This document shows, in pieces, positions 1 through 64,000 of a stretch of 64,000 nucleotides of DNA. A program made the position numbers and the translations under genes. The DNA comes from Rhodospirillales bacterium (GTDB lineage: Bacteria; Pseudomonadota; Alphaproteobacteria; SP197). The notes under the pieces are model-generated. The model had not been told where the DNA came from and ran no database searches. It saw only the letters and a program-made list of their open reading frames with translations. The DNA is taken from assembly GCA_014323865.1 (NCBI GenBank), contig JACONG010000004.1:114841-178840 (forward strand). Direction: 5' to 3'. Position 1 is the stretch's first letter; the number at the start of each line of letters is the position of its first letter.

Positions 1-692
1 GGGGAGGCGTTACCGGAACCCATGATGTTGGGTGGTACCTTTCCGGTAGTATAGAAGATGGTGAGTTCTTCGCTATCCAGACTGGAAACGGAAAGCCCGT
101 TCGGGTCGTCAGGTTTGGCACTCCGCCACCTCCTACAATTGCACTTTTAGAGGGTGGTGCTTATACTCCTTGGGACCTTGACCTTTTTAGAAGGGAAAGC
201 GGTAACTTTGCCTTGATTGGTGCAGCGATGGATGCCGGTCATCTTGCGGCTCCCGATGCTCTCCCGGATGGGAAAGGCACCTTGACAGGATATGTCAAGC
301 TCGACAATGTTTACAGTTATAGCGGCATAACTCGTAAGGGCGTTGGCAGTCTCACAATCGACGCCGATTTCGGTGCAGGGACGGTCACGACAACGGCAAG
401 CCAATTTGTACGGGAATCTGACGGCGGGCGTCTTAGGGGGACTCTCAGAGGTCATGGAACGATCGATCGAACGACGATCAGCAGCACCCTGGATGGTGAT
501 CTTAATGGACCTGGTGGTGTTTACGTTTATTACGATGCCGATCTGGCAGGCAAGGTGTACGATGACGATGGTACATTGTTGGTGCATGGAGCACTGACAG
601 GAACCGTTAAGTCAAACCACTTCAGCCTTGTAAGTCTTGTCAGTGACATTGAAGGCGGAGAGTTCTACGCCGTCCAGAACGATGTACAGTGA
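1..692 (+). CDS. TbpB-like beta-rich repeat protein, 3' part (5' end outside window)
   Basis: The reading frame is open from base 3 to the stop at 690-692, so the gene starts outside the window. The visible 229 residues hold the end of one unit (about residues 10-30, containing SIEDGEFFAIQ), a proline-rich linker, and a second full unit ending in DIEGGEFYAVQ. Alternating Gly/Thr/aromatic strands such as GKGTLTGYVKLD and FGAGTVTTTASQF resemble the beta-barrel domain of transferrin-binding-protein-B-like surface proteins, but I recognise this only loosely. GC is visibly lower than in neighbouring genes. A frameshifted paralogue lies at 53537-54114. An ATG at 228 and the start at 213 are probably internal. 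Function unknown. Confidence 0.7.
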   Translation, partial: GGVTGTHDVGWYLSGSIEDGEFFAIQTGNGKPVRVVRFGTPPPPTIALLEGGAYTPWDLDLFRRESGNFALIGAAMDAGHLAAPDALPDGKGTLTGYVKLDNVYSYSGITRKGVGSLTIDADFGAGTVTTTASQFVRESDGGRLRGTLRGHGTIDRTTISSTLDGDLNGPGGVYVYYDADLAGKVYDDDGTLLVHGALTGTVKSNHFSLVSLVSDIEGGEFYAVQNDVQ

Positions 693-700
693 TCCGGGAC

Positions 701-735
701 GTGCAGGCGGCACTGCCGCCTGCACGTTTCCTCCT
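701..735 (+). terminator. Rho-independent terminator after the TbpB-like gene
   Basis: A perfect 10-bp GC-rich stem (701-710 with 716-725, loop CACTG) starts 8 bases after the stop codon and is followed by a pyrimidine-rich tail with scattered T runs. Its core resembles the hairpin after the paralogue at 53464-53505. Confidence 0.65.
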
Positions 736-879
736 TCTTCTTGACCGCCTCCCGAAGACCGGTCAGGTCAGGATGTTGCGGAAGAACCGAACTCCACCGA
801 ACTCCCTGAACCTCCGCGCCTGAAACACCGGTCTTCGCCGTATAGCCAACGCCCCTCTCGGTCAACGACCGCCCGGCGG

Positions 880-1233
880 GAGCTGTGGTCGCTTGCCTGC
901 GTTGCCGCTGATCCCGGCACCGACTTCCGGGACGCAGACCTCCAAGTCTTCGCCTGCACCCCCGACGACACGATTGCGGCGCACGGCGTCTATCCCGACC
1001 TGATCGGACGTGAAGTTGCAGGCCTCAAGGACGTCGACGGGCGCCATTTCGCCCAGGAGATTCTGGAACGGGCGACGCCCTAAGGCACCTGGGTCAACGA
1101 CAAACGGCTCGACCCGGAGACCGGCAACATTGAGCCGAAGTCGAGCTCGGTGGTGTGCCACGCCGGATACATCTTTGGTTGCGGTATCTGCAAACCCTGG
1201 CACCGTCCGGGCTCGAAAATCGACATGATCCAT
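880..1233 (+). pseudogene. Broken single-Cache-domain sensor protein fragment
   Basis: Frame 1 reads through a recognisable extracytoplasmic Cache (Cache_2-type) ligand-binding domain: DDTIAAHGVYPDLIGREV, then LKDVDGRHFAQEILERA, then a TAA at 1081-1083, after which homology resumes with GTWVNDKRLDP and ends in AGYIFGCGI. The stop falls exactly where the family continues, usually with a Gln or Lys codon, so a nonsense mutation is likely. No signal peptide, start codon or downstream signalling domain remains. The 736-879 stretch before it shows nothing recognisable. Probable remnant of a small secreted Cache protein or of a chemoreceptor N-terminus. Confidence 0.6.
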
Positions 1234-1277
1234 GGTCAAATCCGGGGCATGGCGGTGCCTGAGACGCTGATGTCCGG

Positions 1278-1305
1278 TTGTTATCCTGCGGTCGGATGTT
1301 AGACT
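1278..1305 (+). promoter_or_regulatory. Possible sigma70-type promoter for the sucC operon
   Basis: TTGTTA (1278-1283) and TAGACT (1300-1305) are spaced by 16 bases and lie about 55 bases before the sucC ATG. This is a moderate match by eye only, but it is the only gap of any size upstream of sucCDAB. Confidence 0.35.
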
Positions 1306-1358
1306 GTCAGCTTCCGTTCCCATTATCCGTTCCGGAGCGTGGCGCTCAGGGAAAATTC

Positions 1359-2528
1359 ATGAACCTCCACGAATATCAGGCGAAGCAGGTCCTCGCGTCA
1401 CACGGCGTTGCCGTACCGCGGGGCGAGGTCGCCGGCTCGGGCGACGAAGCTGTCGCAGGGGCCAGGAAACTCGGTGGCGACCTCTGGGTCGTCAAGGCGC
1501 AGGTCCACGCCGGCGGGCGCGGCAAGGCAGGCGGCATCAAGGTGTGCCGCAGTCACGATGAGATCCGCGAGGCCGCTGACGGCATGATCGGCGTTACGCT
1601 CGTGACCCATCAGACCGGCCCCGAAGGCAAACCGATCCACAAGGTGTATGTCGAGGAAGGGTCCGACATTGCGCGCGAACTCTATCTCGCGCTTCTGGTG
1701 GACCGTGCCTCAAGCCGGATTGCCGTGATCGCCTCGACCGAGGGCGGCATGGATATCGAGGAGGTCGCGTCCAGGACACCTGAGAAGATCATCACGCTGA
1801 CGGTCGATCCCGCGAGTGGCTTGCAGCCGTTCCACGGGCGCCGTCTCGCGGCCGCGCTGAAGCTCGAGGGCGATCAGGTCAGGCAGGCCGGAAAGCTTCT
1901 GGGCGCGATGTACGAGACCTTCCTCGCGTCGGACGCCAGCCTGCTGGAGATCAACCCGCTGGTCGTGACAGGCGCGAGCGATCTCACCGTGCTCGACTGC
2001 AAGTTCAACATTGATTCGAACGCTCTCTTCCGCCGCCAGTCCCTGGTCGAGATGCGCGACGAGAGCCAGGAGGATCCGACCGAGCTCGAAGCCCAGGAGG
2101 TTGGCCTCAACTACGTCAAGCTCGACGGCAACATCGGCTGCATGGTGAACGGTGCCGGTCTCGCCATGGCGACGATGGATATCTGCAAGCTCGCTGGTGG
2201 CGAGCCCGCGAACTTTCTGGACGTCGGCGGTGGCGCGACCAAGGAACAGGTCGCTTCGGCCTTCCGGATCATCGTGTCGGACCCCAACGTCCAGGCGATC
2301 CTGGTCAACATCTTCGGCGGCATCATGCGCTGCGACGTGATCGCCGAAGGCATCGTCGCCGCGGCCAGGGAGCTTGATCTTCAGGTTCCCGTGGTCGTTC
2401 GGCTCGAAGGCACCAATGTCGATCAGGGCAAGGCCATTCTCGCCGGGAGCGGGTTGGCGCTGACGCCGGCCGACGATCTGTCTGATGCCGCGGCCAAGGC
2501 CGTCGCCGCCATCAAGGGAGGCGCATGA
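1359..2528 (+). CDS. sucC: Succinate--CoA ligase (ADP-forming) subunit beta
   Basis: Converts succinyl-CoA, ADP and Pi to succinate, CoA and ATP in the TCA cycle, in a cytoplasmic complex with SucD. The 389-residue product has the family's usual length: MNLHEYQAK start, ATP-grasp glycine-rich GGRGKAGG at 52-59, EINPLVV in the metal/nucleotide region, and the C-terminal CoA-ligase fold with FLDVGGGA and [10 protein letters not shown]. The frame opens earlier (1278), but the conserved N-terminus and a GGGAAA-type ribosome site fix the ATG at 1359. It is first in sucC-sucD-sucA-sucB-lpdA and overlaps sucD by 4 bases. No mdh lies upstream, unlike in many alphaproteobacteria; the gene before it is a broken Cache gene. 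Confidence 0.97.
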
Positions 2529-3403
2529 TGGCCGTTCTCGTCAACCGGGACACGAAGGTTCTGGTCCAGGGTTTCACGGGCAAGACCGGCACGTTCCATT
2601 CCGAACAGGCGATTGCCTACGGCACCCGGGTGGTCGGTGGTGTCACGCCCGGCCGCGGCGGCCAGGCCCATCTGGATCGTCCGGTGTTCGACACGGTGAC
2701 AGCTTGCGTCGAGGCGACCGGTGCCAACGCGTCGGTGATCTACGTTCCGCCGCCCTTCGCCGCGGACTCGATCCTTGAAGCGATCGATGCCGGCGTGCCG
2801 CTGATCGTTGCCATCACGGAAGGCATACCGGTGCTCGACATGGTGCGTGTGAAGCGTGCGCTGCAGGGTTCCGGCTCGCGCCTGATTGGGCCGAACTGCC
2901 CCGGCGTCATCACACCCGACGAGTGCAAGATCGGTATCATGCCCGGCCACATCCACCAGCGCGGCAAGATCGGCATCGTCTCCCGCTCAGGCACGCTGAC
3001 CTATGAGGGCGTGCACCAGACCACGGCCGCCAGCCTTGGACAGACCACCTGTATCGGCATCGGTGGCGACCCGGTCAATGGCACCAACTTCATCGATTGC
3101 CTGGAGATGTTCCTGGGCGACGACGAGACCGAAGGCATCATCATGATCGGTGAGATCGGTGGATCGGCCGAGGAAGAGGCCGCCGATTTCATCAGGGCCG
3201 ACAGCCGTAAGAAACCGATCACCGGGTTCATTGCCGGTGTCACAGCGCCTCCGGGCCGTCGCATGGGCCATGCCGGTGCGATCATCTCGGGCGGCAAGGG
3301 CAAGGCCGAGGACAAGATCGAGGCGATGAAAAGCGCCGGATTTCATATCGCGGATTCGCCGGCGAGCCTGGGCACCACCATGCTCGCGGCGATGAAGGGT
3401 TAA
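2525..3403 (+). CDS. sucD: Succinate--CoA ligase subunit alpha
   Basis: Partner of SucC; carries the phosphohistidine and binds CoA through an N-terminal Rossmann domain. The 292 residues match the usual length and include [34 protein letters not shown] and the active-site histidine context [18 protein letters not shown]. The ATGATG start overlaps the sucC stop, which implies translational coupling; the second ATG (2528) could equally be the start. The sequence is highly conserved and intact. Confidence 0.97.
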
Positions 3404-3448
3404 AGAGGGGCACAAGGTGGAGGCCGCCGGAGACGGCGGAAAGCGTGC

Positions 3449-6361
<2,913 letters not shown>

Positions 6362-6393
6362 GCCCTGGACACCTAACAGGACGGAAGGTCGCC

Positions 6394-7638
6394 ATGCCGG
6401 TTGAAATCACGGTCCCCCAGCTTGGAGAATCGGTGTCGGAGGCGACGGTCGCGACCTGGTTCAAGAAGAAGGGCGAAGCGGTCGTTCAGGACGAGCCGCT
6501 GGTCGAACTGGAGACCGACAAGGTCACCATGGAAGTTTTCGCGCCCGCGACGGGTGTGCTCGCCGATGTGCTCTTCGATGAGGGCTCGGATGTCGAGGTC
6601 GGCGCCGTTCTCGGACGTGTCGAAGCCAGCGATGCGCCGGCTGTGGCGCCGGCCGCCGAGGAAGCGCCCGCGCCCGCAGCGTCAGAACCCGCGCCGGCTG
6701 AGGCCCTGCCGCTCTCGCCGGCCGTACGCAAGATGGTCGAGGAGCACGGTCTCGATCCCGCGAAGATCCCGGGCACGGGCAAGGATGGTCGTCTGGTGAA
6801 GGCCGATGTTCAGGTCTATCTCGATGGCACCGCCGAGACAGGGGCGCCGCCCGCCGCACCCGCTCCTGTCCCGCAGCCGACCCCGGCACCCGCGCCGCGC
6901 GAGCGCGTGGCCATCGCACCAAGCGAGCCTGATCCCGAGGGCCGTGAGGAGCGGGTAAGGATGACCCGCCTCAGGAAGCGCATTGCCGAACGGCTCAAGG
7001 CGGCCCAGGACACGGCCGCCATGCTGACGACCTTCAACGAGGTCGACATGTCGCACGTCATGGCCACCCGCAAGGAGTATCAGGAGCGTTTCGAGAAGAA
7101 GCACGGCGTGCGCCTGGGCTTCATGTCGTTCTTCGTGAAGGCGGCGATCCAGGCGCTCAAGGACATCCCGGCGGTCAATGGCGAGATCGCGGGCGATGAG
7201 ATCGTCTACAAGCACTACTACCACATCGGCGTTGCGGTCAGTTCGCCCCAGGGCCTTGTGGTGCCGGTGCTGCGTGACGCCGACCAGATGTCGTTCGCCG
7301 GGATCGAAAGGACGATCGGCGACATGGGCCGCAAGGCGCGCGACGGCAAGCTGGTGCCCAATGATCTGACCGGCGGCACATTCACGATCTCCAACGGCGG
7401 CATCTTCGGCTCGCTCATGTCGACGCCGATCCTGAACCCGCCGCAGTCGGGCATCCTCGGCATGCACAAGATCCAGCCGCGCCCGGTCGCGGTCGACGGC
7501 GAGGTCGTGGTGCGTCCGATGATGTATCTCGCGCTGTCCTACGATCACCGCATCATCGACGGTCGCGAGGCCGTGACCTTCCTGGTGCGCATCAAGGACG
7601 CCATCGAAGACCCGCAGCGCCTGCTGTTGGAGATTTAG
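6394..7638 (+). CDS. sucB: 2-oxoglutarate dehydrogenase E2, dihydrolipoamide succinyltransferase
   Basis: Core of the OGDH complex; moves the succinyl group from lipoate to CoA. The 414 residues show one N-terminal lipoyl domain (lysine in ETDKVTME, about residues 39-46), an Ala/Pro linker, the peripheral-subunit-binding domain ([15 protein letters not shown], then [12 protein letters not shown]), a second Ala/Pro linker, and the acyltransferase domain ending in the catalytic DHRIIDG motif. The ATG follows a GGAAGG site 32 bases after sucA. The frame is open much further upstream inside sucA, but that is a shadow of sucA. Also called odhB. Confidence 0.96.
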
Positions 7639-7673
7639 GACGGGGCCGCCAGCCACCGCGCTGGGAGTCTCCG

Positions 7674-7888
7674 GTGTCTTCTTCGACCGACGTCACGTTG
7701 CACCTGCCCTGCGGCAAGATCGCGTCCGGCAAGTCGACGCTTGTGCGGCACCTGGCGAAGCATCCGGGAACGTTGCCGATCAGCGAGGATCACTGGATGT
7801 CAGCGGGGCCGATTTCGAGGAGTTCACGCGCCACTTTGTGCCTCCGACACCGGAGGAAGGTTTCAACGTTTTGCGCTGTGCAGCATGA
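7674..7888 (+). pseudogene. Internally deleted P-loop kinase (AAA_33/zeta-like) remnant
   Basis: The first 40 codons encode a P-loop nucleotide kinase start: TLHLPCGKIASGKSTLVRHL (Walker A GKIASGKST) and LPISEDHW. At about 7795 homology jumps to the family's C-terminal end, GADFEEFTRHFVPP and PEEGFNVLR, but in another frame (frame 2, stop at 7886-7888). A middle section of roughly 100 residues is missing and the frame is broken. It lies between sucB and lpdA without separating them far, so the operon may still be co-transcribed. Substrate of the ancestor unknown. Confidence 0.65.
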
Positions 7889-7986
7889 ACCGGGACGCGG
7901 GCGTATGCTGATCGCCTGATGTGGCAGGATAGAAGCCGTTGCGCGCACGGTTTATGAGGAGAATGAAGGACGCAAGGGAGGTCGCC

Positions 7987-9381
7987 ATGGCCGAGCAGGA
8001 GTTTGATGTCATTGTGATCGGGTCGGGACCCGGCGGCTACGTCTGCGCCATCCGCTGTGCGCAGCTTGGCCTTCGCACCGCCTGTGTCGAGAAGCGCGCA
8101 ACGCTCGGCGGCACCTGCCTCAACATCGGCTGCATTCCCTCGAAGGCACTGTTGCAGTCGTCCGAGCTGTTTCATCAGGCCAATGGCCATCTGGGCCTGC
8201 ACGGCGTGAAGGTCTCCGGCGTCGAACTCGACCTTCCGGCCATGATGAAGCGCAAGGACAAGGTGGTCGACACGCTGACCAGGGGAATCGCCGGGCTGTT
8301 CAAGAAGAACAGGATCACCCATCTTGCGGGCACCGGACGGATTGTCGATGGCCGCACGGTCGATGTCGACGGCAGGCAGCATACCACCGCGAACATCATC
8401 GTCGCGACGGGCTCCGATGTTGCGACCCTGCCCGGCATCGAGATCGACGAGGAGCGCATCGTCAGTTCGACAGGCGCTCTGGCGCTGTCCGAGGTGCCCA
8501 GGCGTATGATCGTCATCGGCGGCGGCATCATCGGACTTGAGCTGGGTTCGGTCTGGAGCCGTCTGGGATCCGAGGTCACGGTGGTCGAGTTCCTTGATCG
8601 CATCGCGCCTGGTATCGACGCCGAGATCGCCAGCGAGCTCCGGAAGCTGCTCAAGAAGCAGGGCCTTAACTTCAAGCTCGGGTCGAAGGTGACCGACGTG
8701 AAGACGCTCAAGAAGGAGCTCAAGGTCTCGGTCGAACCTGCAGCCGGTGGAGATGCGGAGAGCATTGCCTGTGATGTCGTCCTGATGTCCGTCGGCCGCC
8801 GGCCCTGCACCGACGGTCTCTGCCTCGCCGAAGCGGGCGTCGCCATGGACGACTGGGGACGGGTTGAGATCGACGGCCACTTCGCGACGACCGTGCCCGG
8901 CATCTATGCCATTGGCGACTGCGTGAAGGGTGCCATGCTGGCGCACAAGGCCGAGGACGAGGGCATGGCGGTTGCCGAGATCATCGCGGGCCAGGCCGGC
9001 CACGTGAACTATGACACCATTCCCGGTGTCGTTTACACCGAGCCCGAAGCCGCGTCGGTCGGCAAGATGGAAGACGAACTCAAGGAGGCGGGCGTCGACT
9101 ACAAGATCGGCAAATTCCCCATGCTGGCAAACAGCCGCGCGCGGACCTGCGACCAGACCGGCGGCCTGGTGAAGATCCTCGCCGATGCCAGGACCGATCG
9201 TGTTCTGGGTGTGCATATCCTCGGCAGTGGCGCGGGAGAACTGATCGCCGAAGCGGCTGTCGCCATGGAGTTCGGTGCGTCGTCCGAAGACATCGCGCGC
9301 ACCTGTCACGCCCACCCGACCTTTTCCGAGGCCGTGCGTGAGGCGGCGCTCGCCGTCGACAAGCGGGCGATTCACTTCTAG
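7987..9381 (+). CDS. lpdA: Dihydrolipoyl dehydrogenase (E3)
   Basis: Flavoprotein that re-oxidises dihydrolipoamide with NAD+. The 464 residues carry the FAD-binding GSGPGGY, the redox-active disulfide C44/C49 in GGTCLNIGCIPSK, the NAD-binding GGGIIGLELGSVW, and the C-terminal His-Glu pair in HAHPTFSEAV. The start at 7987 follows a GGGAGG ribosome site and matches the family N-terminus; upstream in-frame sequence to 7939 is not conserved. Its place after sucAB suggests it serves OGDH. Intact. Confidence 0.96.
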   Translation: MAEQEFDVIVIGSGPGGYVCAIRCAQLGLRTACVEKRATLGGTCLNIGCIPSKALLQSSELFHQANGHLGLHGVKVSGVELDLPAMMKRKDKVVDTLTRGIAGLFKKNRITHLAGTGRIVDGRTVDVDGRQHTTANIIVATGSDVATLPGIEIDEERIVSSTGALALSEVPRRMIVIGGGIIGLELGSVWSRLGSEVTVVEFLDRIAPGIDAEIASELRKLLKKQGLNFKLGSKVTDVKTLKKELKVSVEPAAGGDAESIACDVVLMSVGRRPCTDGLCLAEAGVAMDDWGRVEIDGHFATTVPGIYAIGDCVKGAMLAHKAEDEGMAVAEIIAGQAGHVNYDTIPGVVYTEPEAASVGKMEDELKEAGVDYKIGKFPMLANSRARTCDQTGGLVKILADARTDRVLGVHILGSGAGELIAEAAVAMEFGASSEDIARTCHAHPTFSEAVREAALAVDKRAIHF

Positions 9382-9454
9382 TCCGTTACGGTTCCTTTCG
9401 TTCGCGCCGGCAGGCGACCGCTTGCCAGCCGCCGTTGCCGTGCTGTCATGACCG

Positions 9455-9868
9455 CTCGCCAAACACATCGAAAGCCGTCCCGTTCTGCTGGTCGCTCTGC
9501 TGTGCCTGACGCAGTCCCTGGCGATGACCGGTTTCTCGACATACTGGTCGATGCTGACCGTCGTGCAGCCGATCTGGGGAATGTCGAACGAGCCGGTCGG
9601 CTGGGTCTCGGGCATCATCTTCGGCGGCTATGTGCTGCTGGCGCCGCCCGGCCATCGCGGCGCCACCATGGCGGTTCATGTGGTCGTGGGTTTCAGCGGC
9701 GTCCGGTTCGGGCCGATGCTGGCCGGCATCGCGCTCGACGTCTCCGGCGGTCAAACATCGGTGCAGGCGTGGGGGCTGACGTTGACGCTGATCGGCGGCT
9801 TCGGTCTTCTGGGACTGGCCAGCTTGCTGCCGCTCGGCCGTCAGGCGCGCGGGTGCGCGTTGCGGTAG
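9455..9868 (+). pseudogene. MFS permease remnant with large internal deletion
   Basis: Frame 2 reads LAKHIESRPVLLVALLCLTQ, TGFSTYWSML and WGMSNEPVGWVSGI, the first two membrane helices of a major-facilitator permease. At about 9638 it then jumps to APPGHRGATMAVH and LAGIALDVSGGQTS, a pattern of the last third of such permeases. Around 250 residues are missing while the frame stays open. The natural start is also unclear, since the ATG at 9448 is out of frame. The 3' end runs into the 3' end of xerC on the other strand. Non-functional as a 12-helix transporter. Confidence 0.6.
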
Positions 9869-10785
9869 ACCTCAAGCAGGCCTTCGGTGTCGACATCGGT
9901 GTAACGCTGTGTCGTCGACAGGCTCGCGTGGCCCAGCAACTCCTGGATCGTCCTGAGATCCGCGCCGCCACCCAGCAGGTGGGTTGCGAAGCTGTGGCGC
10001 ATGGCGTGCGGTGTGGCGCTCGACGGCAGCCCCAGCATGGTCCTGATCTCGCGGAACCGGCGCTGGGCAACACCCGGGTTGAGACGTTTGCCTTTCACAC
10101 CGATGAAGAGCGGGGCATCGCGCGGCGCGCCGTCGGGCCGGTGCGCCAGATAGGCCTCAAGCGCCTGTTTCACGCGTGGCAGCAGTGGCACCACCCGTTC
10201 CTTGCCGCCCTTACCGACGATCCGCATGGTATCGCCCGCGTCCCGAACCTGGCCGATGTCGAGCGACAGTGCCTCGCCGATCCGCAGCCCGCCGCCGTAG
10301 AGCAGCATCAGCAGCGCGAGGTCGCGCCGGGCGAGCCATGGCGGCTGGTCGGGATCGTCGGCCAGCGCGAGAACGTCGGTCGATTCGTCCGAGGTGAGCG
10401 GCCGCGGCACCTGGCGCGGCAGCTTCGGCGCCCGCACCGCCTCCATGGCCGGATTGGAAACCAGGCCCTGACGATTGAGATAACGATAGAAGCTCCTGAC
10501 CGCCGAGAGCGACCGCGCGGTCGAGGTCCTGGCGAGACCGCGGCGCGTCCGGTCGGCCAGCCATGCGCGGAAGTCGGCGGGCTTCAGGCTGGCAAGCGTC
10601 TTGAGATCAGCTGCTGCCCCGCGATGTTCGGCGACGAAACCGAGGAAGCGCACGAGGTCGCGTGTATAGGCTTCGATCGTGTGTCTGGAGGCGCGCCGCT
10701 CGCTGGCGAGCTGTTCCCGCCAGGTCGTGACGGTGTCGTCGAGAGAGGCGGTCAGAGCGGCAGCCCCAGTTTCTTGCGCAGGCAA
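9841..10785 (-). CDS. xerC: Tyrosine recombinase XerC
   Basis: Site-specific recombinase that, with XerD, resolves chromosome dimers at dif. The 314 residues have an N-terminal SAM-like core-binding domain (about 15-110) and the catalytic domain with R168 (GLRIGE), a lysine in GKGGKER (192 or 195), H260 and R263 (HAMRHSFATH), H286 (GHASLSTTQ) and nucleophile Y295. The complete catalytic set makes it active. It overlaps the upstream DUF484 gene by 34 bases, an arrangement common in proteobacteria. No dif-like site was noticed nearby. Confidence 0.93.
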   Translation of the reverse strand: MPAQETGAAALTASLDDTVTTWREQLASERRASRHTIEAYTRDLVRFLGFVAEHRGAAADLKTLASLKPADFRAWLADRTRRGLARTSTARSLSAVRSFYRYLNRQGLVSNPAMEAVRAPKLPRQVPRPLTSDESTDVLALADDPDQPPWLARRDLALLMLLYGGGLRIGEALSLDIGQVRDAGDTMRIVGKGGKERVVPLLPRVKQALEAYLAHRPDGAPRDAPLFIGVKGKRLNPGVAQRRFREIRTMLGLPSSATPHAMRHSFATHLLGGGADLRTIQELLGHASLSTTQRYTDVDTEGLLEVYRNAHPRA

Positions 10786-11471
10786 CGGTCGAGAACGTTG
10801 GCCAGGAACCGATAGAGCCCGACGGGATCACCCGGCTGGAAGTGTTCGGGATGGCGCGATCCCAGAGCCAGCACCCCGGGCGGAAGGCCGTTGTTGCCGC
10901 CGAACCGCGCCAGGGTTTCGGACGTCACCAAGGTCGCTGCACCCTTGAAGAGCGTCTCGTCCGCATGGGCCGGCGAGCGGATGATGACGTCCCGGTCGTC
11001 ATCCATCAGCTGGTCGACGGTGCCCTGAACGACACAGCGGACGCCGCAGGTGACACGGGCCTCACCGCCCGGGCATTCGGTCTCGACGGCAAGCGTGACG
11101 ACGTCGACGCCCAGCAGGATGGCGAGGTCGGAGGTGACGATCTCGATCAGGTGGTCGAGGTCGCACCCCCCGATCATGGCGAGCGCGCCGGCATGCACAC
11201 GGTTTTCCAGCGAACGCTCGCGCCGCGTGCGGGCGACCAGTTCACCCTGTTCGGCACGGATGCCCACGGCTTCTTCCCGCAGACGCTGGATCATGTGCGC
11301 CTGCAGGTCCTGGACGTTGTCGCCCATTGCGCGGCTGGGCGGCACCAAGGCATCGAGCAGTCCGCGGCGCTGATTCAGGAAGTCCGGATTGTCCCGTAGA
11401 TAGGCCTCGACCGTCTCCGCAGACAGGTCCTCGCTCGCGGCGGTCTGTGCGGTATCCGGTTTGCTGGCCAT
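10752..11471 (-). CDS. DUF484 family protein (GAF-like)
   Basis: A 239-residue cytoplasmic protein of the DUF484 family, usually found just before xerC, as here. The N-terminus has the conserved VEAYLRDNPDFLNQR, followed by a helical stretch (MIQRLREE) and a GAF-like domain of mixed strands ending LANVLDRCLRKKLGL. The ATG at 11471 (MASKPDT) is preferred over an in-frame start 17 codons upstream, because that one would overlap fsa. Function unknown; its association with recombination genes is by context only. Confidence 0.88.
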   Translation of the reverse strand: MASKPDTAQTAASEDLSAETVEAYLRDNPDFLNQRRGLLDALVPPSRAMGDNVQDLQAHMIQRLREEAVGIRAEQGELVARTRRERSLENRVHAGALAMIGGCDLDHLIEIVTSDLAILLGVDVVTLAVETECPGGEARVTCGVRCVVQGTVDQLMDDDRDVIIRSPAHADETLFKGAATLVTSETLARFGGNNGLPPGVLALGSRHPEHFQPGDPVGLYRFLANVLDRCLRKKLGLPL

Positions 11472-11484
11472 AACGGATCGCGAC

Positions 11485-12141
11485 CTAGAGGATCGCCTGA
11501 CCGGTCTTCTGCCAGTCGGCAAGGAAGGCCGCGAGACCCTTGTCGGTCAGGGTATGGTTGGCGAGCTTGCGCAGCACGTCGGGCGGCAGAGTCGCGACAT
11601 CGGCACCGATCATCGCCGCCTGCTTGAGATGGATCGGCGTGCGGATCGAGGCCACCAGGATCTCGGTGTCGAGCGCGGCATAGTTGTCGTAGATCGTCTT
11701 GATCTCGGCGATCAGCTTCATGCCGTCATGGCCTATGTCTTCGAGTCGGCCGACGAACGGCGAGATGAAGGTCGCGCCGGCCTTGGCTGCCAGCAGGGCC
11801 TGGCTGGCGGAGAAGCAGAGCGTCACGTTGACCCGGGTGCGGGCCGCCGAGAGTGCCTTGCAGGTCTTCAGGCCATCCCAGGTGAGCGGCACCTTGATCG
11901 TGATGTTCGGCGCCACTGCCGCGAGCTTGCGGCCTTCGGCCAGCATCGTCTCATGATCGGTGGCGGTGACCTCGGCGCTCACAGGCCCGGGTACGATGTC
12001 GCAGATCTCCTTCAGCACTTCCACGAAGTCACGCCCGGTCTTGGCAACGAGCGACGGATTGGTGGTAACGCCATCCACCATGCCGGTCGCGGCGAGGTCG
12101 CGGATCTCGTCCACATCGGCGGTATCGACAAAGAACTTCAT
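11485..12141 (-). CDS. fsa: Fructose-6-phosphate aldolase / transaldolase-like (TalC/FSA)
   Basis: A small class I aldolase of the transaldolase family, 218 residues. [31 protein letters not shown] (Schiff-base K83) and [11 protein letters not shown] match the family. The short length is that of FSA/TalC rather than of the 320-residue TalA/B type. Whether it acts as transaldolase or as aldolase cannot be told from sequence. It is first in a minus-strand set with DUF484 (13-base gap) and xerC and is divergent from priA. Confidence 0.9.
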
Positions 12142-12228
12142 GAAGCGGCTTCCGGTTCCCGAACGTGTTGTTGATGACTTGGCGGCGAAGCCATTGCGAC
12201 CGCGCCGCTGCATGGCAAAGTGTAGCGG

Positions 12229-14430
12229 ATGCCTCAGGATAATGCCACAGAACCGGCGCATGACGAGGGCCTGAAAACGGTGAAGGTCCTGCTGCCTTTG
12301 CCGGTTCCGGGTCCCTACGACTATGCAGTGCCCCACGATCTCGATGCGACCGAGGGCGCGATCGTCCGCGTGCCGCTCGGCATGCGCGAAGTGACCGGTG
12401 TCGTCTGGGGCGAGGGCGACGGTGAGGTCGCGATCGAGAAGTTGCGGGCCATCGTGGCAGTCAAGGACGTGCCGCCGCTGAGCGATGCAATGCGTGCCTT
12501 CATCTCATGGGTTGCGCGTTACACGATGAGCAGCGAGGCGAACGTGTTGCGCATGGTGCTGCGCGTACCTGACGCGCTTGACCCGCCGAAGCCGATCCGT
12601 GCGCTCCGAGCGACGGGGCGGGAGCCCGAGCGTGTCACACCGTCACGCCGCCGTGTGCTGGAACTGATGGCCGACGGCTACGCGCGGCTTGCCCGCGACG
12701 TAACCGTTGAAGCAGGCGTCGGCGCATCGGTGCCGAAGGGGCTGGTGTCAGCCGGCGCGCTCGAGGAGGTCACCCTTCCGCACCGCATCGCTGTCACGCC
12801 GCCCGATCCCGAAGCCGGGGGGCCCGCGCTCTCCGACGATCAGGCCCGTGCCGCGACGGTGCTTGGTGAAGCGGTCGAACGAAACGCCTTCGACACGATC
12901 GTGCTGGAGGGGGTCACAGGCTCCGGCAAGACAGAGGTTTACTTCGATACCATCGCGCGGGTCCTCGAAGCCGGCAGGCAGGCACTCGTGCTCCTGCCGG
13001 AGATTGCGCTCAGTGCCCAGTTCCTGGAACGCTTCGAGGCCCACTTCGGTGCCGAACCCGCCGTCTGGCATTCCGATGTGTCCCACAGGCTCCGTCGCGA
13101 TGTCTGGCGCGGGATCGCGACCGGCGAGGTCCGCGTGGTCGTCGGTGCGCGTTCGGCGCTCTACCTGCCCTTCCGGGAACTCGGCCTGATCGTTGTCGAC
13201 GAGGAACACGACGGCTCCTACAAGCAGGATGACGGCGTCTGCTACCACGCCCGCGATATGGCGGTGGTGCGTGCGTCGCTGGAAGCCCTTCCCATCGTGC
13301 TCTGTTCGGCGACGCCGTCGCTCGAGACTCTGGCCAATATCGATCGCGGCCGGTACCGCCACATCAATCTGCCGAGCCGGCACGCCGGGGCCGCCATGCC
13401 GACGGTGGAGACGGTGGACATGACCAGGGCCGGCACCGAGCGGGGCCGGTGGCTCTCGCCGCCTCTGGTCGCGGCGCTGACGGTCTGTCGGGAGACCGGC
13501 GAACAGGCCTTGCTTTATCTCAACCGGCGCGGCTATGCGCCGTTGACCCTGTGCCGGACCTGCGGACACCGGATCGCGTGTCCCAACTGTTCCGCCTGGA
13601 TGGTTGAACACCGCCACCGCGGGCGCCTGCAATGCCATCACTGCGGCACCTGGACGCCGCGACCCGAGACCTGTCCGGCATGCGGCAATACGGATTCCCT
13701 CGTTGCCTGCGGGCCCGGCGTCGAGCGGCTGGCCGAGGAGGTCGCCGAACGTTTCCCCGACGCCCGGGTCGAGATCATGGCGTCGGACACGCTGATGAGG
13801 CCCGCCGACGTCGCGGCCATGGTCGCCAGGATCGAGAAGGGCGAGCTCGACATTCTGATCGGCACCCAAGTCGCCGCAAAGGGGCATCATTTCCCGATGC
13901 TCACGCTGGTCGGCGTGGTCGATGCCGATCTTGGTCTCGACGGCGGCGATCCCCGTGCCATGGAGCGCACCTGGCAGCTCTTGCACCAGGTCGCCGGCCG
14001 GGCCGGGCGTGAGGAACGGCCGGGCCGGGTGCTTCTGCAGACCTTCGAGCCGCGACATCCGGTCATGCAGGCGCTGGTCTCGGGCGATCGCGATCGGTTC
14101 CTCGAGCGGGAGAAGCGCGGCCGCGAGGAGGCCGGGATGCCGCCCTATGGGCGCCTCGCCGGGATCGTCGTATCTGGTACCGACGAGGCCGAAGTGCGGC
14201 GCCTTGCTCACGATCTTGCCCGGAACGCACCGCACGGGCCGGGTATTGACACCTTCGGTCCCGCACCTGCGCCGCTCTCGCTGCTCCGGGGCCGTTTCCG
14301 CTGGCGGCTGCTGGTCAAGGCGGGCCGCGATGTCGCACTCCAGAATGCCCTGAGAACATGGCTGGAGCCGGTCCGCCTGCGGGGCAGCATGAGGCTGCAG
14401 GTCGATGTCGATCCTCTGGGCTTTCTTTGA
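12229..14430 (+). CDS. priA: Primosomal protein N' (replication restart helicase)
   Basis: A superfamily 2 3'-5' helicase that reloads the replisome at stalled forks. The 733 residues contain the N-terminal 3'-DNA-binding domain ([16 protein letters not shown]), Walker A GVTGSGKT at 228-235, a DEEH box near 320 ([13 protein letters not shown]), the zinc-binding cysteine cluster inserted in the helicase core (CRTCG, CPNC, CHHCG, CPACG), the late helicase motif QVAGRAGR, and the C-terminal domain. Intact and of usual length. Confidence 0.95.
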
Positions 14431-14623
14431 GCCGATCTGCGATCCCGCGCCACCTCAGACTTGCAAGTGTCACGGGCAGAGCCTTGCCATGGTGGAAGGC
14501 TTTTGATTTCGTTCGAATCGCGCACCCGCGGACCGGCAAGCCCAAGTAGATCGCGACTCTTTCCTTGCGCAACTGGCTAACATTTCGTACCCTGTCTACT
14601 CGTATTGATTGAAGGAGGGTTTT

Positions 14624-14884
14624 ATGGGAGCCAAGCGTAAGCGGTCGATTGTCAAGGACAAGTACGGTTTTGTGGAAGGCGAAGGCCCGTCCAAGATTGC
14701 GGCGGAACTTGCTAGGAGGCCGATGACCAAGAAGGAAATCGACACGTTCTACAGCAACAATTCCCGCTACGGCCCTAAGTACAAGAACATGCCGAAGTTT
14801 AAGGCTGTTCTGAACAAGAACGGTTTCAAGCTGGAGCGCTCCGGCTCGGGTAGTCAAATGACTTACAGGATTATCGAGAACTAG
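14624..14884 (+). CDS. Small basic hypothetical protein, low GC
   Basis: An 86-residue lysine-rich protein, MGAKRKRSIVKDKYG... ending MTYRIIEN. A strong AAGGAGG site 7 bases before the ATG and a terminator right after the stop support a real gene. An in-frame TTG at 14609 is less likely. The spacing of hydrophobic residues (AAELARRPMTKKEIDTFY, then FKAVLNKNGFKLER, then a glycine turn and a final strand) would fit a small winged-helix fold, but I do not recognise the family. GC is clearly below that of priA and the atp genes, which suggests acquired DNA. Confidence 0.65.
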   Translation: MGAKRKRSIVKDKYGFVEGEGPSKIAAELARRPMTKKEIDTFYSNNSRYGPKYKNMPKFKAVLNKNGFKLERSGSGSQMTYRIIEN

Positions 14885-14916
14885 GCAAATCTCGAGTCAG
14901 TATGTTCTTGGATAAA

Positions 14917-14945
14917 GAGGCGGGTATCTAACCCGCCCCTTTTCC
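14917..14945 (+). terminator. Rho-independent terminator
   Basis: Stem GGCGGGT (14919-14925) with ACCCGCC (14931-14937), 5-base loop, followed by CCTTTTCC. It sits 34 bases after the stop of the small basic protein gene. Confidence 0.75.
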
Positions 14946-15671
14946 TTGAGCAATACACAATACAATAGTCACGTTACATAATAAACATAATAACTCGTCT
15001 ATGGAGGTTGGCGTCGTAACCGATTCCTGGAGTCTGTACTGGATCTCGTTGCGCTCATACAAGATGGTTTCGCGTCGTTCGTGTATCTGGCTTTTCCGGT
15101 CTGTTGCTTGGCGCGCTCAATGGTCTTGAGCCCGGGCTACAAGACCATGATACAGCATTCGTCGTTGCCGTTCGCGGCACGTCGGACTAGGTCGCCATGC
15201 TTGGTCTCTCTGCCATCGTGTCTCACAGCATCATTGTTTGGGTACTCGCGCTCTGTGCGCTCAGCTACGGCGACGGGTTGATCGGCGAGAAGTTTGAATC
15301 CTGGTTCATGATGGTGGAGGGCGTGCTGATCGTGATCTTCGAGCCGGTGATGGTCTGGCGCATGAAACAGGTAGCGCGTTGTGCTCTGGCGGGCCACTTA
15401 CATGCAGACATCCTGCTCTCAGACCCCCTAGGCTGCTGCAATCGCGCAAGACGAATGATTCCCGGTGCCGGGTGTCCGGTTCGTTCGGGAATCCGGGCGT
15501 TTGGACGAATCCCTCCGCCTTCCGCCGACTCTTGTTGCGTGGCCCATGTGGCTGTGTTACCACCCCGGCGGCTTCGAGCTAGGAGGTTGGAGCGCGCTTC
15601 CGAAGTGCTCTTCGACGAGACCAGAAACCATAGCTCTGACACACCGTTAGCAGAAGACGAGGGCACCTCTC
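14946..15671 (+). other. Non-coding gap upstream of atpH with possible membrane-protein scraps
   Basis: This 726-base gap has no convincing gene. A frame opening with ATG at 15197 begins with two hydrophobic segments (SHSIIVWVLALCALSYG and WFMMVEGVLIVIFEPVMVW). It then turns into Arg/Cys-rich sequence and runs 180 bases into atpH, so only its first 60 codons or so could be a relic of a membrane protein. Another frame near 15030-15120 encodes a short hydrophobic stretch without a start codon. The promoter of the atp operon should lie in the last 200 bases, but I could not fix it. Confidence 0.35.
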
Positions 15672-16232
15672 TTGGCCACCGACGACAGCGTAGTCACAGG
15701 CCTTTCGGGTCGCTATGCCCGCGCGCTCTACGAGCTTGCCGACGAAGGCAAGCATCTGGACGCCGTGGCGGACGATCTTCGTGGTCTGGCGACTGCTCTT
15801 TCCGAATCCGGGGACCTGCGCCGGCTGGTCGAAAGCCCCGTTCTGTCGCGTGATGAACAGGGCCGCGCCATGGCCGCAATCTGCGATGCCATGCAGGCCT
15901 CGGCGCTGACGTGCAACACCGTGGGGCTTCTGGCCCAGCAGCGTCGCCTGTTCGCGCTGGCCGATGTCGTTTCCGATTACCTGCGCCTGCTGGCCGCCCA
16001 CCGGGGCGAGGCCACGGCCGAGGTAACCTCGGCGCGCGCCATGAGCGATGCGGAGCTCGACAAGCTGCGCGCCACGCTCAAAGAGATTGTCGGCCGCGAT
16101 GTTGCGGTCGAGACCAAGGTCGACCCCTCGCTTCTGGGCGGCCTGATTGTTCGCGTCGGATCGCGCATGCTCGACAGCTCGATCCGCACCAAACTCCAAC
16201 GCCTTGAGCTTGCGATGAAAGGGGCTGGCTGA
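15672..16232 (+). CDS. atpH: F1Fo ATP synthase subunit delta
   Basis: Peripheral-stalk subunit linking F1 to Fo. The 186 residues have the conserved [11 protein letters not shown] near the N-terminus and the C-terminal signature [20 protein letters not shown]. The first codon is TTG, preceded by GAGGGCACC; no ATG lies near the conserved start. First gene of atpHAGDC; its stop overlaps the atpA ATG by one base. The Fo genes are absent from the window, as is normal in alphaproteobacteria, where Fo forms a separate operon. Confidence 0.93.
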
Positions 16233-17764
16233 TGGATATCCGCGCCGCCGAAATCTCCTCGATCATTAAGGACCAGATCGCCAACTTCGGCACCGAAGCC
16301 GAAGTCGCCGAAGTCGGTCGTGTGCTGTCTGTCGGTGACGGCATCGCCCGCGTCTATGGTCTCGACAACGTGCAGGCCGGCGAGATGGTCGAATTCCCCG
16401 GCGGAATTCAGGGCATGGCGCTGAACCTCGAGACTGACAACGTCGGTATCGTGATTTTCGGCAATGACCGTCAGATCCTTGAGGGCGACACCGTCAAGCG
16501 AACCGGCAACATCGTGGACGTGCCGACTGGCAAGGGTCTTCTGAGCCGTGTCGTCGACGCGCTCGGCAACCCGATCGACGGCAAGGGCGACATCGAGTCG
16601 ACCGAGCGCCGCGTCATCGAGGTCAAGGCGCCCGGCATCATCCCGCGTCAGTCGGTGTCGGAGCCCATGCAGACCGGCCTCAAGGCGCTTGACGCGCTCG
16701 TCCCGGTCGGCCGCGGCCAGCGTGAGCTGATCATTGGTGACCGCCAGACCGGCAAGACCGCCGTGGCGATCGACACCATCATCAACCAGAAGGGCAATTG
16801 GGCATCGGGTGACGAGAGCAAGCGTCTCTACTGCATCTACGTCGCCGTCGGCCAGAAGCGCTCCACGGTCGCCCAGATCGTCAAGGCGCTTGAGGACAAC
16901 GGTGCTATGGAGTACACCACCGTCGTCGCCGCGACCGCGTCAGATCCGGCCCCGATGCAGTTTCTGGCGCCCTATGCCGGCTGCGCCATTGGCGAGTACT
17001 TCCGTGACAACGGCATGCACGCCTTGGTGATTTACGACGATCTTTCCAAGCAGGCTGTCAGCTACCGCCAGGTTTCGCTGCTGCTGCGCCGCCCGCCGGG
17101 TCGTGAGGCCTATCCGGGCGACGTCTTCTATCTCCACAGCCGCCTGCTCGAGCGTGCAGCCAAGATGAACGACAGCGAAGGCGGCGGCTCGCTGACCGCT
17201 CTGCCGGTCGTCGAGACCCAAGCCTCGGACGTGTCGGCCTACATCCCGACCAACGTGATTTCGATCACCGACGGTCAGATCTTCCTGGAGAGCGAACTCT
17301 TCTACCAAGGCATCCGCCCCGCCATTAACGTCGGCATCTCGGTGTCGCGTGTGGGATCGGCGGCCCAGACCAAGGCGATGAAGAAGGTCGCCGGCTCGAT
17401 CAAGCTGGAACTCGCGCAGTACCGCGAGATGGCGGCCTTCGCGCAGTTCGCCTCGGACCTCGACGCCTCGACCCAGCGGCTGCTGGCGCGTGGCGAGCGT
17501 CTCACCGAGCTGCTCAAGCAGGGCCAGTACCAGCCCATGCCCGTCGAAGAGCAGGTCGCCTCGATCTTTGCCGGCGTGAACGGCTACCTCGACGGCATCG
17601 CGCCGTCTGCGGTGGTGCATTACGAGAGCGAGATGCTTGATGCGATCCGCGACAAGGGTGCCGACATCCTGTCCGACATCCGCTCCTCGGGTGCGCTCTC
17701 GGACGAGACCGCCGGCAAGCTCACCGCTTTTCTCGACGACTTCACCAAGTCGTTTGTGGGCTGA
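16232..17764 (+). CDS. atpA: F1Fo ATP synthase subunit alpha
   Basis: Regulatory nucleotide-binding subunit of F1. The 510 residues include [17 protein letters not shown]-loop GDRQTGKTA, the [23 protein letters not shown] stretch (cited in part: [19 protein letters not shown]) and the [15 protein letters not shown] region. Full length and intact, second in the atp operon. Confidence 0.97.
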
Positions 17765-17791
17765 CCCAGTAACCGGCCCGGCGGATAGCTC

Positions 17792-18676
17792 ATGGCGAAC
17801 CTGAAGGTCCTTCGCACGCGGATCAACAGCGTCCGGTCGACGCGTAAGATCACGAGTGCGATGAAGATGGTGGCGGCGGCCAAGCTGCGCCGTGCCCAGG
17901 AATCGGCTGAAGCAGCGCGTCCCTATGCCGAGCGCATGGCGCGCATGATGGCCTCGCTCGCCGGCGCCTTTGCGGGTCGCGAGGATGCGCCCCAGCTGCT
18001 GGCCGGCAACGGCAAGGACCACGCCCACCTGCTCGTCGTCGTGACCTCGGACCGCGGTCTATGCGGCAGCTTCAACGTCGGCGTTGTGCGCGCCACACGC
18101 CGGCGGGTTCTTGAGCTGCGCGATCAGGGCAAGGAGGTGAAGCTCCTTTGCCTGGGCCGCAAGGGCCGCGACATGCTGCGCCGCGAGTTCGGCTCCATGA
18201 TCGTTGACACCGTGCTCGGCATCGACAAGGGCTTCTCTTTCGATACCGCGTCCGACATCGCCCACAAGATTACCTGCATGTTCGAGTCCGGTGAGTTCGA
18301 TGTCTGCACCGTGGTCTTCAACAAGTTCATCTCGGTTATGAACCAGGACGTCACCTGGCAGGGCTTGATCCCGGCAACGACCGGCGGCAACGATGCCGGC
18401 GAGCCCGATGATCTGGGCGGCGCGGTCTACATCTTCGAGCCCGACGAGTTCGAGATCCTCGAAGAGCTGCTGCCGCAGAACATGGGCGTTCAGATCTTCC
18501 GCAGCCTGATGGAGAGCCAAGCCTCCGAGCACGCTGCGCGTATGACCGCCATGGACAACGCCACTCGCAACGCAGGCGATATGATCGATCGCCTGAACCT
18601 GATCTACAACCGTACGCGTCAGGCCGCGATCACCACCGAAATCACAGAAATCGTGTCGGGTGCCGAGGCGCTCTAG
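17792..18676 (+). CDS. atpG: F1Fo ATP synthase subunit gamma
   Basis: Central rotor shaft of F1. The 294 residues show the N-terminal coiled-coil helix (RINSVRSTRKITSAMKMVAA), the DRGLCGSFN motif and the C-terminal helix (RNAGDMIDRLNLIYNRTRQA, ending ITTEITEIVSGAEAL). It lies 27 bases after atpA and is followed by atpD. Intact. Confidence 0.96.
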   Translation: MANLKVLRTRINSVRSTRKITSAMKMVAAAKLRRAQESAEAARPYAERMARMMASLAGAFAGREDAPQLLAGNGKDHAHLLVVVTSDRGLCGSFNVGVVRATRRRVLELRDQGKEVKLLCLGRKGRDMLRREFGSMIVDTVLGIDKGFSFDTASDIAHKITCMFESGEFDVCTVVFNKFISVMNQDVTWQGLIPATTGGNDAGEPDDLGGAVYIFEPDEFEILEELLPQNMGVQIFRSLMESQASEHAARMTAMDNATRNAGDMIDRLNLIYNRTRQAAITTEITEIVSGAEAL

Positions 18677-20128
<1,452 letters not shown>

Positions 20129-20151
20129 GCCGGGACGAAGGAACCTGAACG

Positions 20152-20550
20152 ATGGTGAACAAGGTCAGCTTCGAACTCGTCAGTCCCGAGCGCCTTCTGG
20201 TGTCGGACCAGTTCGACATGGTGGTGATCCCCGGTGGTGACGGCGATTTCGGCGTCCTGCCCGATCACGCGCCGCTGATCTCGACCATCCGCGCCGGCGT
20301 GATCGACATTCACGACGGCGGGTCGGTCGCCCATCGGGTGTTCGTCGGCGGCGGCTTCGCCGAGGTTCTGCCGGATCGTTGCACGGTGCTTGCCGAAGAG
20401 GCGGTCATGGTTGCCGACATCGATCGCAGCGACGTCGAGGCCCGCATCCGCGATGCCGAACTCGACGTCCGCGACGCGGAGACCGATCAGGCCCGCGCCA
20501 AGGCGCAGTCGCGGCTGGACTCGCTCACCACCATGCTCGAGGCCGCCTAG
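20152..20550 (+). CDS. atpC: F1Fo ATP synthase subunit epsilon
   Basis: Rotor-associated regulatory subunit. The 132 residues have the beta-sandwich N-terminal domain (VIPGGDGDFGVLPDHAPLI, then VFVGGGFAEVLPDRCTVLAE) and a short C-terminal helical part ending LDSLTTMLEAA. Last gene of atpHAGDC. A GGCGG-TTTTT-CCGCC inverted repeat 17 bases after the stop could form a hairpin but has no T tail, so termination there is uncertain. Confidence 0.94.
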   Translation: MVNKVSFELVSPERLLVSDQFDMVVIPGGDGDFGVLPDHAPLISTIRAGVIDIHDGGSVAHRVFVGGGFAEVLPDRCTVLAEEAVMVADIDRSDVEARIRDAELDVRDAETDQARAKAQSRLDSLTTMLEAA

Positions 20551-20751
20551 TAAGTCGTGCGCACGGCGGTTTTTCCGCCTGCCCCGTGATGCCGAATCTG
20601 TCGATTGATGCCGCCTTGTCGGCGAACTCCTGCGCGAGCGTGCCGCCGAACAATGGCTGTACTCCATGGCGCAATCTTGAGGTTGGCACAGCGGTACACT
20701 ACATATTCTTGTCTAACGCGGACTTTCAGGCAGATCGCGGAGCGCGGGATC

Positions 20752-21576
20752 ATGGGACACTGGACGTTAGACGACATCAACTGGACGGCCTTCGATGCCA
20801 GAAAGGCCGACCCGGATACGGTTCGCATCATCAAGGCTGCTTCGCTGGTGGAGCACAATGGTGATGTGTATGGCCGCTATCTCGCCAACGTCTTCGAGGG
20901 TGACGAGGATTTCGTTGCCGCCGCCCACCAGTGGGCGCGAGAAGAGGTGCAGCATGGCGTTGCCTTGGCCCGCTGGGCAAACCTCGCGGATCCTGACTGG
21001 GACTTCGAGGCCGCCAGGCGGCGCTTCAACTCCGGCTACGAGCAGGTCGACCTGGAGCGCGAAAGCTCCGTGCGCGGCTCTCGCTGTGCAGAACTGATCG
21101 CGCGCTGCATCGTCGAGGTCGGAACCTCATCCTACTATTCCGCGCTGGCCGATTCGACCGACGAGCCGGTTCTGAAGGAAATCTGCAAGCAGATCGCGGC
21201 CGACGAATTCCGTCACTACAAGCTCTTCTATGAGCATATGAAGCGCTACAAGGCCGACGAGGCGATTAACCTGGTGCGGCGCATCAAGGTGGCAATCGGA
21301 CGCATGGCGGAAGGCGAGGACGACGAACTCGCCTATGCCTATTACGCGGCGAACAACATCGAAGGGCCTTACGACCGGAAGGCTTGCGCTGCTGCGCACG
21401 GCAGCCGTGCCCTGACGCGGTACCAGCCGGGTCACATCAAGCTCGCGACCAACATGACGATGAAGGCCATTGGCCTGAAGCCACAAAGCAAGATGGGTTC
21501 GTGGTTCGCGCGCGTCGTCTGGCGTCTGTTCGATTGGCGCCGCGATCGTATGGTCAGGCACGCGCCGGCCTTCTGA
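20752..21576 (+). CDS. Ferritin-like superfamily diiron protein
   Basis: A 274-residue soluble helical protein. Iron-ligand-type motifs EEVQH (REEVQHGVALARW) and DEFRH (ADEFRHYKLFYEHM) match the E..H signatures of the two helix pairs of ferritin-like/rubrerythrin folds, with further acidic residues in LVEHNGDVYGRYLAN and VEVGTSSYYSALAD. The ATG at 20752 begins MGHWTLDDINW; an upstream in-frame start at 20605 is probably not used. The substrate is unknown; an oxygen- or iron-handling role is an inference from the fold. It stands 200 bases after the atp operon and converges with rppH. Confidence 0.8.
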   Translation: MGHWTLDDINWTAFDARKADPDTVRIIKAASLVEHNGDVYGRYLANVFEGDEDFVAAAHQWAREEVQHGVALARWANLADPDWDFEAARRRFNSGYEQVDLERESSVRGSRCAELIARCIVEVGTSSYYSALADSTDEPVLKEICKQIAADEFRHYKLFYEHMKRYKADEAINLVRRIKVAIGRMAEGEDDELAYAYYAANNIEGPYDRKACAAAHGSRALTRYQPGHIKLATNMTMKAIGLKPQSKMGSWFARVVWRLFDWRRDRMVRHAPAF

Positions 21577-21579
21577 GCT

Positions 21580-22038
21580 CTAGGCCGTTAGGCCATCAAA
21601 CCGTTTGAAGACCTCAGCGTAGACCTCTCGTTTGAAGTCGACGATGGCGTCAATGATCGCCGTCGGTGTCATCCAGCGCCATGAGACGAACTCCGGGTCA
21701 TCGACGCCCTCGACATTGATCTCGGAATCCCGACCATCGAACTGCATGGCGAACCAAATCTGTCGCTGGCCTCGATACCAGCGTTTCCGCAGCGGTTCCG
21801 GCAGGTCGTAGTAGAGCCATTCCCGGGTCTGCTGAAGAACCGTCACATCGACGATACCCGTTTCTTCGGCAAGCTCTCGCAGGGCGGCCTCTTCAGGCGA
21901 TTCCCCCTTGTCGATTCCGCCCTGCGGCATCTGCCAGGCACCAGGCATGCCCATACGCTCGGCCGCAAATACCAGACCGCTGCCGTTGATCAGGACGATT
22001 CCGACGCAGTCCCGATAGGACCTTTCCTTCGTGGCCAA
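21580..22038 (-). CDS. rppH: RNA pyrophosphohydrolase (Nudix)
   Basis: Removes pyrophosphate from 5'-triphosphate mRNA to start decay. The 152 residues carry a complete Nudix box (GGIDKGESPEEAALRELAEE, then TGI), the N-terminal YRDCVGIVLIN and the RppH/NudH-typical WYRGQRQIWFAMQF. It lies 10 bases after ctpA in a long minus-strand gene string and converges with the ferritin-like gene, ending only 3 bases from it. Confidence 0.93.
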   Translation of the reverse strand: MATKERSYRDCVGIVLINGSGLVFAAERMGMPGAWQMPQGGIDKGESPEEAALRELAEETGIVDVTVLQQTREWLYYDLPEPLRKRWYRGQRQIWFAMQFDGRDSEINVEGVDDPEFVSWRWMTPTAIIDAIVDFKREVYAEVFKRFDGLTA

Positions 22039-22048
22039 ACGCTGTTGC

Positions 22049-23320
22049 TCAGTTGACGGACATGCCGTTCAGCGCGTTGACCAGAGCGAGGCCTTCGAGC
22101 AGATCGAGGGCGCGGCCGAGCTGGTAGTCGTCGAGCGCTTCCTCGCTGCGGCCCGACATGTCTTCCTCATGGCCGTCGCCGTCCAGGCTGTTGCGCAGAT
22201 CTGCTTCACCGGCGAAGTCGTCCTCTTCCTCTTCGGACGCGATCGTCGCCTCCTTGACCAGGATATCAGGGGCGATGCCCGTCGCTTGGATCGAGATGCC
22301 CGACGGCGTGTAGTAGCGCGCCGTGGTGAGACGCATCGCACCATGGCTCGGCAGCGGAATGATGGTCTGGACCGATCCCTTGCCGAAGGACTGCTCGCCC
22401 ATGATGATCGCCCGCTGGTGATCCTGCAGGGCACCGGCCACGATCTCGGACGCTGAGGCGGAGCCGGCATTGATCAGCACCACGACCGGCAGGCCCTGGG
22501 CCAGATCGCCGGGCCGCGCGTTGAAGCGCTGCGTGCTGTCGTCGCGACGGCCACGGGTCGAGACGATCTCGCCCTGATCGAGGAAAACGTCGGAGACCGC
22601 GATCGCCTGATCGAGCAGGCCGCCCGGGTTGTTGCGAAGGTCGACGACCACACCCTGGAGCTCCTCACCGGCCTCGGCTTCCATGCTCTCGAGCGCATCA
22701 ATCAGGCCTTCCTCGGTCTGCTCGGTGAACGAGGTGATGCGGACGTAGCCAACCTTGTCCTCCATGCGCCAGCGCACGGACTTGATGGTTATGATGTCGC
22801 GGGTGACCGTGATTTCGAGCGGCTCGTCCGCGCCCTCGCGCACGATTGTCAGCGTGATGTCGGTCTTGACCGGGCCACGCATCTTGTCGACCGCTTCGCC
22901 CAGGGTCAGGCCGAGCACGGGTTCATCGTCGAGATGGGTCACGTAGTCGCCCGCCTTGATGCCGGCACGGTCAGCCGGCGTGTCGTCGATCGGCGAGACG
23001 ACCTTGACGAAGCCATCTTCCATCGTGACCTCAATGCCCAGCCCGCCGAACTCACCACGGGTCTGAACCTGCATTTCGTCGAAGTTTTTCGGGCTCAGGT
23101 AACTCGAATGGGGATCGAGCGAGACCAGCATGCCCCGGATGGCCGCCTCGATGAGCTCCTCATCGGTGACCTCTTCGACATACTCCGCCCGCACGCGCTC
23201 AAAGACGTCGCCAAACAGGTTGAGCTGGCGGTAAGTCTCGCTGCTCGCTGCGTCGACATGGTCGACGCCAGGGGTCATCAGCGCCAGAATCAGGGCCACC
23301 ACAACAACCGATCGTTTCAT
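22049..23320 (-). CDS. ctpA: S41 family carboxyl-terminal processing protease
   Basis: Periplasmic C-terminal protease of the S41 family, 423 residues. An N-terminal signal peptide (KRSVVVVALILALMTPG) is followed by DPHSSYLSP, a PDZ domain (GLGIEVTMEDGFVKVVSPI), and the catalytic dyad Ser in INAGSASASEIVAGAL and Lys in GEQSFGKGSVQT. The tail is unusually acidic (EEEEDD and repeated Glu/Asp). The ATG at 23320 overlaps the envC stop by 4 bases; the longer frame to 23464 lies inside envC. Confidence 0.93.
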   Translation of the reverse strand: MKRSVVVVALILALMTPGVDHVDAASSETYRQLNLFGDVFERVRAEYVEEVTDEELIEAAIRGMLVSLDPHSSYLSPKNFDEMQVQTRGEFGGLGIEVTMEDGFVKVVSPIDDTPADRAGIKAGDYVTHLDDEPVLGLTLGEAVDKMRGPVKTDITLTIVREGADEPLEITVTRDIITIKSVRWRMEDKVGYVRITSFTEQTEEGLIDALESMEAEAGEELQGVVVDLRNNPGGLLDQAIAVSDVFLDQGEIVSTRGRRDDSTQRFNARPGDLAQGLPVVVLINAGSASASEIVAGALQDHQRAIIMGEQSFGKGSVQTIIPLPSHGAMRLTTARYYTPSGISIQATGIAPDILVKEATIASEEEEDDFAGEADLRNSLDGDGHEEDMSGRSEEALDDYQLGRALDLLEGLALVNALNGMSVN

Positions 23321-24510
23321 CCGCCGCTCACTTCGCTGTAGCCAGCCACCATCCAAGGCTGGGGGTTGATTGGATCGCCATTGTGCCGCAACTCGACATA
23401 CAGCACCGGCGGTTCGGCTCCATCGGAAGCCATGGCACCGATCGGTTCGCCGGCCAAAAGCCACTGGCCCAGAACCACGTCGATGCGTGAAAAACCTGCT
23501 AACACGGTATGGTATCCTTCACCGTTATCAATGATCAACAAATGCCCGTAATCACCGAACGCACCGGTGTAGACCACCTCACCGTCAAAGGGCGTTACGA
23601 TTCGGGACCCCGGTTCGGATGAAATCGCGAAGCCCTCGCTCGTCCGTCCGTCGGGCAGCGTGTCGCCGAACGCGGCCACGATGGTGCCCGCCACGGGCAG
23701 CGGCAGACGGCCCCGCTGGTCGCTGAAACTGCTGCGTGAAAGAGCCTCAAGGGCGGCTGTCATCGCCTCCGTGGCTTCCGCCGACCGCTGTTCCTCTTCG
23801 ATACGCAGGCTAACCAGGAGGTCCTTGAGCGATTCGGCTTCCGCGGCCATCTTCTCCTGGCGCTGGGCGAGCTCTGCCTCGTCACGGCGAAGCGCGATCA
23901 GCAGTTCGGCCTTGCGGTCGACAGTTGCCGCGGCTGTGGCCTGCTCCTCGCGGATTCGTTCCAGCGTGGCCGCAAGCGCGGCCTCCTTGACGGCTGTCTC
24001 GTCGCGCAGGGCGGCCACGGATTCGACCGTCTGCCGGATCTCGTCGACACGCGTCTGCAGGACCGGAGAGACCGAGGCCAGGAGCATGGCCATGCGGTGA
24101 GTGTCGGTCGGTGAGGTCGGCATCGCAAGCAGCATGTCGGCGGGCTGGCGCGCGATGCGCTGCAACGCGGCCAGGACAAGCCCGAACTCCGCCCATCTCG
24201 CCGCGAACTCGACCTCGCTATGGGCCAGAAGAACCTTGAGATCCTGCAGTTCCAACTCGATCGCAACGCGCTCGGTTTCCAGCGTCCGGATCTCCTGATC
24301 GGTTGCCAGCAGGCGAATGCGCAGCAGATCGAGTTCGTCGGCGATGGCGGTCGCCTCCGCACTCAGAACCGTGCGTTGCTGTTCCGTGTCTTCGATATCG
24401 GCCCCGAGCTCGTCGAGCCGTTCGGTCACTTCCTCTGCATTCTGCGCCTGCGCAAGGACAGTTGCGGCGAGAGTGATCGCGAGAATGACCGAAGCGACAG
24501 CTCGGCGCAT
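23317..24510 (-). CDS. envC: EnvC-like murein hydrolase activator with degenerate LytM domain
   Basis: A 397-residue periplasmic protein: signal peptide (residues 1-22), a long coiled coil (about 25-255, rich in Glu/Ala/Leu heptads) and a C-terminal LytM/M23 domain. The zinc ligands expected in active M23 peptidases are missing: TSEGFAI replaces the HxxxD segment and HTVLAGFS replaces the later HxH. This is the hallmark of EnvC-type activators of amidases in cell division, and no peptidase activity is expected. Coupled to gpmI upstream (1-base overlap) and ctpA downstream (4-base overlap). Confidence 0.9.
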   Translation of the reverse strand: MRRAVASVILAITLAATVLAQAQNAEEVTERLDELGADIEDTEQQRTVLSAEATAIADELDLLRIRLLATDQEIRTLETERVAIELELQDLKVLLAHSEVEFAARWAEFGLVLAALQRIARQPADMLLAMPTSPTDTHRMAMLLASVSPVLQTRVDEIRQTVESVAALRDETAVKEAALAATLERIREEQATAAATVDRKAELLIALRRDEAELAQRQEKMAAEAESLKDLLVSLRIEEEQRSAEATEAMTAALEALSRSSFSDQRGRLPLPVAGTIVAAFGDTLPDGRTSEGFAISSEPGSRIVTPFDGEVVYTGAFGDYGHLLIIDNGEGYHTVLAGFSRIDVVLGQWLLAGEPIGAMASDGAEPPVLYVELRHNGDPINPQPWMVAGYSEVSGG

Positions 24511-26045
24511 CAGCCCTCCTTGGCCAACAGGGTCCGTCCCGTCATGTCGCCGGGTTGCGGAAGCTCAAGCAGGTCGAGCAGCGTCGGGGCGAGATCGGCG
24601 AGACCGCCCCGACGAAGGATGCGGCCTTGCGGCGGATTGACGATCACCAGCGGTACCGGATTGGTCGTGTGCGCGGTGTGGGCTTCTCCGGTTATGGGGT
24701 CACGCATCATCTCGATGTTGCCGTGGTCGGCGGTGACGACCATGTGGCCGCCGGCGTCGGTCACAGCGTGAGCAATGCGACCGAGACTGTGGTCGACGGT
24801 CTCGACGGCCTTCAGAGCAGCAGCGAAGTCGCCGGTGTGTCCCACCATGTCCGGATTGGCGAAGTTGCAGATCACGACATCGAAGCTGCGGTCGCGAATC
24901 GCCGCGACCAGCCGATCGGTGACCTCTTCGGCCGACATCTCGGGCTTTAGGTCGTAGGTTGCGACCTTCGGCGAGGGTATCAGGATGCGGTCCTCGCCCT
25001 GGAACACATTCTCCCTGCCGCCGTTGAAGAAGTAGGTCACGTGCGCGTATTTCTCCGTCTCGGCGATGCGGAGCTGGCGCAAACCAGCGTCCGCAACAAG
25101 GCTCCCCAAGGTCTTGGTCATGTTCTGCGGGGCGAACAGGGCGGGAAGAAGGCGGTCGAGTGCGACCGAATAGGACACCATGCCTGCCGCAGCCGCGAAA
25201 CGCGGCCGGCTGGCCATGGAAAAATCTGCGAAGTCGGGGTCGAGCAGGGCGGTCAGAATCTGGCGTGCCCGATCGGCGCGGAAGTTCGCCATGAGCAGTC
25301 CGTCGCCGTCCTGCATGCCGTCGTAGTCGTCAATGATGCGCGGGGTGACAAACTCGTCGGTTTCGCCAGCGTCATGGGCTGACGTCACGGCCTCGTCGGC
25401 GGTCGACGAAGGAGACCCGGTGCCGTTGACAAGAGCCTCGCAGGCAAGCTCAAGCCGCTCCCACCGCTTGTCGCGATCCATCGCGTAGTAACGCCCTGTC
25501 ACAGTGCCGATGACGGCGTGCGGGGCATCCGCCTGAAACCGCGCCAGGTACGCGCGCGCGCTCGACGGCGGCGTGTCGCGGCCGTCAAGGAAGGCATGGG
25601 TCACGACAAGCACACCTTCCGAGTGGAGAATGTTGGCGAGTGCAGCCATATGATTCTGATGGCTGTGTACGCCGCCCGGTGAGAGCAGGCCCATCAGGTG
25701 ACAACGCCCGCCGCTCCCCTTCAGCGCCGTGATCAGGCCGGTGAGCTCGTTTTTGTGTGCCAGCGAGCCGTCGGCTATGGTCTTGTCGATCCGCGGCAGG
25801 TCCTGCATCACGATGCGGCCTGCACCCATGGTGAGATGACCGACTTCCGAGTTGCCCATCTGGCCGCAGGGAAGGCCGACCGCTTCACCCGATGTTTCCA
25901 AGCTGGTGGCGAGCCCGGTTTCCAGCATGCGTCGCCACACAGGGGTTTTTGCCGTCAGGATGGCGTTGTCCGGTCCCGCCGGTGCGAGACCCCAGCCGTC
26001 GAGAATGCAGAGAACGAGGGGACCGGGGCGCTGGGACGGGCTCAT
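24510..26045 (-). CDS. gpmI: 2,3-bisphosphoglycerate-independent phosphoglycerate mutase
   Basis: Interconverts 3- and 2-phosphoglycerate using Mn2+. The 511-residue protein of the alkaline-phosphatase superfamily shows LCILDGWGL, the catalytic serine in MGNSEVGHL, HLMGLLSPGGVHSH, FLDGRDTPP, and the metal-binding NPDMVGHTGD and TADHGNIE. The start at 26045 (MSPSQRPGP) is preferred to an in-frame start 23 codons upstream that would reach into rlmH. Intact. Confidence 0.95.
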   Translation of the reverse strand: MSPSQRPGPLVLCILDGWGLAPAGPDNAILTAKTPVWRRMLETGLATSLETSGEAVGLPCGQMGNSEVGHLTMGAGRIVMQDLPRIDKTIADGSLAHKNELTGLITALKGSGGRCHLMGLLSPGGVHSHQNHMAALANILHSEGVLVVTHAFLDGRDTPPSSARAYLARFQADAPHAVIGTVTGRYYAMDRDKRWERLELACEALVNGTGSPSSTADEAVTSAHDAGETDEFVTPRIIDDYDGMQDGDGLLMANFRADRARQILTALLDPDFADFSMASRPRFAAAAGMVSYSVALDRLLPALFAPQNMTKTLGSLVADAGLRQLRIAETEKYAHVTYFFNGGRENVFQGEDRILIPSPKVATYDLKPEMSAEEVTDRLVAAIRDRSFDVVICNFANPDMVGHTGDFAAALKAVETVDHSLGRIAHAVTDAGGHMVVTADHGNIEMMRDPITGEAHTAHTTNPVPLVIVNPPQGRILRRGGLADLAPTLLDLLELPQPGDMTGRTLLAKEG

Positions 26046-26110
26046 GCTTGTCTCAAGAGTGGGGAGGGGCTGATGTAAGGCCAGACCCGGCAGCTGGCAA
26101 CATGAGCCGT

Positions 26111-26560
26111 TCAATCCCGGTGATAGGGGTGGCCGGCGAGAATGGTGTGAGCCCGGTAAAGCTGCTCAATCAGCATGATGCGTGCCATCTTGTGGGGCCA
26201 GGTCATCGTGCCGAGCGATAACGTGAGGAATGCCCTGGACCGGACCGCATCGCTCAGTCCGTCCGCACCCCCAATCACGAACCCGATGTCACGGTCTCCC
26301 TCGTCACGCTGGTGCCCGAGCCATTCCGCCAGCTGGCGGCTGGTCCGAGTCTTGCCGCGCTCATCGAGCGCCACCAGCGTGCTGCCATCCGGCAGCGCCG
26401 CAAGCAGCTTCTCGCCTTCGCGCTCCCTGCGCCGAGGCCCATAGGCATCCGCGATTTCGCGCAGAGTGAGCGCCCACGGGAGCCGTCCGGCGTAGTCGTC
26501 CCACAGCGTGCGGAACGGACCATCCCGCACGCGCCCGACTGTCGCCACGGTCAGTCGCAT
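26111..26560 (-). CDS. rlmH: 23S rRNA pseudouridine-1915 N3-methyltransferase
   Basis: SPOUT-class methyltransferase of 149 residues. MRLTVATVGRVRDG begins the fold; the SAM-binding knot is seen in DIGFVIGGADGLSDAVR and the C-terminal LGTMTWPHKMARIMLIEQLYRA (quoted in part) ending AGHPYHRD is diagnostic. It lies 28 bases after rsfS, its usual neighbour. Confidence 0.95.
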   Translation of the reverse strand: MRLTVATVGRVRDGPFRTLWDDYAGRLPWALTLREIADAYGPRRREREGEKLLAALPDGSTLVALDERGKTRTSRQLAEWLGHQRDEGDRDIGFVIGGADGLSDAVRSRAFLTLSLGTMTWPHKMARIMLIEQLYRAHTILAGHPYHRD

Positions 26561-26588
26561 GGCGGTGGGACGGTCAGGTCAGGTCTGC

Positions 26589-26963
26589 TCAGGCCGTGGC
26601 TTCGACCGGCACAGGCATGGGCATCGACCACATCTTTTCCAGATTGTAGAGACCGCGGATTTCGCTGCGGAAGATGTGGATCACCACATCTCCCAGATCG
26701 ACAAGGACCCATTCGCCAGCATCGTAGCCTTCGATGCCGTTGACGGCGAAACCGGTTTCCTTGACGGCCTCCACCAGACGATCGGCCAGTGCCGTGACCT
26801 GTCGTTGCGACTGGCCGCTGCAGATGATCATGTAATCGGCGAAGGTGGTTTTCCCGGCGAGATCGATGGTCACCACATCTTCGGCCTTGCCGTCTTCAAG
26901 TGCGCTCGTGGTGAGCGAGACGATATCCAGGATCTGTTTCCTGGCGTTGGTCTGACGAGGAAT
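26589..26963 (-). CDS. rsfS: Ribosomal silencing factor RsfS
   Basis: Binds ribosomal protein uL14 and blocks subunit joining when nutrients are low. The conserved core (KAEDVVTIDLAGKTTFADYM, then DAGEWVLVDLGDVVIHIF and YNLEKMW) is complete. The start is a puzzle. The only ATG/GTG/TTG codons in frame are GTG 27095 and TTG 27074, which would place about 40 non-conserved residues inside nadD. An ATT at 26963, seven bases after an AGGGAGA ribosome site and 13 bases after the nadD stop, gives a normal 124-residue protein, so I place the start there tentatively. Confidence 0.85.
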   Translation of the reverse strand: MPRQTNARKQILDIVSLTTSALEDGKAEDVVTIDLAGKTTFADYMIICSGQSQRQVTALADRLVEAVKETGFAVNGIEGYDAGEWVLVDLGDVVIHIFRSEIRGLYNLEKMWSMPMPVPVEATA

Positions 26964-26976
26964 GGGTTCTTCTCCC

Positions 26977-27618
26977 TTAGAGCGTTGGTCCGTCGTCCTG
27001 TCCCGCGAAGCCGAACCTTCGGTCGCCCGCCCGAATGGCTGTCGCCGAGGCGGGGTGCCGCGGGCCGAGAACAAACGCCCAGACCGGCGGCTCACAATCG
27101 GCGATTACCTGGGCCCTCAGGGCTGGAAGGCGATAACGCCGAAACCGGACCGCAGCCCGGCTTGCCAGACTCGACAAAGAATACGGAGAACGGTCGAAAA
27201 TCGCAACCGGAACGCTTTTGAAGATGGTCTGCCATCGGTGCCATCGGTGCACCGTGGCAAGGTTGTCGGCGCCCATCAGCCAGACGAACCGGGCGTGCGG
27301 TGCGCGGATTTGAAGCCTCTGGATCGTGTCCGCAGTAAAGCGGGTGCGCAGTTCCCGTTCGATCCCGGTGACCACGATGTCGAGGCCGCGCGTGTACTGT
27401 TTCGCTGCGGCAAGCCGGCCCTCGAGAGACGCCATGCCCTCGAGCGGCTTCATCGGGTTCTGCGGTGCCACGAGCCACCAGACCTCATCGAGATCAAGTC
27501 TTTCCAGGGCGAGATGGCTGACGAAGAGATGGCCCTCGTGGGCGGGGTTGAATGACCCGCCCAGGAGGCCGACCCGCCGCCTGGCGGCGTGGTTCAGAAG
27601 CGCAAGATGGGTGCTCAG
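26977..27618 (-). CDS. nadD: Nicotinate-nucleotide adenylyltransferase
   Basis: Makes nicotinic acid adenine dinucleotide in NAD synthesis. The nucleotidyltransferase signature GLLGGSFNPAHEGHLFVS, WWLVAPQNPMKP and the late FVLGPRHPASATAIR are present. There is no ATG, GTG or TTG in frame between the conserved start and GTG 27774, which lies 160 bases inside proA. A CTG at 27616-27618 overlaps the proA TGA as CTGA and would give a normal 213-residue protein, so I place the start there tentatively. It is coupled to proA upstream, and rsfS follows. Confidence 0.85.
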   Translation of the reverse strand: MSTHLALLNHAARRRVGLLGGSFNPAHEGHLFVSHLALERLDLDEVWWLVAPQNPMKPLEGMASLEGRLAAAKQYTRGLDIVVTGIERELRTRFTADTIQRLQIRAPHARFVWLMGADNLATVHRWHRWQTIFKSVPVAIFDRSPYSLSSLASRAAVRFRRYRLPALRAQVIADCEPPVWAFVLGPRHPASATAIRAGDRRFGFAGQDDGPTL

Positions 27619-28903
27619 GGCCGGGTCTGTCCGTTGCCGCGCACGACGTATTTCATGGTCGTGAGCTGGTCGATGCCCACGGGGCCGCGCGCATGCAGCC
27701 TGTTGGTCGAGATACCGATCTCCGCACCCATGCCGAACTCGCCACCGTCGGCGAACTGGGTGGAGGCGTTCCACATGGCAATGGCGCTCGGTGCCCGCGC
27801 CAGGAAGTGTTCGGCGGTGGCGCTGTCATCCGTCACGATGGTGTCGGTGTGGTCTGAGCCGTGCCGTGCGATGTGATCGAGCGCATCGTCGACGCCGTCG
27901 ACCAGACGGGCGGAGATCACGGCATCGAGGTACTCGGTGTCCCAGTCGCTGGTGGCTGCCGGCAGCACGCGCGCGTCGAGCGCGCGCACGGCATCGTCGC
28001 CACGGACCTCGCATCCCGCATCCAGCAACGAGGCCACGACGCGACGCTGGGCGTCGGCGTCCAGTCCGCCATCGATGAGAAGTGTCTCTGCCGCGCCGCA
28101 GATGCTGGTCCGCCGCAGCTTGGCGTTGACCGCGATGTCGCTCGCCATGGCGGGGTCTGCCGCGCGGTCGACATAGACATGGCAGAGGCCGATCAGGTGG
28201 GCGATCACCGGAACCCGGCTCTCGGTCTGCACGCGTTCGACCAGGGACTGGCCGCCGCGGGGCACGATGATGTCGATCCAGCGGGTCATCGTCAGCATCT
28301 CGCCCACGGCCGCACGGTCGGTCGTCGGCACGAGCTGGATGGAATCGCGGGAAAGCGCGGCCGCATCGAGACCTTCATGCAGACAGGCGACGATGGCGTG
28401 TGAGGAGTGGAAGCTCTCTGATCCGCCGCGCAGGATCGCAGCGTTGCCGGACTTCAGGCTCAGCGCGCCCGCATCGGCGGTCACATTGGGCCGGGACTCG
28501 TAGATGATGCCGATCACGCCCAGGGGGACCGAGACACGGGCGATGTCGAGCCCGCTCGGCACGGTCCAGCGCTCGCGCTCCTTGCTGACCGGATCGTCGA
28601 GCACGGCAATCGCGTCGAGCCCCGCAGCCATGCCTTCGATCCGTGTGTCATCAAGCGCAAGGCGGTTGAGCATCGGACCGCTCAGACCCTTCTCGCGGGC
28701 CTGCTCCATGTCGAGTGCGTTGGCCGTCATGAGGGCCTTGCGGTTGGAGCGGATGGCGTTTGCGGCGGCTGCGAGTGCAGCGTTCTTCGTCGCGGTCGTG
28801 GCATGCGCCATGGTTGCGGAGGCGGCGCGGGCATGGCGGCCCATGGCGTCCATTACGGCTGCAACGTCATCCTCACGCTGCGCCGTAGCGGGAGTTGCGG
28901 CGT

Positions 28904-28907
<4 letters not shown>
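27615..28907 (-). CDS. proA: Glutamate-5-semialdehyde dehydrogenase (gamma-glutamyl phosphate reductase)
   Basis: Second step of proline synthesis: NADPH reduction of gamma-glutamyl phosphate. The 430-residue ALDH-superfamily protein has PLGVIGIIYESRPNVTADA, LKSGNAAILRGGSE, RTSICGAAETLL with the catalytic Cys, and GPVGIDQLTTMKYVV near the end. The ATG at 28907 overlaps the proB stop by 4 bases; the longer frame lies inside proB. Intact. Confidence 0.95.
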
Positions 28908-31410
<2,503 letters not shown>

Positions 31411-31416
31411 TCAGGC

Positions 31417-31445
31417 AAAAAAAGGGGAATGGCGCGCCATTCCCC
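31417..31445 (-). terminator. Rho-independent terminator after rpmA
   Basis: A perfect palindrome with an 11-bp arm (31424-31445, GGGGAATGGCG and its complement) is followed on the minus strand by seven T residues (31417-31423). It lies between rpmA and the VOC-obgE genes, so the latter depend on read-through or on their own promoter. Confidence 0.85.
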
Positions 31446-31473
31446 TCTCGTCTCGTTGTCTGGGGCGGGACGC

Positions 31474-31743
31474 CTATTCGGCAGGCACCGCACCCGGGAC
31501 AACGTCCACGTAGGTCCGCTTGCCGGTTGCCTGGCGGAACCGGACAGTGCCATCGCTCGTCGCAAACAGGGTGTGATCCTTGCCCATGCCGACGTTGTGG
31601 CCGGGATGGAACCTGGTGCCGCGCTGCTTGACGAGAATGTTGCCGGCGATGACGTCCTCACTGCCGAACTTCTTCACGCCCAGGCGCTGACCCGGAGAGT
31701 CGCGGCCGTTACGTGAGCTGCCGCCCGCCTTCTTGTGGGCCAT
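31474..31743 (-). CDS. rpmA: 50S ribosomal protein L27
   Basis: 89 residues, starting [20 protein letters not shown] with the conserved basic N-terminus that reaches the peptidyl-transferase centre, then [13 protein letters not shown] and GKDHTLFA. Follows rplU after 3 bases. Confidence 0.97.
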
Positions 31744-31746
31744 GGC

Positions 31747-32142
31747 TCAGTCCTCCTTGGCTTCGGCCTCGGCCGCAGCGGCCTCGACTTTGGGAGAAGC
31801 CGCCTTCTTCGCGGCTTTCTTGGCTGCGGGCTTGGCACCCTTGGCCAGAATCTCGGTGATCTTCACGACCGTCTGCTGCTGGCGGTGACCGCCGCGGCGA
31901 CGATAGTGCTTACGGCGCTTCTTCTTGAAGATCAGGATCTTGTCGGCACGGTTGTGTTCTAGGATCTCCGCTTTCACCGTGGCGCCATCGGCATTGAGGT
32001 CGATGGTCTCGCCATTGGCGACCATCAGGACCTTGTCGAAATCGACCAAATCGCCTGGTTCGCCTGCCAGGCGCTCCACGGAGAGAATGTCGTTCCGGGC
32101 CACGCGGTGCTGTTTGCCGCCTGTTTGAATAACTGCGAACAT
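31747..32142 (-). CDS. rplU: 50S ribosomal protein L21
   Basis: 131 residues: MFAVIQTGGKQHRV at the start and IFKKKRRKHYRRRGGHRQQ in the signature region, then an Ala/Lys/Glu-rich tail of about 30 residues typical of alphaproteobacterial L21. First gene of rplU-rpmA, with a near-consensus promoter about 80 bases upstream. Confidence 0.97.
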   Translation of the reverse strand: MFAVIQTGGKQHRVARNDILSVERLAGEPGDLVDFDKVLMVANGETIDLNADGATVKAEILEHNRADKILIFKKKRRKHYRRRGGHRQQQTVVKITEILAKGAKPAAKKAAKKAASPKVEAAAAEAEAKED

Positions 32143-32157
32143 CGTGATCAGACCTTG

Positions 32158-32180
32158 TGTTTGGTCCAGGTGTTTGGTCC
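32158..32180 (-). repeat. Tandem 10-mer in the rplU leader
   Basis: TGTTTGGTCC (plus-strand reading) occurs at 32158-32167 and again at 32171-32180, a 13-base period, inside the rplU 5' leader just upstream of its start codon. It could be a binding site in DNA or RNA, or only a slip duplication. Confidence 0.5.
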
Positions 32181-32223
32181 AAGGAGACGTGTGGCCCTGG
32201 GCGCTTTCCGCGCCGGCGGGCGG

Positions 32224-32251
32224 ACTATAGTGATCGCGCCTGCCGTGTCAA
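32224..32251 (-). promoter_or_regulatory. Sigma70-type promoter of rplU-rpmA
   Basis: On the minus strand a perfect TTGACA (32246-32251) is followed after 16 bases by TATAGT (32224-32229). It points to rplU, whose ATG is about 80 bases further on, and lies directly after the end of the glp importer operon. Confidence 0.75.
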
Positions 32252-32268
32252 CATCGCGCGGTGCTTCT

Positions 32269-32550
32269 TCATATCTTCCAGAAGACGAATCCGGCCCAGG
32301 CAATCGCGATAGCGAGTGGACCCCAGAGCGGGGTTCCCATCAGGGCGAGCCAGCCCAGGAAGATGAAGGCCGAGCCCAGGAGCGAGATGAACAGGCGGTC
32401 GCCGCGGGTGGTAATGATTCCGAGGATGCCGTCGCGCGGGCCACCGCCTGGCATGCGCCATTCCCAGAACCCGATCGCCGCAATTGAGGCGAAGACAAAG
32501 GTGAAGAAGCCGGCTGTCTCCCAGGTCCATGCCATCCATTCGAGGCCCAT
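32269..32550 (-). CDS. glpU: DUF2160 small membrane protein of glycerol importer
   Basis: A 93-residue protein with three hydrophobic segments (ETAGFFTFVFASIAAIGFWEW, shortened: TAGFFTFVFASIAAIGF; LFISLLGSAFIFLGWLALM, shortened: LFISLLGSAFIFLGWLA; and LWGPLAIAIAWAGFVFW). DUF2160 proteins accompany Glp-type ABC glycerol importers (rhizobial glpVPQSTU). The role is unknown, perhaps assembly or regulation of the permease. Last gene of the importer operon, 12 bases after glpQ. Confidence 0.8.
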   Translation of the reverse strand: MGLEWMAWTWETAGFFTFVFASIAAIGFWEWRMPGGGPRDGILGIITTRGDRLFISLLGSAFIFLGWLALMGTPLWGPLAIAIAWAGFVFWKI

Positions 32551-32562
32551 GGTTCTGCCTCC

Positions 32563-33360
<798 letters not shown>

Positions 33361-33373
33361 GCGCTTGCCCCCG

Positions 33374-34240
33374 TCACTTCGAATCGTGCCGTGTCATCAC
33401 GGTGTAGAAGATCCACGAGAACAGCAGCGTGATGAGGAAGTAGATCAGCGACATGGCGGCAGCGGGCCCCAGGTCGAACTGGCCGAGCGCCATCTTGACG
33501 AGATCGATTGACAGCAACGTGGTCGCGTTGCCGGGACCGCCACCCGTTAGCACGAAGGGCTCGGTGTATATCATGAAGCTGTCCATGAAGCGCAGCAGGA
33601 CGGCGATGGTCAGAACCCGGCGCAGCTTTGGAAGCTGGATGTGGCGGAACACGGCCCAGGGCTTGGCGCCGTCGATCGACGCGGCCTGGTAGTAGGCGTC
33701 CGGGATCGAGAGCAGACCGGCATAGGTCAGCAGCACGACCAGCGAGGTCCAGTGCCAGACATCCATCACGATAATGGTGATCCAGGCCGAGACCGGCTGC
33801 CGGGTCATGTTGTAGTCGATGCCGATCCAGTTCAGCGTGTAGCCGAGCATGCCGATGTCGGGCAGCGTGAAGATGTTCCACATGGAACCGACGACGTTCC
33901 AGGGGATCAGCAGAGGCAGCGCCATCAGAACCAGGCAGACCGGAACCCAGATTCCCTTCTTCGGCATCGCAAGCGCGATAATGATGCCGAGTGGCACCTC
34001 GATCAGAAGGATCGTGAAGGTGAACAGCAGCTGTCGTCCGAGCGCGTCGTGAAAGCGCGACGATGTCAGCAGGTCCTCGAACCAGCCAATGCCGTGCCAG
34101 AAGAACTGATTGTTGCCGAAGGTTTCCTGGACCGAATAGTTCACGACGGTCATCAGCGGTACGAGCGCGTTGAACGCCACCAGCAGCACGACGGGAACGA
34201 CAAGGAACCAGGCGGAGTGGCGCAGGGTCTTGGTTGGCAT
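33374..34240 (-). CDS. glpP: Glycerol ABC transporter permease
   Basis: A 288-residue permease of the MalF/UgpA type, six hydrophobic segments beginning AWFLVVPVVLLVAFNALVP. The EAA loop is YYQAASIDGAKPWAVFRHI. It pairs with GlpQ, and lies 3 bases after glpT. Operon context identifies the substrate as glycerol rather than sn-glycerol-3-phosphate. Confidence 0.88.
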   Translation of the reverse strand: MPTKTLRHSAWFLVVPVVLLVAFNALVPLMTVVNYSVQETFGNNQFFWHGIGWFEDLLTSSRFHDALGRQLLFTFTILLIEVPLGIIIALAMPKKGIWVPVCLVLMALPLLIPWNVVGSMWNIFTLPDIGMLGYTLNWIGIDYNMTRQPVSAWITIIVMDVWHWTSLVVLLTYAGLLSIPDAYYQAASIDGAKPWAVFRHIQLPKLRRVLTIAVLLRFMDSFMIYTEPFVLTGGGPGNATTLLSIDLVKMALGQFDLGPAAAMSLIYFLITLLFSWIFYTVMTRHDSK

Positions 34241-34243
34241 GAC

Positions 34244-35323
34244 TCAGGCGCTCCCCGGGTCTTCGACGAGCCAGCCGTCCCGGTAGACCCGGGCATGATC
34301 GGCGTCGAACGCAAGATGGGCCGGTCCCGCCGAAGGGCGTTCGTCCTTGCGGCTCAGCAGATGAATGCGGTCGTTGCCTGCCATTGCCGTCACCACGCAG
34401 TGGCGACCGACGTCCGCCACGTTGACGATCTCGACGGGCAGTCCGGCATCGGACAGATGGACATGCTCGGGCCGTACGCCGAGCTCCAGTGTGCCCCTCC
34501 CGCCGCCATGGGGTGTCGTGGCGGTCGGAACCTTGACGCCGCCTACACTGACGCTGCCGTTGTCGACTTCGCAGGGGATGATGTTCATGCCCGGAGAGCC
34601 GATAAAGTAGCCGACGAAGGTATGCGCCGGCCGCTCGAACAACTCGATCGGTGTGCCGACCTGAACGACCTCGCCCTCGCGCATCACCACGACCTGGTCA
34701 GCAAAGGTCAGCGCCTCGGTCTGGTCATGGGTGACGTAGATCATGGTGGTGCCGACCGTCTGGTGCAGCTCCTTCAGCTTTGAGCGCAGACGCCACTTGA
34801 GATGTGGATCGATCACGGTCAGCGGCTCGTCGAACATGATGACGTTCACGTCCTTGCGCACCAGTCCGCGGCCCATCGAGAGCTTCTGCTTCACGTCGGG
34901 TGTGAGGCCCGAGGCGCGTTTGCGAAGCATGTCGTCAAGTTCCAGCAAGCCGGAGAGCTCGCGAACCCGCTCCTCGATCTCGCTCCGCGGCACGCCGCGG
35001 TTGCGCAGCGGAAAGGCCAGATTCTCGTAGACGGTCATGGTGTCGTAGATCACCGGGAACTGGAAAACCTGGGCAATGTTGCGCTGCGACGGTGGCAGAT
35101 CGGTCACGTCGTTGTCGTCGAACAGGACGCGTCCGTGTGACGGTGAGACCAGGCCCGAGATGATGTTGAGCAGTGTCGTCTTGCCGCAGCCCGAAGGGCC
35201 GAGCAGGGCATAGGCGCCACCGTCGTTCCATGCGAGATGGAGCCCCTTGAGAGCGTACGCGTCGGGTGACTGGTTGGCTGGATCGTAGCTGTGCTTGAGA
35301 TCCTGAAGTCGGATGCGTGCCAT
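34244..35323 (-). CDS. glpT: Glycerol ABC transporter ATP-binding protein with degenerate signature
   Basis: A 359-residue ATPase of the MalK/UgpC type with a C-terminal regulatory OB domain. Walker A GPSGCGKT (42-49), Q88, Walker B VIMFDE (161-166) and switch H199 (YVTHDQTEA) are canonical. The ABC signature LSGGQ is replaced by LTPDV (140-144, in ASGLTPDVKQKLSMGRGL). The second ATPase, GlpS, has the opposite defect, so the pair should form one normal and one degenerate site. Lies 9 bases after glpS. Confidence 0.88.
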   Translation of the reverse strand: MARIRLQDLKHSYDPANQSPDAYALKGLHLAWNDGGAYALLGPSGCGKTTLLNIISGLVSPSHGRVLFDDNDVTDLPPSQRNIAQVFQFPVIYDTMTVYENLAFPLRNRGVPRSEIEERVRELSGLLELDDMLRKRASGLTPDVKQKLSMGRGLVRKDVNVIMFDEPLTVIDPHLKWRLRSKLKELHQTVGTTMIYVTHDQTEALTFADQVVVMREGEVVQVGTPIELFERPAHTFVGYFIGSPGMNIIPCEVDNGSVSVGGVKVPTATTPHGGGRGTLELGVRPEHVHLSDAGLPVEIVNVADVGRHCVVTAMAGNDRIHLLSRKDERPSAGPAHLAFDADHARVYRDGWLVEDPGSA

Positions 35324-35332
35324 CTGCTGTCC

Positions 35333-36400
35333 TCAGGCCGCCAGCCGTGTGCCGTCGGGCATGAAATAGAGACAGCCCGCCGTGGCCATGTGGAAGGTGT
35401 GGCTTTCGCCGATGCTGTAGCTGTGGACGCCATGGCTGAGCGAGACCCAGACGTTCTCGCCGAACGCGAAATGCGCCGTGCTCTCCGAGCCTGAAAGCTC
35501 GGTAATCAGGACACGGCCAGTGATCTCGGTGACGACGCCATCGGATGCGATCGGTGAGATGTAATGCGGGCGGATGGCGACGATATAGTCGCCATCGGCA
35601 GCCGTTTCGATCGGGCCGTGTGCCGTCCAGGCGATGTCGGCACTCAGCTTGATCCGGTCGCCGCGCTTGGTGACACGTGCGGTGTTGATCGGCGGGTCAG
35701 AGAAGGCCCGGCTCGTCACGAGGTTCGTCGGCTGGCGGTAGACCTTGGCGGTATCGCCGACCTGGGTGACGCGGCCCTCGTGCAGCGCGACCGTGCGCCC
35801 GACCAGCATCAGCGCCTCGCTCGGCTCCGACGTGGCGTAGACCACCAGTGCGTTGCGCCCTCTCAGAAGGCGCGGCAACTCCTCGCGCAGCTCCTCGCGG
35901 AGTTTGTAGTCGAGATTGACCAACGGTTCGTCGAGCAGAACCAGGTCGCTGTCCTTGACCAGTGCGCGTGCGAGCGCCGTGCGCTGTTGCTGACCGCCCG
36001 ACAGCTCGGCGGGGCGCCGCGAAAGAAACGGCTCGAGCTTCAGGAGCGCTGCGGTCTCCTGGACGCGGCGCTTGATCTCGGCCTTTGGAACGCCCGCCAC
36101 ACGCAGGGGCGAGGCGATGTTTTCGAAGACACTCATGTGCGGATAGTTCACGAAGAACTGGTGCACCAGGCTCACGTTGCGCTTCTGGGTGCGCACGTGT
36201 GTAACGTTCTCGCCGTTGAACCAGATTTCCCCGGAGCTCGGGCGGTCGAGATGCGCCATCATCTTGATGAGCGTCGTCTTGCCCGCGTTTGTTGCGCCCA
36301 GCAGCACATTGAAACCGTCGGGCGCCAGCGAGAAGGAACACTCGTGAATGTGGGTCTCGGCGCCGACGTGCTTGGCGACGTTGCGGAATTCCAGGGTCAT
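35333..36400 (-). CDS. glpS: Glycerol ABC transporter ATP-binding protein lacking the switch histidine
   Basis: A 355-residue ATPase. Walker A GATNAGKT (35-42), Q81, signature LSGGQ (133-137) and Walker B LVLLDE (153-158) are canonical, but the switch histidine is Ser191 (VVYATSEPSEAL instead of VTHD). A C-terminal TOBE-like domain follows. The ATG at 36400 (MTLEFRNVAKH) is preferred; the frame is open to 36571 but that runs into glpV. It is separated from glpV by a 130-base gap with a strong stem-loop. Confidence 0.88.
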   Translation of the reverse strand: MTLEFRNVAKHVGAETHIHECSFSLAPDGFNVLLGATNAGKTTLIKMMAHLDRPSSGEIWFNGENVTHVRTQKRNVSLVHQFFVNYPHMSVFENIASPLRVAGVPKAEIKRRVQETAALLKLEPFLSRRPAELSGGQQQRTALARALVKDSDLVLLDEPLVNLDYKLREELREELPRLLRGRNALVVYATSEPSEALMLVGRTVALHEGRVTQVGDTAKVYRQPTNLVTSRAFSDPPINTARVTKRGDRIKLSADIAWTAHGPIETAADGDYIVAIRPHYISPIASDGVVTEITGRVLITELSGSESTAHFAFGENVWVSLSHGVHSYSIGESHTFHMATAGCLYFMPDGTRLAA

Positions 36401-36478
36401 TCCGTTGGTCTCTGCATGTCGCCGGCCTCGCGCTTCGGGGCGAATGACCTTACAGGATGTGGCGATATGGAAGAAGAA

Positions 36479-36516
36479 CGGCGGCTGCCCACGGAGGTCC
36501 CGAAAGGCAGCCGCCG
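36479..36516 (-). terminator. Intercistronic stem-loop between glpV and glpS
   Basis: A perfect 11-bp GC-rich stem (36479-36489 with 36506-36516, 16-base loop) follows the glpV stop by about 14 bases on the minus strand, with a pyrimidine-rich but not T-only tail. In ABC operons such hairpins stabilise or attenuate, so that the binding protein is made in excess over the membrane parts; that role here is an inference. Confidence 0.6.
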
Positions 36517-36530
36517 GTTCATCGCCTGGC

Positions 36531-38276
36531 TTACTCGGCCGCGTCGGCCCAGCGACCGATGAGCTCCTCATAGGCGATCGTCACGCCCCGGGGCTTCTCA
36601 TTTTCCAGCATGGGCTTCGGTGAACCGGGCTGCGACAGCCAGTACTCCGGATCGCTCTCCTCGTTGAGGCGCGGTCCGCAACCACCGTAGACATCGGCAC
36701 CTTCGTCGGCGGCCTGCATACGCGCCATGACCTGGTCCATCTCGCTGGCGAGACGATCCATGGCTTCCTGCGCGGTGAAGGCACCCGAGTTCACGTCACC
36801 GATCTGCTGCCACCAGATCTGGGCCAGCTTGGGATAGTCGGGAACGTTGACGCCCGTCGGGGTCCACAGCACGCGGTCGGGCGAGCGGTAGAACTCCACG
36901 AGGCCGCCCAGCGCAGGTGCGCGCTCGGTGAAGCTCTTGTGGTTGACGGTGCTGTCACGGATGAAGGTCAGGCCGACATGGCTCTTCTTCACGTCGACGG
37001 TCTTGGACACCACGAACTGGGCATAGAGCCAGGCAGCCATGGCGCGATCGGTCGGCGTCGAGTTCAGGATCGTCCACGAACCGGCGTCCTGATAGCCGAG
37101 CTTCTGGCCTTCCTCCCAGTAGGGACCCTTCGGGCTGGGCGCCATCCGCCACAGCGGCATGCCGTCTTCATCGACCGTGTTGTTGCCGTCTTCCCGGGAC
37201 TCCACCATCGACGCGGTGAAGGCCGTGTACCAGAAGACCTGCTGGGCGACGTTGCCCTGGGCGAGGGCCGGCAGTGACTGGTAGAAGTCGTAGCTGGCAG
37301 CCGCCGGCGGGGCGTAGGCGCGGAGCCACTCGTCCCACTTGCGGATCGCGTAGACCGCTGCAGGGCCGTTGGCAGCGCCGCCGCGGCTGACGCTGGCGCC
37401 AACCGGATTGCAGCTGCCTTCTTCCATGCGGATACCCCACTCGTCGACGGGCACGCCGTTCGGCAGGCCGATGTCGCCAGCGCCGGCCATGGAGAGCCAC
37501 GCATCGGTCATGCGCCAGCCGAGGTCGGGAGCGCGCTTGCCGTAGTCCATGTGCCCGTAGACTTCGACGCCATCGATCTCGCCGACATGCACCGAGAAGA
37601 ACTCGGCGATGTCCTCATAAGCCGACCAGTTGACCGGCACACCGAGATCGTAGCCGTAGATCTCCTTGAACTGCGCCTGGAAGTCCTCGCGGTCGAACCA
37701 GTCCTTGCGGAACCAGTAGAGGTTGGCGAACTGCTGGTCGGGAAGCTGATACAGGTCGCCATCGGGGCCCGTCGTGAACGCGATGCCGATGAAGTCGTCC
37801 AGGTCCAGATTGGGGTTCGTCACCGCCGCAGCTTCGCCGGCCATCCAGTCGGTCAGGTTGACCGCGAGCTGCAGGCGCGCGTGGGTGCCGATCAGGTCAC
37901 TGTCGTTGATGTAGGCGTCGTAAAGGTTCCGACCCGTCTGCATCTGGGTCTGCACCGCCTGCACCACTTCGCCTTCGCCAAGCAACTGGTGGTTGACCTT
38001 TATGCCGGTGATGTCCTCGAACGCCTGCGTCAGGACTTCAGATTCGTAAGTGTGCGTCGGAATCGTCTCCGACAGCACGTTGATTTCCATGCCGGCGTAC
38101 GGCTTGGCGGCTTCGATGAACCACTCCATCTCGGCCATCTGTTCCTCGACTGTCAGAGTCGAGGGTTGGAACTCTTCGTTCACCCACGTCTCCGCAGCCG
38201 CCATCTCGGCCCATGCCGACGATGCCGAACTGGCCATCGCCAAACCGGCGGCGGCTGCAACAATGCGATTGCGCAT
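36531..38276 (-). CDS. glpV: Glycerol ABC transporter substrate-binding protein
   Basis: A 581-residue periplasmic binding protein; long for its class but normal for GlpV-type proteins. Signal peptide at 1-23 (AAAAGLAMASSASSAWAEM). Cluster 1-type features include MEINVLSETIPTHTYESEVL and GDLYQLPDQQFANLYWFRKDW (shortened: GDLYQLPDQQFANLYWFR). First gene of the importer operon, divergent from glpR, which probably controls it from the 130-base shared gap. Confidence 0.88.
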   Translation of the reverse strand: MRNRIVAAAAGLAMASSASSAWAEMAAAETWVNEEFQPSTLTVEEQMAEMEWFIEAAKPYAGMEINVLSETIPTHTYESEVLTQAFEDITGIKVNHQLLGEGEVVQAVQTQMQTGRNLYDAYINDSDLIGTHARLQLAVNLTDWMAGEAAAVTNPNLDLDDFIGIAFTTGPDGDLYQLPDQQFANLYWFRKDWFDREDFQAQFKEIYGYDLGVPVNWSAYEDIAEFFSVHVGEIDGVEVYGHMDYGKRAPDLGWRMTDAWLSMAGAGDIGLPNGVPVDEWGIRMEEGSCNPVGASVSRGGAANGPAAVYAIRKWDEWLRAYAPPAAASYDFYQSLPALAQGNVAQQVFWYTAFTASMVESREDGNNTVDEDGMPLWRMAPSPKGPYWEEGQKLGYQDAGSWTILNSTPTDRAMAAWLYAQFVVSKTVDVKKSHVGLTFIRDSTVNHKSFTERAPALGGLVEFYRSPDRVLWTPTGVNVPDYPKLAQIWWQQIGDVNSGAFTAQEAMDRLASEMDQVMARMQAADEGADVYGGCGPRLNEESDPEYWLSQPGSPKPMLENEKPRGVTIAYEELIGRWADAAE

Positions 38277-38351
38277 GCTGTCCTCCCATGTGCTTCCCGA
38301 ATTCGGCGATGCCGACTCGGATCAATCATGCTCATTTGTGAGAATGCTGGC

Positions 38352-38399
38352 CGTCAAGTGAAAAGGTCGACTTTCATCCGAAAACAATCACGATATTAT
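38352..38399. promoter_or_regulatory. Divergent glpV / glpR-glpD control region
   Basis: The gap 38277-38426 holds a plus-strand promoter-like pair TTTCAT (38372-38377) and TATTAT (38394-38399) with 16-base spacing, pointing to glpR. It also holds a TTGACG on the minus strand (38352-38357) pointing to glpV, without a good -10. An inverted repeat TGAAA...TTTCA centred on GTCGAC lies between them and could be a GlpR operator. All by eye. Confidence 0.4.
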
Positions 38400-38426
38400 A
38401 CGAACATGACTCGCGGATCGTCACCC

Positions 38427-39209
38427 ATGGTTCTGAGCGACCGTCAATCGCTCATCATGGCCCGTCTGCGCACCGAAGGGCGTGTTCTGGTCGACGATCT
38501 CGCGGTTGACTTCCAGGTCACAACGCAGACGATCCGGCGAGATCTCAACATCCTCAGTGCCGACGGATTGATCACGCGGATCCACGGCGGCGCCGTTCAG
38601 GCGGCCAGCACGACCATTCTTGCCTATACCGAACGGCGTTCGCTGGCTCTCGACGAGAAACGGGCGATTGCGCGTCATGCGGCGGCCATGATTCCGGACG
38701 GCTGTTCGCTCACCATCAACATTGCCACCACGACGGAACAGGTCGCTCATGCCCTGCGCGACAAGCGCGACCTCTTTGTCGTCACGAACAACATCAACGT
38801 GGTCAACATCCTGTCGGGCACACCGGCCAAGGAGATCATTCTGGCGGGCGGTGCAGTGCGCCAGACCGATGGTGCGATCGTCGGTGACGAAGCGGTCGAC
38901 TTCATCCGCAAGTTCCGGACAGACTATGCCGTGATCGGCGCCTCCGCACTCGATGCCGACGGCTCCATCATGGACTTCGATGTGCGTGAGGTTGCCGTTG
39001 CACGGGCCATCGCGGCCAACGCACGCCGCACCATCCTCGTCAGCGACCACACCAAGTTCAGCCGCAGCGCGCCGGTCCGGATCTGTCCCCTGGGCCAGAT
39101 CGACTTCTTCGTCACCGACCGGGCGCCGCCGCCCTCGTTCGTCGAAGCCTGCGACGCCGAAGATGTCGCGATCGAGATCACCGTGCCCGGAGTATCCGAT
39201 GACGCGTGA
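38427..39209 (+). CDS. glpR: DeoR-family transcriptional regulator of glycerol genes
   Basis: A 260-residue repressor: N-terminal helix-turn-helix (LSDRQSLIMARLRTEGRVLV, then DFQVTTQTIRRDLNILS and RIHGGAV) and a C-terminal sugar-phosphate-sensing DeoRC domain (ASALDADGSIMDFDVREVAV). Family members sense glycerol-3-phosphate. ATG 38427 (MVLSDRQ) is chosen; ATG 38406, seven codons earlier, is also possible and neither has a strong ribosome site. It overlaps glpD by 11 bases and is divergent from glpV, which fits local control of both. Confidence 0.88.
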   Translation: MVLSDRQSLIMARLRTEGRVLVDDLAVDFQVTTQTIRRDLNILSADGLITRIHGGAVQAASTTILAYTERRSLALDEKRAIARHAAAMIPDGCSLTINIATTTEQVAHALRDKRDLFVVTNNINVVNILSGTPAKEIILAGGAVRQTDGAIVGDEAVDFIRKFRTDYAVIGASALDADGSIMDFDVREVAVARAIAANARRTILVSDHTKFSRSAPVRICPLGQIDFFVTDRAPPPSFVEACDAEDVAIEITVPGVSDDA

Positions 39210-40779
39210 ACCGGGCAGCATCGTCGACCTCGCCATCATCGGTGGCGGAATCAACGGCTGCGGGATCGCCCGCGATGCCGCCGGGCGGGGTCTCAGTGTC
39301 TACCTCTGTGAACAGGGCGATCTCGGCCAAGGCACGTCATCGGCCTCGACCAAGCTCTTTCACGGCGGCCTGCGTTATCTGGAACACTACGAGTTCCGCC
39401 TGGTGCGCGAGGCGCTCGAAGAGCGCGAGGTGCTCTTGCGCACCATGCCGCATATCTCATGGCCGCTGCGCTTTGTGCTGCCGCACCATCCGGGCCTCAG
39501 GCCCGCCTGGCTGATCCGGCTTGGCCTGTTCATCTACGATCATCTCGGCGGTCGGAAGCGGCTGCCGCCCACCCGAAGCATCGATTTTCGGAAGGACCCG
39601 ACCGGCAATCCGCTTCAGGATCGCTTCCGCCGCGGCTTCGAGTACTCCGACTGCTGGATCGATGATGCGCGACTGGTGGTTCTCAACGCCCGGGCGGCAA
39701 CCGATCTGGGAGCGGAGGTCGCGGTCCGAACACGCTGTCTCGAAGCGCGGCGCGACAACGGGCTCTGGCTCCTGACATTGGAGGACACCGAGACCGGCGC
39801 ACGGTCGGAGATCATGGCGCGCGGACTGGTCAACGCATCGGGACCGTGGGTCGAGGACGTGATTCAGAACCGTCTGCGGCACAACAGCGCCGCCCGCATC
39901 CGTCTCGTCAAGGGCAGCCACATTGTGGTTCGCAGACTGTTCGAACACGATCGCGCCTACATCTTCCAGAACGCCGACGGCCGTATTGTCTTCGCGATTC
40001 CCTACGAGACCGACTACACGCTGGTCGGCACCACCGATGAAGATCATGACGGATCGCCAGAAGCGGCGTGCTGCAGCGATGCCGAGCGGACCTATCTCTG
40101 TTCCGCCGTCTCCGAGTATCTCGATCGCCCGGTCGTGGACGATGACATCGTCTGGACCTACTCGGGCGTTCGCCCTCTCTACGACAATGGTGCCATCTCG
40201 AACACGGCCGCGACACGGGATTACAAGCTGGAACTCGAGGAGGCCGGCGGTGCGGCGCCGCTGCTTAACGTCTTCGGCGGCAAGATCACGACCTACAGGC
40301 GTCTGTCGGAGGCCGCTCTCGCGAAGCTCTGGCCCTATTATACGCACATGACAGGCCCCTGGACCGCCGACGTCAGTCTTCCGGGCGGTGACTTTGACGT
40401 CGATGGTGTGGAACGGCTGACGCGCGACCTGGCATCGCGCTACCCCTTCCTGGGTGACGATTGGGCCGGACGGCTGATCCGGCTCTATGGCACGCTCGCG
40501 TTCGACCTTCTCGGCACCGCGGCCAGCCTTACCGATATGGGCACACGTTTCGGCGCCGATCTTACGGAACGCGAGGTTGTGTGGCTGATCGACCGGGAGT
40601 GGGCGCGGACCGCCGAGGATGCACTCTGGCGCCGCACCAAGCTGGGGCTTGTCCTGTCACGCGAGGAGGCGCGCGAGCTGGAGAGCTGGCTGGCGGAGCG
40701 ATTCGGCAAGGTGGCTCCGGCGCACGTCACCGGAGCCCGTCAGGCGTCCCCGAGCCAGAGAATATCCCGTTCAGATTGA
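39199..40779 (+). CDS. glpD: Aerobic glycerol-3-phosphate dehydrogenase
   Basis: Membrane-associated flavoenzyme feeding electrons to quinones. The 526 residues begin with the FAD motif DLAIIGGGINGCGIARDAAG, then SSASTKLFHGGLRYLEHYEF, GPWVEDVI and the C-terminal FGGKITTYRRLSE plus a helical cap. It starts inside the glpR 3' end. The last codons (ISRSD and the stop) lie inside the dispersed repeat 40762-40831, so the natural C-terminus seems to have been replaced by repeat sequence. Confidence 0.94.
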   Translation: MTREPGSIVDLAIIGGGINGCGIARDAAGRGLSVYLCEQGDLGQGTSSASTKLFHGGLRYLEHYEFRLVREALEEREVLLRTMPHISWPLRFVLPHHPGLRPAWLIRLGLFIYDHLGGRKRLPPTRSIDFRKDPTGNPLQDRFRRGFEYSDCWIDDARLVVLNARAATDLGAEVAVRTRCLEARRDNGLWLLTLEDTETGARSEIMARGLVNASGPWVEDVIQNRLRHNSAARIRLVKGSHIVVRRLFEHDRAYIFQNADGRIVFAIPYETDYTLVGTTDEDHDGSPEAACCSDAERTYLCSAVSEYLDRPVVDDDIVWTYSGVRPLYDNGAISNTAATRDYKLELEEAGGAAPLLNVFGGKITTYRRLSEAALAKLWPYYTHMTGPWTADVSLPGGDFDVDGVERLTRDLASRYPFLGDDWAGRLIRLYGTLAFDLLGTAASLTDMGTRFGADLTEREVVWLIDREWARTAEDALWRRTKLGLVLSREEARELESWLAERFGKVAPAHVTGARQASPSQRISRSD

Positions 40780-40831
40780 ATCAATCTGAACGGGTGAAGA
40801 TGCTCCGGGTCTTTCAAAGATGCAGAGCGGA
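40762..40831 (+). repeat. Dispersed palindromic repeat, copy 1
   Basis: A unit of about 70 bases opening with a near-perfect 29-base palindrome (40766-40794, arms CCCGTTCAGATTGA and complement) followed by GATGCTCCGGGTCTTT and GATGCAGAGCGGA. A second copy lies inverted at 51534-51600. It overlaps the glpD stop, and also lies just after the stop of the convergent membrane-protein gene. Confidence 0.8.
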
Positions 40832-40836
40832 CCGCA

Positions 40837-41262
40837 TCAGGCGCGGTAGAGCTCGTCCCAGAGGAAGATGGTGCAGACCTCGAACGCCAGAACGGCGTAG
40901 AGCAAGGTCGTAACGACCTCTTGCGGGCTGCATGCAAAGAGCGACAGGCGGCCCTGATCATCGCGTCCGAACAGCGGCGGCGCGTGCTCGGGCGTGCCGC
41001 GGATCACCATGACGATGGTCAGCGGGACCAATCCCAGCAGGAACGCGAACGGCGCGAGAACGCTGAGGTCCATCCACGGGAAGTAGCGGCTGGCACCGAA
41101 CATGGCGACCGGCACGATCGACCAAAGGAATCCCATATTCGCCAGGAACTCGGGGTTCATCTCAGTGGACTTTCCCATGCCACGACACAGCAGGGCAATC
41201 ACCGCCGCCAGCATAAAGCCGCAGAAAACCCAGACCGCCAGTCCGATTTCGACCAATTCCAT
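40837..41262 (-). CDS. Hypothetical four-helix membrane protein
   Basis: A 141-residue protein with hydrophobic segments at about 6-26, 42-60, 67-88 and 115-135 (for instance LAVWVFCGFMLAAVIALLC and LAPFAFLLGLVPLTIVMVI) joined by short polar loops; ends in TIFLWDELYRA. ATG at 41262 follows an in-frame stretch without conserved features. Family not recognised. Convergent with glpD; its stop lies 6 bases from the repeat. Confidence 0.65.
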   Translation of the reverse strand: MELVEIGLAVWVFCGFMLAAVIALLCRGMGKSTEMNPEFLANMGFLWSIVPVAMFGASRYFPWMDLSVLAPFAFLLGLVPLTIVMVIRGTPEHAPPLFGRDDQGRLSLFACSPQEVVTTLLYAVLAFEVCTIFLWDELYRA

Positions 41263-41347
41263 GGCACGTTGCCCTCCAATGGTTCTTGTTGACCCGCCCT
41301 GACAGCCGCGCGCGATTTTGGGATGGGCGCGCGAGAGGCGCAACCGT

Positions 41348-42106
41348 TCAGCCGCGGCCGATGTAGGGCATGGTGTTCGCCATGACGGTGATGAACGGCA
41401 CATTGGCGTCGAGCGGCATGTTGGCCATCAGCAACAGAGTATCCACCACGTTCTGCACGTCCATGGTCGGTTCCGGCATGATCCGGCCGTCAGGCTGCTC
41501 AAGTCCATGGCCGGAACCGGCGGTCATGTCGGTCAGCGCGTTGCCGATATCGATCTGCCCGCAGCAGATGTCGAACCTGCGACCGTCGAGCGAGGTCGAT
41601 CGCGTCAGGCCTGTGATCGCGTGTTTGGTGGCCGTGTAGGGGGCGGAGCGCGGTCGCGGGACATGGGCCGAGATCGAGCCGTTGTTCACGATCCGCCCGC
41701 CGCGGGGCGTCTGGGCCTTCATGATCCGCATGGCGTGCCGGGTGCACAGAAACGGCCCGGTCAGGTTGGTGTTCACCACGGCCTGCCACTGCTCGAACGT
41801 GAGCTCCTCCATCGGCACATCCGGTGCGCCAATACCCGCGTTGTTGAACAGCAGATCGAGCCGGCCAAAGGCCGTTTCGACGGCGGCGAACAGGGCCGCC
41901 ACCGAATCCGGATCGCCGACATCGCAGGTGACGGGCAACAGCCGCCCACCCGCGCCCGGCCGTTCGGCGACCGCCGCTTCCAGCCGGCCCAGACGCCGTC
42001 CGGCCAAGGCCACGGCAAAACCGGCGTCATGGAGGCCGAGCGCGCAGGCCCGGCCGATTCCGCTGCCCGCCCCGGTGACGACGGCGACACGTTGCACAGC
42101 TGCCAT
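41348..42106 (-). CDS. SDR-family NAD(P)-dependent oxidoreductase
   Basis: A 252-residue classical short-chain dehydrogenase. [16 protein letters not shown] (cofactor site), LLFNNAGIG, then Ser in [12 protein letters not shown] and the Tyr/Lys pair in APYTATKHA complete the catalytic set. Substrate unknown. Its neighbours, a broken enolase-superfamily gene and a glycosidase-like gene on the opposite strand, hint at sugar or sugar-acid catabolism. ATG 42106 gives the normal N-terminus. Confidence 0.85.
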
Positions 42107-42228
42107 GGAGTACCCCTCGCCTCTTCTCGTGTTGTTTACACGGAAGATCGCTATCAGGGTCAAGCACGATGCGCATGGGCGCATGAGTCCGCTATAGTCG
42201 CCCGATGGCGCACGCAAAGAGAATAACC

Positions 42229-42683
42229 ATGAAAATCACGCGCATCGCTGCATACGGCCTTGAACTTCCCTGCAAGGACGACATGAGTCCTGCGACAGCC
42301 TGCAAGCGATGTTGCGGATCGTCAGCGATGGTGCCGCCGATGGCGTCACCATCAGGATCTCGCGTTTCGGCGGCATCACGCGGGCGCGCCAGGTGTGCGA
42401 CCTCGCGGTCGAGGCTGGCTTGATGGTGATCGTTGCGTGCATCGGTGGTGCGGAGATCATTCCGGCGGCTATGGCCCATATGTCGCTGTCCACGCCTGCC
42501 TGCCTGCGTGCCCACACGGTCGACTTTCACAACCGGTTCAGCGTCTCGAATGCTGTTGACTTTCGGGAAGTCCGGGGCGGACGGATGCAGACCCCCTATG
42601 CCGCAGGCCTTGGCGTTGCGTCGCTGAGGGAGCAGTTCGGCGCGCCGATCCCGGCCTTCGATCTCGGCGGTCATGGTGCCTGA
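42229..42683 (+). pseudogene. Enolase-superfamily (mandelate racemase/muconate lactonizing) remnant
   Basis: The first 18 codons ([18 protein letters not shown]) are a typical start of this superfamily. From about 42284 a different frame encodes only the last third: ESCDSLQAMLRIVSDGAADG, RISRFGGITRARQVCDLA, AHMSLSTP, VRGGRMQTP. Roughly 220 residues holding the catalytic lysines and metal ligands are lost and the frame is broken. The end overlaps the start of the glycosidase-like gene, so translation coupling may once have existed. Confidence 0.7.
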
Positions 42684-44586
42684 CGGAGACGATGTCGACG
42701 TTCTGATCGCAGCGCCCGACGATCCCGGCGCCTGGTCGGACTGGCGCGAGGGCCTGACCGACTGGCGCGATGAAAGCCGGCGTTCCCTCGGACATGACGG
42801 AGCGGCCTTCACGAACCCTGCCTTTGCCTGGGTCTCCGATTGCATCTCGACCCACAAGATCCTGCTCTGGGACCAACGTTTCTACGATCGCGACCATCAT
42901 GAATGGCGGGTCGACGCCTATGTCGACGACTTCGAACAGCGCTTCGGCGTGCTTGATGGCGTGATTCTCTGGCACGCCTATCCCAACCTCGGTTTCGACA
43001 GGCGCAACCAGTTCGACTTCTACCGCCGCATGCCGGGCGGCCTCGATGGCCTGCGCGATGCGATCGATCGTCTTCATGCCCGCGGGGTCCGTGTGTTGCT
43101 CGATTACAACCCGTGGGATCGGGCAACGCGGCGGGAAGCCCGGCCCGACCATGTTGTCCTTGCCGAGCTGGTCGCGGCACTCGATGCCGATGGCCTTTAC
43201 CTCGACACCATGGCGGAGGCGGCTGCGGACTTGCGCGGCGCCCTTGATGCGGTCAGGCCGGGCGTCGTGTTGGAATCGCAGTCCTTCACGCCGCTCGACC
43301 GGATCGCCGATCACCACATGAGCTGGGCCGAGGTGTACCGTGATCGCCCAGTGCCCGGTGTGCTGCGCAATGCTTGGTTCGAACGCCGACAGATGCTGCA
43401 CCTGGTCCATCGCTGGATCGGCGATCACCGCAGCGAGATGCAACTCGCCCTGATGAACGGCGCCGGCATGGTCGTGTGGGAGAACGTGTTCGGGTCCTGG
43501 AACGGCTGGTCCGAGCGCGACGCCGTCTGGCTCAAGCTCTGGAGCGCGGCCCGTCATCGCCATGCGCGGCACTTCACCGACGGTGTCTGGAGCCCGCTTG
43601 CGGTTCGGCCGGCCGAAGGCGTCTTCGCTTCCGCCTGGGACCTCGGCGGGGTTCGCCTGTGGACCATCGTCAACCGTCGCGAAAGCTGGGCGCGCAACGT
43701 GCCGCTTGATGTCACCGCCGATCAAGCCGCCGATCTGATGGCGGGACAGGACCTCGAGGCAACCGACAGCAGGGTGTTGCTGGACCTTCCACCCCACGGC
43801 ATGACAGCGGTCTGCGAGGGTGTCTCCGACGCGCAGTTTCTGACCGGCCAGCGGACACGCTGGTTATCTCTTCCTGACGCTTCATCGGTCGGTGGGCCGC
43901 GCGCCGTGGTGCCCCTGAGTCACGGTGCGATCATGCGCCGGCAGCAGGTTCCGGATGGTATGGTGCGCTGTGGTGGCGGGACGTGGGAGCGCCGTGTCGT
44001 GATGCGGTGTCGGGAGTGCGGTGACGAAGCCAGCGCGTCGGCACCGGATTGCGAAAGCCATACGCTTCCGGGCCTGCACGATCTGGTCGAGCGCACGGTG
44101 CGCGACGAGCTCGAGCCGTTTGCCATCACGCCCGTGTCGATCACCTGCGCCGAGTTCCGGACCTTTGTCGAAACGACCGGCTACCGGCCGCGCCACGATG
44201 ACCAATTTCTGGAAGAGCAAGGGCAGGACGACGATCCCGTGGTCTTCATCGGTCCTGACGACGCGCGTGCCTATGCATCCTGGCGCGGCGGTCGTCTGCC
44301 GACCGAAGCCGAATGGCAGTGTGCCGCCGAAGGGGGATTGCTGGCCGATGACAGTGTCCGGGTCTGGAACTGGACCGGCCCTGAACGAAGCGACGGCCGC
44401 ACGCGGTTTTGCATGCTCAAGGGCGGTGCAGACTTCGAAGCGCGGGGATCACGCTGGTATCCCGATGGAGGACCGAAAGAGCCGATCTTCGCATCAAAGT
44501 ACCTGCTCCTGTGGCCAGGCCTCGACCGCTGCGCCACGGTCGGCTTTCGCGTTGTGGCCGATCTCAATCGCGACGGTAACGCCTGA
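42673..44586 (+). CDS. Glycoside-hydrolase-like protein fused to a SUMF1/FGE-type domain
   Basis: A 637-residue soluble protein. Residues about 30-420 look like a TIM-barrel glycosidase with a C-terminal beta domain: DGVILWHAYPNLGFDRR, HARGVRVLLDYNPWDRATR, DADGLYLDTMAEAAADL, PGVVLESQSF. Asp in LYLDTM and Glu in VVLESQ are candidate catalytic acids. Residues about 465-637 match a formylglycine-generating-enzyme/sulfatase-modifying-factor fold (ITCAEFRTFVETTGYRP, SWRGGRLPTEAEWQCAAEGG, VWNWTGPE, TVGFRVVAD). The paired active-site cysteines of true FGE are not seen, so it is probably a binding or structural domain. No signal peptide. Confidence 0.7.
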   Translation: MVPDGDDVDVLIAAPDDPGAWSDWREGLTDWRDESRRSLGHDGAAFTNPAFAWVSDCISTHKILLWDQRFYDRDHHEWRVDAYVDDFEQRFGVLDGVILWHAYPNLGFDRRNQFDFYRRMPGGLDGLRDAIDRLHARGVRVLLDYNPWDRATRREARPDHVVLAELVAALDADGLYLDTMAEAAADLRGALDAVRPGVVLESQSFTPLDRIADHHMSWAEVYRDRPVPGVLRNAWFERRQMLHLVHRWIGDHRSEMQLALMNGAGMVVWENVFGSWNGWSERDAVWLKLWSAARHRHARHFTDGVWSPLAVRPAEGVFASAWDLGGVRLWTIVNRRESWARNVPLDVTADQAADLMAGQDLEATDSRVLLDLPPHGMTAVCEGVSDAQFLTGQRTRWLSLPDASSVGGPRAVVPLSHGAIMRRQQVPDGMVRCGGGTWERRVVMRCRECGDEASASAPDCESHTLPGLHDLVERTVRDELEPFAITPVSITCAEFRTFVETTGYRPRHDDQFLEEQGQDDDPVVFIGPDDARAYASWRGGRLPTEAEWQCAAEGGLLADDSVRVWNWTGPERSDGRTRFCMLKGGADFEARGSRWYPDGGPKEPIFASKYLLLWPGLDRCATVGFRVVADLNRDGNA

Positions 44587-44767
44587 GCCCGGATCGTTCC
44601 GGCTCATAAGGTCGCGGGTGTCCGCCGAGTGCTCCATGTGATGGATCGGAACGAGGTCATCAGGAAGGATAATGACTTTGAACTCTGGAAATTTCTATTT
44701 TGAGTCTGATACAGATCGCGAGCCTGCGCGAAAAATTCATGAAGATGTAGCTTGAAGATATCTTTAA

Positions 44768-46078
44768 CTACAGGATGAACCGGCTCAAATCCGCGTTGCT
44801 GGCGAGTTCGCCGACGCGGTCGTGGACGAAGGCGGCATTGATGGCGATCGTTTCACCGCTGCGGTCCGGTGCCGTGAAGCTGATCTCCTCGAGCAGCTTC
44901 TCCATTACCGTGTGAAGCCTTCGGGCGCCGATGTTCTCGACGGTCTCGTTGATCTTTGTCGCGAGGTCGGCCAGCGCATCAATCGCGTCGCCGCCGAACT
45001 CGAGCGTCACCTCCTCGGTGCCCATCAGCGCGGTGTACTGGATGATCAGGCTGTTCTCGGGCTCGGTCAGGATGCGGCGGAAGTCGTCGCGCGTGAGCGC
45101 CCGAAGCTCGACCCGGTTGGGCAGGCGGCCCTGCAGCTCAGGCAGCAGGTCCGACGGCTTGGCGAGGTGGAATGCGCCCGAGCAGATGAAGAGGATGTGG
45201 TCGGTCTTGATCGAGCCGTGCTTGGTGGCGACCGTCGTGCCCTCGATCAGCGGAAGCAGGTCGCGCTGCACGCCCTCGCGGCTGACATCCGCACCCTGGC
45301 GTTCGCTGCGCGCAGCGATCTTGTCGATCTCGTCGATGAAGACGATGCCGTTCTGCTCGACCGATTCGATGGCTGATTTCACCACCGTCTCCTCATCGAG
45401 CAGCTTGTCGGCCTCCTCGGCCATCAGCACCTCGTAGCTCTCGCCCACCTTTATCTTCCTGGGCTTGGTCTGACCGCCCAGGCCTTTGCCGAAGATGTCG
45501 TTGAGATTGAGCATACCCATCTGGGCGCCCGGCATGCCGGGAATGTCGAAGGTGGGCAGTGCGCCGGAGCCCTGCTCGGTGACCTGGAGTTCGACCTCCC
45601 TGTCATCGAGCTGGCCCTCGCGCAGCATCGCGCGAAACTTCTGGCGGGTGTCGGCACTCGCGTTGTCGCCGACCAGCGCATCGAGCACACGCTCCTCGGC
45701 ATTGAGCTCGGCCTTGGCCTCGACCTCCTTGCGCAGGATGGCGCGGATCTGGGTGATGGCGATCTCGACAAGGTCGCGAATGATCTGCTCGACATCGCGG
45801 CCAACATAACCGACCTCGGTGAACTTGGTCGCCTCGACCTTGAGGAAGGGTGCATTGGCCAGCCGCGCCAGACGGCGGGCGATCTCGGTCTTGCCCACGC
45901 CTGTCGGGCCGATCATCAGGATGTTCTTGGGCAGGACCTCTTCGCGCAGCGCGGGTTCAAGCTGCCGCCGCCGCCAGCGGTTGCGCAACGCGATGGCAAC
46001 CGAACGTTTGGCGTCATGCTGGCCGACGATGAAGCGGTCGAGTTCGGAGACGATCTCGCGGGGAGAAAAGGAGGTCAT
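44768..46078 (-). CDS. hslU: ATP-dependent protease ATPase subunit HslU
   Basis: AAA+ unfoldase of the HslUV (ClpYQ) protease. The 436 residues have [20 protein letters not shown], Walker A GPTGVGKT (57-64), [17 protein letters not shown] with the pore loop, the intermediate domain, [12 protein letters not shown] (Walker B) and the C-terminal DLSRFIL that docks into HslV. ATG 46078 is preferred to an in-frame TTG two codons upstream. Follows hslV after 81 bases. Confidence 0.96.
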
Positions 46079-46159
46079 CGGCAATCCGGAAAAAGGGTTT
46101 CATCCCGGCCAGGCGGCGCAGCCGCGCCGAGCGGGGACCTCGACAGAAAAGCGACAGCG

Positions 46160-46732
46160 CTAGGCCGCATCGATCGTCTCAAGCGTGACGTTGCGGTTGG
46201 TGTAGACGCAGATGTCGGCGGCGATCCCGAGGCTGCGGCGGGCGATCTCCTCGGCCGAGAGGTCGTCGACAGTCGATAGCGCACGCGCTGCCGACAGGGC
46301 ATAGTTGCCGCCCGAACCGATGCCGATAAGCCCGTCCTCGGGCTCCAGAACGTCGCCCGTGCCCGAGAGGATCAGCGAGACCTGGGCGTCGGCCACGGCC
46401 ATCAGTGCCTCGAGCCGACGGAGGTAGCGATCGGTGCGCCAGTCCTTGGCGAGCTCGACGCAGGCACGCGCCAACTGGCCCGGATGGCGCTCCAACTTCT
46501 CCTCCAACCGCTCGAACAATGTGAAGGCATCGGCGGTGGCGCCGGCGAAGCCGCCCAGGATGTTGCCATCGCCCAGACGGCGCACCTTGACCGCGTTGCC
46601 CTTCACCACCGTCGGCCCCATGGAGACCTGGCCATCGCCCGCAACCACCACCCTGCCGCCGCGCCGGACGGAAAGAATCGTGGTGCCGTGCCATAGGTCG
46701 GTCTGGGTCATGGAGGTCTCGTCGGAAGTCAT
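46160..46732 (-). CDS. hslV: ATP-dependent protease proteolytic subunit HslV
   Basis: Threonine protease of 190 residues. After a short propeptide, the mature N-terminus would be the Thr-Thr in [18 protein letters not shown] and [20 protein letters not shown] are conserved proteasome-beta-like elements. Upstream of hslU in the usual order. Confidence 0.95.
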
Positions 46733-46861
46733 GGAGAAGAGCCGCGCCGATGCGTCGACCCGGCACCCATGCTATGTGGCCTCCCGCCCTCTTCGGTCAA
46801 GAGGAGCGGGCCGGTGCGAGCGAGCTGAAGGGCGAGCCTCGACAAGGAGCGGAGCAACCTG

Positions 46862-47323
46862 ATGTGTGACTGGACGGTCATGATCAAGGAGAAGCCCGGC
46901 AGAGACCCGGCGGTGCAGGCCGTGCCGCTCGGGTTCTCGTGGGGCGCGCTGATCTTCCGCGAGCTCTGGGCGCTCTATCGCGGTGCCTGGTTCACCGCAC
47001 TCCTGTTCGTGCTCGTCGTACCCGTGCTCACGCTGGTTGCCGAGGGAATCGGACTCGATGTCACCGGCGTTTTGATTGTACAGCTCGCCGCGATCGTGAT
47101 GCTCGCCATGGCTGCGGCCGAGATCCGTCTGATGGAGCTTGGCCTGCGCCGCTACCGGCCGATTGCCACGCTCAAGGCGCGCGATCTCGACGAGGCCGAG
47201 GCGCTTGGCCTGATCCTGTGGACCCAGGAGTCGCGCCCACCGGCGCCGGTGCCCGATCCGGTTTCCGCGCAGGTGTCGGGTCCGTCCGAAAAATCGTCGC
47301 CCGGGCCGCCCTGGAAGCCATGA
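46862..47323 (+). CDS. DUF2628-type small membrane protein
   Basis: A 153-residue protein: a conserved amphipathic entry (GFSWGALIFRELWALYRGAW), two hydrophobic helices (TALLFVLVVPVLTLV and VLIVQLAAIVMLAMAAAE), then a cytoplasmic part (GLRRYRPIATLKARDLDEAE) and a Pro/Ser-rich tail. The pattern fits DUF2628 proteins of alphaproteobacteria, of unknown function. Divergent from hslV. Confidence 0.75.
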   Translation: MCDWTVMIKEKPGRDPAVQAVPLGFSWGALIFRELWALYRGAWFTALLFVLVVPVLTLVAEGIGLDVTGVLIVQLAAIVMLAMAAAEIRLMELGLRRYRPIATLKARDLDEAEALGLILWTQESRPPAPVPDPVSAQVSGPSEKSSPGPPWKP

Positions 47324-47465
47324 TCTCGCCCCCGTTGATCGCCCGGAATCGTCTCTGAACGGCGTTTCCGGCTGTGGATCGGCCGGTGTATCGTCACGCG
47401 GGGGGCGCGTCCTTTTCACCCTTTCCGGGCTTGCGGGCCGACGCGCGCGGGTCCATCTAGCGCCG

Positions 47466-48005
47466 ATGGAAATGACCAGCAATGCGCGCAAGGCCTCGGT
47501 CGAGGTCGAGCACATCACGGAACTGAACCGTCTGGATCTCGACGACCTGTGCGGCGCGACCGACGCGGCCATCGTCGACGGCAACGGCTTCGGCTGGCTG
47601 CATCCGCAGCCGCGCGATCACATGGAGCGGTACTGGAAGGGCGTGCTGCTGGTGCCCGAGCGTCAGCTCTGGGTCGGCAGACTCGACGGCACGATCGCGG
47701 CTTCGGCCCAGCTTCAGTTGCCGCCGCGGTTCAACGAGGCGCAAGCGCATTCGCCGCACCTGACGACCCATTTCGTCGCACCCTGGGCGCGCGGCCATGG
47801 CCTGGCCGCCATGCTGCTCGAATCGGTCGAGGCATGGTGCCTCAACCAAAGCTACAGCCATCTCAGGCTCGACGTCCGCGAGACCCAGACTCGTGCCATC
47901 GAGGTCTATGAAGCCGCCGGCTTCACCCGCTGGGGCGAACTGCCGAGTTACGCCAGGACCGAAGGCAAGCTCGTCACCGGCTATTTCTACGTCAAGGCGC
48001 TCTGA
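47466..48005 (+). CDS. GNAT-family N-acetyltransferase
   Basis: A 179-residue acetyl-CoA-dependent transferase. The acetyl-CoA loop region HFVAPWARGHGLAAMLLESV (motif A, RGHGLA) and LRLDVRETQTRAIEVYEAAG (motif B, YEAAGF) are clear. Substrate unknown. Its 3' end overlaps the convergent methyltransferase gene by 19 bases. Confidence 0.85.
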   Translation: MEMTSNARKASVEVEHITELNRLDLDDLCGATDAAIVDGNGFGWLHPQPRDHMERYWKGVLLVPERQLWVGRLDGTIAASAQLQLPPRFNEAQAHSPHLTTHFVAPWARGHGLAAMLLESVEAWCLNQSYSHLRLDVRETQTRAIEVYEAAGFTRWGELPSYARTEGKLVTGYFYVKAL

Positions 48006-48787
48006 GTGCTGCGCCGCACCACGAGGTGCGGGTACGACGTTTCCATCACGATCCGGTTGCCGTCGCACCAGGGTTCGAAGACCGCGAACGCAGTCGCGGG
48101 GTCGAGCCGAACGAGGTTATCGCCGAACAGGAAACGCAATACGTTCACCCGGTTCGCTTCGGTGTCCTCGAAGGCGATGCGATAGGCGATGCGCTCTTCG
48201 GTGACCTCGGCGTCATGGCAGCGACAGAGCACGGCGATGTCCTCGGCCAGCGGAAACGGGAACGGCGATTTCATCGCGGCGAACCCGGCCTGCCATAACT
48301 GTGCCAGTGCGTTCTGGCGGTCGAGCAGGGCGGCAACCAAGGTGCCGCCGGGCGCCAGCCGATCGAGCAGTCGGGAAACGGCCGCAGCCGAATCGGGTAC
48401 GTAGTAGAGACAGTGATTCGCGATGATCAGGCCGATTCGCGGTCCGTCGGGTGTGGGTTCGGTGCCCTCATCGACGACCTTGTCCACAAGGCAGATAAGT
48501 CGTCCGGCGGCCTGTCGGCGCTGCTCGTCGACCGGTTCGACGAGATGCAGGACGGCCGGGCGCTGTCCCGTTTCGGACACCTTGAGCAGGCTTGCGGCAA
48601 AGCTGCCGTCGCCGCAGCCGAAGTCCAGCATTCGCCACGATTCGGCCGCCGCTGCCGCCGCATCCAGGTGAAGGCGGAGCGCAGCGATCTGGGCTGCGGT
48701 TTCATTCGTGAACGACATGAACGCGGCGTAATCGTCGGCTATTGTCAGAAAGTCGACCTCCGCGGTCATGGACGCCCGTTCCTTCAT
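47987..48787 (-). CDS. Class I SAM-dependent methyltransferase
   Basis: A 266-residue cytoplasmic protein. Motif I RMLDFGCGDGSFAASLL and post-motifs IIANHCLYYVPD and LAPGGTLVAALLD give a Rossmann methyltransferase. The C-terminal half is without known features. The start is MKERAS at 48787; MTAEVD at 48769 is possible. Target unknown. Confidence 0.8.
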   Translation of the reverse strand: MKERASMTAEVDFLTIADDYAAFMSFTNETAAQIAALRLHLDAAAAAAESWRMLDFGCGDGSFAASLLKVSETGQRPAVLHLVEPVDEQRRQAAGRLICLVDKVVDEGTEPTPDGPRIGLIIANHCLYYVPDSAAAVSRLLDRLAPGGTLVAALLDRQNALAQLWQAGFAAMKSPFPFPLAEDIAVLCRCHDAEVTEERIAYRIAFEDTEANRVNVLRFLFGDNLVRLDPATAFAVFEPWCDGNRIVMETSYPHLVVRRSTQSALT

Positions 48788-48877
48788 GACGCTGATTCCT
48801 TGCTGGCTGTGACGCCTTCGGCGTTCTATACCCAACCGATACAAACCCGGGTTACAAGGGGGATCATCAGGAACACC

Positions 48878-49096
48878 ATGTTGAACGCGCAGCAAGCAGC
48901 CATGAAAGCCATGTCCTGGTCAGGAATCGAGCCCCGTCTCGACGACATGCTCACCGACCCGATCGTGGTCGCAGTGATGCGCCGTGACGGGCTGACGGAA
49001 CGCAACGTCCGCGATGCGCTGCAGCGTTTTGTGTCCCCGGCCCCTGCCTTCGATCCCACCAGCCTCCCGGCCACGGTCCCGACCTCGTCGTTCTGA
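48878..49096 (+). CDS. Small conserved-looking hypothetical protein
   Basis: A 72-residue protein beginning MLNAQQAAMKAMSWSG, with LTDPIVVAVMRRDGLTERNV resembling the helical D(P)xV..VM..DG(L/V)...(D/N)V pattern of small alphaproteobacterial proteins of unknown function. A weak AGGA ribosome site precedes the ATG. Divergent from the methyltransferase gene. The next 168 bases to purH hold nothing recognisable. Confidence 0.55.
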   Translation: MLNAQQAAMKAMSWSGIEPRLDDMLTDPIVVAVMRRDGLTERNVRDALQRFVSPAPAFDPTSLPATVPTSSF

Positions 49097-49264
49097 GATG
49101 GCAGACCGTTATCGGCGGCGGCGGGAGGTCGCAGGCCGACGCGACCGCGTACCCGCCGCGCATGTGGCGAAAGCCAGGTGAGCGGAGCGAGCGCCGGCGA
49201 CCGGGGAACACGTCGAAGCCGACTTGCAGGGTACCGAAATTGCGACATGATTATTGCGGCATGA

Positions 49265-50821
49265 TCAATGCCGGAAGTGGCGCACACCGGTCAGCACCAT
49301 GGCCATGCCCTTCTCGTTGGCCGCGGCGATGACCTCTTCGTCGCGTATGCTGCCACCCGGTTGAATAGCGGCGGTGGCACCACCCTCGGCGGCTTCGAGC
49401 AGGCCGTCGGCGAAAGGGAAGAAGGCGTCTGACGCGACCACGCTGCCCTCGATCGGGAGCCCGGCGCGCCGGGCCTTCTGGCGGGCGACGATGACGCTGT
49501 CGAGTCGACTCATCTGGCCCGCGCCGACGCCCACCGTGGCGTTGTCACGGGCATAGACGATGGCGTTCGACGTCACGTGTTTGACGACGCGGAAGGCAAA
49601 GAGCATGTCGGCCATTTCGGCATCGGTCGGCTGTCGTTCGGTGACGATCTCCAGGTCTTCGGTGCGCACCCGTCCGGCGTCACGACCCTGGACGAGCAGG
49701 CCCGAGGCCAGCGTGCGGGCCGTGAGCGTGGGCTGGCCGGGATCGGGCATGCCGCCCGTCAGCAGGAGGCGCAGGTTCCTCTTGCCCTCGAAGACGGCGA
49801 GTGCGGCGTCGTTCGCGCCGGGCGCGATGACGACCTCGGTGAAGACTTCGGTGATGGCCCGCGCGGTCTCCTCGTCAAGCGGGCGATTGGCGGCGACGAT
49901 ACCACCGAAGGCGCTGACGGGATCGCAGGCCAGCGCCCGGGTATACGCCTCCGGAAGGTTCTCGCCCACGGCGACACCGCAGGGGTTGGCATGTTTGATG
50001 ATGGCGATTGCCGGATGGTCGAACTCGGCGACCAGTTCGAAGGCGGCGTCGGTGTCGTTGAGGTTGTTGAAGCTGAGGTCCCTGCCGCCCACCTGGCGCG
50101 CCGTTGCCACACCCTCGCGCCTTGTGCCATCGCTGTAGAAAGCCGCAGCCTGGTGCGGGTTCTCGCCGTAGCGCAGGAGCTGCTTGCGCACGCCGGCAAA
50201 GGCGATGCGGCGCGGGAAGGTCACGCCCGTCTCCTGGCTGAAGCGCTGTGCGATGGCGGCATCGTAAGCCGCCGTGTGTCCGAAGGCCGTGGCCGACAGC
50301 AGCCGGCGCAGCTCAAGCGAGGTCGCACCAGCCTTCTGCGCCATCTCCGAGGTCACCCGCGGGTAGTCCACCGGGTCGACCGCCACGGCGACGAAGGCAT
50401 GATTCTTCGCAGCCGAACGGATCATGGCGGGCCCACCGATGTCGACGTTCTCGACAATCTCCTCCCATGGCGCGCCGCGCCCCGCCGTCGCCTCGAAGGG
50501 ATAGAGGTTCACCACCACGAGGTCGATGGGCCTGATGCCGTGCTCGGCCATCGCCGCTGCGTGATCCTCCAGATCGCGCCTCGCCAGGATGCCGCCGTGC
50601 ACCACCGAATGCAGCGTCTTCAACCGCCCGTTCATCATCTCCGGGAAACCGGTGAGATCGGCGACCTCCTTCACCGGAAGCCCGGCTTCGGCAATCGCCT
50701 TCGCCGTCCCCCCGGTCGAGATCAGCTCGACCCCGTGGCCGTGCAGCGCAGCGGCAAACCCGGGCAGCCCCGTCTTGTCGGAGACCGACAGCAGGGCACG
50801 GGTGATTTTCACATCGGACAT
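49265..50821 (-). CDS. purH: Bifunctional AICAR transformylase / IMP cyclohydrolase
   Basis: Last two steps of IMP synthesis. The 518 residues have the MGS-like N-terminal cyclohydrolase ([47 protein letters not shown]) and the AICARFT domain ([48 protein letters not shown]) ending in VRHFRH. Intact; a stand-alone gene here. Confidence 0.97.
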
Positions 50822-51017
50822 GGAGGCACCGGGGTCAGGACAGGGAACGCCCCTGTTAGCCGACCGGCCGCGCCCTTCCTACGGGGAAGACTGTGGGATG
50901 TGGGGAGGGAGTGGTCAGAACACCCGATCAAGGACGAAACGGCAACCGCGTGCTGCATGGGTACAATGTGTCAAACCGGCCCGGAGGGCGATGAGGCGTG
51001 TCACGGTGCCGCCTGGC

Positions 51018-51404
51018 CTACACCTTCTTCGCGGCTTTCCTGGCCGCCGCGCGTTCGGCGACCGCTTCGTCGAGCGCCTTGAGTGCGATCAGGCCGGTCG
51101 ACCAGCCGGCGTAGTGGGCGACGTGGATGAAGAGCTCCCTGAGCTCGGCGGGTCGGATGCCAAGGTTGAGCGCGCCGCCGATGTGGCCCTTGAGCTGGAC
51201 CTCGCGACCGAAGGCGGCGAGCACGGTGCAGGTCGCGCGGCTGCGTTCCTTCATGGTCATGCCGGGCCGGGTCCAGAGTTCGCCGAACAGGTAGTCGTTG
51301 GTCAGCTCCATGAAGTCCGATGTCATCGGACCGCCCTGGGGCAGCGGGCCGCCGAAGAGTTGCTTCGTCATCTCCGCACCCTTGGCCTTGCGTGTCTTCG
51401 CCAT
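51018..51404 (-). CDS. Carboxymuconolactone decarboxylase-like protein
   Basis: A 128-residue alpha-helical protein of the CMD family. FMELTNDYLFGELWTRPGMT, ERSRATCTVLAAFGREVQL and LRELFIHVAHYAGWSTGL follow the 4-carboxymuconolactone decarboxylase pattern; the CxxC of AhpD peroxidases is absent. The substrate is not proven. ATG 51404 follows an excellent GAGGAGG site. The upstream in-frame extension to 51545 is repeat-derived. Lysine/alanine-rich tail. Confidence 0.85.
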   Translation of the reverse strand: MAKTRKAKGAEMTKQLFGGPLPQGGPMTSDFMELTNDYLFGELWTRPGMTMKERSRATCTVLAAFGREVQLKGHIGGALNLGIRPAELRELFIHVAHYAGWSTGLIALKALDEAVAERAAARKAAKKV

Positions 51405-51533
51405 GGTCGTTTCCTCCTCGCTATCGGGTGCGAAAACGATAGAGCATGGCGGGGCGGGGTCGAGTCCCGGATCGTTGCCGATGACGTCGGGTTCGTCGCA
51501 ACAGGCCGGGAGCGCGATGACGACGTGCGTGAA

Positions 51534-51600
51534 TCCGCTCTGCATCCAAAGACCCGGAGCATCCTCGCCCGTTCAGACCGATCCAATCCGGACGGGATAT
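51534..51600 (-). repeat. Dispersed palindromic repeat, copy 2
   Basis: Inverted relative to copy 1 (40762-40831). On the minus strand it reads ATATCCCGTCCGGATTGGAT, then GGTCTGAACGGGCGAGGATG, CTCCGGGTCTTT and GATGCAGAGCGGA. Similarity to copy 1 is high throughout, with the palindrome arms less perfect. It fills the gap between the rho stop (51604) and the CMD gene. Confidence 0.8.
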
Positions 51601-51603
51601 GCT

Positions 51604-52914
51604 CTAGGTGTTCATGGAGTCGAAGAAGTCGTCGTTGTTCTTCGTGTGCTTGAGCTTCTCCATGAGGAACTCCATCGCGTCGACGGGCCCCATGGGCATG
51701 AGGATGCGGCGCAGGACCCACATCTTGGCGAGCTGGGCCTTGCCGACCAGAAGCTCCTCCTTGCGGGTGCCGGACTTGCCGACGTCGATCGCCGGGAAGA
51801 TGCGCTTGTCAGCAATCTTGCGGTCCATGACGATCTCGGAGTTACCGGTGCCCTTGAACTCCTCGAAGATGACCTCGTCCATTCGGGAACCAGTGTCGAT
51901 CAGCGCGGTTGCGATGATGGTGAGCGAGCCGCCGCCCTCGATGTTGCGCGCGGCACCGAAGAACCGCTTCGGGCGCTGCAGGGCGTTGGCATCGACACCG
52001 CCGGTCAGCACCTTGCCCGACGACGGCACCGTCGTGTTGAAGGCACGCGCCAGACGCGTGACCGAATCAAGCAGGATGACGACATCGCGCTTCTGCTCGA
52101 CCAGGCGCTTGGCCTTTTCGATCACCATCTCGGAGACCGCGACGTGGCGCGTGGCCGGCTCGTCGAAGGTCGATGCGATGACCTCCCCCTTCACCTGGCG
52201 CTGCATGTCGGTGACCTCTTCGGGCCGCTCATCGATCAGCAGGACCAGCAGATAGACCTCGGGATGGTTGGTCTCGATCGCGTGCGCGATGTTCTGCATC
52301 AGAACCGTCTTGCCGGCGCGTGGCGGCGAGGTGAGAAGTGCGCGCTGGCCCTTGCCGAGCGGGGAGACCAGTTCGATCACCCGGGTCGAGAGATCCTTTT
52401 TCACAGGATCCTGAATTTCCAGGTTCAGCTTCTCTTCCGGATAAAGCGGGGTGAGGTTGTCGAAGGGCACCCGGTGGCGTGTCGTCTCCGGTTCCTCGAA
52501 GTTGATGTGGTTGACCTTCAGGAGCGCAAAGTAGCGCTCGTTTTCCTTCGGGCTCCTGATCTCGCCATCGACCGTGTCGCCGGTCTTGAGCGCGAAGCGG
52601 CGTATCTGGTTCGGGCTGACGTAGATATCGTCAGGGCCGGGCAGGTAGTTCGCCTCGGGGCTGCGGAGGAAACCGAACCCGTCGGGCAGCACCTCGAGCG
52701 TGCCCTGGCCGAATATCGGAACATCCTGTTCGGCCATCTCCTTCAGGATGGCGAACATCAGATCCTGCTTGCGCAGAACGCTGGCGTTCTCGACACCGAT
52801 CTCTTCGCCGAAGGTGAGCAGCTCTTCGGGCTTCCTGTTTTTCAGTTCCTGGAGGTTGAGCGGCTTGTGCTCGCTCGTCGTGACTTGCGTTTCTTCTGCT
52901 TCGCTCATGGCCAT
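51604..52914 (-). CDS. rho: Transcription termination factor Rho
   Basis: Hexameric RNA-dependent ATPase. The 436 residues include the N-terminal helical part ([20 protein letters not shown]), the RNA-binding cold-shock domain ([20 protein letters not shown]), Walker A in [12 protein letters not shown], Walker B region [14 protein letters not shown] and the Q/R-loop [17 protein letters not shown] 52914 follows AGAAGG; ATG 52908 is also possible. The frame remains open to 53130 without conservation. Confidence 0.96.
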
Positions 52915-53463
52915 GGCGGACCTTCTGAAGGCGGACACACAGGAGGGGAACGGGTGTCCGCTGGATATGGGGATGTTGGCTTTGACGCTTCCTGAACCGC
53001 TGCTCCGCAAGGAATGGAGCTGGTTCTCGTAACCGGACCGTGTTGTCGGATACCTGCGTTTTCGCTGAGACCCCTGAATAATAGGATCGGCAGAGGTCGG
53101 AGTCAAACAACAAGCGCATCGGGACCGCATTCAAGGATCGCGCCGGTCGACGCCCCGGGCACCGGGGGTGACCATGCGCCGCGTTGTATCGGAAACCCGA
53201 CCGGGAAGCTGCGCTCCTCGAACCCGAACAGGTGTACGTACCGGAACGCCATGAGTACGCTGAACGGCAGGGCCGGGATTGTCGCGGGCGGGGCAGAGAC
53301 TGGTGTCAGCCAGATGACATGCCACCAGATGATGGGGGGCCAACGTCACTGTCGGTAATGTCACCGTCGGTGCTGTGCGGGTGTCGCCCGGGAGCGTCCT
53401 CGGCCCGATGGGAGAAGACCGCGCCGCCAAGGTGGGCCCGTCCAGGTCTTCGGGGAGGCAGTC
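52915..53463. other. Long leader/gap upstream of rho
   Basis: About 550 bases without a convincing gene. A 35-codon plus-strand frame at 53251-53358 begins MSTLNGRAGIVAGGAETG, vaguely like an SDR N-terminus, and stops early; it may be another relic. The rho promoter and any autoregulatory leader should lie here, but none could be identified by eye. Confidence 0.4.
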
Positions 53464-53505
53464 GGCAAAAACAGAAGGCTTCAGGCAGCACTGCCGCCTG
53501 AAGCC
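53464..53505 (-). terminator. Rho-independent terminator after the TbpB-like pseudogene
   Basis: Stem GGCTTCAGGC (53477-53486 on plus) with GCCTGAAGCC (53496-53505), then on the minus strand TTCTGTTTTTGCC (53464-53476). The core is like that of the terminator at 701-735 after the paralogous gene. Confidence 0.8.
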
Positions 53506-53536
53506 CTATCCTGTTCCCGCTTGTTCGTCTCCGTCT

Positions 53537-54114
53537 TCATTCGCTTGCGGGCACAGTCGTGGCATAGAAAGCGCTTTCGCTCTCATCGATTAGCAGGCCG
53601 GAAATGCCTCTAACGATTCCTCTAACCTTTCCGTCTACCAGCAACGTTGAGTCTCCGTTCTCGTACAGGTTACCTTGCAGAGAGGTGAAGAGGCGGGATT
53701 CGGGTCATTATCCGAACCGCCCTCGAAACGCTTGATATCACCGTTTAGATTGCTTAGAATCCTTGGACTGCCACCGACGGACAACACGAGGTTTCCGCGA
53801 CCCTTGAGTTCCCCCGTATAGTCGTTATTCAACAACGCAGGGGCGTTCGGGTCGCTAATGTCAAACCCGCTGAAATCGGTTGCACGTGTCGTGACCGTGC
53901 CGTCATCGAAATTGGCCTTGATTGTGAGATTGCTGCGTTCGAGATCACTTCCGTCCATGCCCTCGCCGGCGGCCGTTATGTCCATTGTGACATATCCCTC
54001 CATGGTGGCCTTCCCGGCCCGGGCCTCCCTGGAGAGGTGGAACCGGAACTTCAGGATCGGGGCACCTACGGCATCGCCTCGCGGAGTTTCGGTCGCTCCG
54101 CATCGCAGGCCTGC
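53537..54114 (-). pseudogene. Frameshifted, 5'-truncated paralogue of the TbpB-like repeat protein
   Basis: From the in-frame TAG at 54115-54117 the frame reads KATMEGYVTMD, NFDDGTVTTRATDFSGF, YTGELKGRGNLVL and SNLNGDI, parallel to GTLTGYVKLD, FGAGTVTTTASQF, LRGTLRGHGTI and LDGDL in the gene at 1-692. Near 53700 the frame is lost: read as is, it ends at 53635, but skipping to the next frame gives LFTSLQGNLYENGDSTLLVD and SAFYATTVPASE with a stop at 53537-53539. A one-base deletion explains this. There is no start codon before the ATG at 54003, so the 5' part is missing as well. Low GC. Confidence 0.7.
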
Positions 54115-54218
54115 CTAGCGATGCGGTGTCCCGGTTCTGCAGCCGCGAACACGCGCTTGCCCCATGCGTGTCCCCAGCGCCTTCATCGTGAAGGCTCGAT
54201 GACAGTCGTGCATGGATC

Positions 54219-54237
54219 GGCCATTCGTCGAATGGCC
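54219..54237. repeat. Perfect inverted repeat downstream of glpK
   Basis: GGCCATTCG, one T, CGAATGGCC: a 9-bp arm palindrome about 48 bases beyond the glpK stop, without a T tail on either strand. It could stabilise the operon's 3' end or be a protein site. Confidence 0.4.
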
Positions 54238-54284
54238 CTGTCGCCGGGCCCGCCCGAGCGGCTGCGGGACCGGGTCGGCGAGGC

Positions 54285-55775
54285 TCAGTCGCCGCTCAGG
54301 GTCCGTCGCACGGCGGCGCGCCACCCTGCGTAGTGCATGTCGGCATCCTTGCGGTCCCGTTCGGGGGTGAAGCGGCGCTCGCGCGCCCAATCGGTGCTGA
54401 AACCGTCCATGTCGGGCCAGACACCGGCCCGGTGACCGGCCAGCCAGGCCGCTCCGAGGGCAGTGGTCTCGGTGATCCCGGGCCGGTCCACGGTCGCCCC
54501 CGAGATGTCGGCCAGCGCCTGCATGGTCCAGTCGCTGGCGGTCATGCCGCCATCGACCCGCAGAACGGTCCCGGCGTCCGCGTCACGCCAGTCGGTCCGC
54601 ATGGCTTCAAGCAGATCCCGGGTCTGGAAGGCCACGCTCTCCAGTGCGGCGCGGGCCAGCTCCCTGGGCCCGGTGCTGCGGGTCAGGCCGAACATGGCGC
54701 CACGTGCGTCGGCATCCCACCACGGCGCTCCGAGCCCGGTGAAGGCAGGCACGAGATAGACCCGCTGGCCGGGATCGGCAGCTTCGGCGAGCCGCTGGGT
54801 CTCGGAAGCGTCGCCGATCAGCCCGAGCCCATCGCGCAGCCACTGCACCACCGCACCGGCGATGAAGATCGAACCCTCAAGCGCGTATGTCGTCTGACCG
54901 TTGAGTCGATAGGCAATGGTGGTGAGCAGGCGATTGCTGGACGGCACGGGATCGGTACCGGTGTTGAGCAGGGCGAAGCAGCCGGTGCCGTAGGTCGATT
55001 TCATCATGCCGGGCGCAAAGCAGGCCTGCCCGATGGTCGCGGCCTGCTGGTCGCCCGCGACGCCGAGGATCGGGATCGCCGCGCCGAGAATGTCAGGGTC
55101 GGTCGTGCCGAAGTCGGCCGCGCTGTCGCGTACTTCCGGCAGCACCGACATCGGCACCCCGATCAGCGCGCAGAGCTCGGGATCCCAGAGGTTCGAGCGG
55201 ATGTCGTAGAGCATGGACCGGCTGGCATTGGTTGCATCGGTCGCGTGGACCGCACCGCCGGTCAGATGCCAGATGAGATAGCTGTCGACGGTGCCGAAGC
55301 AGAGTTCATCCGCCTCGGCCCGGGCCCGTGCGCCCTCGATGTTGTCGAGCTGCCAGGCGATCTTGGTGCCCGAGAAGTAGGGGTCGAGCAGCAGGCCGGT
55401 GCGTTCCGTGACGAGCGCCTCGTGCCCGGCGTCCTTCAGCGCCCGGCAGGTCTCGGCCGTGCGGCGGTCCTGCCAGACGATGGCGTTGTCGATCGGGCGT
55501 CCGGTCGCGCGGTCCCAGACCAGCGTCGTCTCGCGCTGGTTCGCGATGCCGATGGCGGCGATGTCCGAGGCCTGGATGCCGGCATTGGCGATCGCCTCGC
55601 GGCAGGTCTCGACCGTCGTGCGCCAGATGTCGCCGGGATCGTGTTCGACCCAGCCCGATTGCGGCAGGTGCTGGTCGAACTCCTGCTGCGCCATGGCGAC
55701 GATACGGCACCCGGCATCGAAGATCAGCGCCCGGCTTGATGTGGTGCCCTGGTCGATGGCGAGAACATGACCCAT
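54285..55775 (-). CDS. glpK: Glycerol kinase
   Basis: ATP-dependent phosphorylation of glycerol to glycerol-3-phosphate. The 496-residue FGGY kinase has [13 protein letters not shown] at the N-terminus, [58 protein letters not shown] and [21 protein letters not shown] 55775 follows AGGGAAG. Last gene after the dctPQM-type TRAP genes, not beside glpD or glpVPQSTU, 14 kb away. It supplies the missing step of the glycerol pathway in this window. Confidence 0.96.
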
Positions 55776-55827
55776 CGTCGCTTCCCTCACGTGCGTCTGC
55801 CGCCCGTTCCGCGTCTCCGTCTCCCGT

Positions 55828-57192
55828 TCAGCCGTAGACCAGTCTGGGCAGCCAGATCGTGATCTGCGGGAACAGCACGCAGATGAAGAGGCCCAGCGCC
55901 TGCAGCGCCAGGAACGGCAGCGATGCGGCGTAGATCTGGCCCATCGTCACCTGCGGTGGCGCGACGCTCTTGAGGTAGAAGAGCGCATAGCCGAACGGTG
56001 GTGACAGGAACGACATCTGCATGTTGACCATATAGACGACGGCGAACCACAGGGCGACGTTTTCGGGATCGACACCGGGCATGCCGAGAATGCCGTCGAA
56101 GGTCAGCGACTTCACGATGGGCAGGAAGATCGGCACGGCCAGCAGCAGGATGCCGACCCAGTCGAGGAACATGCCGAGCAGGACGAGGATCACCATCATG
56201 ACCAGCAGGATGCCGTAGGGGCCCAGGCCCGTGCCGATGATCATGTCGTTGACGAACTGCTGGCCGCCGTTCACGACGTAGAAGCCGACGAACATCGTCG
56301 CGCCGAAGACGATCCAGAGCACCATGGCCGAGACCTTCGCCGTCGTCACCGCGGCCGAATGGAGCGCCTCCCACGAGAGCTTGCGATGCGTGCCGGCGAC
56401 GATCAGTGCGCCGAAGGTGCCGATGCCTGCGGCCTCGACCGGTGTTGCGATTCCGGCAAAGATGACGCCCAGGACCAGGATGACCAGCACGATCGGTGCG
56501 GCCATGCCCTTGAGAAGCTGGAGCTTCGCGGCCGTCGTGATGCGCTCGGAGGGATCGAGCGCCGGGCCGAGCGACGGGTTGATGTAACAGCGGATCGTGA
56601 CGTAGGCGATGTAGAGACTCGAGAGCAGCAGGCCGGGAATGACCGCGCCCAGGAAGAGCTCGCCGACCGACTGCTGCGCCACGACGGCGAACAGGATAGC
56701 CAGAATCGAGGGCGGGATCAGGATGCCGAGCGTGCCGCCGCCCAGGATCGACCCGGCTGCGAGGCGGACATCGTAATGGCGTTTCAGCATGGCCGGCAGG
56801 GCGATCAGGCCCATGGTGACCTCGGTCGCGCCGATCACGCCGCACATGGCCGCGAGCACCGTGGAGGCCAGGATCGCGGCGGTCGCCAGGCCGCCCTTCA
56901 GGCCGCCCAGACACTTGTAGATCACGTCGAACAGCTGCTCGATCACGCCTGCCCGTTCGAGCACCGATGCCATGAAGATGAAGAGCGGGATGGCCGAGAG
57001 CTGGTAGTCGGTCATCAGCGGGAAGATGCGCGACGGCAGCATGTTGAGCATCGCCGCATCGCCGAACAGGAAGAGGAAGATGCAGGCCAGGCCGCCGGTG
57101 ACAAAGCTGAGCGGCAGGCCCGCGATCAGCAGGATTGCGAGCGAGCCGAACATCAGGAGCGTGAGCCCCTCGATGCTGATTTCCCATCCCAT
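55828..57192 (-). CDS. dctM: TRAP transporter large permease (DctM)
   Basis: A 454-residue membrane protein with about 12 hydrophobic helices, the ion-coupled channel part of a TRAP importer. [51 protein letters not shown] (TRAP signature IPPS) and [19 protein letters not shown] are family-typical. The ATG at 57192 overlaps the dctQ stop by one base. Substrate unknown. Confidence 0.92.
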
Positions 57193-58331
57193 CAGGCAGC
57201 GCTCCGCCGGGTCATGTCGTGGCCGGCAACGGTCGCGATGTCGCGCAGCACCCGTGCCAGTCCCTGCAGAACGAGCAACCCGGCACCGATCATGATCGAG
57301 GCCTTCACGGGCCAGTACTGGATCGCCCACTCGGTGAAGGAGACTTCCCAGACCATCGCGGAGTCGCTGAAGAAGATGTAGCCGGTCCAGAACAGGGACA
57401 CCGTGAAGACGAAGAAGAAGACCGACGTGATGAGATCGAGGATCGCCCTGGTCTTACCGGAGAGACCGGCATAGACGACGTCGACCCGGACGTGGGCATT
57501 CTCGCGCAGGGCGAACGCGCCGGTCAGCAGGTACTGCATGCCGAACATCAGGAACATGCCCTCGTGCACGAAGTTCGTGGGCGAGTTGAAGACGTAGCGG
57601 CAGACGACTTCGTAGTAGTAGGCGAAGACCGCGATCAGCGCCCACCAGGCGACGAACTGTCCGACCCCGCCGTTGACCGCGCCGATAATGCGGACGTAGC
57701 CGGCACCGGGACCCGTGTAGGACGCCTCCTGCGGCGGCCTTTCGTGTTCCTCGACCTCTTCCATGAGGTGCGAGGGCATGATGCGTCCGGACTCGATCTC
57801 CCGCCGATGGCGCGCCAGCCGCGGGACCATGACGAGGTCCACAGCCAGGGCCAGAACGATGATGACTCCGGCAACCGAACTGATCATGCTCCAGGAGTCG
57901 CGTGCAGCCTGGGCATCCGCGGCGCTCCGGTCGACGGCGGCGAGCTCCTGATTCCAGCCCTCGACCGCCTCGGCCGCCTCCGAGTCACCGTCATCGGCCT
58001 TTTCTTGCGCCAGCTCCAGCCTGAACTCCGCGACCATGCGGGCGTTGCGGGCCTCCGACTCGGCGTTGCGGGCATCGTCGAGCTGAACGTTGGCATGGAG
58101 GATCAGCAGCACGAAGGGCACATAGGCCCACCACCACCGGTTTCTCAGATAGAGCCTGTGAAGCCCGAGAAACCCGCCGGTGACAAGAAACAGGTAGGCG
58201 ACCGGCGTGGAAACGAGCCGCGCACCGCCCACCGCGCGTTCGCAGCGCAGCATGATGAAAGCAAAAACAGGGAACACGACCAGTCCGGACCAATAGGCCC
58301 AGTGGGGCAGGACGAAATCGATTTCTGGCAT
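57192..58331 (-). CDS. dctQ: TM2-DctQ fusion: TRAP small permease with N-terminal membrane/coiled-coil extension
   Basis: At 379 residues it is about twice the length of ordinary DctQ. Residues about 10-80 hold three hydrophobic segments, with the TM2-domain motif GGFLGLHRLYLRNRW at the second. Residues 80-145 form a charged helix (SEARNARMVAEFRLELAQEK). A fourth helix (VAGVIIVLALAVDLVMVP) and a cytoplasmic linker follow. The last 165 residues are a standard four-helix DctQ (VCRYVFNSPTNFVHEGMFL, ALRENAHVRVDVVYAGLSG). One continuous frame, ATG 58331. Confidence 0.88.
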   Translation of the reverse strand: MPEIDFVLPHWAYWSGLVVFPVFAFIMLRCERAVGGARLVSTPVAYLFLVTGGFLGLHRLYLRNRWWWAYVPFVLLILHANVQLDDARNAESEARNARMVAEFRLELAQEKADDGDSEAAEAVEGWNQELAAVDRSAADAQAARDSWSMISSVAGVIIVLALAVDLVMVPRLARHRREIESGRIMPSHLMEEVEEHERPPQEASYTGPGAGYVRIIGAVNGGVGQFVAWWALIAVFAYYYEVVCRYVFNSPTNFVHEGMFLMFGMQYLLTGAFALRENAHVRVDVVYAGLSGKTRAILDLITSVFFFVFTVSLFWTGYIFFSDSAMVWEVSFTEWAIQYWPVKASIMIGAGLLVLQGLARVLRDIATVAGHDMTRRSAA

Positions 58332-58368
58332 GGTCGACCGCGTGGGGTCCCGGGGCGAGGAGAAGGGA

Positions 58369-58399
58369 AACCGGCGTCCCCCTTGCGGTGACGCCGGTT
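58369..58399 (-). terminator. Intercistronic stem-loop between dctP and dctQ
   Basis: A perfect 10-bp stem (AACCGGCGTC at 58369-58378 with GACGCCGGTT at 58390-58399, 11-base loop) follows the dctP stop by 16 bases. It lacks a T tail. As between glpV and glpS, it sits directly after the binding-protein gene, which suggests differential expression. Confidence 0.55.
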
Positions 58400-58415
58400 C
58401 CGGTAACGTTGGCGA

Positions 58416-59573
58416 TCAGAAGTCCAGCATTTGGCCTTCCATCTGATCGGACGTCACGTAGCCCAAGCTGCCCGACATCATGTAGTCGAGCTGGATCCTG
58501 AAGACCCGGGCGGCGTGCTTGTCCTTGTTGGCCCATTCGAACCAGCGCGGGACGGCGATCTTCGTGAACGCCTCGACATCGTCCTGGGACAGGCGCGTCA
58601 CGGTCGTACCGGCCTCCTCGAACTTCTTCCAGGCCTCCTGGTCGGCCCGCTGGATCGCGGCGTGATGCAGGTCCGAATAGACATGGACCTCCATCTCGAT
58701 GAACCGCTGCATCTCGGGCGAGAGCGCGTTCCAGGCATCCATCGCGACCGTGAGGTCCATGAGATCGACCGGCTGGTAGATCGACATGAAGCCCGGAGGG
58801 CCCATGGAGATGAAGTCGGTGACCTGATGGAAGCCGAGATCGTGGTTCACGGCCGGGCCGACGTAGTCGGCGACGTCGATCGTGTCCTTCTCAAGTGCCG
58901 GGAAGATCTCGCTGCCCGGGAGCAGGGTGGTCTGGGCACCGGCGTCCTGGAACACCTCGGCGACCATGCCGCCCGGCAGACGCATCTTGCGGCCCCGGAA
59001 GTCCTCGATTGAACGGATCGGCACCTTCGAATGGATGATGTTCGGGCCGTGGTGGATCGGGCCGACGTAGTACATGTCGAACTGGGCGAAGAGCTCGCGG
59101 GCGATCTCAAGGCCGCCAAGGCCGTAGTAGAAGACGTCCCACTCGTGCGGCTGGCGCAGGCCGAGCGGATAGGAGCTGAGGAACACCGAGGCCGGCATGC
59201 GGCCCGCCCAGTAGAGCGTGAAGGGGTTCATGGCTTCGAGAACGCCGTTCTTCACGGCATCGAAGAGCTGAAAGTCGCCGACAACGTCCTTGGCACCGAA
59301 GGGCTCGAAGGCGAGTTCGCCACCGGTCTTCTCGACGATCGAGTTGGACCAGGCCTTGAAGGTCTCAAGACCGATGCCGCCCGGCCAGGAGGTCTGGATG
59401 CGCCACGTGGTGGTCTGGGCCCTGGCGGTGCCGATGAACGGCGCGCCGAGCTGGCTCGAAGCGGCCGCTGTGGCCGCAATGCCGCCGGTCACGGCGGCAC
59501 CGGCCAGCAGATTGCGCCGGCTGAACGCCCGCGCTGCGGCCATCGTCCTGGCCGTCTCGTTGTCCTTGGACAT
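58416..59573 (-). CDS. dctP: TRAP transporter substrate-binding protein (DctP, TakP-like)
   Basis: A 385-residue periplasmic protein. The N-terminus has a Tat signal (FSRRNLLAGAAVTGG, cleavage after ARA). WRIQTSWPGG, GRKMRLPGGMVAEVF with the carboxylate-binding Arg, PGSEIFPALEKDTIDVADYV and GFHQVTDFI resemble the TakP group, whose characterised members bind 2-oxo acids, but no ligand can be assigned here. ATG 59573 follows GAGGGAGACG. First gene of dctP-dctQ-dctM-glpK. Confidence 0.9.
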   Translation of the reverse strand: MSKDNETARTMAAARAFSRRNLLAGAAVTGGIAATAAASSQLGAPFIGTARAQTTTWRIQTSWPGGIGLETFKAWSNSIVEKTGGELAFEPFGAKDVVGDFQLFDAVKNGVLEAMNPFTLYWAGRMPASVFLSSYPLGLRQPHEWDVFYYGLGGLEIARELFAQFDMYYVGPIHHGPNIIHSKVPIRSIEDFRGRKMRLPGGMVAEVFQDAGAQTTLLPGSEIFPALEKDTIDVADYVGPAVNHDLGFHQVTDFISMGPPGFMSIYQPVDLMDLTVAMDAWNALSPEMQRFIEMEVHVYSDLHHAAIQRADQEAWKKFEEAGTTVTRLSQDDVEAFTKIAVPRWFEWANKDKHAARVFRIQLDYMMSGSLGYVTSDQMEGQMLDF

Positions 59574-59675
59574 AACATTCGTCTCCCTCGTTAAGGATAT
59601 CCGGAACCGATGCACGGAGCCCACCTTGACACCCCTGATCGGCAGTAAGGATGGTTGTTGCCCATGCTGACCAAT

Positions 59676-59696
59676 TTTGCCACATAATTTGCCACA
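59676..59696. promoter_or_regulatory. Direct repeat TTTGCCACA x2 upstream of dctP
   Basis: TTTGCCACA occurs at 59676-59684 and 59688-59696 with three bases between, a 12-base period close to one helical turn. It lies about 100 bases upstream of dctP in the gap shared with the 3' end of the PAP gene, and is AT-rich by local standards. A candidate operator for the TRAP-glpK operon. Confidence 0.45.
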
Positions 59697-59739
59697 CAAA
59701 AGATCGCGATCCGGCTCCTGACGCATGCAAGAGTCGACA

Positions 59740-61221
59740 TCAGCGGTCGAATGCGTGCTCAAGGCGCTGACACAGCGTTTCGAGCACGGTAATGCGGGCG
59801 TGGCGCTTGTCATTGGCCGCAACCAGGGTCCAGGGCGCAACGCTGGTGCTGGTCTGCTCCACCATGTCGCCGATGGCGTGATAGTAGTCGTCCCAGCGGG
59901 CGCGGTTGCGCAGGTCCTCGTCGGTCAGCTTGTAACGCTTGTAACCCGTCGTCCTGCGCTCCTCGAAGCGTCGGTTCTGCTCGTCCCGGTCGATCGTCAG
60001 CCAGAACTTCGCGACGATGATGCCGTGGTTGGCGAGTGTCTCTTCGAAGTCGTTGATTTCGCCATAGGCCCGCATCCAGTCGTATTCCGCCGCGAATCCC
60101 TCGACGCGCTCGACAAGCACGCGGCCGTACCAGGACCGATCGAAAATGGTCATGTGCCCGTGGCGGGGGATGTGGCGCCAGAAGCGCCAGAGGTAGGGAT
60201 GGAGCCGCTCTTCTTCGGTCGGTGCCGCGATGCGGACGACTCTGCAGAAGCGTGCATCGAGCGCCGCGGTGACGCGACGGATCGAGCCGCCCTTGCCGGC
60301 GGCGTCATGCCCCTCGAAGACGGCAACGAGGGCCCGCTTCCGGAAGTGTTTGTTACGTGACAGCAGGTTGAGCCGGCCCCGCAGTTCGATCAGCCGCTTT
60401 TCATAGTCCTTCTTCGGAATGCTGGCAGTGAGGTCGACGCTGTCGAGCACCTCGCGCCCATCCGCGCTGGGAATCGGTGGCGGTGCAGCCAGACCGAATT
60501 TCGGAGGTTCGCCCTCCAGACGGTCGTTCAAGGCCGCCAGCAAGGTCCGTCCAACGGTGATGTTGCGGTAGAACGCGTCGAGGCCCTCAACAACGATCCA
60601 CGGCGCGTGGCCGCGATTGGTCCGTCGCAGGGCGAGTTCCGACACTGAGCGGAAAGCGTCGTACATCCTGAGCCGCTCCCAGTCCTTGTCGGTGACGCGC
60701 CAACGGTTGTGCCTGTCCTTCTCCAGCGTCTTCAGCCGACGCTTCTGCGACGTCTTCGAGAGGTGAAACCAGAACTTCATGATCAGCGCGCCTTCGGCGG
60801 CCAGCATGGTCTCGAAGCGGATGATCTCGTCGAGCTGGCGTTCGAGGTCGCCGTCGTCGCTCTTGTCGCAGACCCGGTCAATGATGGGCCGCGTGTACCA
60901 GGAACCGAAGAAGATGCCGATCTTGCCGCGCGGCGGCAGCGCCCGCCAGAACCGCCACATGTAGGGCCGCTCGTCTTCCTCGTCGGTGGCGGCACCCATG
61001 CCGTTGGTCTCTATCAGACGAGGATCCATCCATTCGTTGAGTGTGTTGACGGTCGGGCCCTTGCCGGTGCCGTCGACGCCGCCGATCAGAATAATGACGG
61101 GAAAGGCCCTGGATTCCGCCAGCTTGAACTGCGCCTTCAGCAGGGCCTCGCGCAGGGCCGGCTGCTCGGCCTTGTAGGTCTTCTTGTCGATCCGATGACC
61201 GAGTTCCGCTGCCTCGAACAT
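59740..61221 (-). CDS. pap: Polyphosphate:AMP phosphotransferase (double PPK2 domain)
   Basis: Transfers phosphate from polyphosphate to AMP or another nucleotide. The 493 residues contain two tandem PPK2 domains: the first with Walker A GGVDGTGK (47-54) and MWRFWRALPPRGKIGIFFGS, the second with EGHDAAGKGGSIRRVTAALD and LWRFWRHIPRHGHMTIFDRS. Two-domain PPK2 proteins characterised so far are AMP-specific (PAP). The start MFEAAELGH (61221) follows GGGAG; an ATG 15 codons upstream is possible. Confidence 0.92.
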   Translation of the reverse strand: MFEAAELGHRIDKKTYKAEQPALREALLKAQFKLAESRAFPVIILIGGVDGTGKGPTVNTLNEWMDPRLIETNGMGAATDEEDERPYMWRFWRALPPRGKIGIFFGSWYTRPIIDRVCDKSDDGDLERQLDEIIRFETMLAAEGALIMKFWFHLSKTSQKRRLKTLEKDRHNRWRVTDKDWERLRMYDAFRSVSELALRRTNRGHAPWIVVEGLDAFYRNITVGRTLLAALNDRLEGEPPKFGLAAPPPIPSADGREVLDSVDLTASIPKKDYEKRLIELRGRLNLLSRNKHFRKRALVAVFEGHDAAGKGGSIRRVTAALDARFCRVVRIAAPTEEERLHPYLWRFWRHIPRHGHMTIFDRSWYGRVLVERVEGFAAEYDWMRAYGEINDFEETLANHGIIVAKFWLTIDRDEQNRRFEERRTTGYKRYKLTDEDLRNRARWDDYYHAIGDMVEQTSTSVAPWTLVAANDKRHARITVLETLCQRLEHAFDR

Positions 61222-61608
61222 TCCTGCAACTCCCGTCTGCGCGTTCGTCGACTCCCATGATGCCACAGTGACATCCTGATCCGATCGTTGCAGCGGGAGC
61301 TTGTCCCAGGGTCAAACCGATCTTGGGGTCAAACAGACGATGCGGCTCTCGTCGTTTTCGACAATCTGAATGACCGGCGTGCGGGATCGACCCCAAGGCG
61401 ACCCCAGGGGGCTCGGTCATGCGCTGTTGCGTCTTCTGACGCCCGTGACGATCACAGGCAGCCTGCTCAATCGTGATGTCGGAACCCTCATGTCGGAGTG
61501 GCTGCCGGCGATCTGGTCGGCAGCATCGGCGAGGCGCTGATCGGTGCCAGTGAACCCTGCGAGAGCGCCCCGGCTGATTTCTGTGCGAACGCTCCGGGCC
61601 GATGCGGA
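61222..61608. other. Gap without a recognisable gene
   Basis: 387 bases between the PAP gene and the small ORF. Short frames exist on both strands, but none has a ribosome site or a recognisable product. No tRNA cloverleaf or terminator was found. Confidence 0.4.
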
Positions 61609-61788
61609 TTACAGAAGGTCGTTGCCGAGACAGGCCGTGTCGGAACGCAGGATCAGGGTCGCGGCGAGACCATGCATTTCCTCTGCGCGCAGGGTCTGCT
61701 CATCGGTCGGATCGCCAGCGGCGAGGATTTCCTCGGCCATCATCTGGAGAAGGGCGGCCTGTTCGAGATCGGCGTGTCGGACATACAT
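61609..61788 (-). CDS. Small hypothetical protein with strong ribosome site
   Basis: A 59-residue, acidic, probably helical protein: MYVRHADLEQAALLQMMAEE, then DPTDEQTLRAEEMHGLAATL. The ATG follows AAAGGAGA with good spacing, which argues for real translation. It shares a 144-base gap with the divergent fasciclin gene. No family recognised. Confidence 0.6.
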   Translation of the reverse strand: MYVRHADLEQAALLQMMAEEILAAGDPTDEQTLRAEEMHGLAATLILRSDTACLGNDLL

Positions 61789-61932
61789 GATCGTTCTCCT
61801 TTGGCTGAGACTGGTACGTCCTCGGCGTGATGTCCGATCAGTGCGATCGCGAAACACCGGTATCATCCAGTTTCGAAAAGCCTGCGTAGGGAGGGAGTGA
61901 TCCCCCAACACACACAAGCACAAGGAGTTCCC

Positions 61933-62418
61933 ATGTTCAGGAAAGTCTCTGTGATGGCTGTCGGTGCGATGATGGCTGCGACCGCCATGGTTGAGGCCGG
62001 TATGCACGGCAGCAAGGACATTGTCGACACCGCCGTGTCCGACGGCAACTTCATGACCCTGATTGCCGCGGTTGAGGCTGCCGGCCTGGTCGAGACACTG
62101 CAGGGTGACGGCCCATTCACGGTGTTCGCGCCGACCGATGAGGCCTTCGCCAGGCTGCCGGAGGGCACGGTCGAAGACTTGCTGAAGCCGGAGAACCGCG
62201 AGATGCTGGTTGCCGTGCTGACCTATCACGTTGTGCCGGGTAAGGTGATGTCGGGCGATATCGCCGGCAAGCAGATCAATGCCGCCACCGTTCAGGGTGA
62301 GGACCTCTCGATCGACGCCACCGATGGTGTCGAGGTCAACGAAGCGAAGGTGATCGTGGCCGACATCAAGACCTCCAACGGTGTCATCCACGTCATCGAC
62401 ACCGTTCTGATCCCCTGA
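61933..62418 (+). CDS. Secreted fasciclin-domain protein
   Basis: A 161-residue protein with a signal peptide ([16 protein letters not shown], about residues 8-23) and one FAS1 domain: [20 protein letters not shown], the H1 box [27 protein letters not shown] and the H2 box [13 protein letters not shown]. Such single-domain proteins are periplasmic or extracellular and may act in adhesion or stress; the exact role is unknown. ATG 61933 follows AAGGAG. Confidence 0.92.
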
Positions 62419-62445
62419 TCGGATCATGTCCTGATCGGATCATGT
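62414..62445 (+). repeat. 16-bp tandem duplication at the fasciclin stop codon
   Basis: CCTGATCGGATCATGT is repeated head to tail (62414-62429 and 62430-62445). The first copy contains the fasciclin TGA. A recent slippage duplication. Confidence 0.7.
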
Positions 62446-62471
62446 TGTTTCGCGGCACGTCGTTTCGCAGA

Positions 62472-62508
62472 GGGGGCGTGCACGTCGCGCCCCCATCCTG
62501 CGTTTTCC
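62472..62508 (+). terminator. Probable terminator after fasciclin gene
   Basis: GGGGGCG (62472-62478) pairs with CGCCCCC (62488-62494) across a 9-base loop; TTTT follows six bases later (within 62501-62508). Confidence 0.5.
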
Positions 62509-62544
62509 AGCCATCGGATCTCTCACATCCCGCGTAGAAGGCCC

Positions 62545-63186
62545 ATGAGAACGATCGTCACCCTGGCCGCATCGGTCCTGATCGTCGGCTGTTCGGTCGT
62601 CGGAGACCATGGCGATCTCGAGACGCCGCCTTACGAGGTGATGGCACGCCTCACCGACGAGGCCGAAGTCCGACGCTACGGCAACCGCCTCGCCGTACAG
62701 GCCGTGGTGCCCGGCGGCGATTCCGAAGGTGCTCGCAACACGGCCTTCCGCCTCCTGTTCGATTACATCACCGGCGCCAACGAAGGCGAAACCGGGATCG
62801 CCATGACGGTGCCGGTCGAGACGGTTTCGGAGCCGACCGGGATTGCCATGACGGCGCCCGTCGAGACGGGTATCGAAGAGAACGGGTCCATGACGATGCG
62901 TTTCTTCCTGCCTGCACGCTACAACGCGCAGAACGCCCCGCGCCCGACCGACGATCGGGTCTCGATCGTCACGCTGCCAGGCCAGACAATGGCCGTGCTG
63001 ACCTTTTCGGGTTCGCGGTCCGAAGCGGCCATCGACAGGCGTGAAGTCGAGCTGCTGGCACTGCTTGAGGTGCGCGGCATGACGACGACGGGAGAAACGG
63101 TCAGCTACTTCTACGACCCGCCGTGGACGCTGCCCTGGTTCCGTCGCAACGAAGTGGCGGTCGAGATCAGCCCGCCGGTCTCGTGA
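62545..63186 (+). CDS. SOUL-family heme-binding lipoprotein
   Basis: A 213-residue SOUL/HBP protein. The N-terminus is a lipoprotein signal with lipobox LIVGCS (Cys17), so it should be membrane-anchored in the periplasm. [19 protein letters not shown], the doubled GIAMTVPVET and GIAMTAPVET typical of the family, MRFFLPARYN and VSYFYDPPWTLPWFRRNEVA mark the fold. Heme binding is a family property, not shown here. Three bases precede the SDR gene. Confidence 0.9.
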   Translation: MRTIVTLAASVLIVGCSVVGDHGDLETPPYEVMARLTDEAEVRRYGNRLAVQAVVPGGDSEGARNTAFRLLFDYITGANEGETGIAMTVPVETVSEPTGIAMTAPVETGIEENGSMTMRFFLPARYNAQNAPRPTDDRVSIVTLPGQTMAVLTFSGSRSEAAIDRREVELLALLEVRGMTTTGETVSYFYDPPWTLPWFRRNEVAVEISPPVS

Positions 63187-63189
63187 ACC

Positions 63190-63927
63190 TTGGCGTCGCT
63201 GCGCAGCCTGCGTGACGGTTACAGCGCACTGATCGTCGGCGCTTCGGGTGCCATCGGGCATGGCTTTGCCGTGGCGCTGGCGAACGATCCGCGATGTAAC
63301 AGGCTGGTGACAACGGCGCGCGGGGCGATCACGACCGGTGAGGGGCATAGAACTCTCGATCTCGAAAACGAAGACGACATCGCCGCACTTGCATCCGCCC
63401 TGAGACGTGACGATACGCCGCTCGATCTGGTAATCGTCGCCACCGGTATGCTTCACGACGGTGCGGACGTCATGCCGGAGAAGAGATGGCGGGAAATCGA
63501 TCCGGGAACGTTGGAGCGCCTGTTCCGTATCAACACGATCGGACCGGCCATGCTCGCGAAACACCTGCTGCCGTGCCTTGCGCGGGATCGGAAGGCTGTG
63601 TTTGCCGCGTTGTCGGCCCGCGTCGGAAGCATTGGCGACAATGAGCTGGGCGGCTGGTACGGCTATCGCGCGTCGAAGGCGGCGCTCAACATGATCCTGA
63701 GCTGCGCCGCCATCGAGCTTGCACGGTCGTGGCCGCATGCGGTGTGTATCGGGCTGCATCCCGGCACTGTCGAGAGCCCCCTTTCAGAGCCCTTTCTGCG
63801 CTCGGGAAAACGCCACATTTTCCAACCTGACGACGCGACGCGACGTCTGCTTGCTGTCGTCGATCGCCTGCAGCCATCGGATTCAGGGCGGGTCTTCGCC
63901 TGGGACGGAACATCCGTCCCTCCCTGA
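63190..63927 (+). CDS. SDR-family oxidoreductase (C-factor-like)
   Basis: A 245-residue short-chain dehydrogenase with a degenerate TGxxxGIG site (SALIVGASGAIGHGF), an ATG motif in place of NNAG (DLVIVATGMLHDGA), the Ser in SARVGSIGDNELGG and the YRASKAA Tyr/Lys pair. The pattern is like CsgA/C-factor-type SDRs. The start is TTG 63190, three bases after the SOUL gene stop, so the two are probably co-transcribed. Substrate unknown. Confidence 0.85.
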   Translation: MASLRSLRDGYSALIVGASGAIGHGFAVALANDPRCNRLVTTARGAITTGEGHRTLDLENEDDIAALASALRRDDTPLDLVIVATGMLHDGADVMPEKRWREIDPGTLERLFRINTIGPAMLAKHLLPCLARDRKAVFAALSARVGSIGDNELGGWYGYRASKAALNMILSCAAIELARSWPHAVCIGLHPGTVESPLSEPFLRSGKRHIFQPDDATRRLLAVVDRLQPSDSGRVFAWDGTSVPP

Positions 63928-63941
63928 TGTACGCCAACGAA

Positions 63942-63974
63942 AAAGGCCAGCGGGCGATTGCACCGCTGGCCTTT
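63942..63974 (+). terminator. Rho-independent terminator
   Basis: AAAGGCCAGCGG (63942-63953) pairs with CCGCTGGCCTTT (63963-63974), loop of nine bases; A and T ends make it usable from both strands. It closes the SOUL-SDR pair. Confidence 0.75.
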
Positions 63975-64000
63975 CGTGAAGCCGTGGCGGATCAGCCGCC

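Follow-up and report, generated by a model that had tools for sequence, protein, structure and literature searches.

The ATP-driven glycerol importer GlpSTPQUV of R. leguminosarum (PMC7912956) is the closest described counterpart of the locus analyzed here. It comprises two ATPases, two permeases, a DUF2160 protein, and a binding protein, and is accompanied by glpR and glpD. The nearest PDB and NCBIfam relatives of GlpS and GlpT are MalK and UgpC, which share their fold and C-terminal regulatory domain but are symmetric homodimers, with both the LSGGQ signature and the switch histidine in each copy (27/27 single-ATPase CUT1 paralogues, and E. coli UgpC). In the head-to-tail geometry of these ATPases, a site is formed by Walker A/B and the A-, Q-, and H-loops of one chain and by the signature of the other (PMC7756269). 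Heterodimeric exporters, such as TM287/288, BmrCD, TAP, CFTR, and Pdr5, combine one complete site with one degenerate site, in which the signature is changed. In many exporters of this kind the catalytic Glu is replaced, and His changes mainly accompany the loss of Glu; the conserved degenerate site of type I exporters has been proposed to serve as an ATP-holding scaffold, and the silent site of Pdr5 is reported to have a function (PMC7756269). Among importers, one degenerate site has been described in RbsA and NupO of B. subtilis (PMC11466899). It has long been asked whether a type I importer must have both of its ATP sites working.

We analyzed a stretch of 64,000 nucleotides (hereafter, the window) from a Rhodospirillales bacterium (contig JACONG010000004.1). 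Its minus strand carries, in the order V-S-T-P-Q-DUF2160, the genes for the substrate-binding protein GlpV (36531..38276, SBP_bac_1), the MalK-type ATPases GlpS (35333..36400, 355 aa from the ATG at 36400) and GlpT (34244..35323, 359 aa), the permeases GlpP (33374..34240) and GlpQ (32563..33360), both with BPD_transp_1, and a small DUF2160 membrane protein at the glpU position of the operon (32269..32550; PF09928, 105 bits). The plus strand carries a divergent glpR-like gene for a DeoR-family regulator (38424..39206; best model NF008154, 232 bits, below its 331-bit cut-off) and glpD for glycerol-3-phosphate dehydrogenase, with a start that is not fixed (39199..40779; NF008899, 775 bits, above the cut-off). 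This is the gene set of the R. leguminosarum-type GlpSTPQUV system, and glpK also lies within the window (54297-55769, minus strand). The operon content suggests that glycerol is the substrate of the window importer.

The ATPases of the R. leguminosarum plasmid locus have the same motif defects as those described below, but its gene order is R-D-S-T-P-Q-DUF2160-V-K. In the window, glpV precedes glpS, glpR and glpD are divergent, and glpK is ~14 kb from the operon, which it adjoins in the R. leguminosarum locus (L230). The upstream position of glpV is shared by the nearer relatives of the window (L051, L059, L062, L115-L126), and in the other loci where it was seen, glpV lies downstream of glpQ (L129-L164). 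The upstream-type GlpV proteins are closer to the window GlpV (~74-86%) than the downstream-type proteins (56-68%).

The original prediction held that GlpT keeps Walker A/B and the switch His199 with LTPDV at the signature, and that GlpS keeps LSGGQ with Ser191 in place of the switch histidine. Coordinates and residues were confirmed for both proteins, all features being on the minus strand. In GlpT, the Walker A motif GPSGCGKTT (residues 42-50) is encoded at 35174..35200, LTPDV (residues 140-144) replaces LSGGQ at 34892..34906, Walker B Asp165 and the catalytic Glu166 (FDEP) are at 34826..34831, and His199 (VTHDQ) is at 34727..34729. The D-loop reads TVID instead of SNLD (residues 169-172; 34808..34819). 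In GlpS, the Walker A motif GATNAGKTT (residues 35-43) is at 36272..36298, LSGGQ (residues 133-137) is at 35990..36004, and Walker B Asp157 and the catalytic Glu158 are retained at 35927..35932 (LLDEP). Ser191 (35828..35830) occupies the switch-histidine position in YATSEP, where relatives have YVTHDQ. The A-loop aromatic of the window GlpS is also lost, the residue being Val12.

The stretch from the Q-loop to the signature is free of gaps in the alignment of GlpS, GlpT, and MalK, except for columns gapped alike in all three. We also considered KLSMGRG, located 8 residues further on, as a shifted GlpT signature. This candidate was rejected, as it aligns with VAIGR of the helix that follows LSGGQ, and it is also excluded by the gap-free spacing and by the start of the model helix at residue 142. 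When the motifs are arranged into composite sites, the site built on the GlpS Walker motifs had been described as defective in both elements. The losses of the GlpS histidine and of the GlpT signature stand, but the description was incomplete: two further elements are lost, namely the A-loop aromatic on the GlpS side and the D-loop on the GlpT side, and GlpS still contributes Lys/Thr of Walker A, Gln of the Q-loop, and Asp/Glu of Walker B.

To examine the family, the DUF2160 gene was used as the operon marker in a sample of 398 Pseudomonadota genomes. It was present in 85, and exactly these 85 genomes contained close relatives of GlpT. We assembled 138 S-T pairs, including loci of named genomes, and later 156 Glp pairs; with seven pairs of a sister importer (see below), the total was 163. 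Motifs were read at the positions of one common alignment that included MalK. The signature of the GlpS-type proteins is LSGGQ in 163/163, and their switch position is Thr in 147, Ser in 16, and His in none. Conversely, the GlpT-type proteins have the switch His in 163/163 and LSGGQ in 0/163. Their commonest signature is LTADx, in which position 4 is Asp in 160/163 and position 5 is free. At the D-loop, 161/163 GlpT-type proteins read TVID, compared with SNLD in all 27 CUT1 paralogues, and the GlpS A-loop aromatic is almost always missing (Val in 146/163). The Walker A Lys, Q-loop Gln, and Walker B Asp and Glu are present in every GlpS and every GlpT (163/163 each).

Across the family, motif loss is thus confined to one composite site, as expected for a degenerate site. 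Clustering at 70% identity left 53 GlpT and 61 GlpS lineages with zero exceptions to the motif pattern, which is not the result of chance or drift. We looked for a GlpT with LSGGQ or a GlpS with His, either of which would contradict the original prediction, and found none among the 163 pairs. Nor was an intermediate pair with a single defect found, the nearest being an Ensifer sister pair in which the GlpT-type signature is LTAGE. The 163 orthologous and sister pairs rule out a pseudogene or a sequencing error. The GlpS and GlpT genes adjoin on the same strand in all 138 pairs checked, and the distances of the two proteins are correlated (r = 0.885, 156 pairs).

Single chains were modeled by AlphaFold2 on two alignments (A3 and A4), from which rows of plasmid records were excluded whole, with pLDDT values of 91.2 for GlpT and 92.7 for GlpS. 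The best PDB matches of both models were MalK-type ATPases, with TM scores of 0.78-0.90 among the leading ones. In the models, LTPDV lies at the start of GlpT helix 142-154 and LSGGQ at the start of GlpS helix 135-148, and S191 of GlpS and H199 of GlpT follow the same strand end. Pfam detected an OB_MalK/TOBE_2 domain in GlpT. TOBE_2 scored in 28/45 GlpS relatives and not in the window GlpS, the model of which shows a beta-rich C-terminal domain despite the lack of a Pfam score there. Both proteins therefore have the MalK-type (CUT1) fold with a C-terminal OB/TOBE domain, but neither combines LSGGQ and the switch His in one chain. Because each chain is without one of these two elements, we regard GlpS and GlpT as relatives of the MalK class and not as ordinary members.

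Through a GlpS match in Ensifer we identified another type of importer, with the gene order V'-P'-Q'-S'-T', in which the ATPase pair has the same defects as GlpS and GlpT. The class sample contains it in three genomes of alphaproteobacteria, two of them 1.3-1.4 Mb in size, and it also occurs on plasmids of Ensifer and Ponticoccus and on two Streptomyces plasmids. Its binding protein and permeases are just ~22-31% identical to their Glp counterparts. In the tree, GlpT and T' form one clade and GlpS and S' another, each with an SH-aLRT of 100 and a long stem (1.3 and 1.54 changes per column, respectively), and the joining of the S and T clades to one another is weakly supported (61). Since the Glp and sister proteins separate within both subtrees, the asymmetric pair predates the split between the two importers. 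Four weaker GlpS matches on plasmids proved to be CUT1 genes of the single-ATPase type, carrying both LSGGQ and His, and were discarded. The sister importer (L226:1579-3725, L283:1812-7282, L284, L285, L303, L304, and L306) lies beside an alcohol dehydrogenase gene in several cases, and from this neighbor we would guess that its substrate is an alcohol or polyol.

The GlpS-GlpT asymmetry is real, highly conserved, and plausibly functional. The heterodimer logic of the original prediction is supported: a complete composite site arises solely in a GlpS-GlpT dimer, and the two genes adjoin in every locus examined. Because the GlpT Walker motifs and His are complete together with the GlpS LSGGQ, and the reverse site is degenerate, an obligate heterodimer is favored. 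From the motifs, we consider it likely that this heterodimer has one hydrolytic site and a second site without useful turnover, and that it spends about one ATP per transport stroke. It would power glycerol import through GlpP/GlpQ, together with the binding protein GlpV. Site 1, in which Walker A/B, the Q-loop, and His199 of GlpT would face LSGGQ of GlpS, is predicted to hydrolyze ATP. At site 2, the GlpS Walker A/B motifs would face LTPDV and TVID of GlpT without a switch His or an A-loop aromatic, and useful turnover would not be expected. Most residues that bind phosphate and magnesium are nevertheless retained at site 2, where Lys/Thr of Walker A, Gln of the Q-loop, and Asp/Glu of Walker B do not vary, and it therefore probably holds ATP as a non-hydrolyzed support. 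With the A-loop aromatic lost, site 2 could alternatively show poor ATP binding or stay empty. The motifs and their fixation across the family, the operon, and the MalK-like folds are observed, whereas the pairing of the chains, the nucleotide bound at either site, the site activities, and the stoichiometry are inferred.

Since GlpS keeps the catalytic Glu, residual hydrolysis at site 2 may occur. Site 2 might even be hydrolytic at a slower rate, if Thr/Ser and Glu substituted for the histidine and the altered signature still closed on ATP. The invariance of the catalytic Glu, Walker A Lys, and Q-loop Gln in GlpS fits such an activity, and a review reports slow hydrolysis at degenerate sites in which Glu is changed to Asp (PMC7756269). 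We nevertheless find a slow second site unlikely. Four elements of one site are altered together in every family member, and an acidic side chain at the second glycine of the signature, where Asp is nearly fixed, would likely clash with the gamma-phosphate. Furthermore, histidine replacement in HisP and MalK left <2% of the ATPase activity (PMC6222333). The near-invariance of this Asp suggests a new contact under selection rather than decay, within the limits set by one sister protein with Gly (LTAGE) and two members with Ala or Glu. On another reading, Asp143 of GlpT would mimic the gamma-phosphate and bond the P-loop lysine of GlpS, so that site 2 would be free of nucleotide and act as an ATP-independent latch or hinge. 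A fixed position 4 next to a free position 5 does look selected, and the missing GlpS A-loop aromatic is consistent with an empty site. The three exceptional GlpT proteins argue against it, however, as do the conserved Walker B and Q-loop residues of GlpS, which would be needless if no nucleotide were bound, and we hold a nucleotide-free site to be quite unlikely.

Multitask MalK-type ATPases are known (PMC7658222), and the work might be done by GlpS and GlpT homodimers, or by either chain paired with another ATPase of the MalK type, the two genes then serving separately. We rate this as very improbable: both signatures would be defective if GlpT paired with itself, and both switch histidines would be absent if GlpS did so. 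The constant adjacency of the genes and the correlated distances also argue against it. GlpS differs from many exporters with a degenerate site in keeping the Glu and losing the His. The replacement of the catalytic Glu, frequent although not universal in those exporters, was not seen in any GlpS (Glu in 163/163).

Such asymmetry had been called little discussed in importers. This is true of the open-licence literature searched, which yielded no paper on site asymmetry in GlpST or LivFG, but the layout itself is not rare. By the same motif reading, half 1 of E. coli RbsA has LSIGD and His and half 2 has LSGGN and Ser; in E. coli MglA, the halves have LSVSQ with His and LSGGN with Ser. The fused CUT2 ATPases RbsA, MglA, and NupO resemble the Glp pair, with Walker A/B, His, and an altered signature in half 1, and LSGGN with Ser for His in half 2. 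They differ in being single fused chains that are not MalK-type, in having lost the second-half Walker A Lys, which GlpS keeps, and in having no conserved Asp. The HAAT ATPases LivG and LivF likewise divide into a His half with an altered signature and an LSGG half without His. E. coli LivG has LAYGD and His, and LivF has MSGGE and Gln (livF/livG locus L339:4725-6207). In alphaproteobacterial loci and E. coli, all 33 LivF-type proteins carry LSGGE, LSGGQ, or MSGGE, and their switch residue is Gln in 28 cases and Lys in 5. All 31 LivG-type proteins have His, and just 2/31 have LSGGQ. In contrast to the Glp pair, these are short ATPases of another family, in which LivG signatures are variable and often keep the second glycine, and LivF has Gln/Lys instead of Thr/Ser for the histidine. 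The catalytic Glu is retained in both halves of the RbsA/MglA- and LivG/LivF-type ATPases.

By these motif readings, this division of labor appears to extend to a third importer family, GlpST, and is first noticed here in the MalK class. The separate origins of the three are inferred because their ATPase families differ. We tentatively extend the comparison to a broader proposal, which we think possible but on balance doubtful. The GlpT signature would be a new motif, L-[T/S]-[A/P]-D, with its Asp touching the GlpS P-loop in trans and site 2 serving as a permanent latch. The same division, with the signature lost in one half, His lost in the other, and both Glu kept, would have arisen separately in the three families as the route of importers, as opposed to the Glu loss of many exporters.

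Four points seem to be new: the presence of this asymmetry among MalK/CUT1 ATPases, the fixation of the pattern, the Asp conserved in the GlpT signature, and the existence of a sister importer that has the same pair. In GlpST, evolution has seemingly fixed one site of a natural importer of the MalK class, and this allows ATP cost per substrate, the role of the silent site, and site restoration to be tested directly against the symmetric MalK/UgpC. The interest lies in this one-site importer and in the three-family parallel rather than in a new principle. Judging by the resemblance to LivFG and RbsA, importer asymmetry seems common and overlooked. The genome from which the window derives also encodes a LivF/LivG pair with complementary motif loss (contig C16:235000-237800) and an RbsA-like fused ATPase (contig C5:4400-7000), with LSVAD and His in half 1, and LSGGN, Ser, and the Walker A sequence GLVGSGRTE in half 2.
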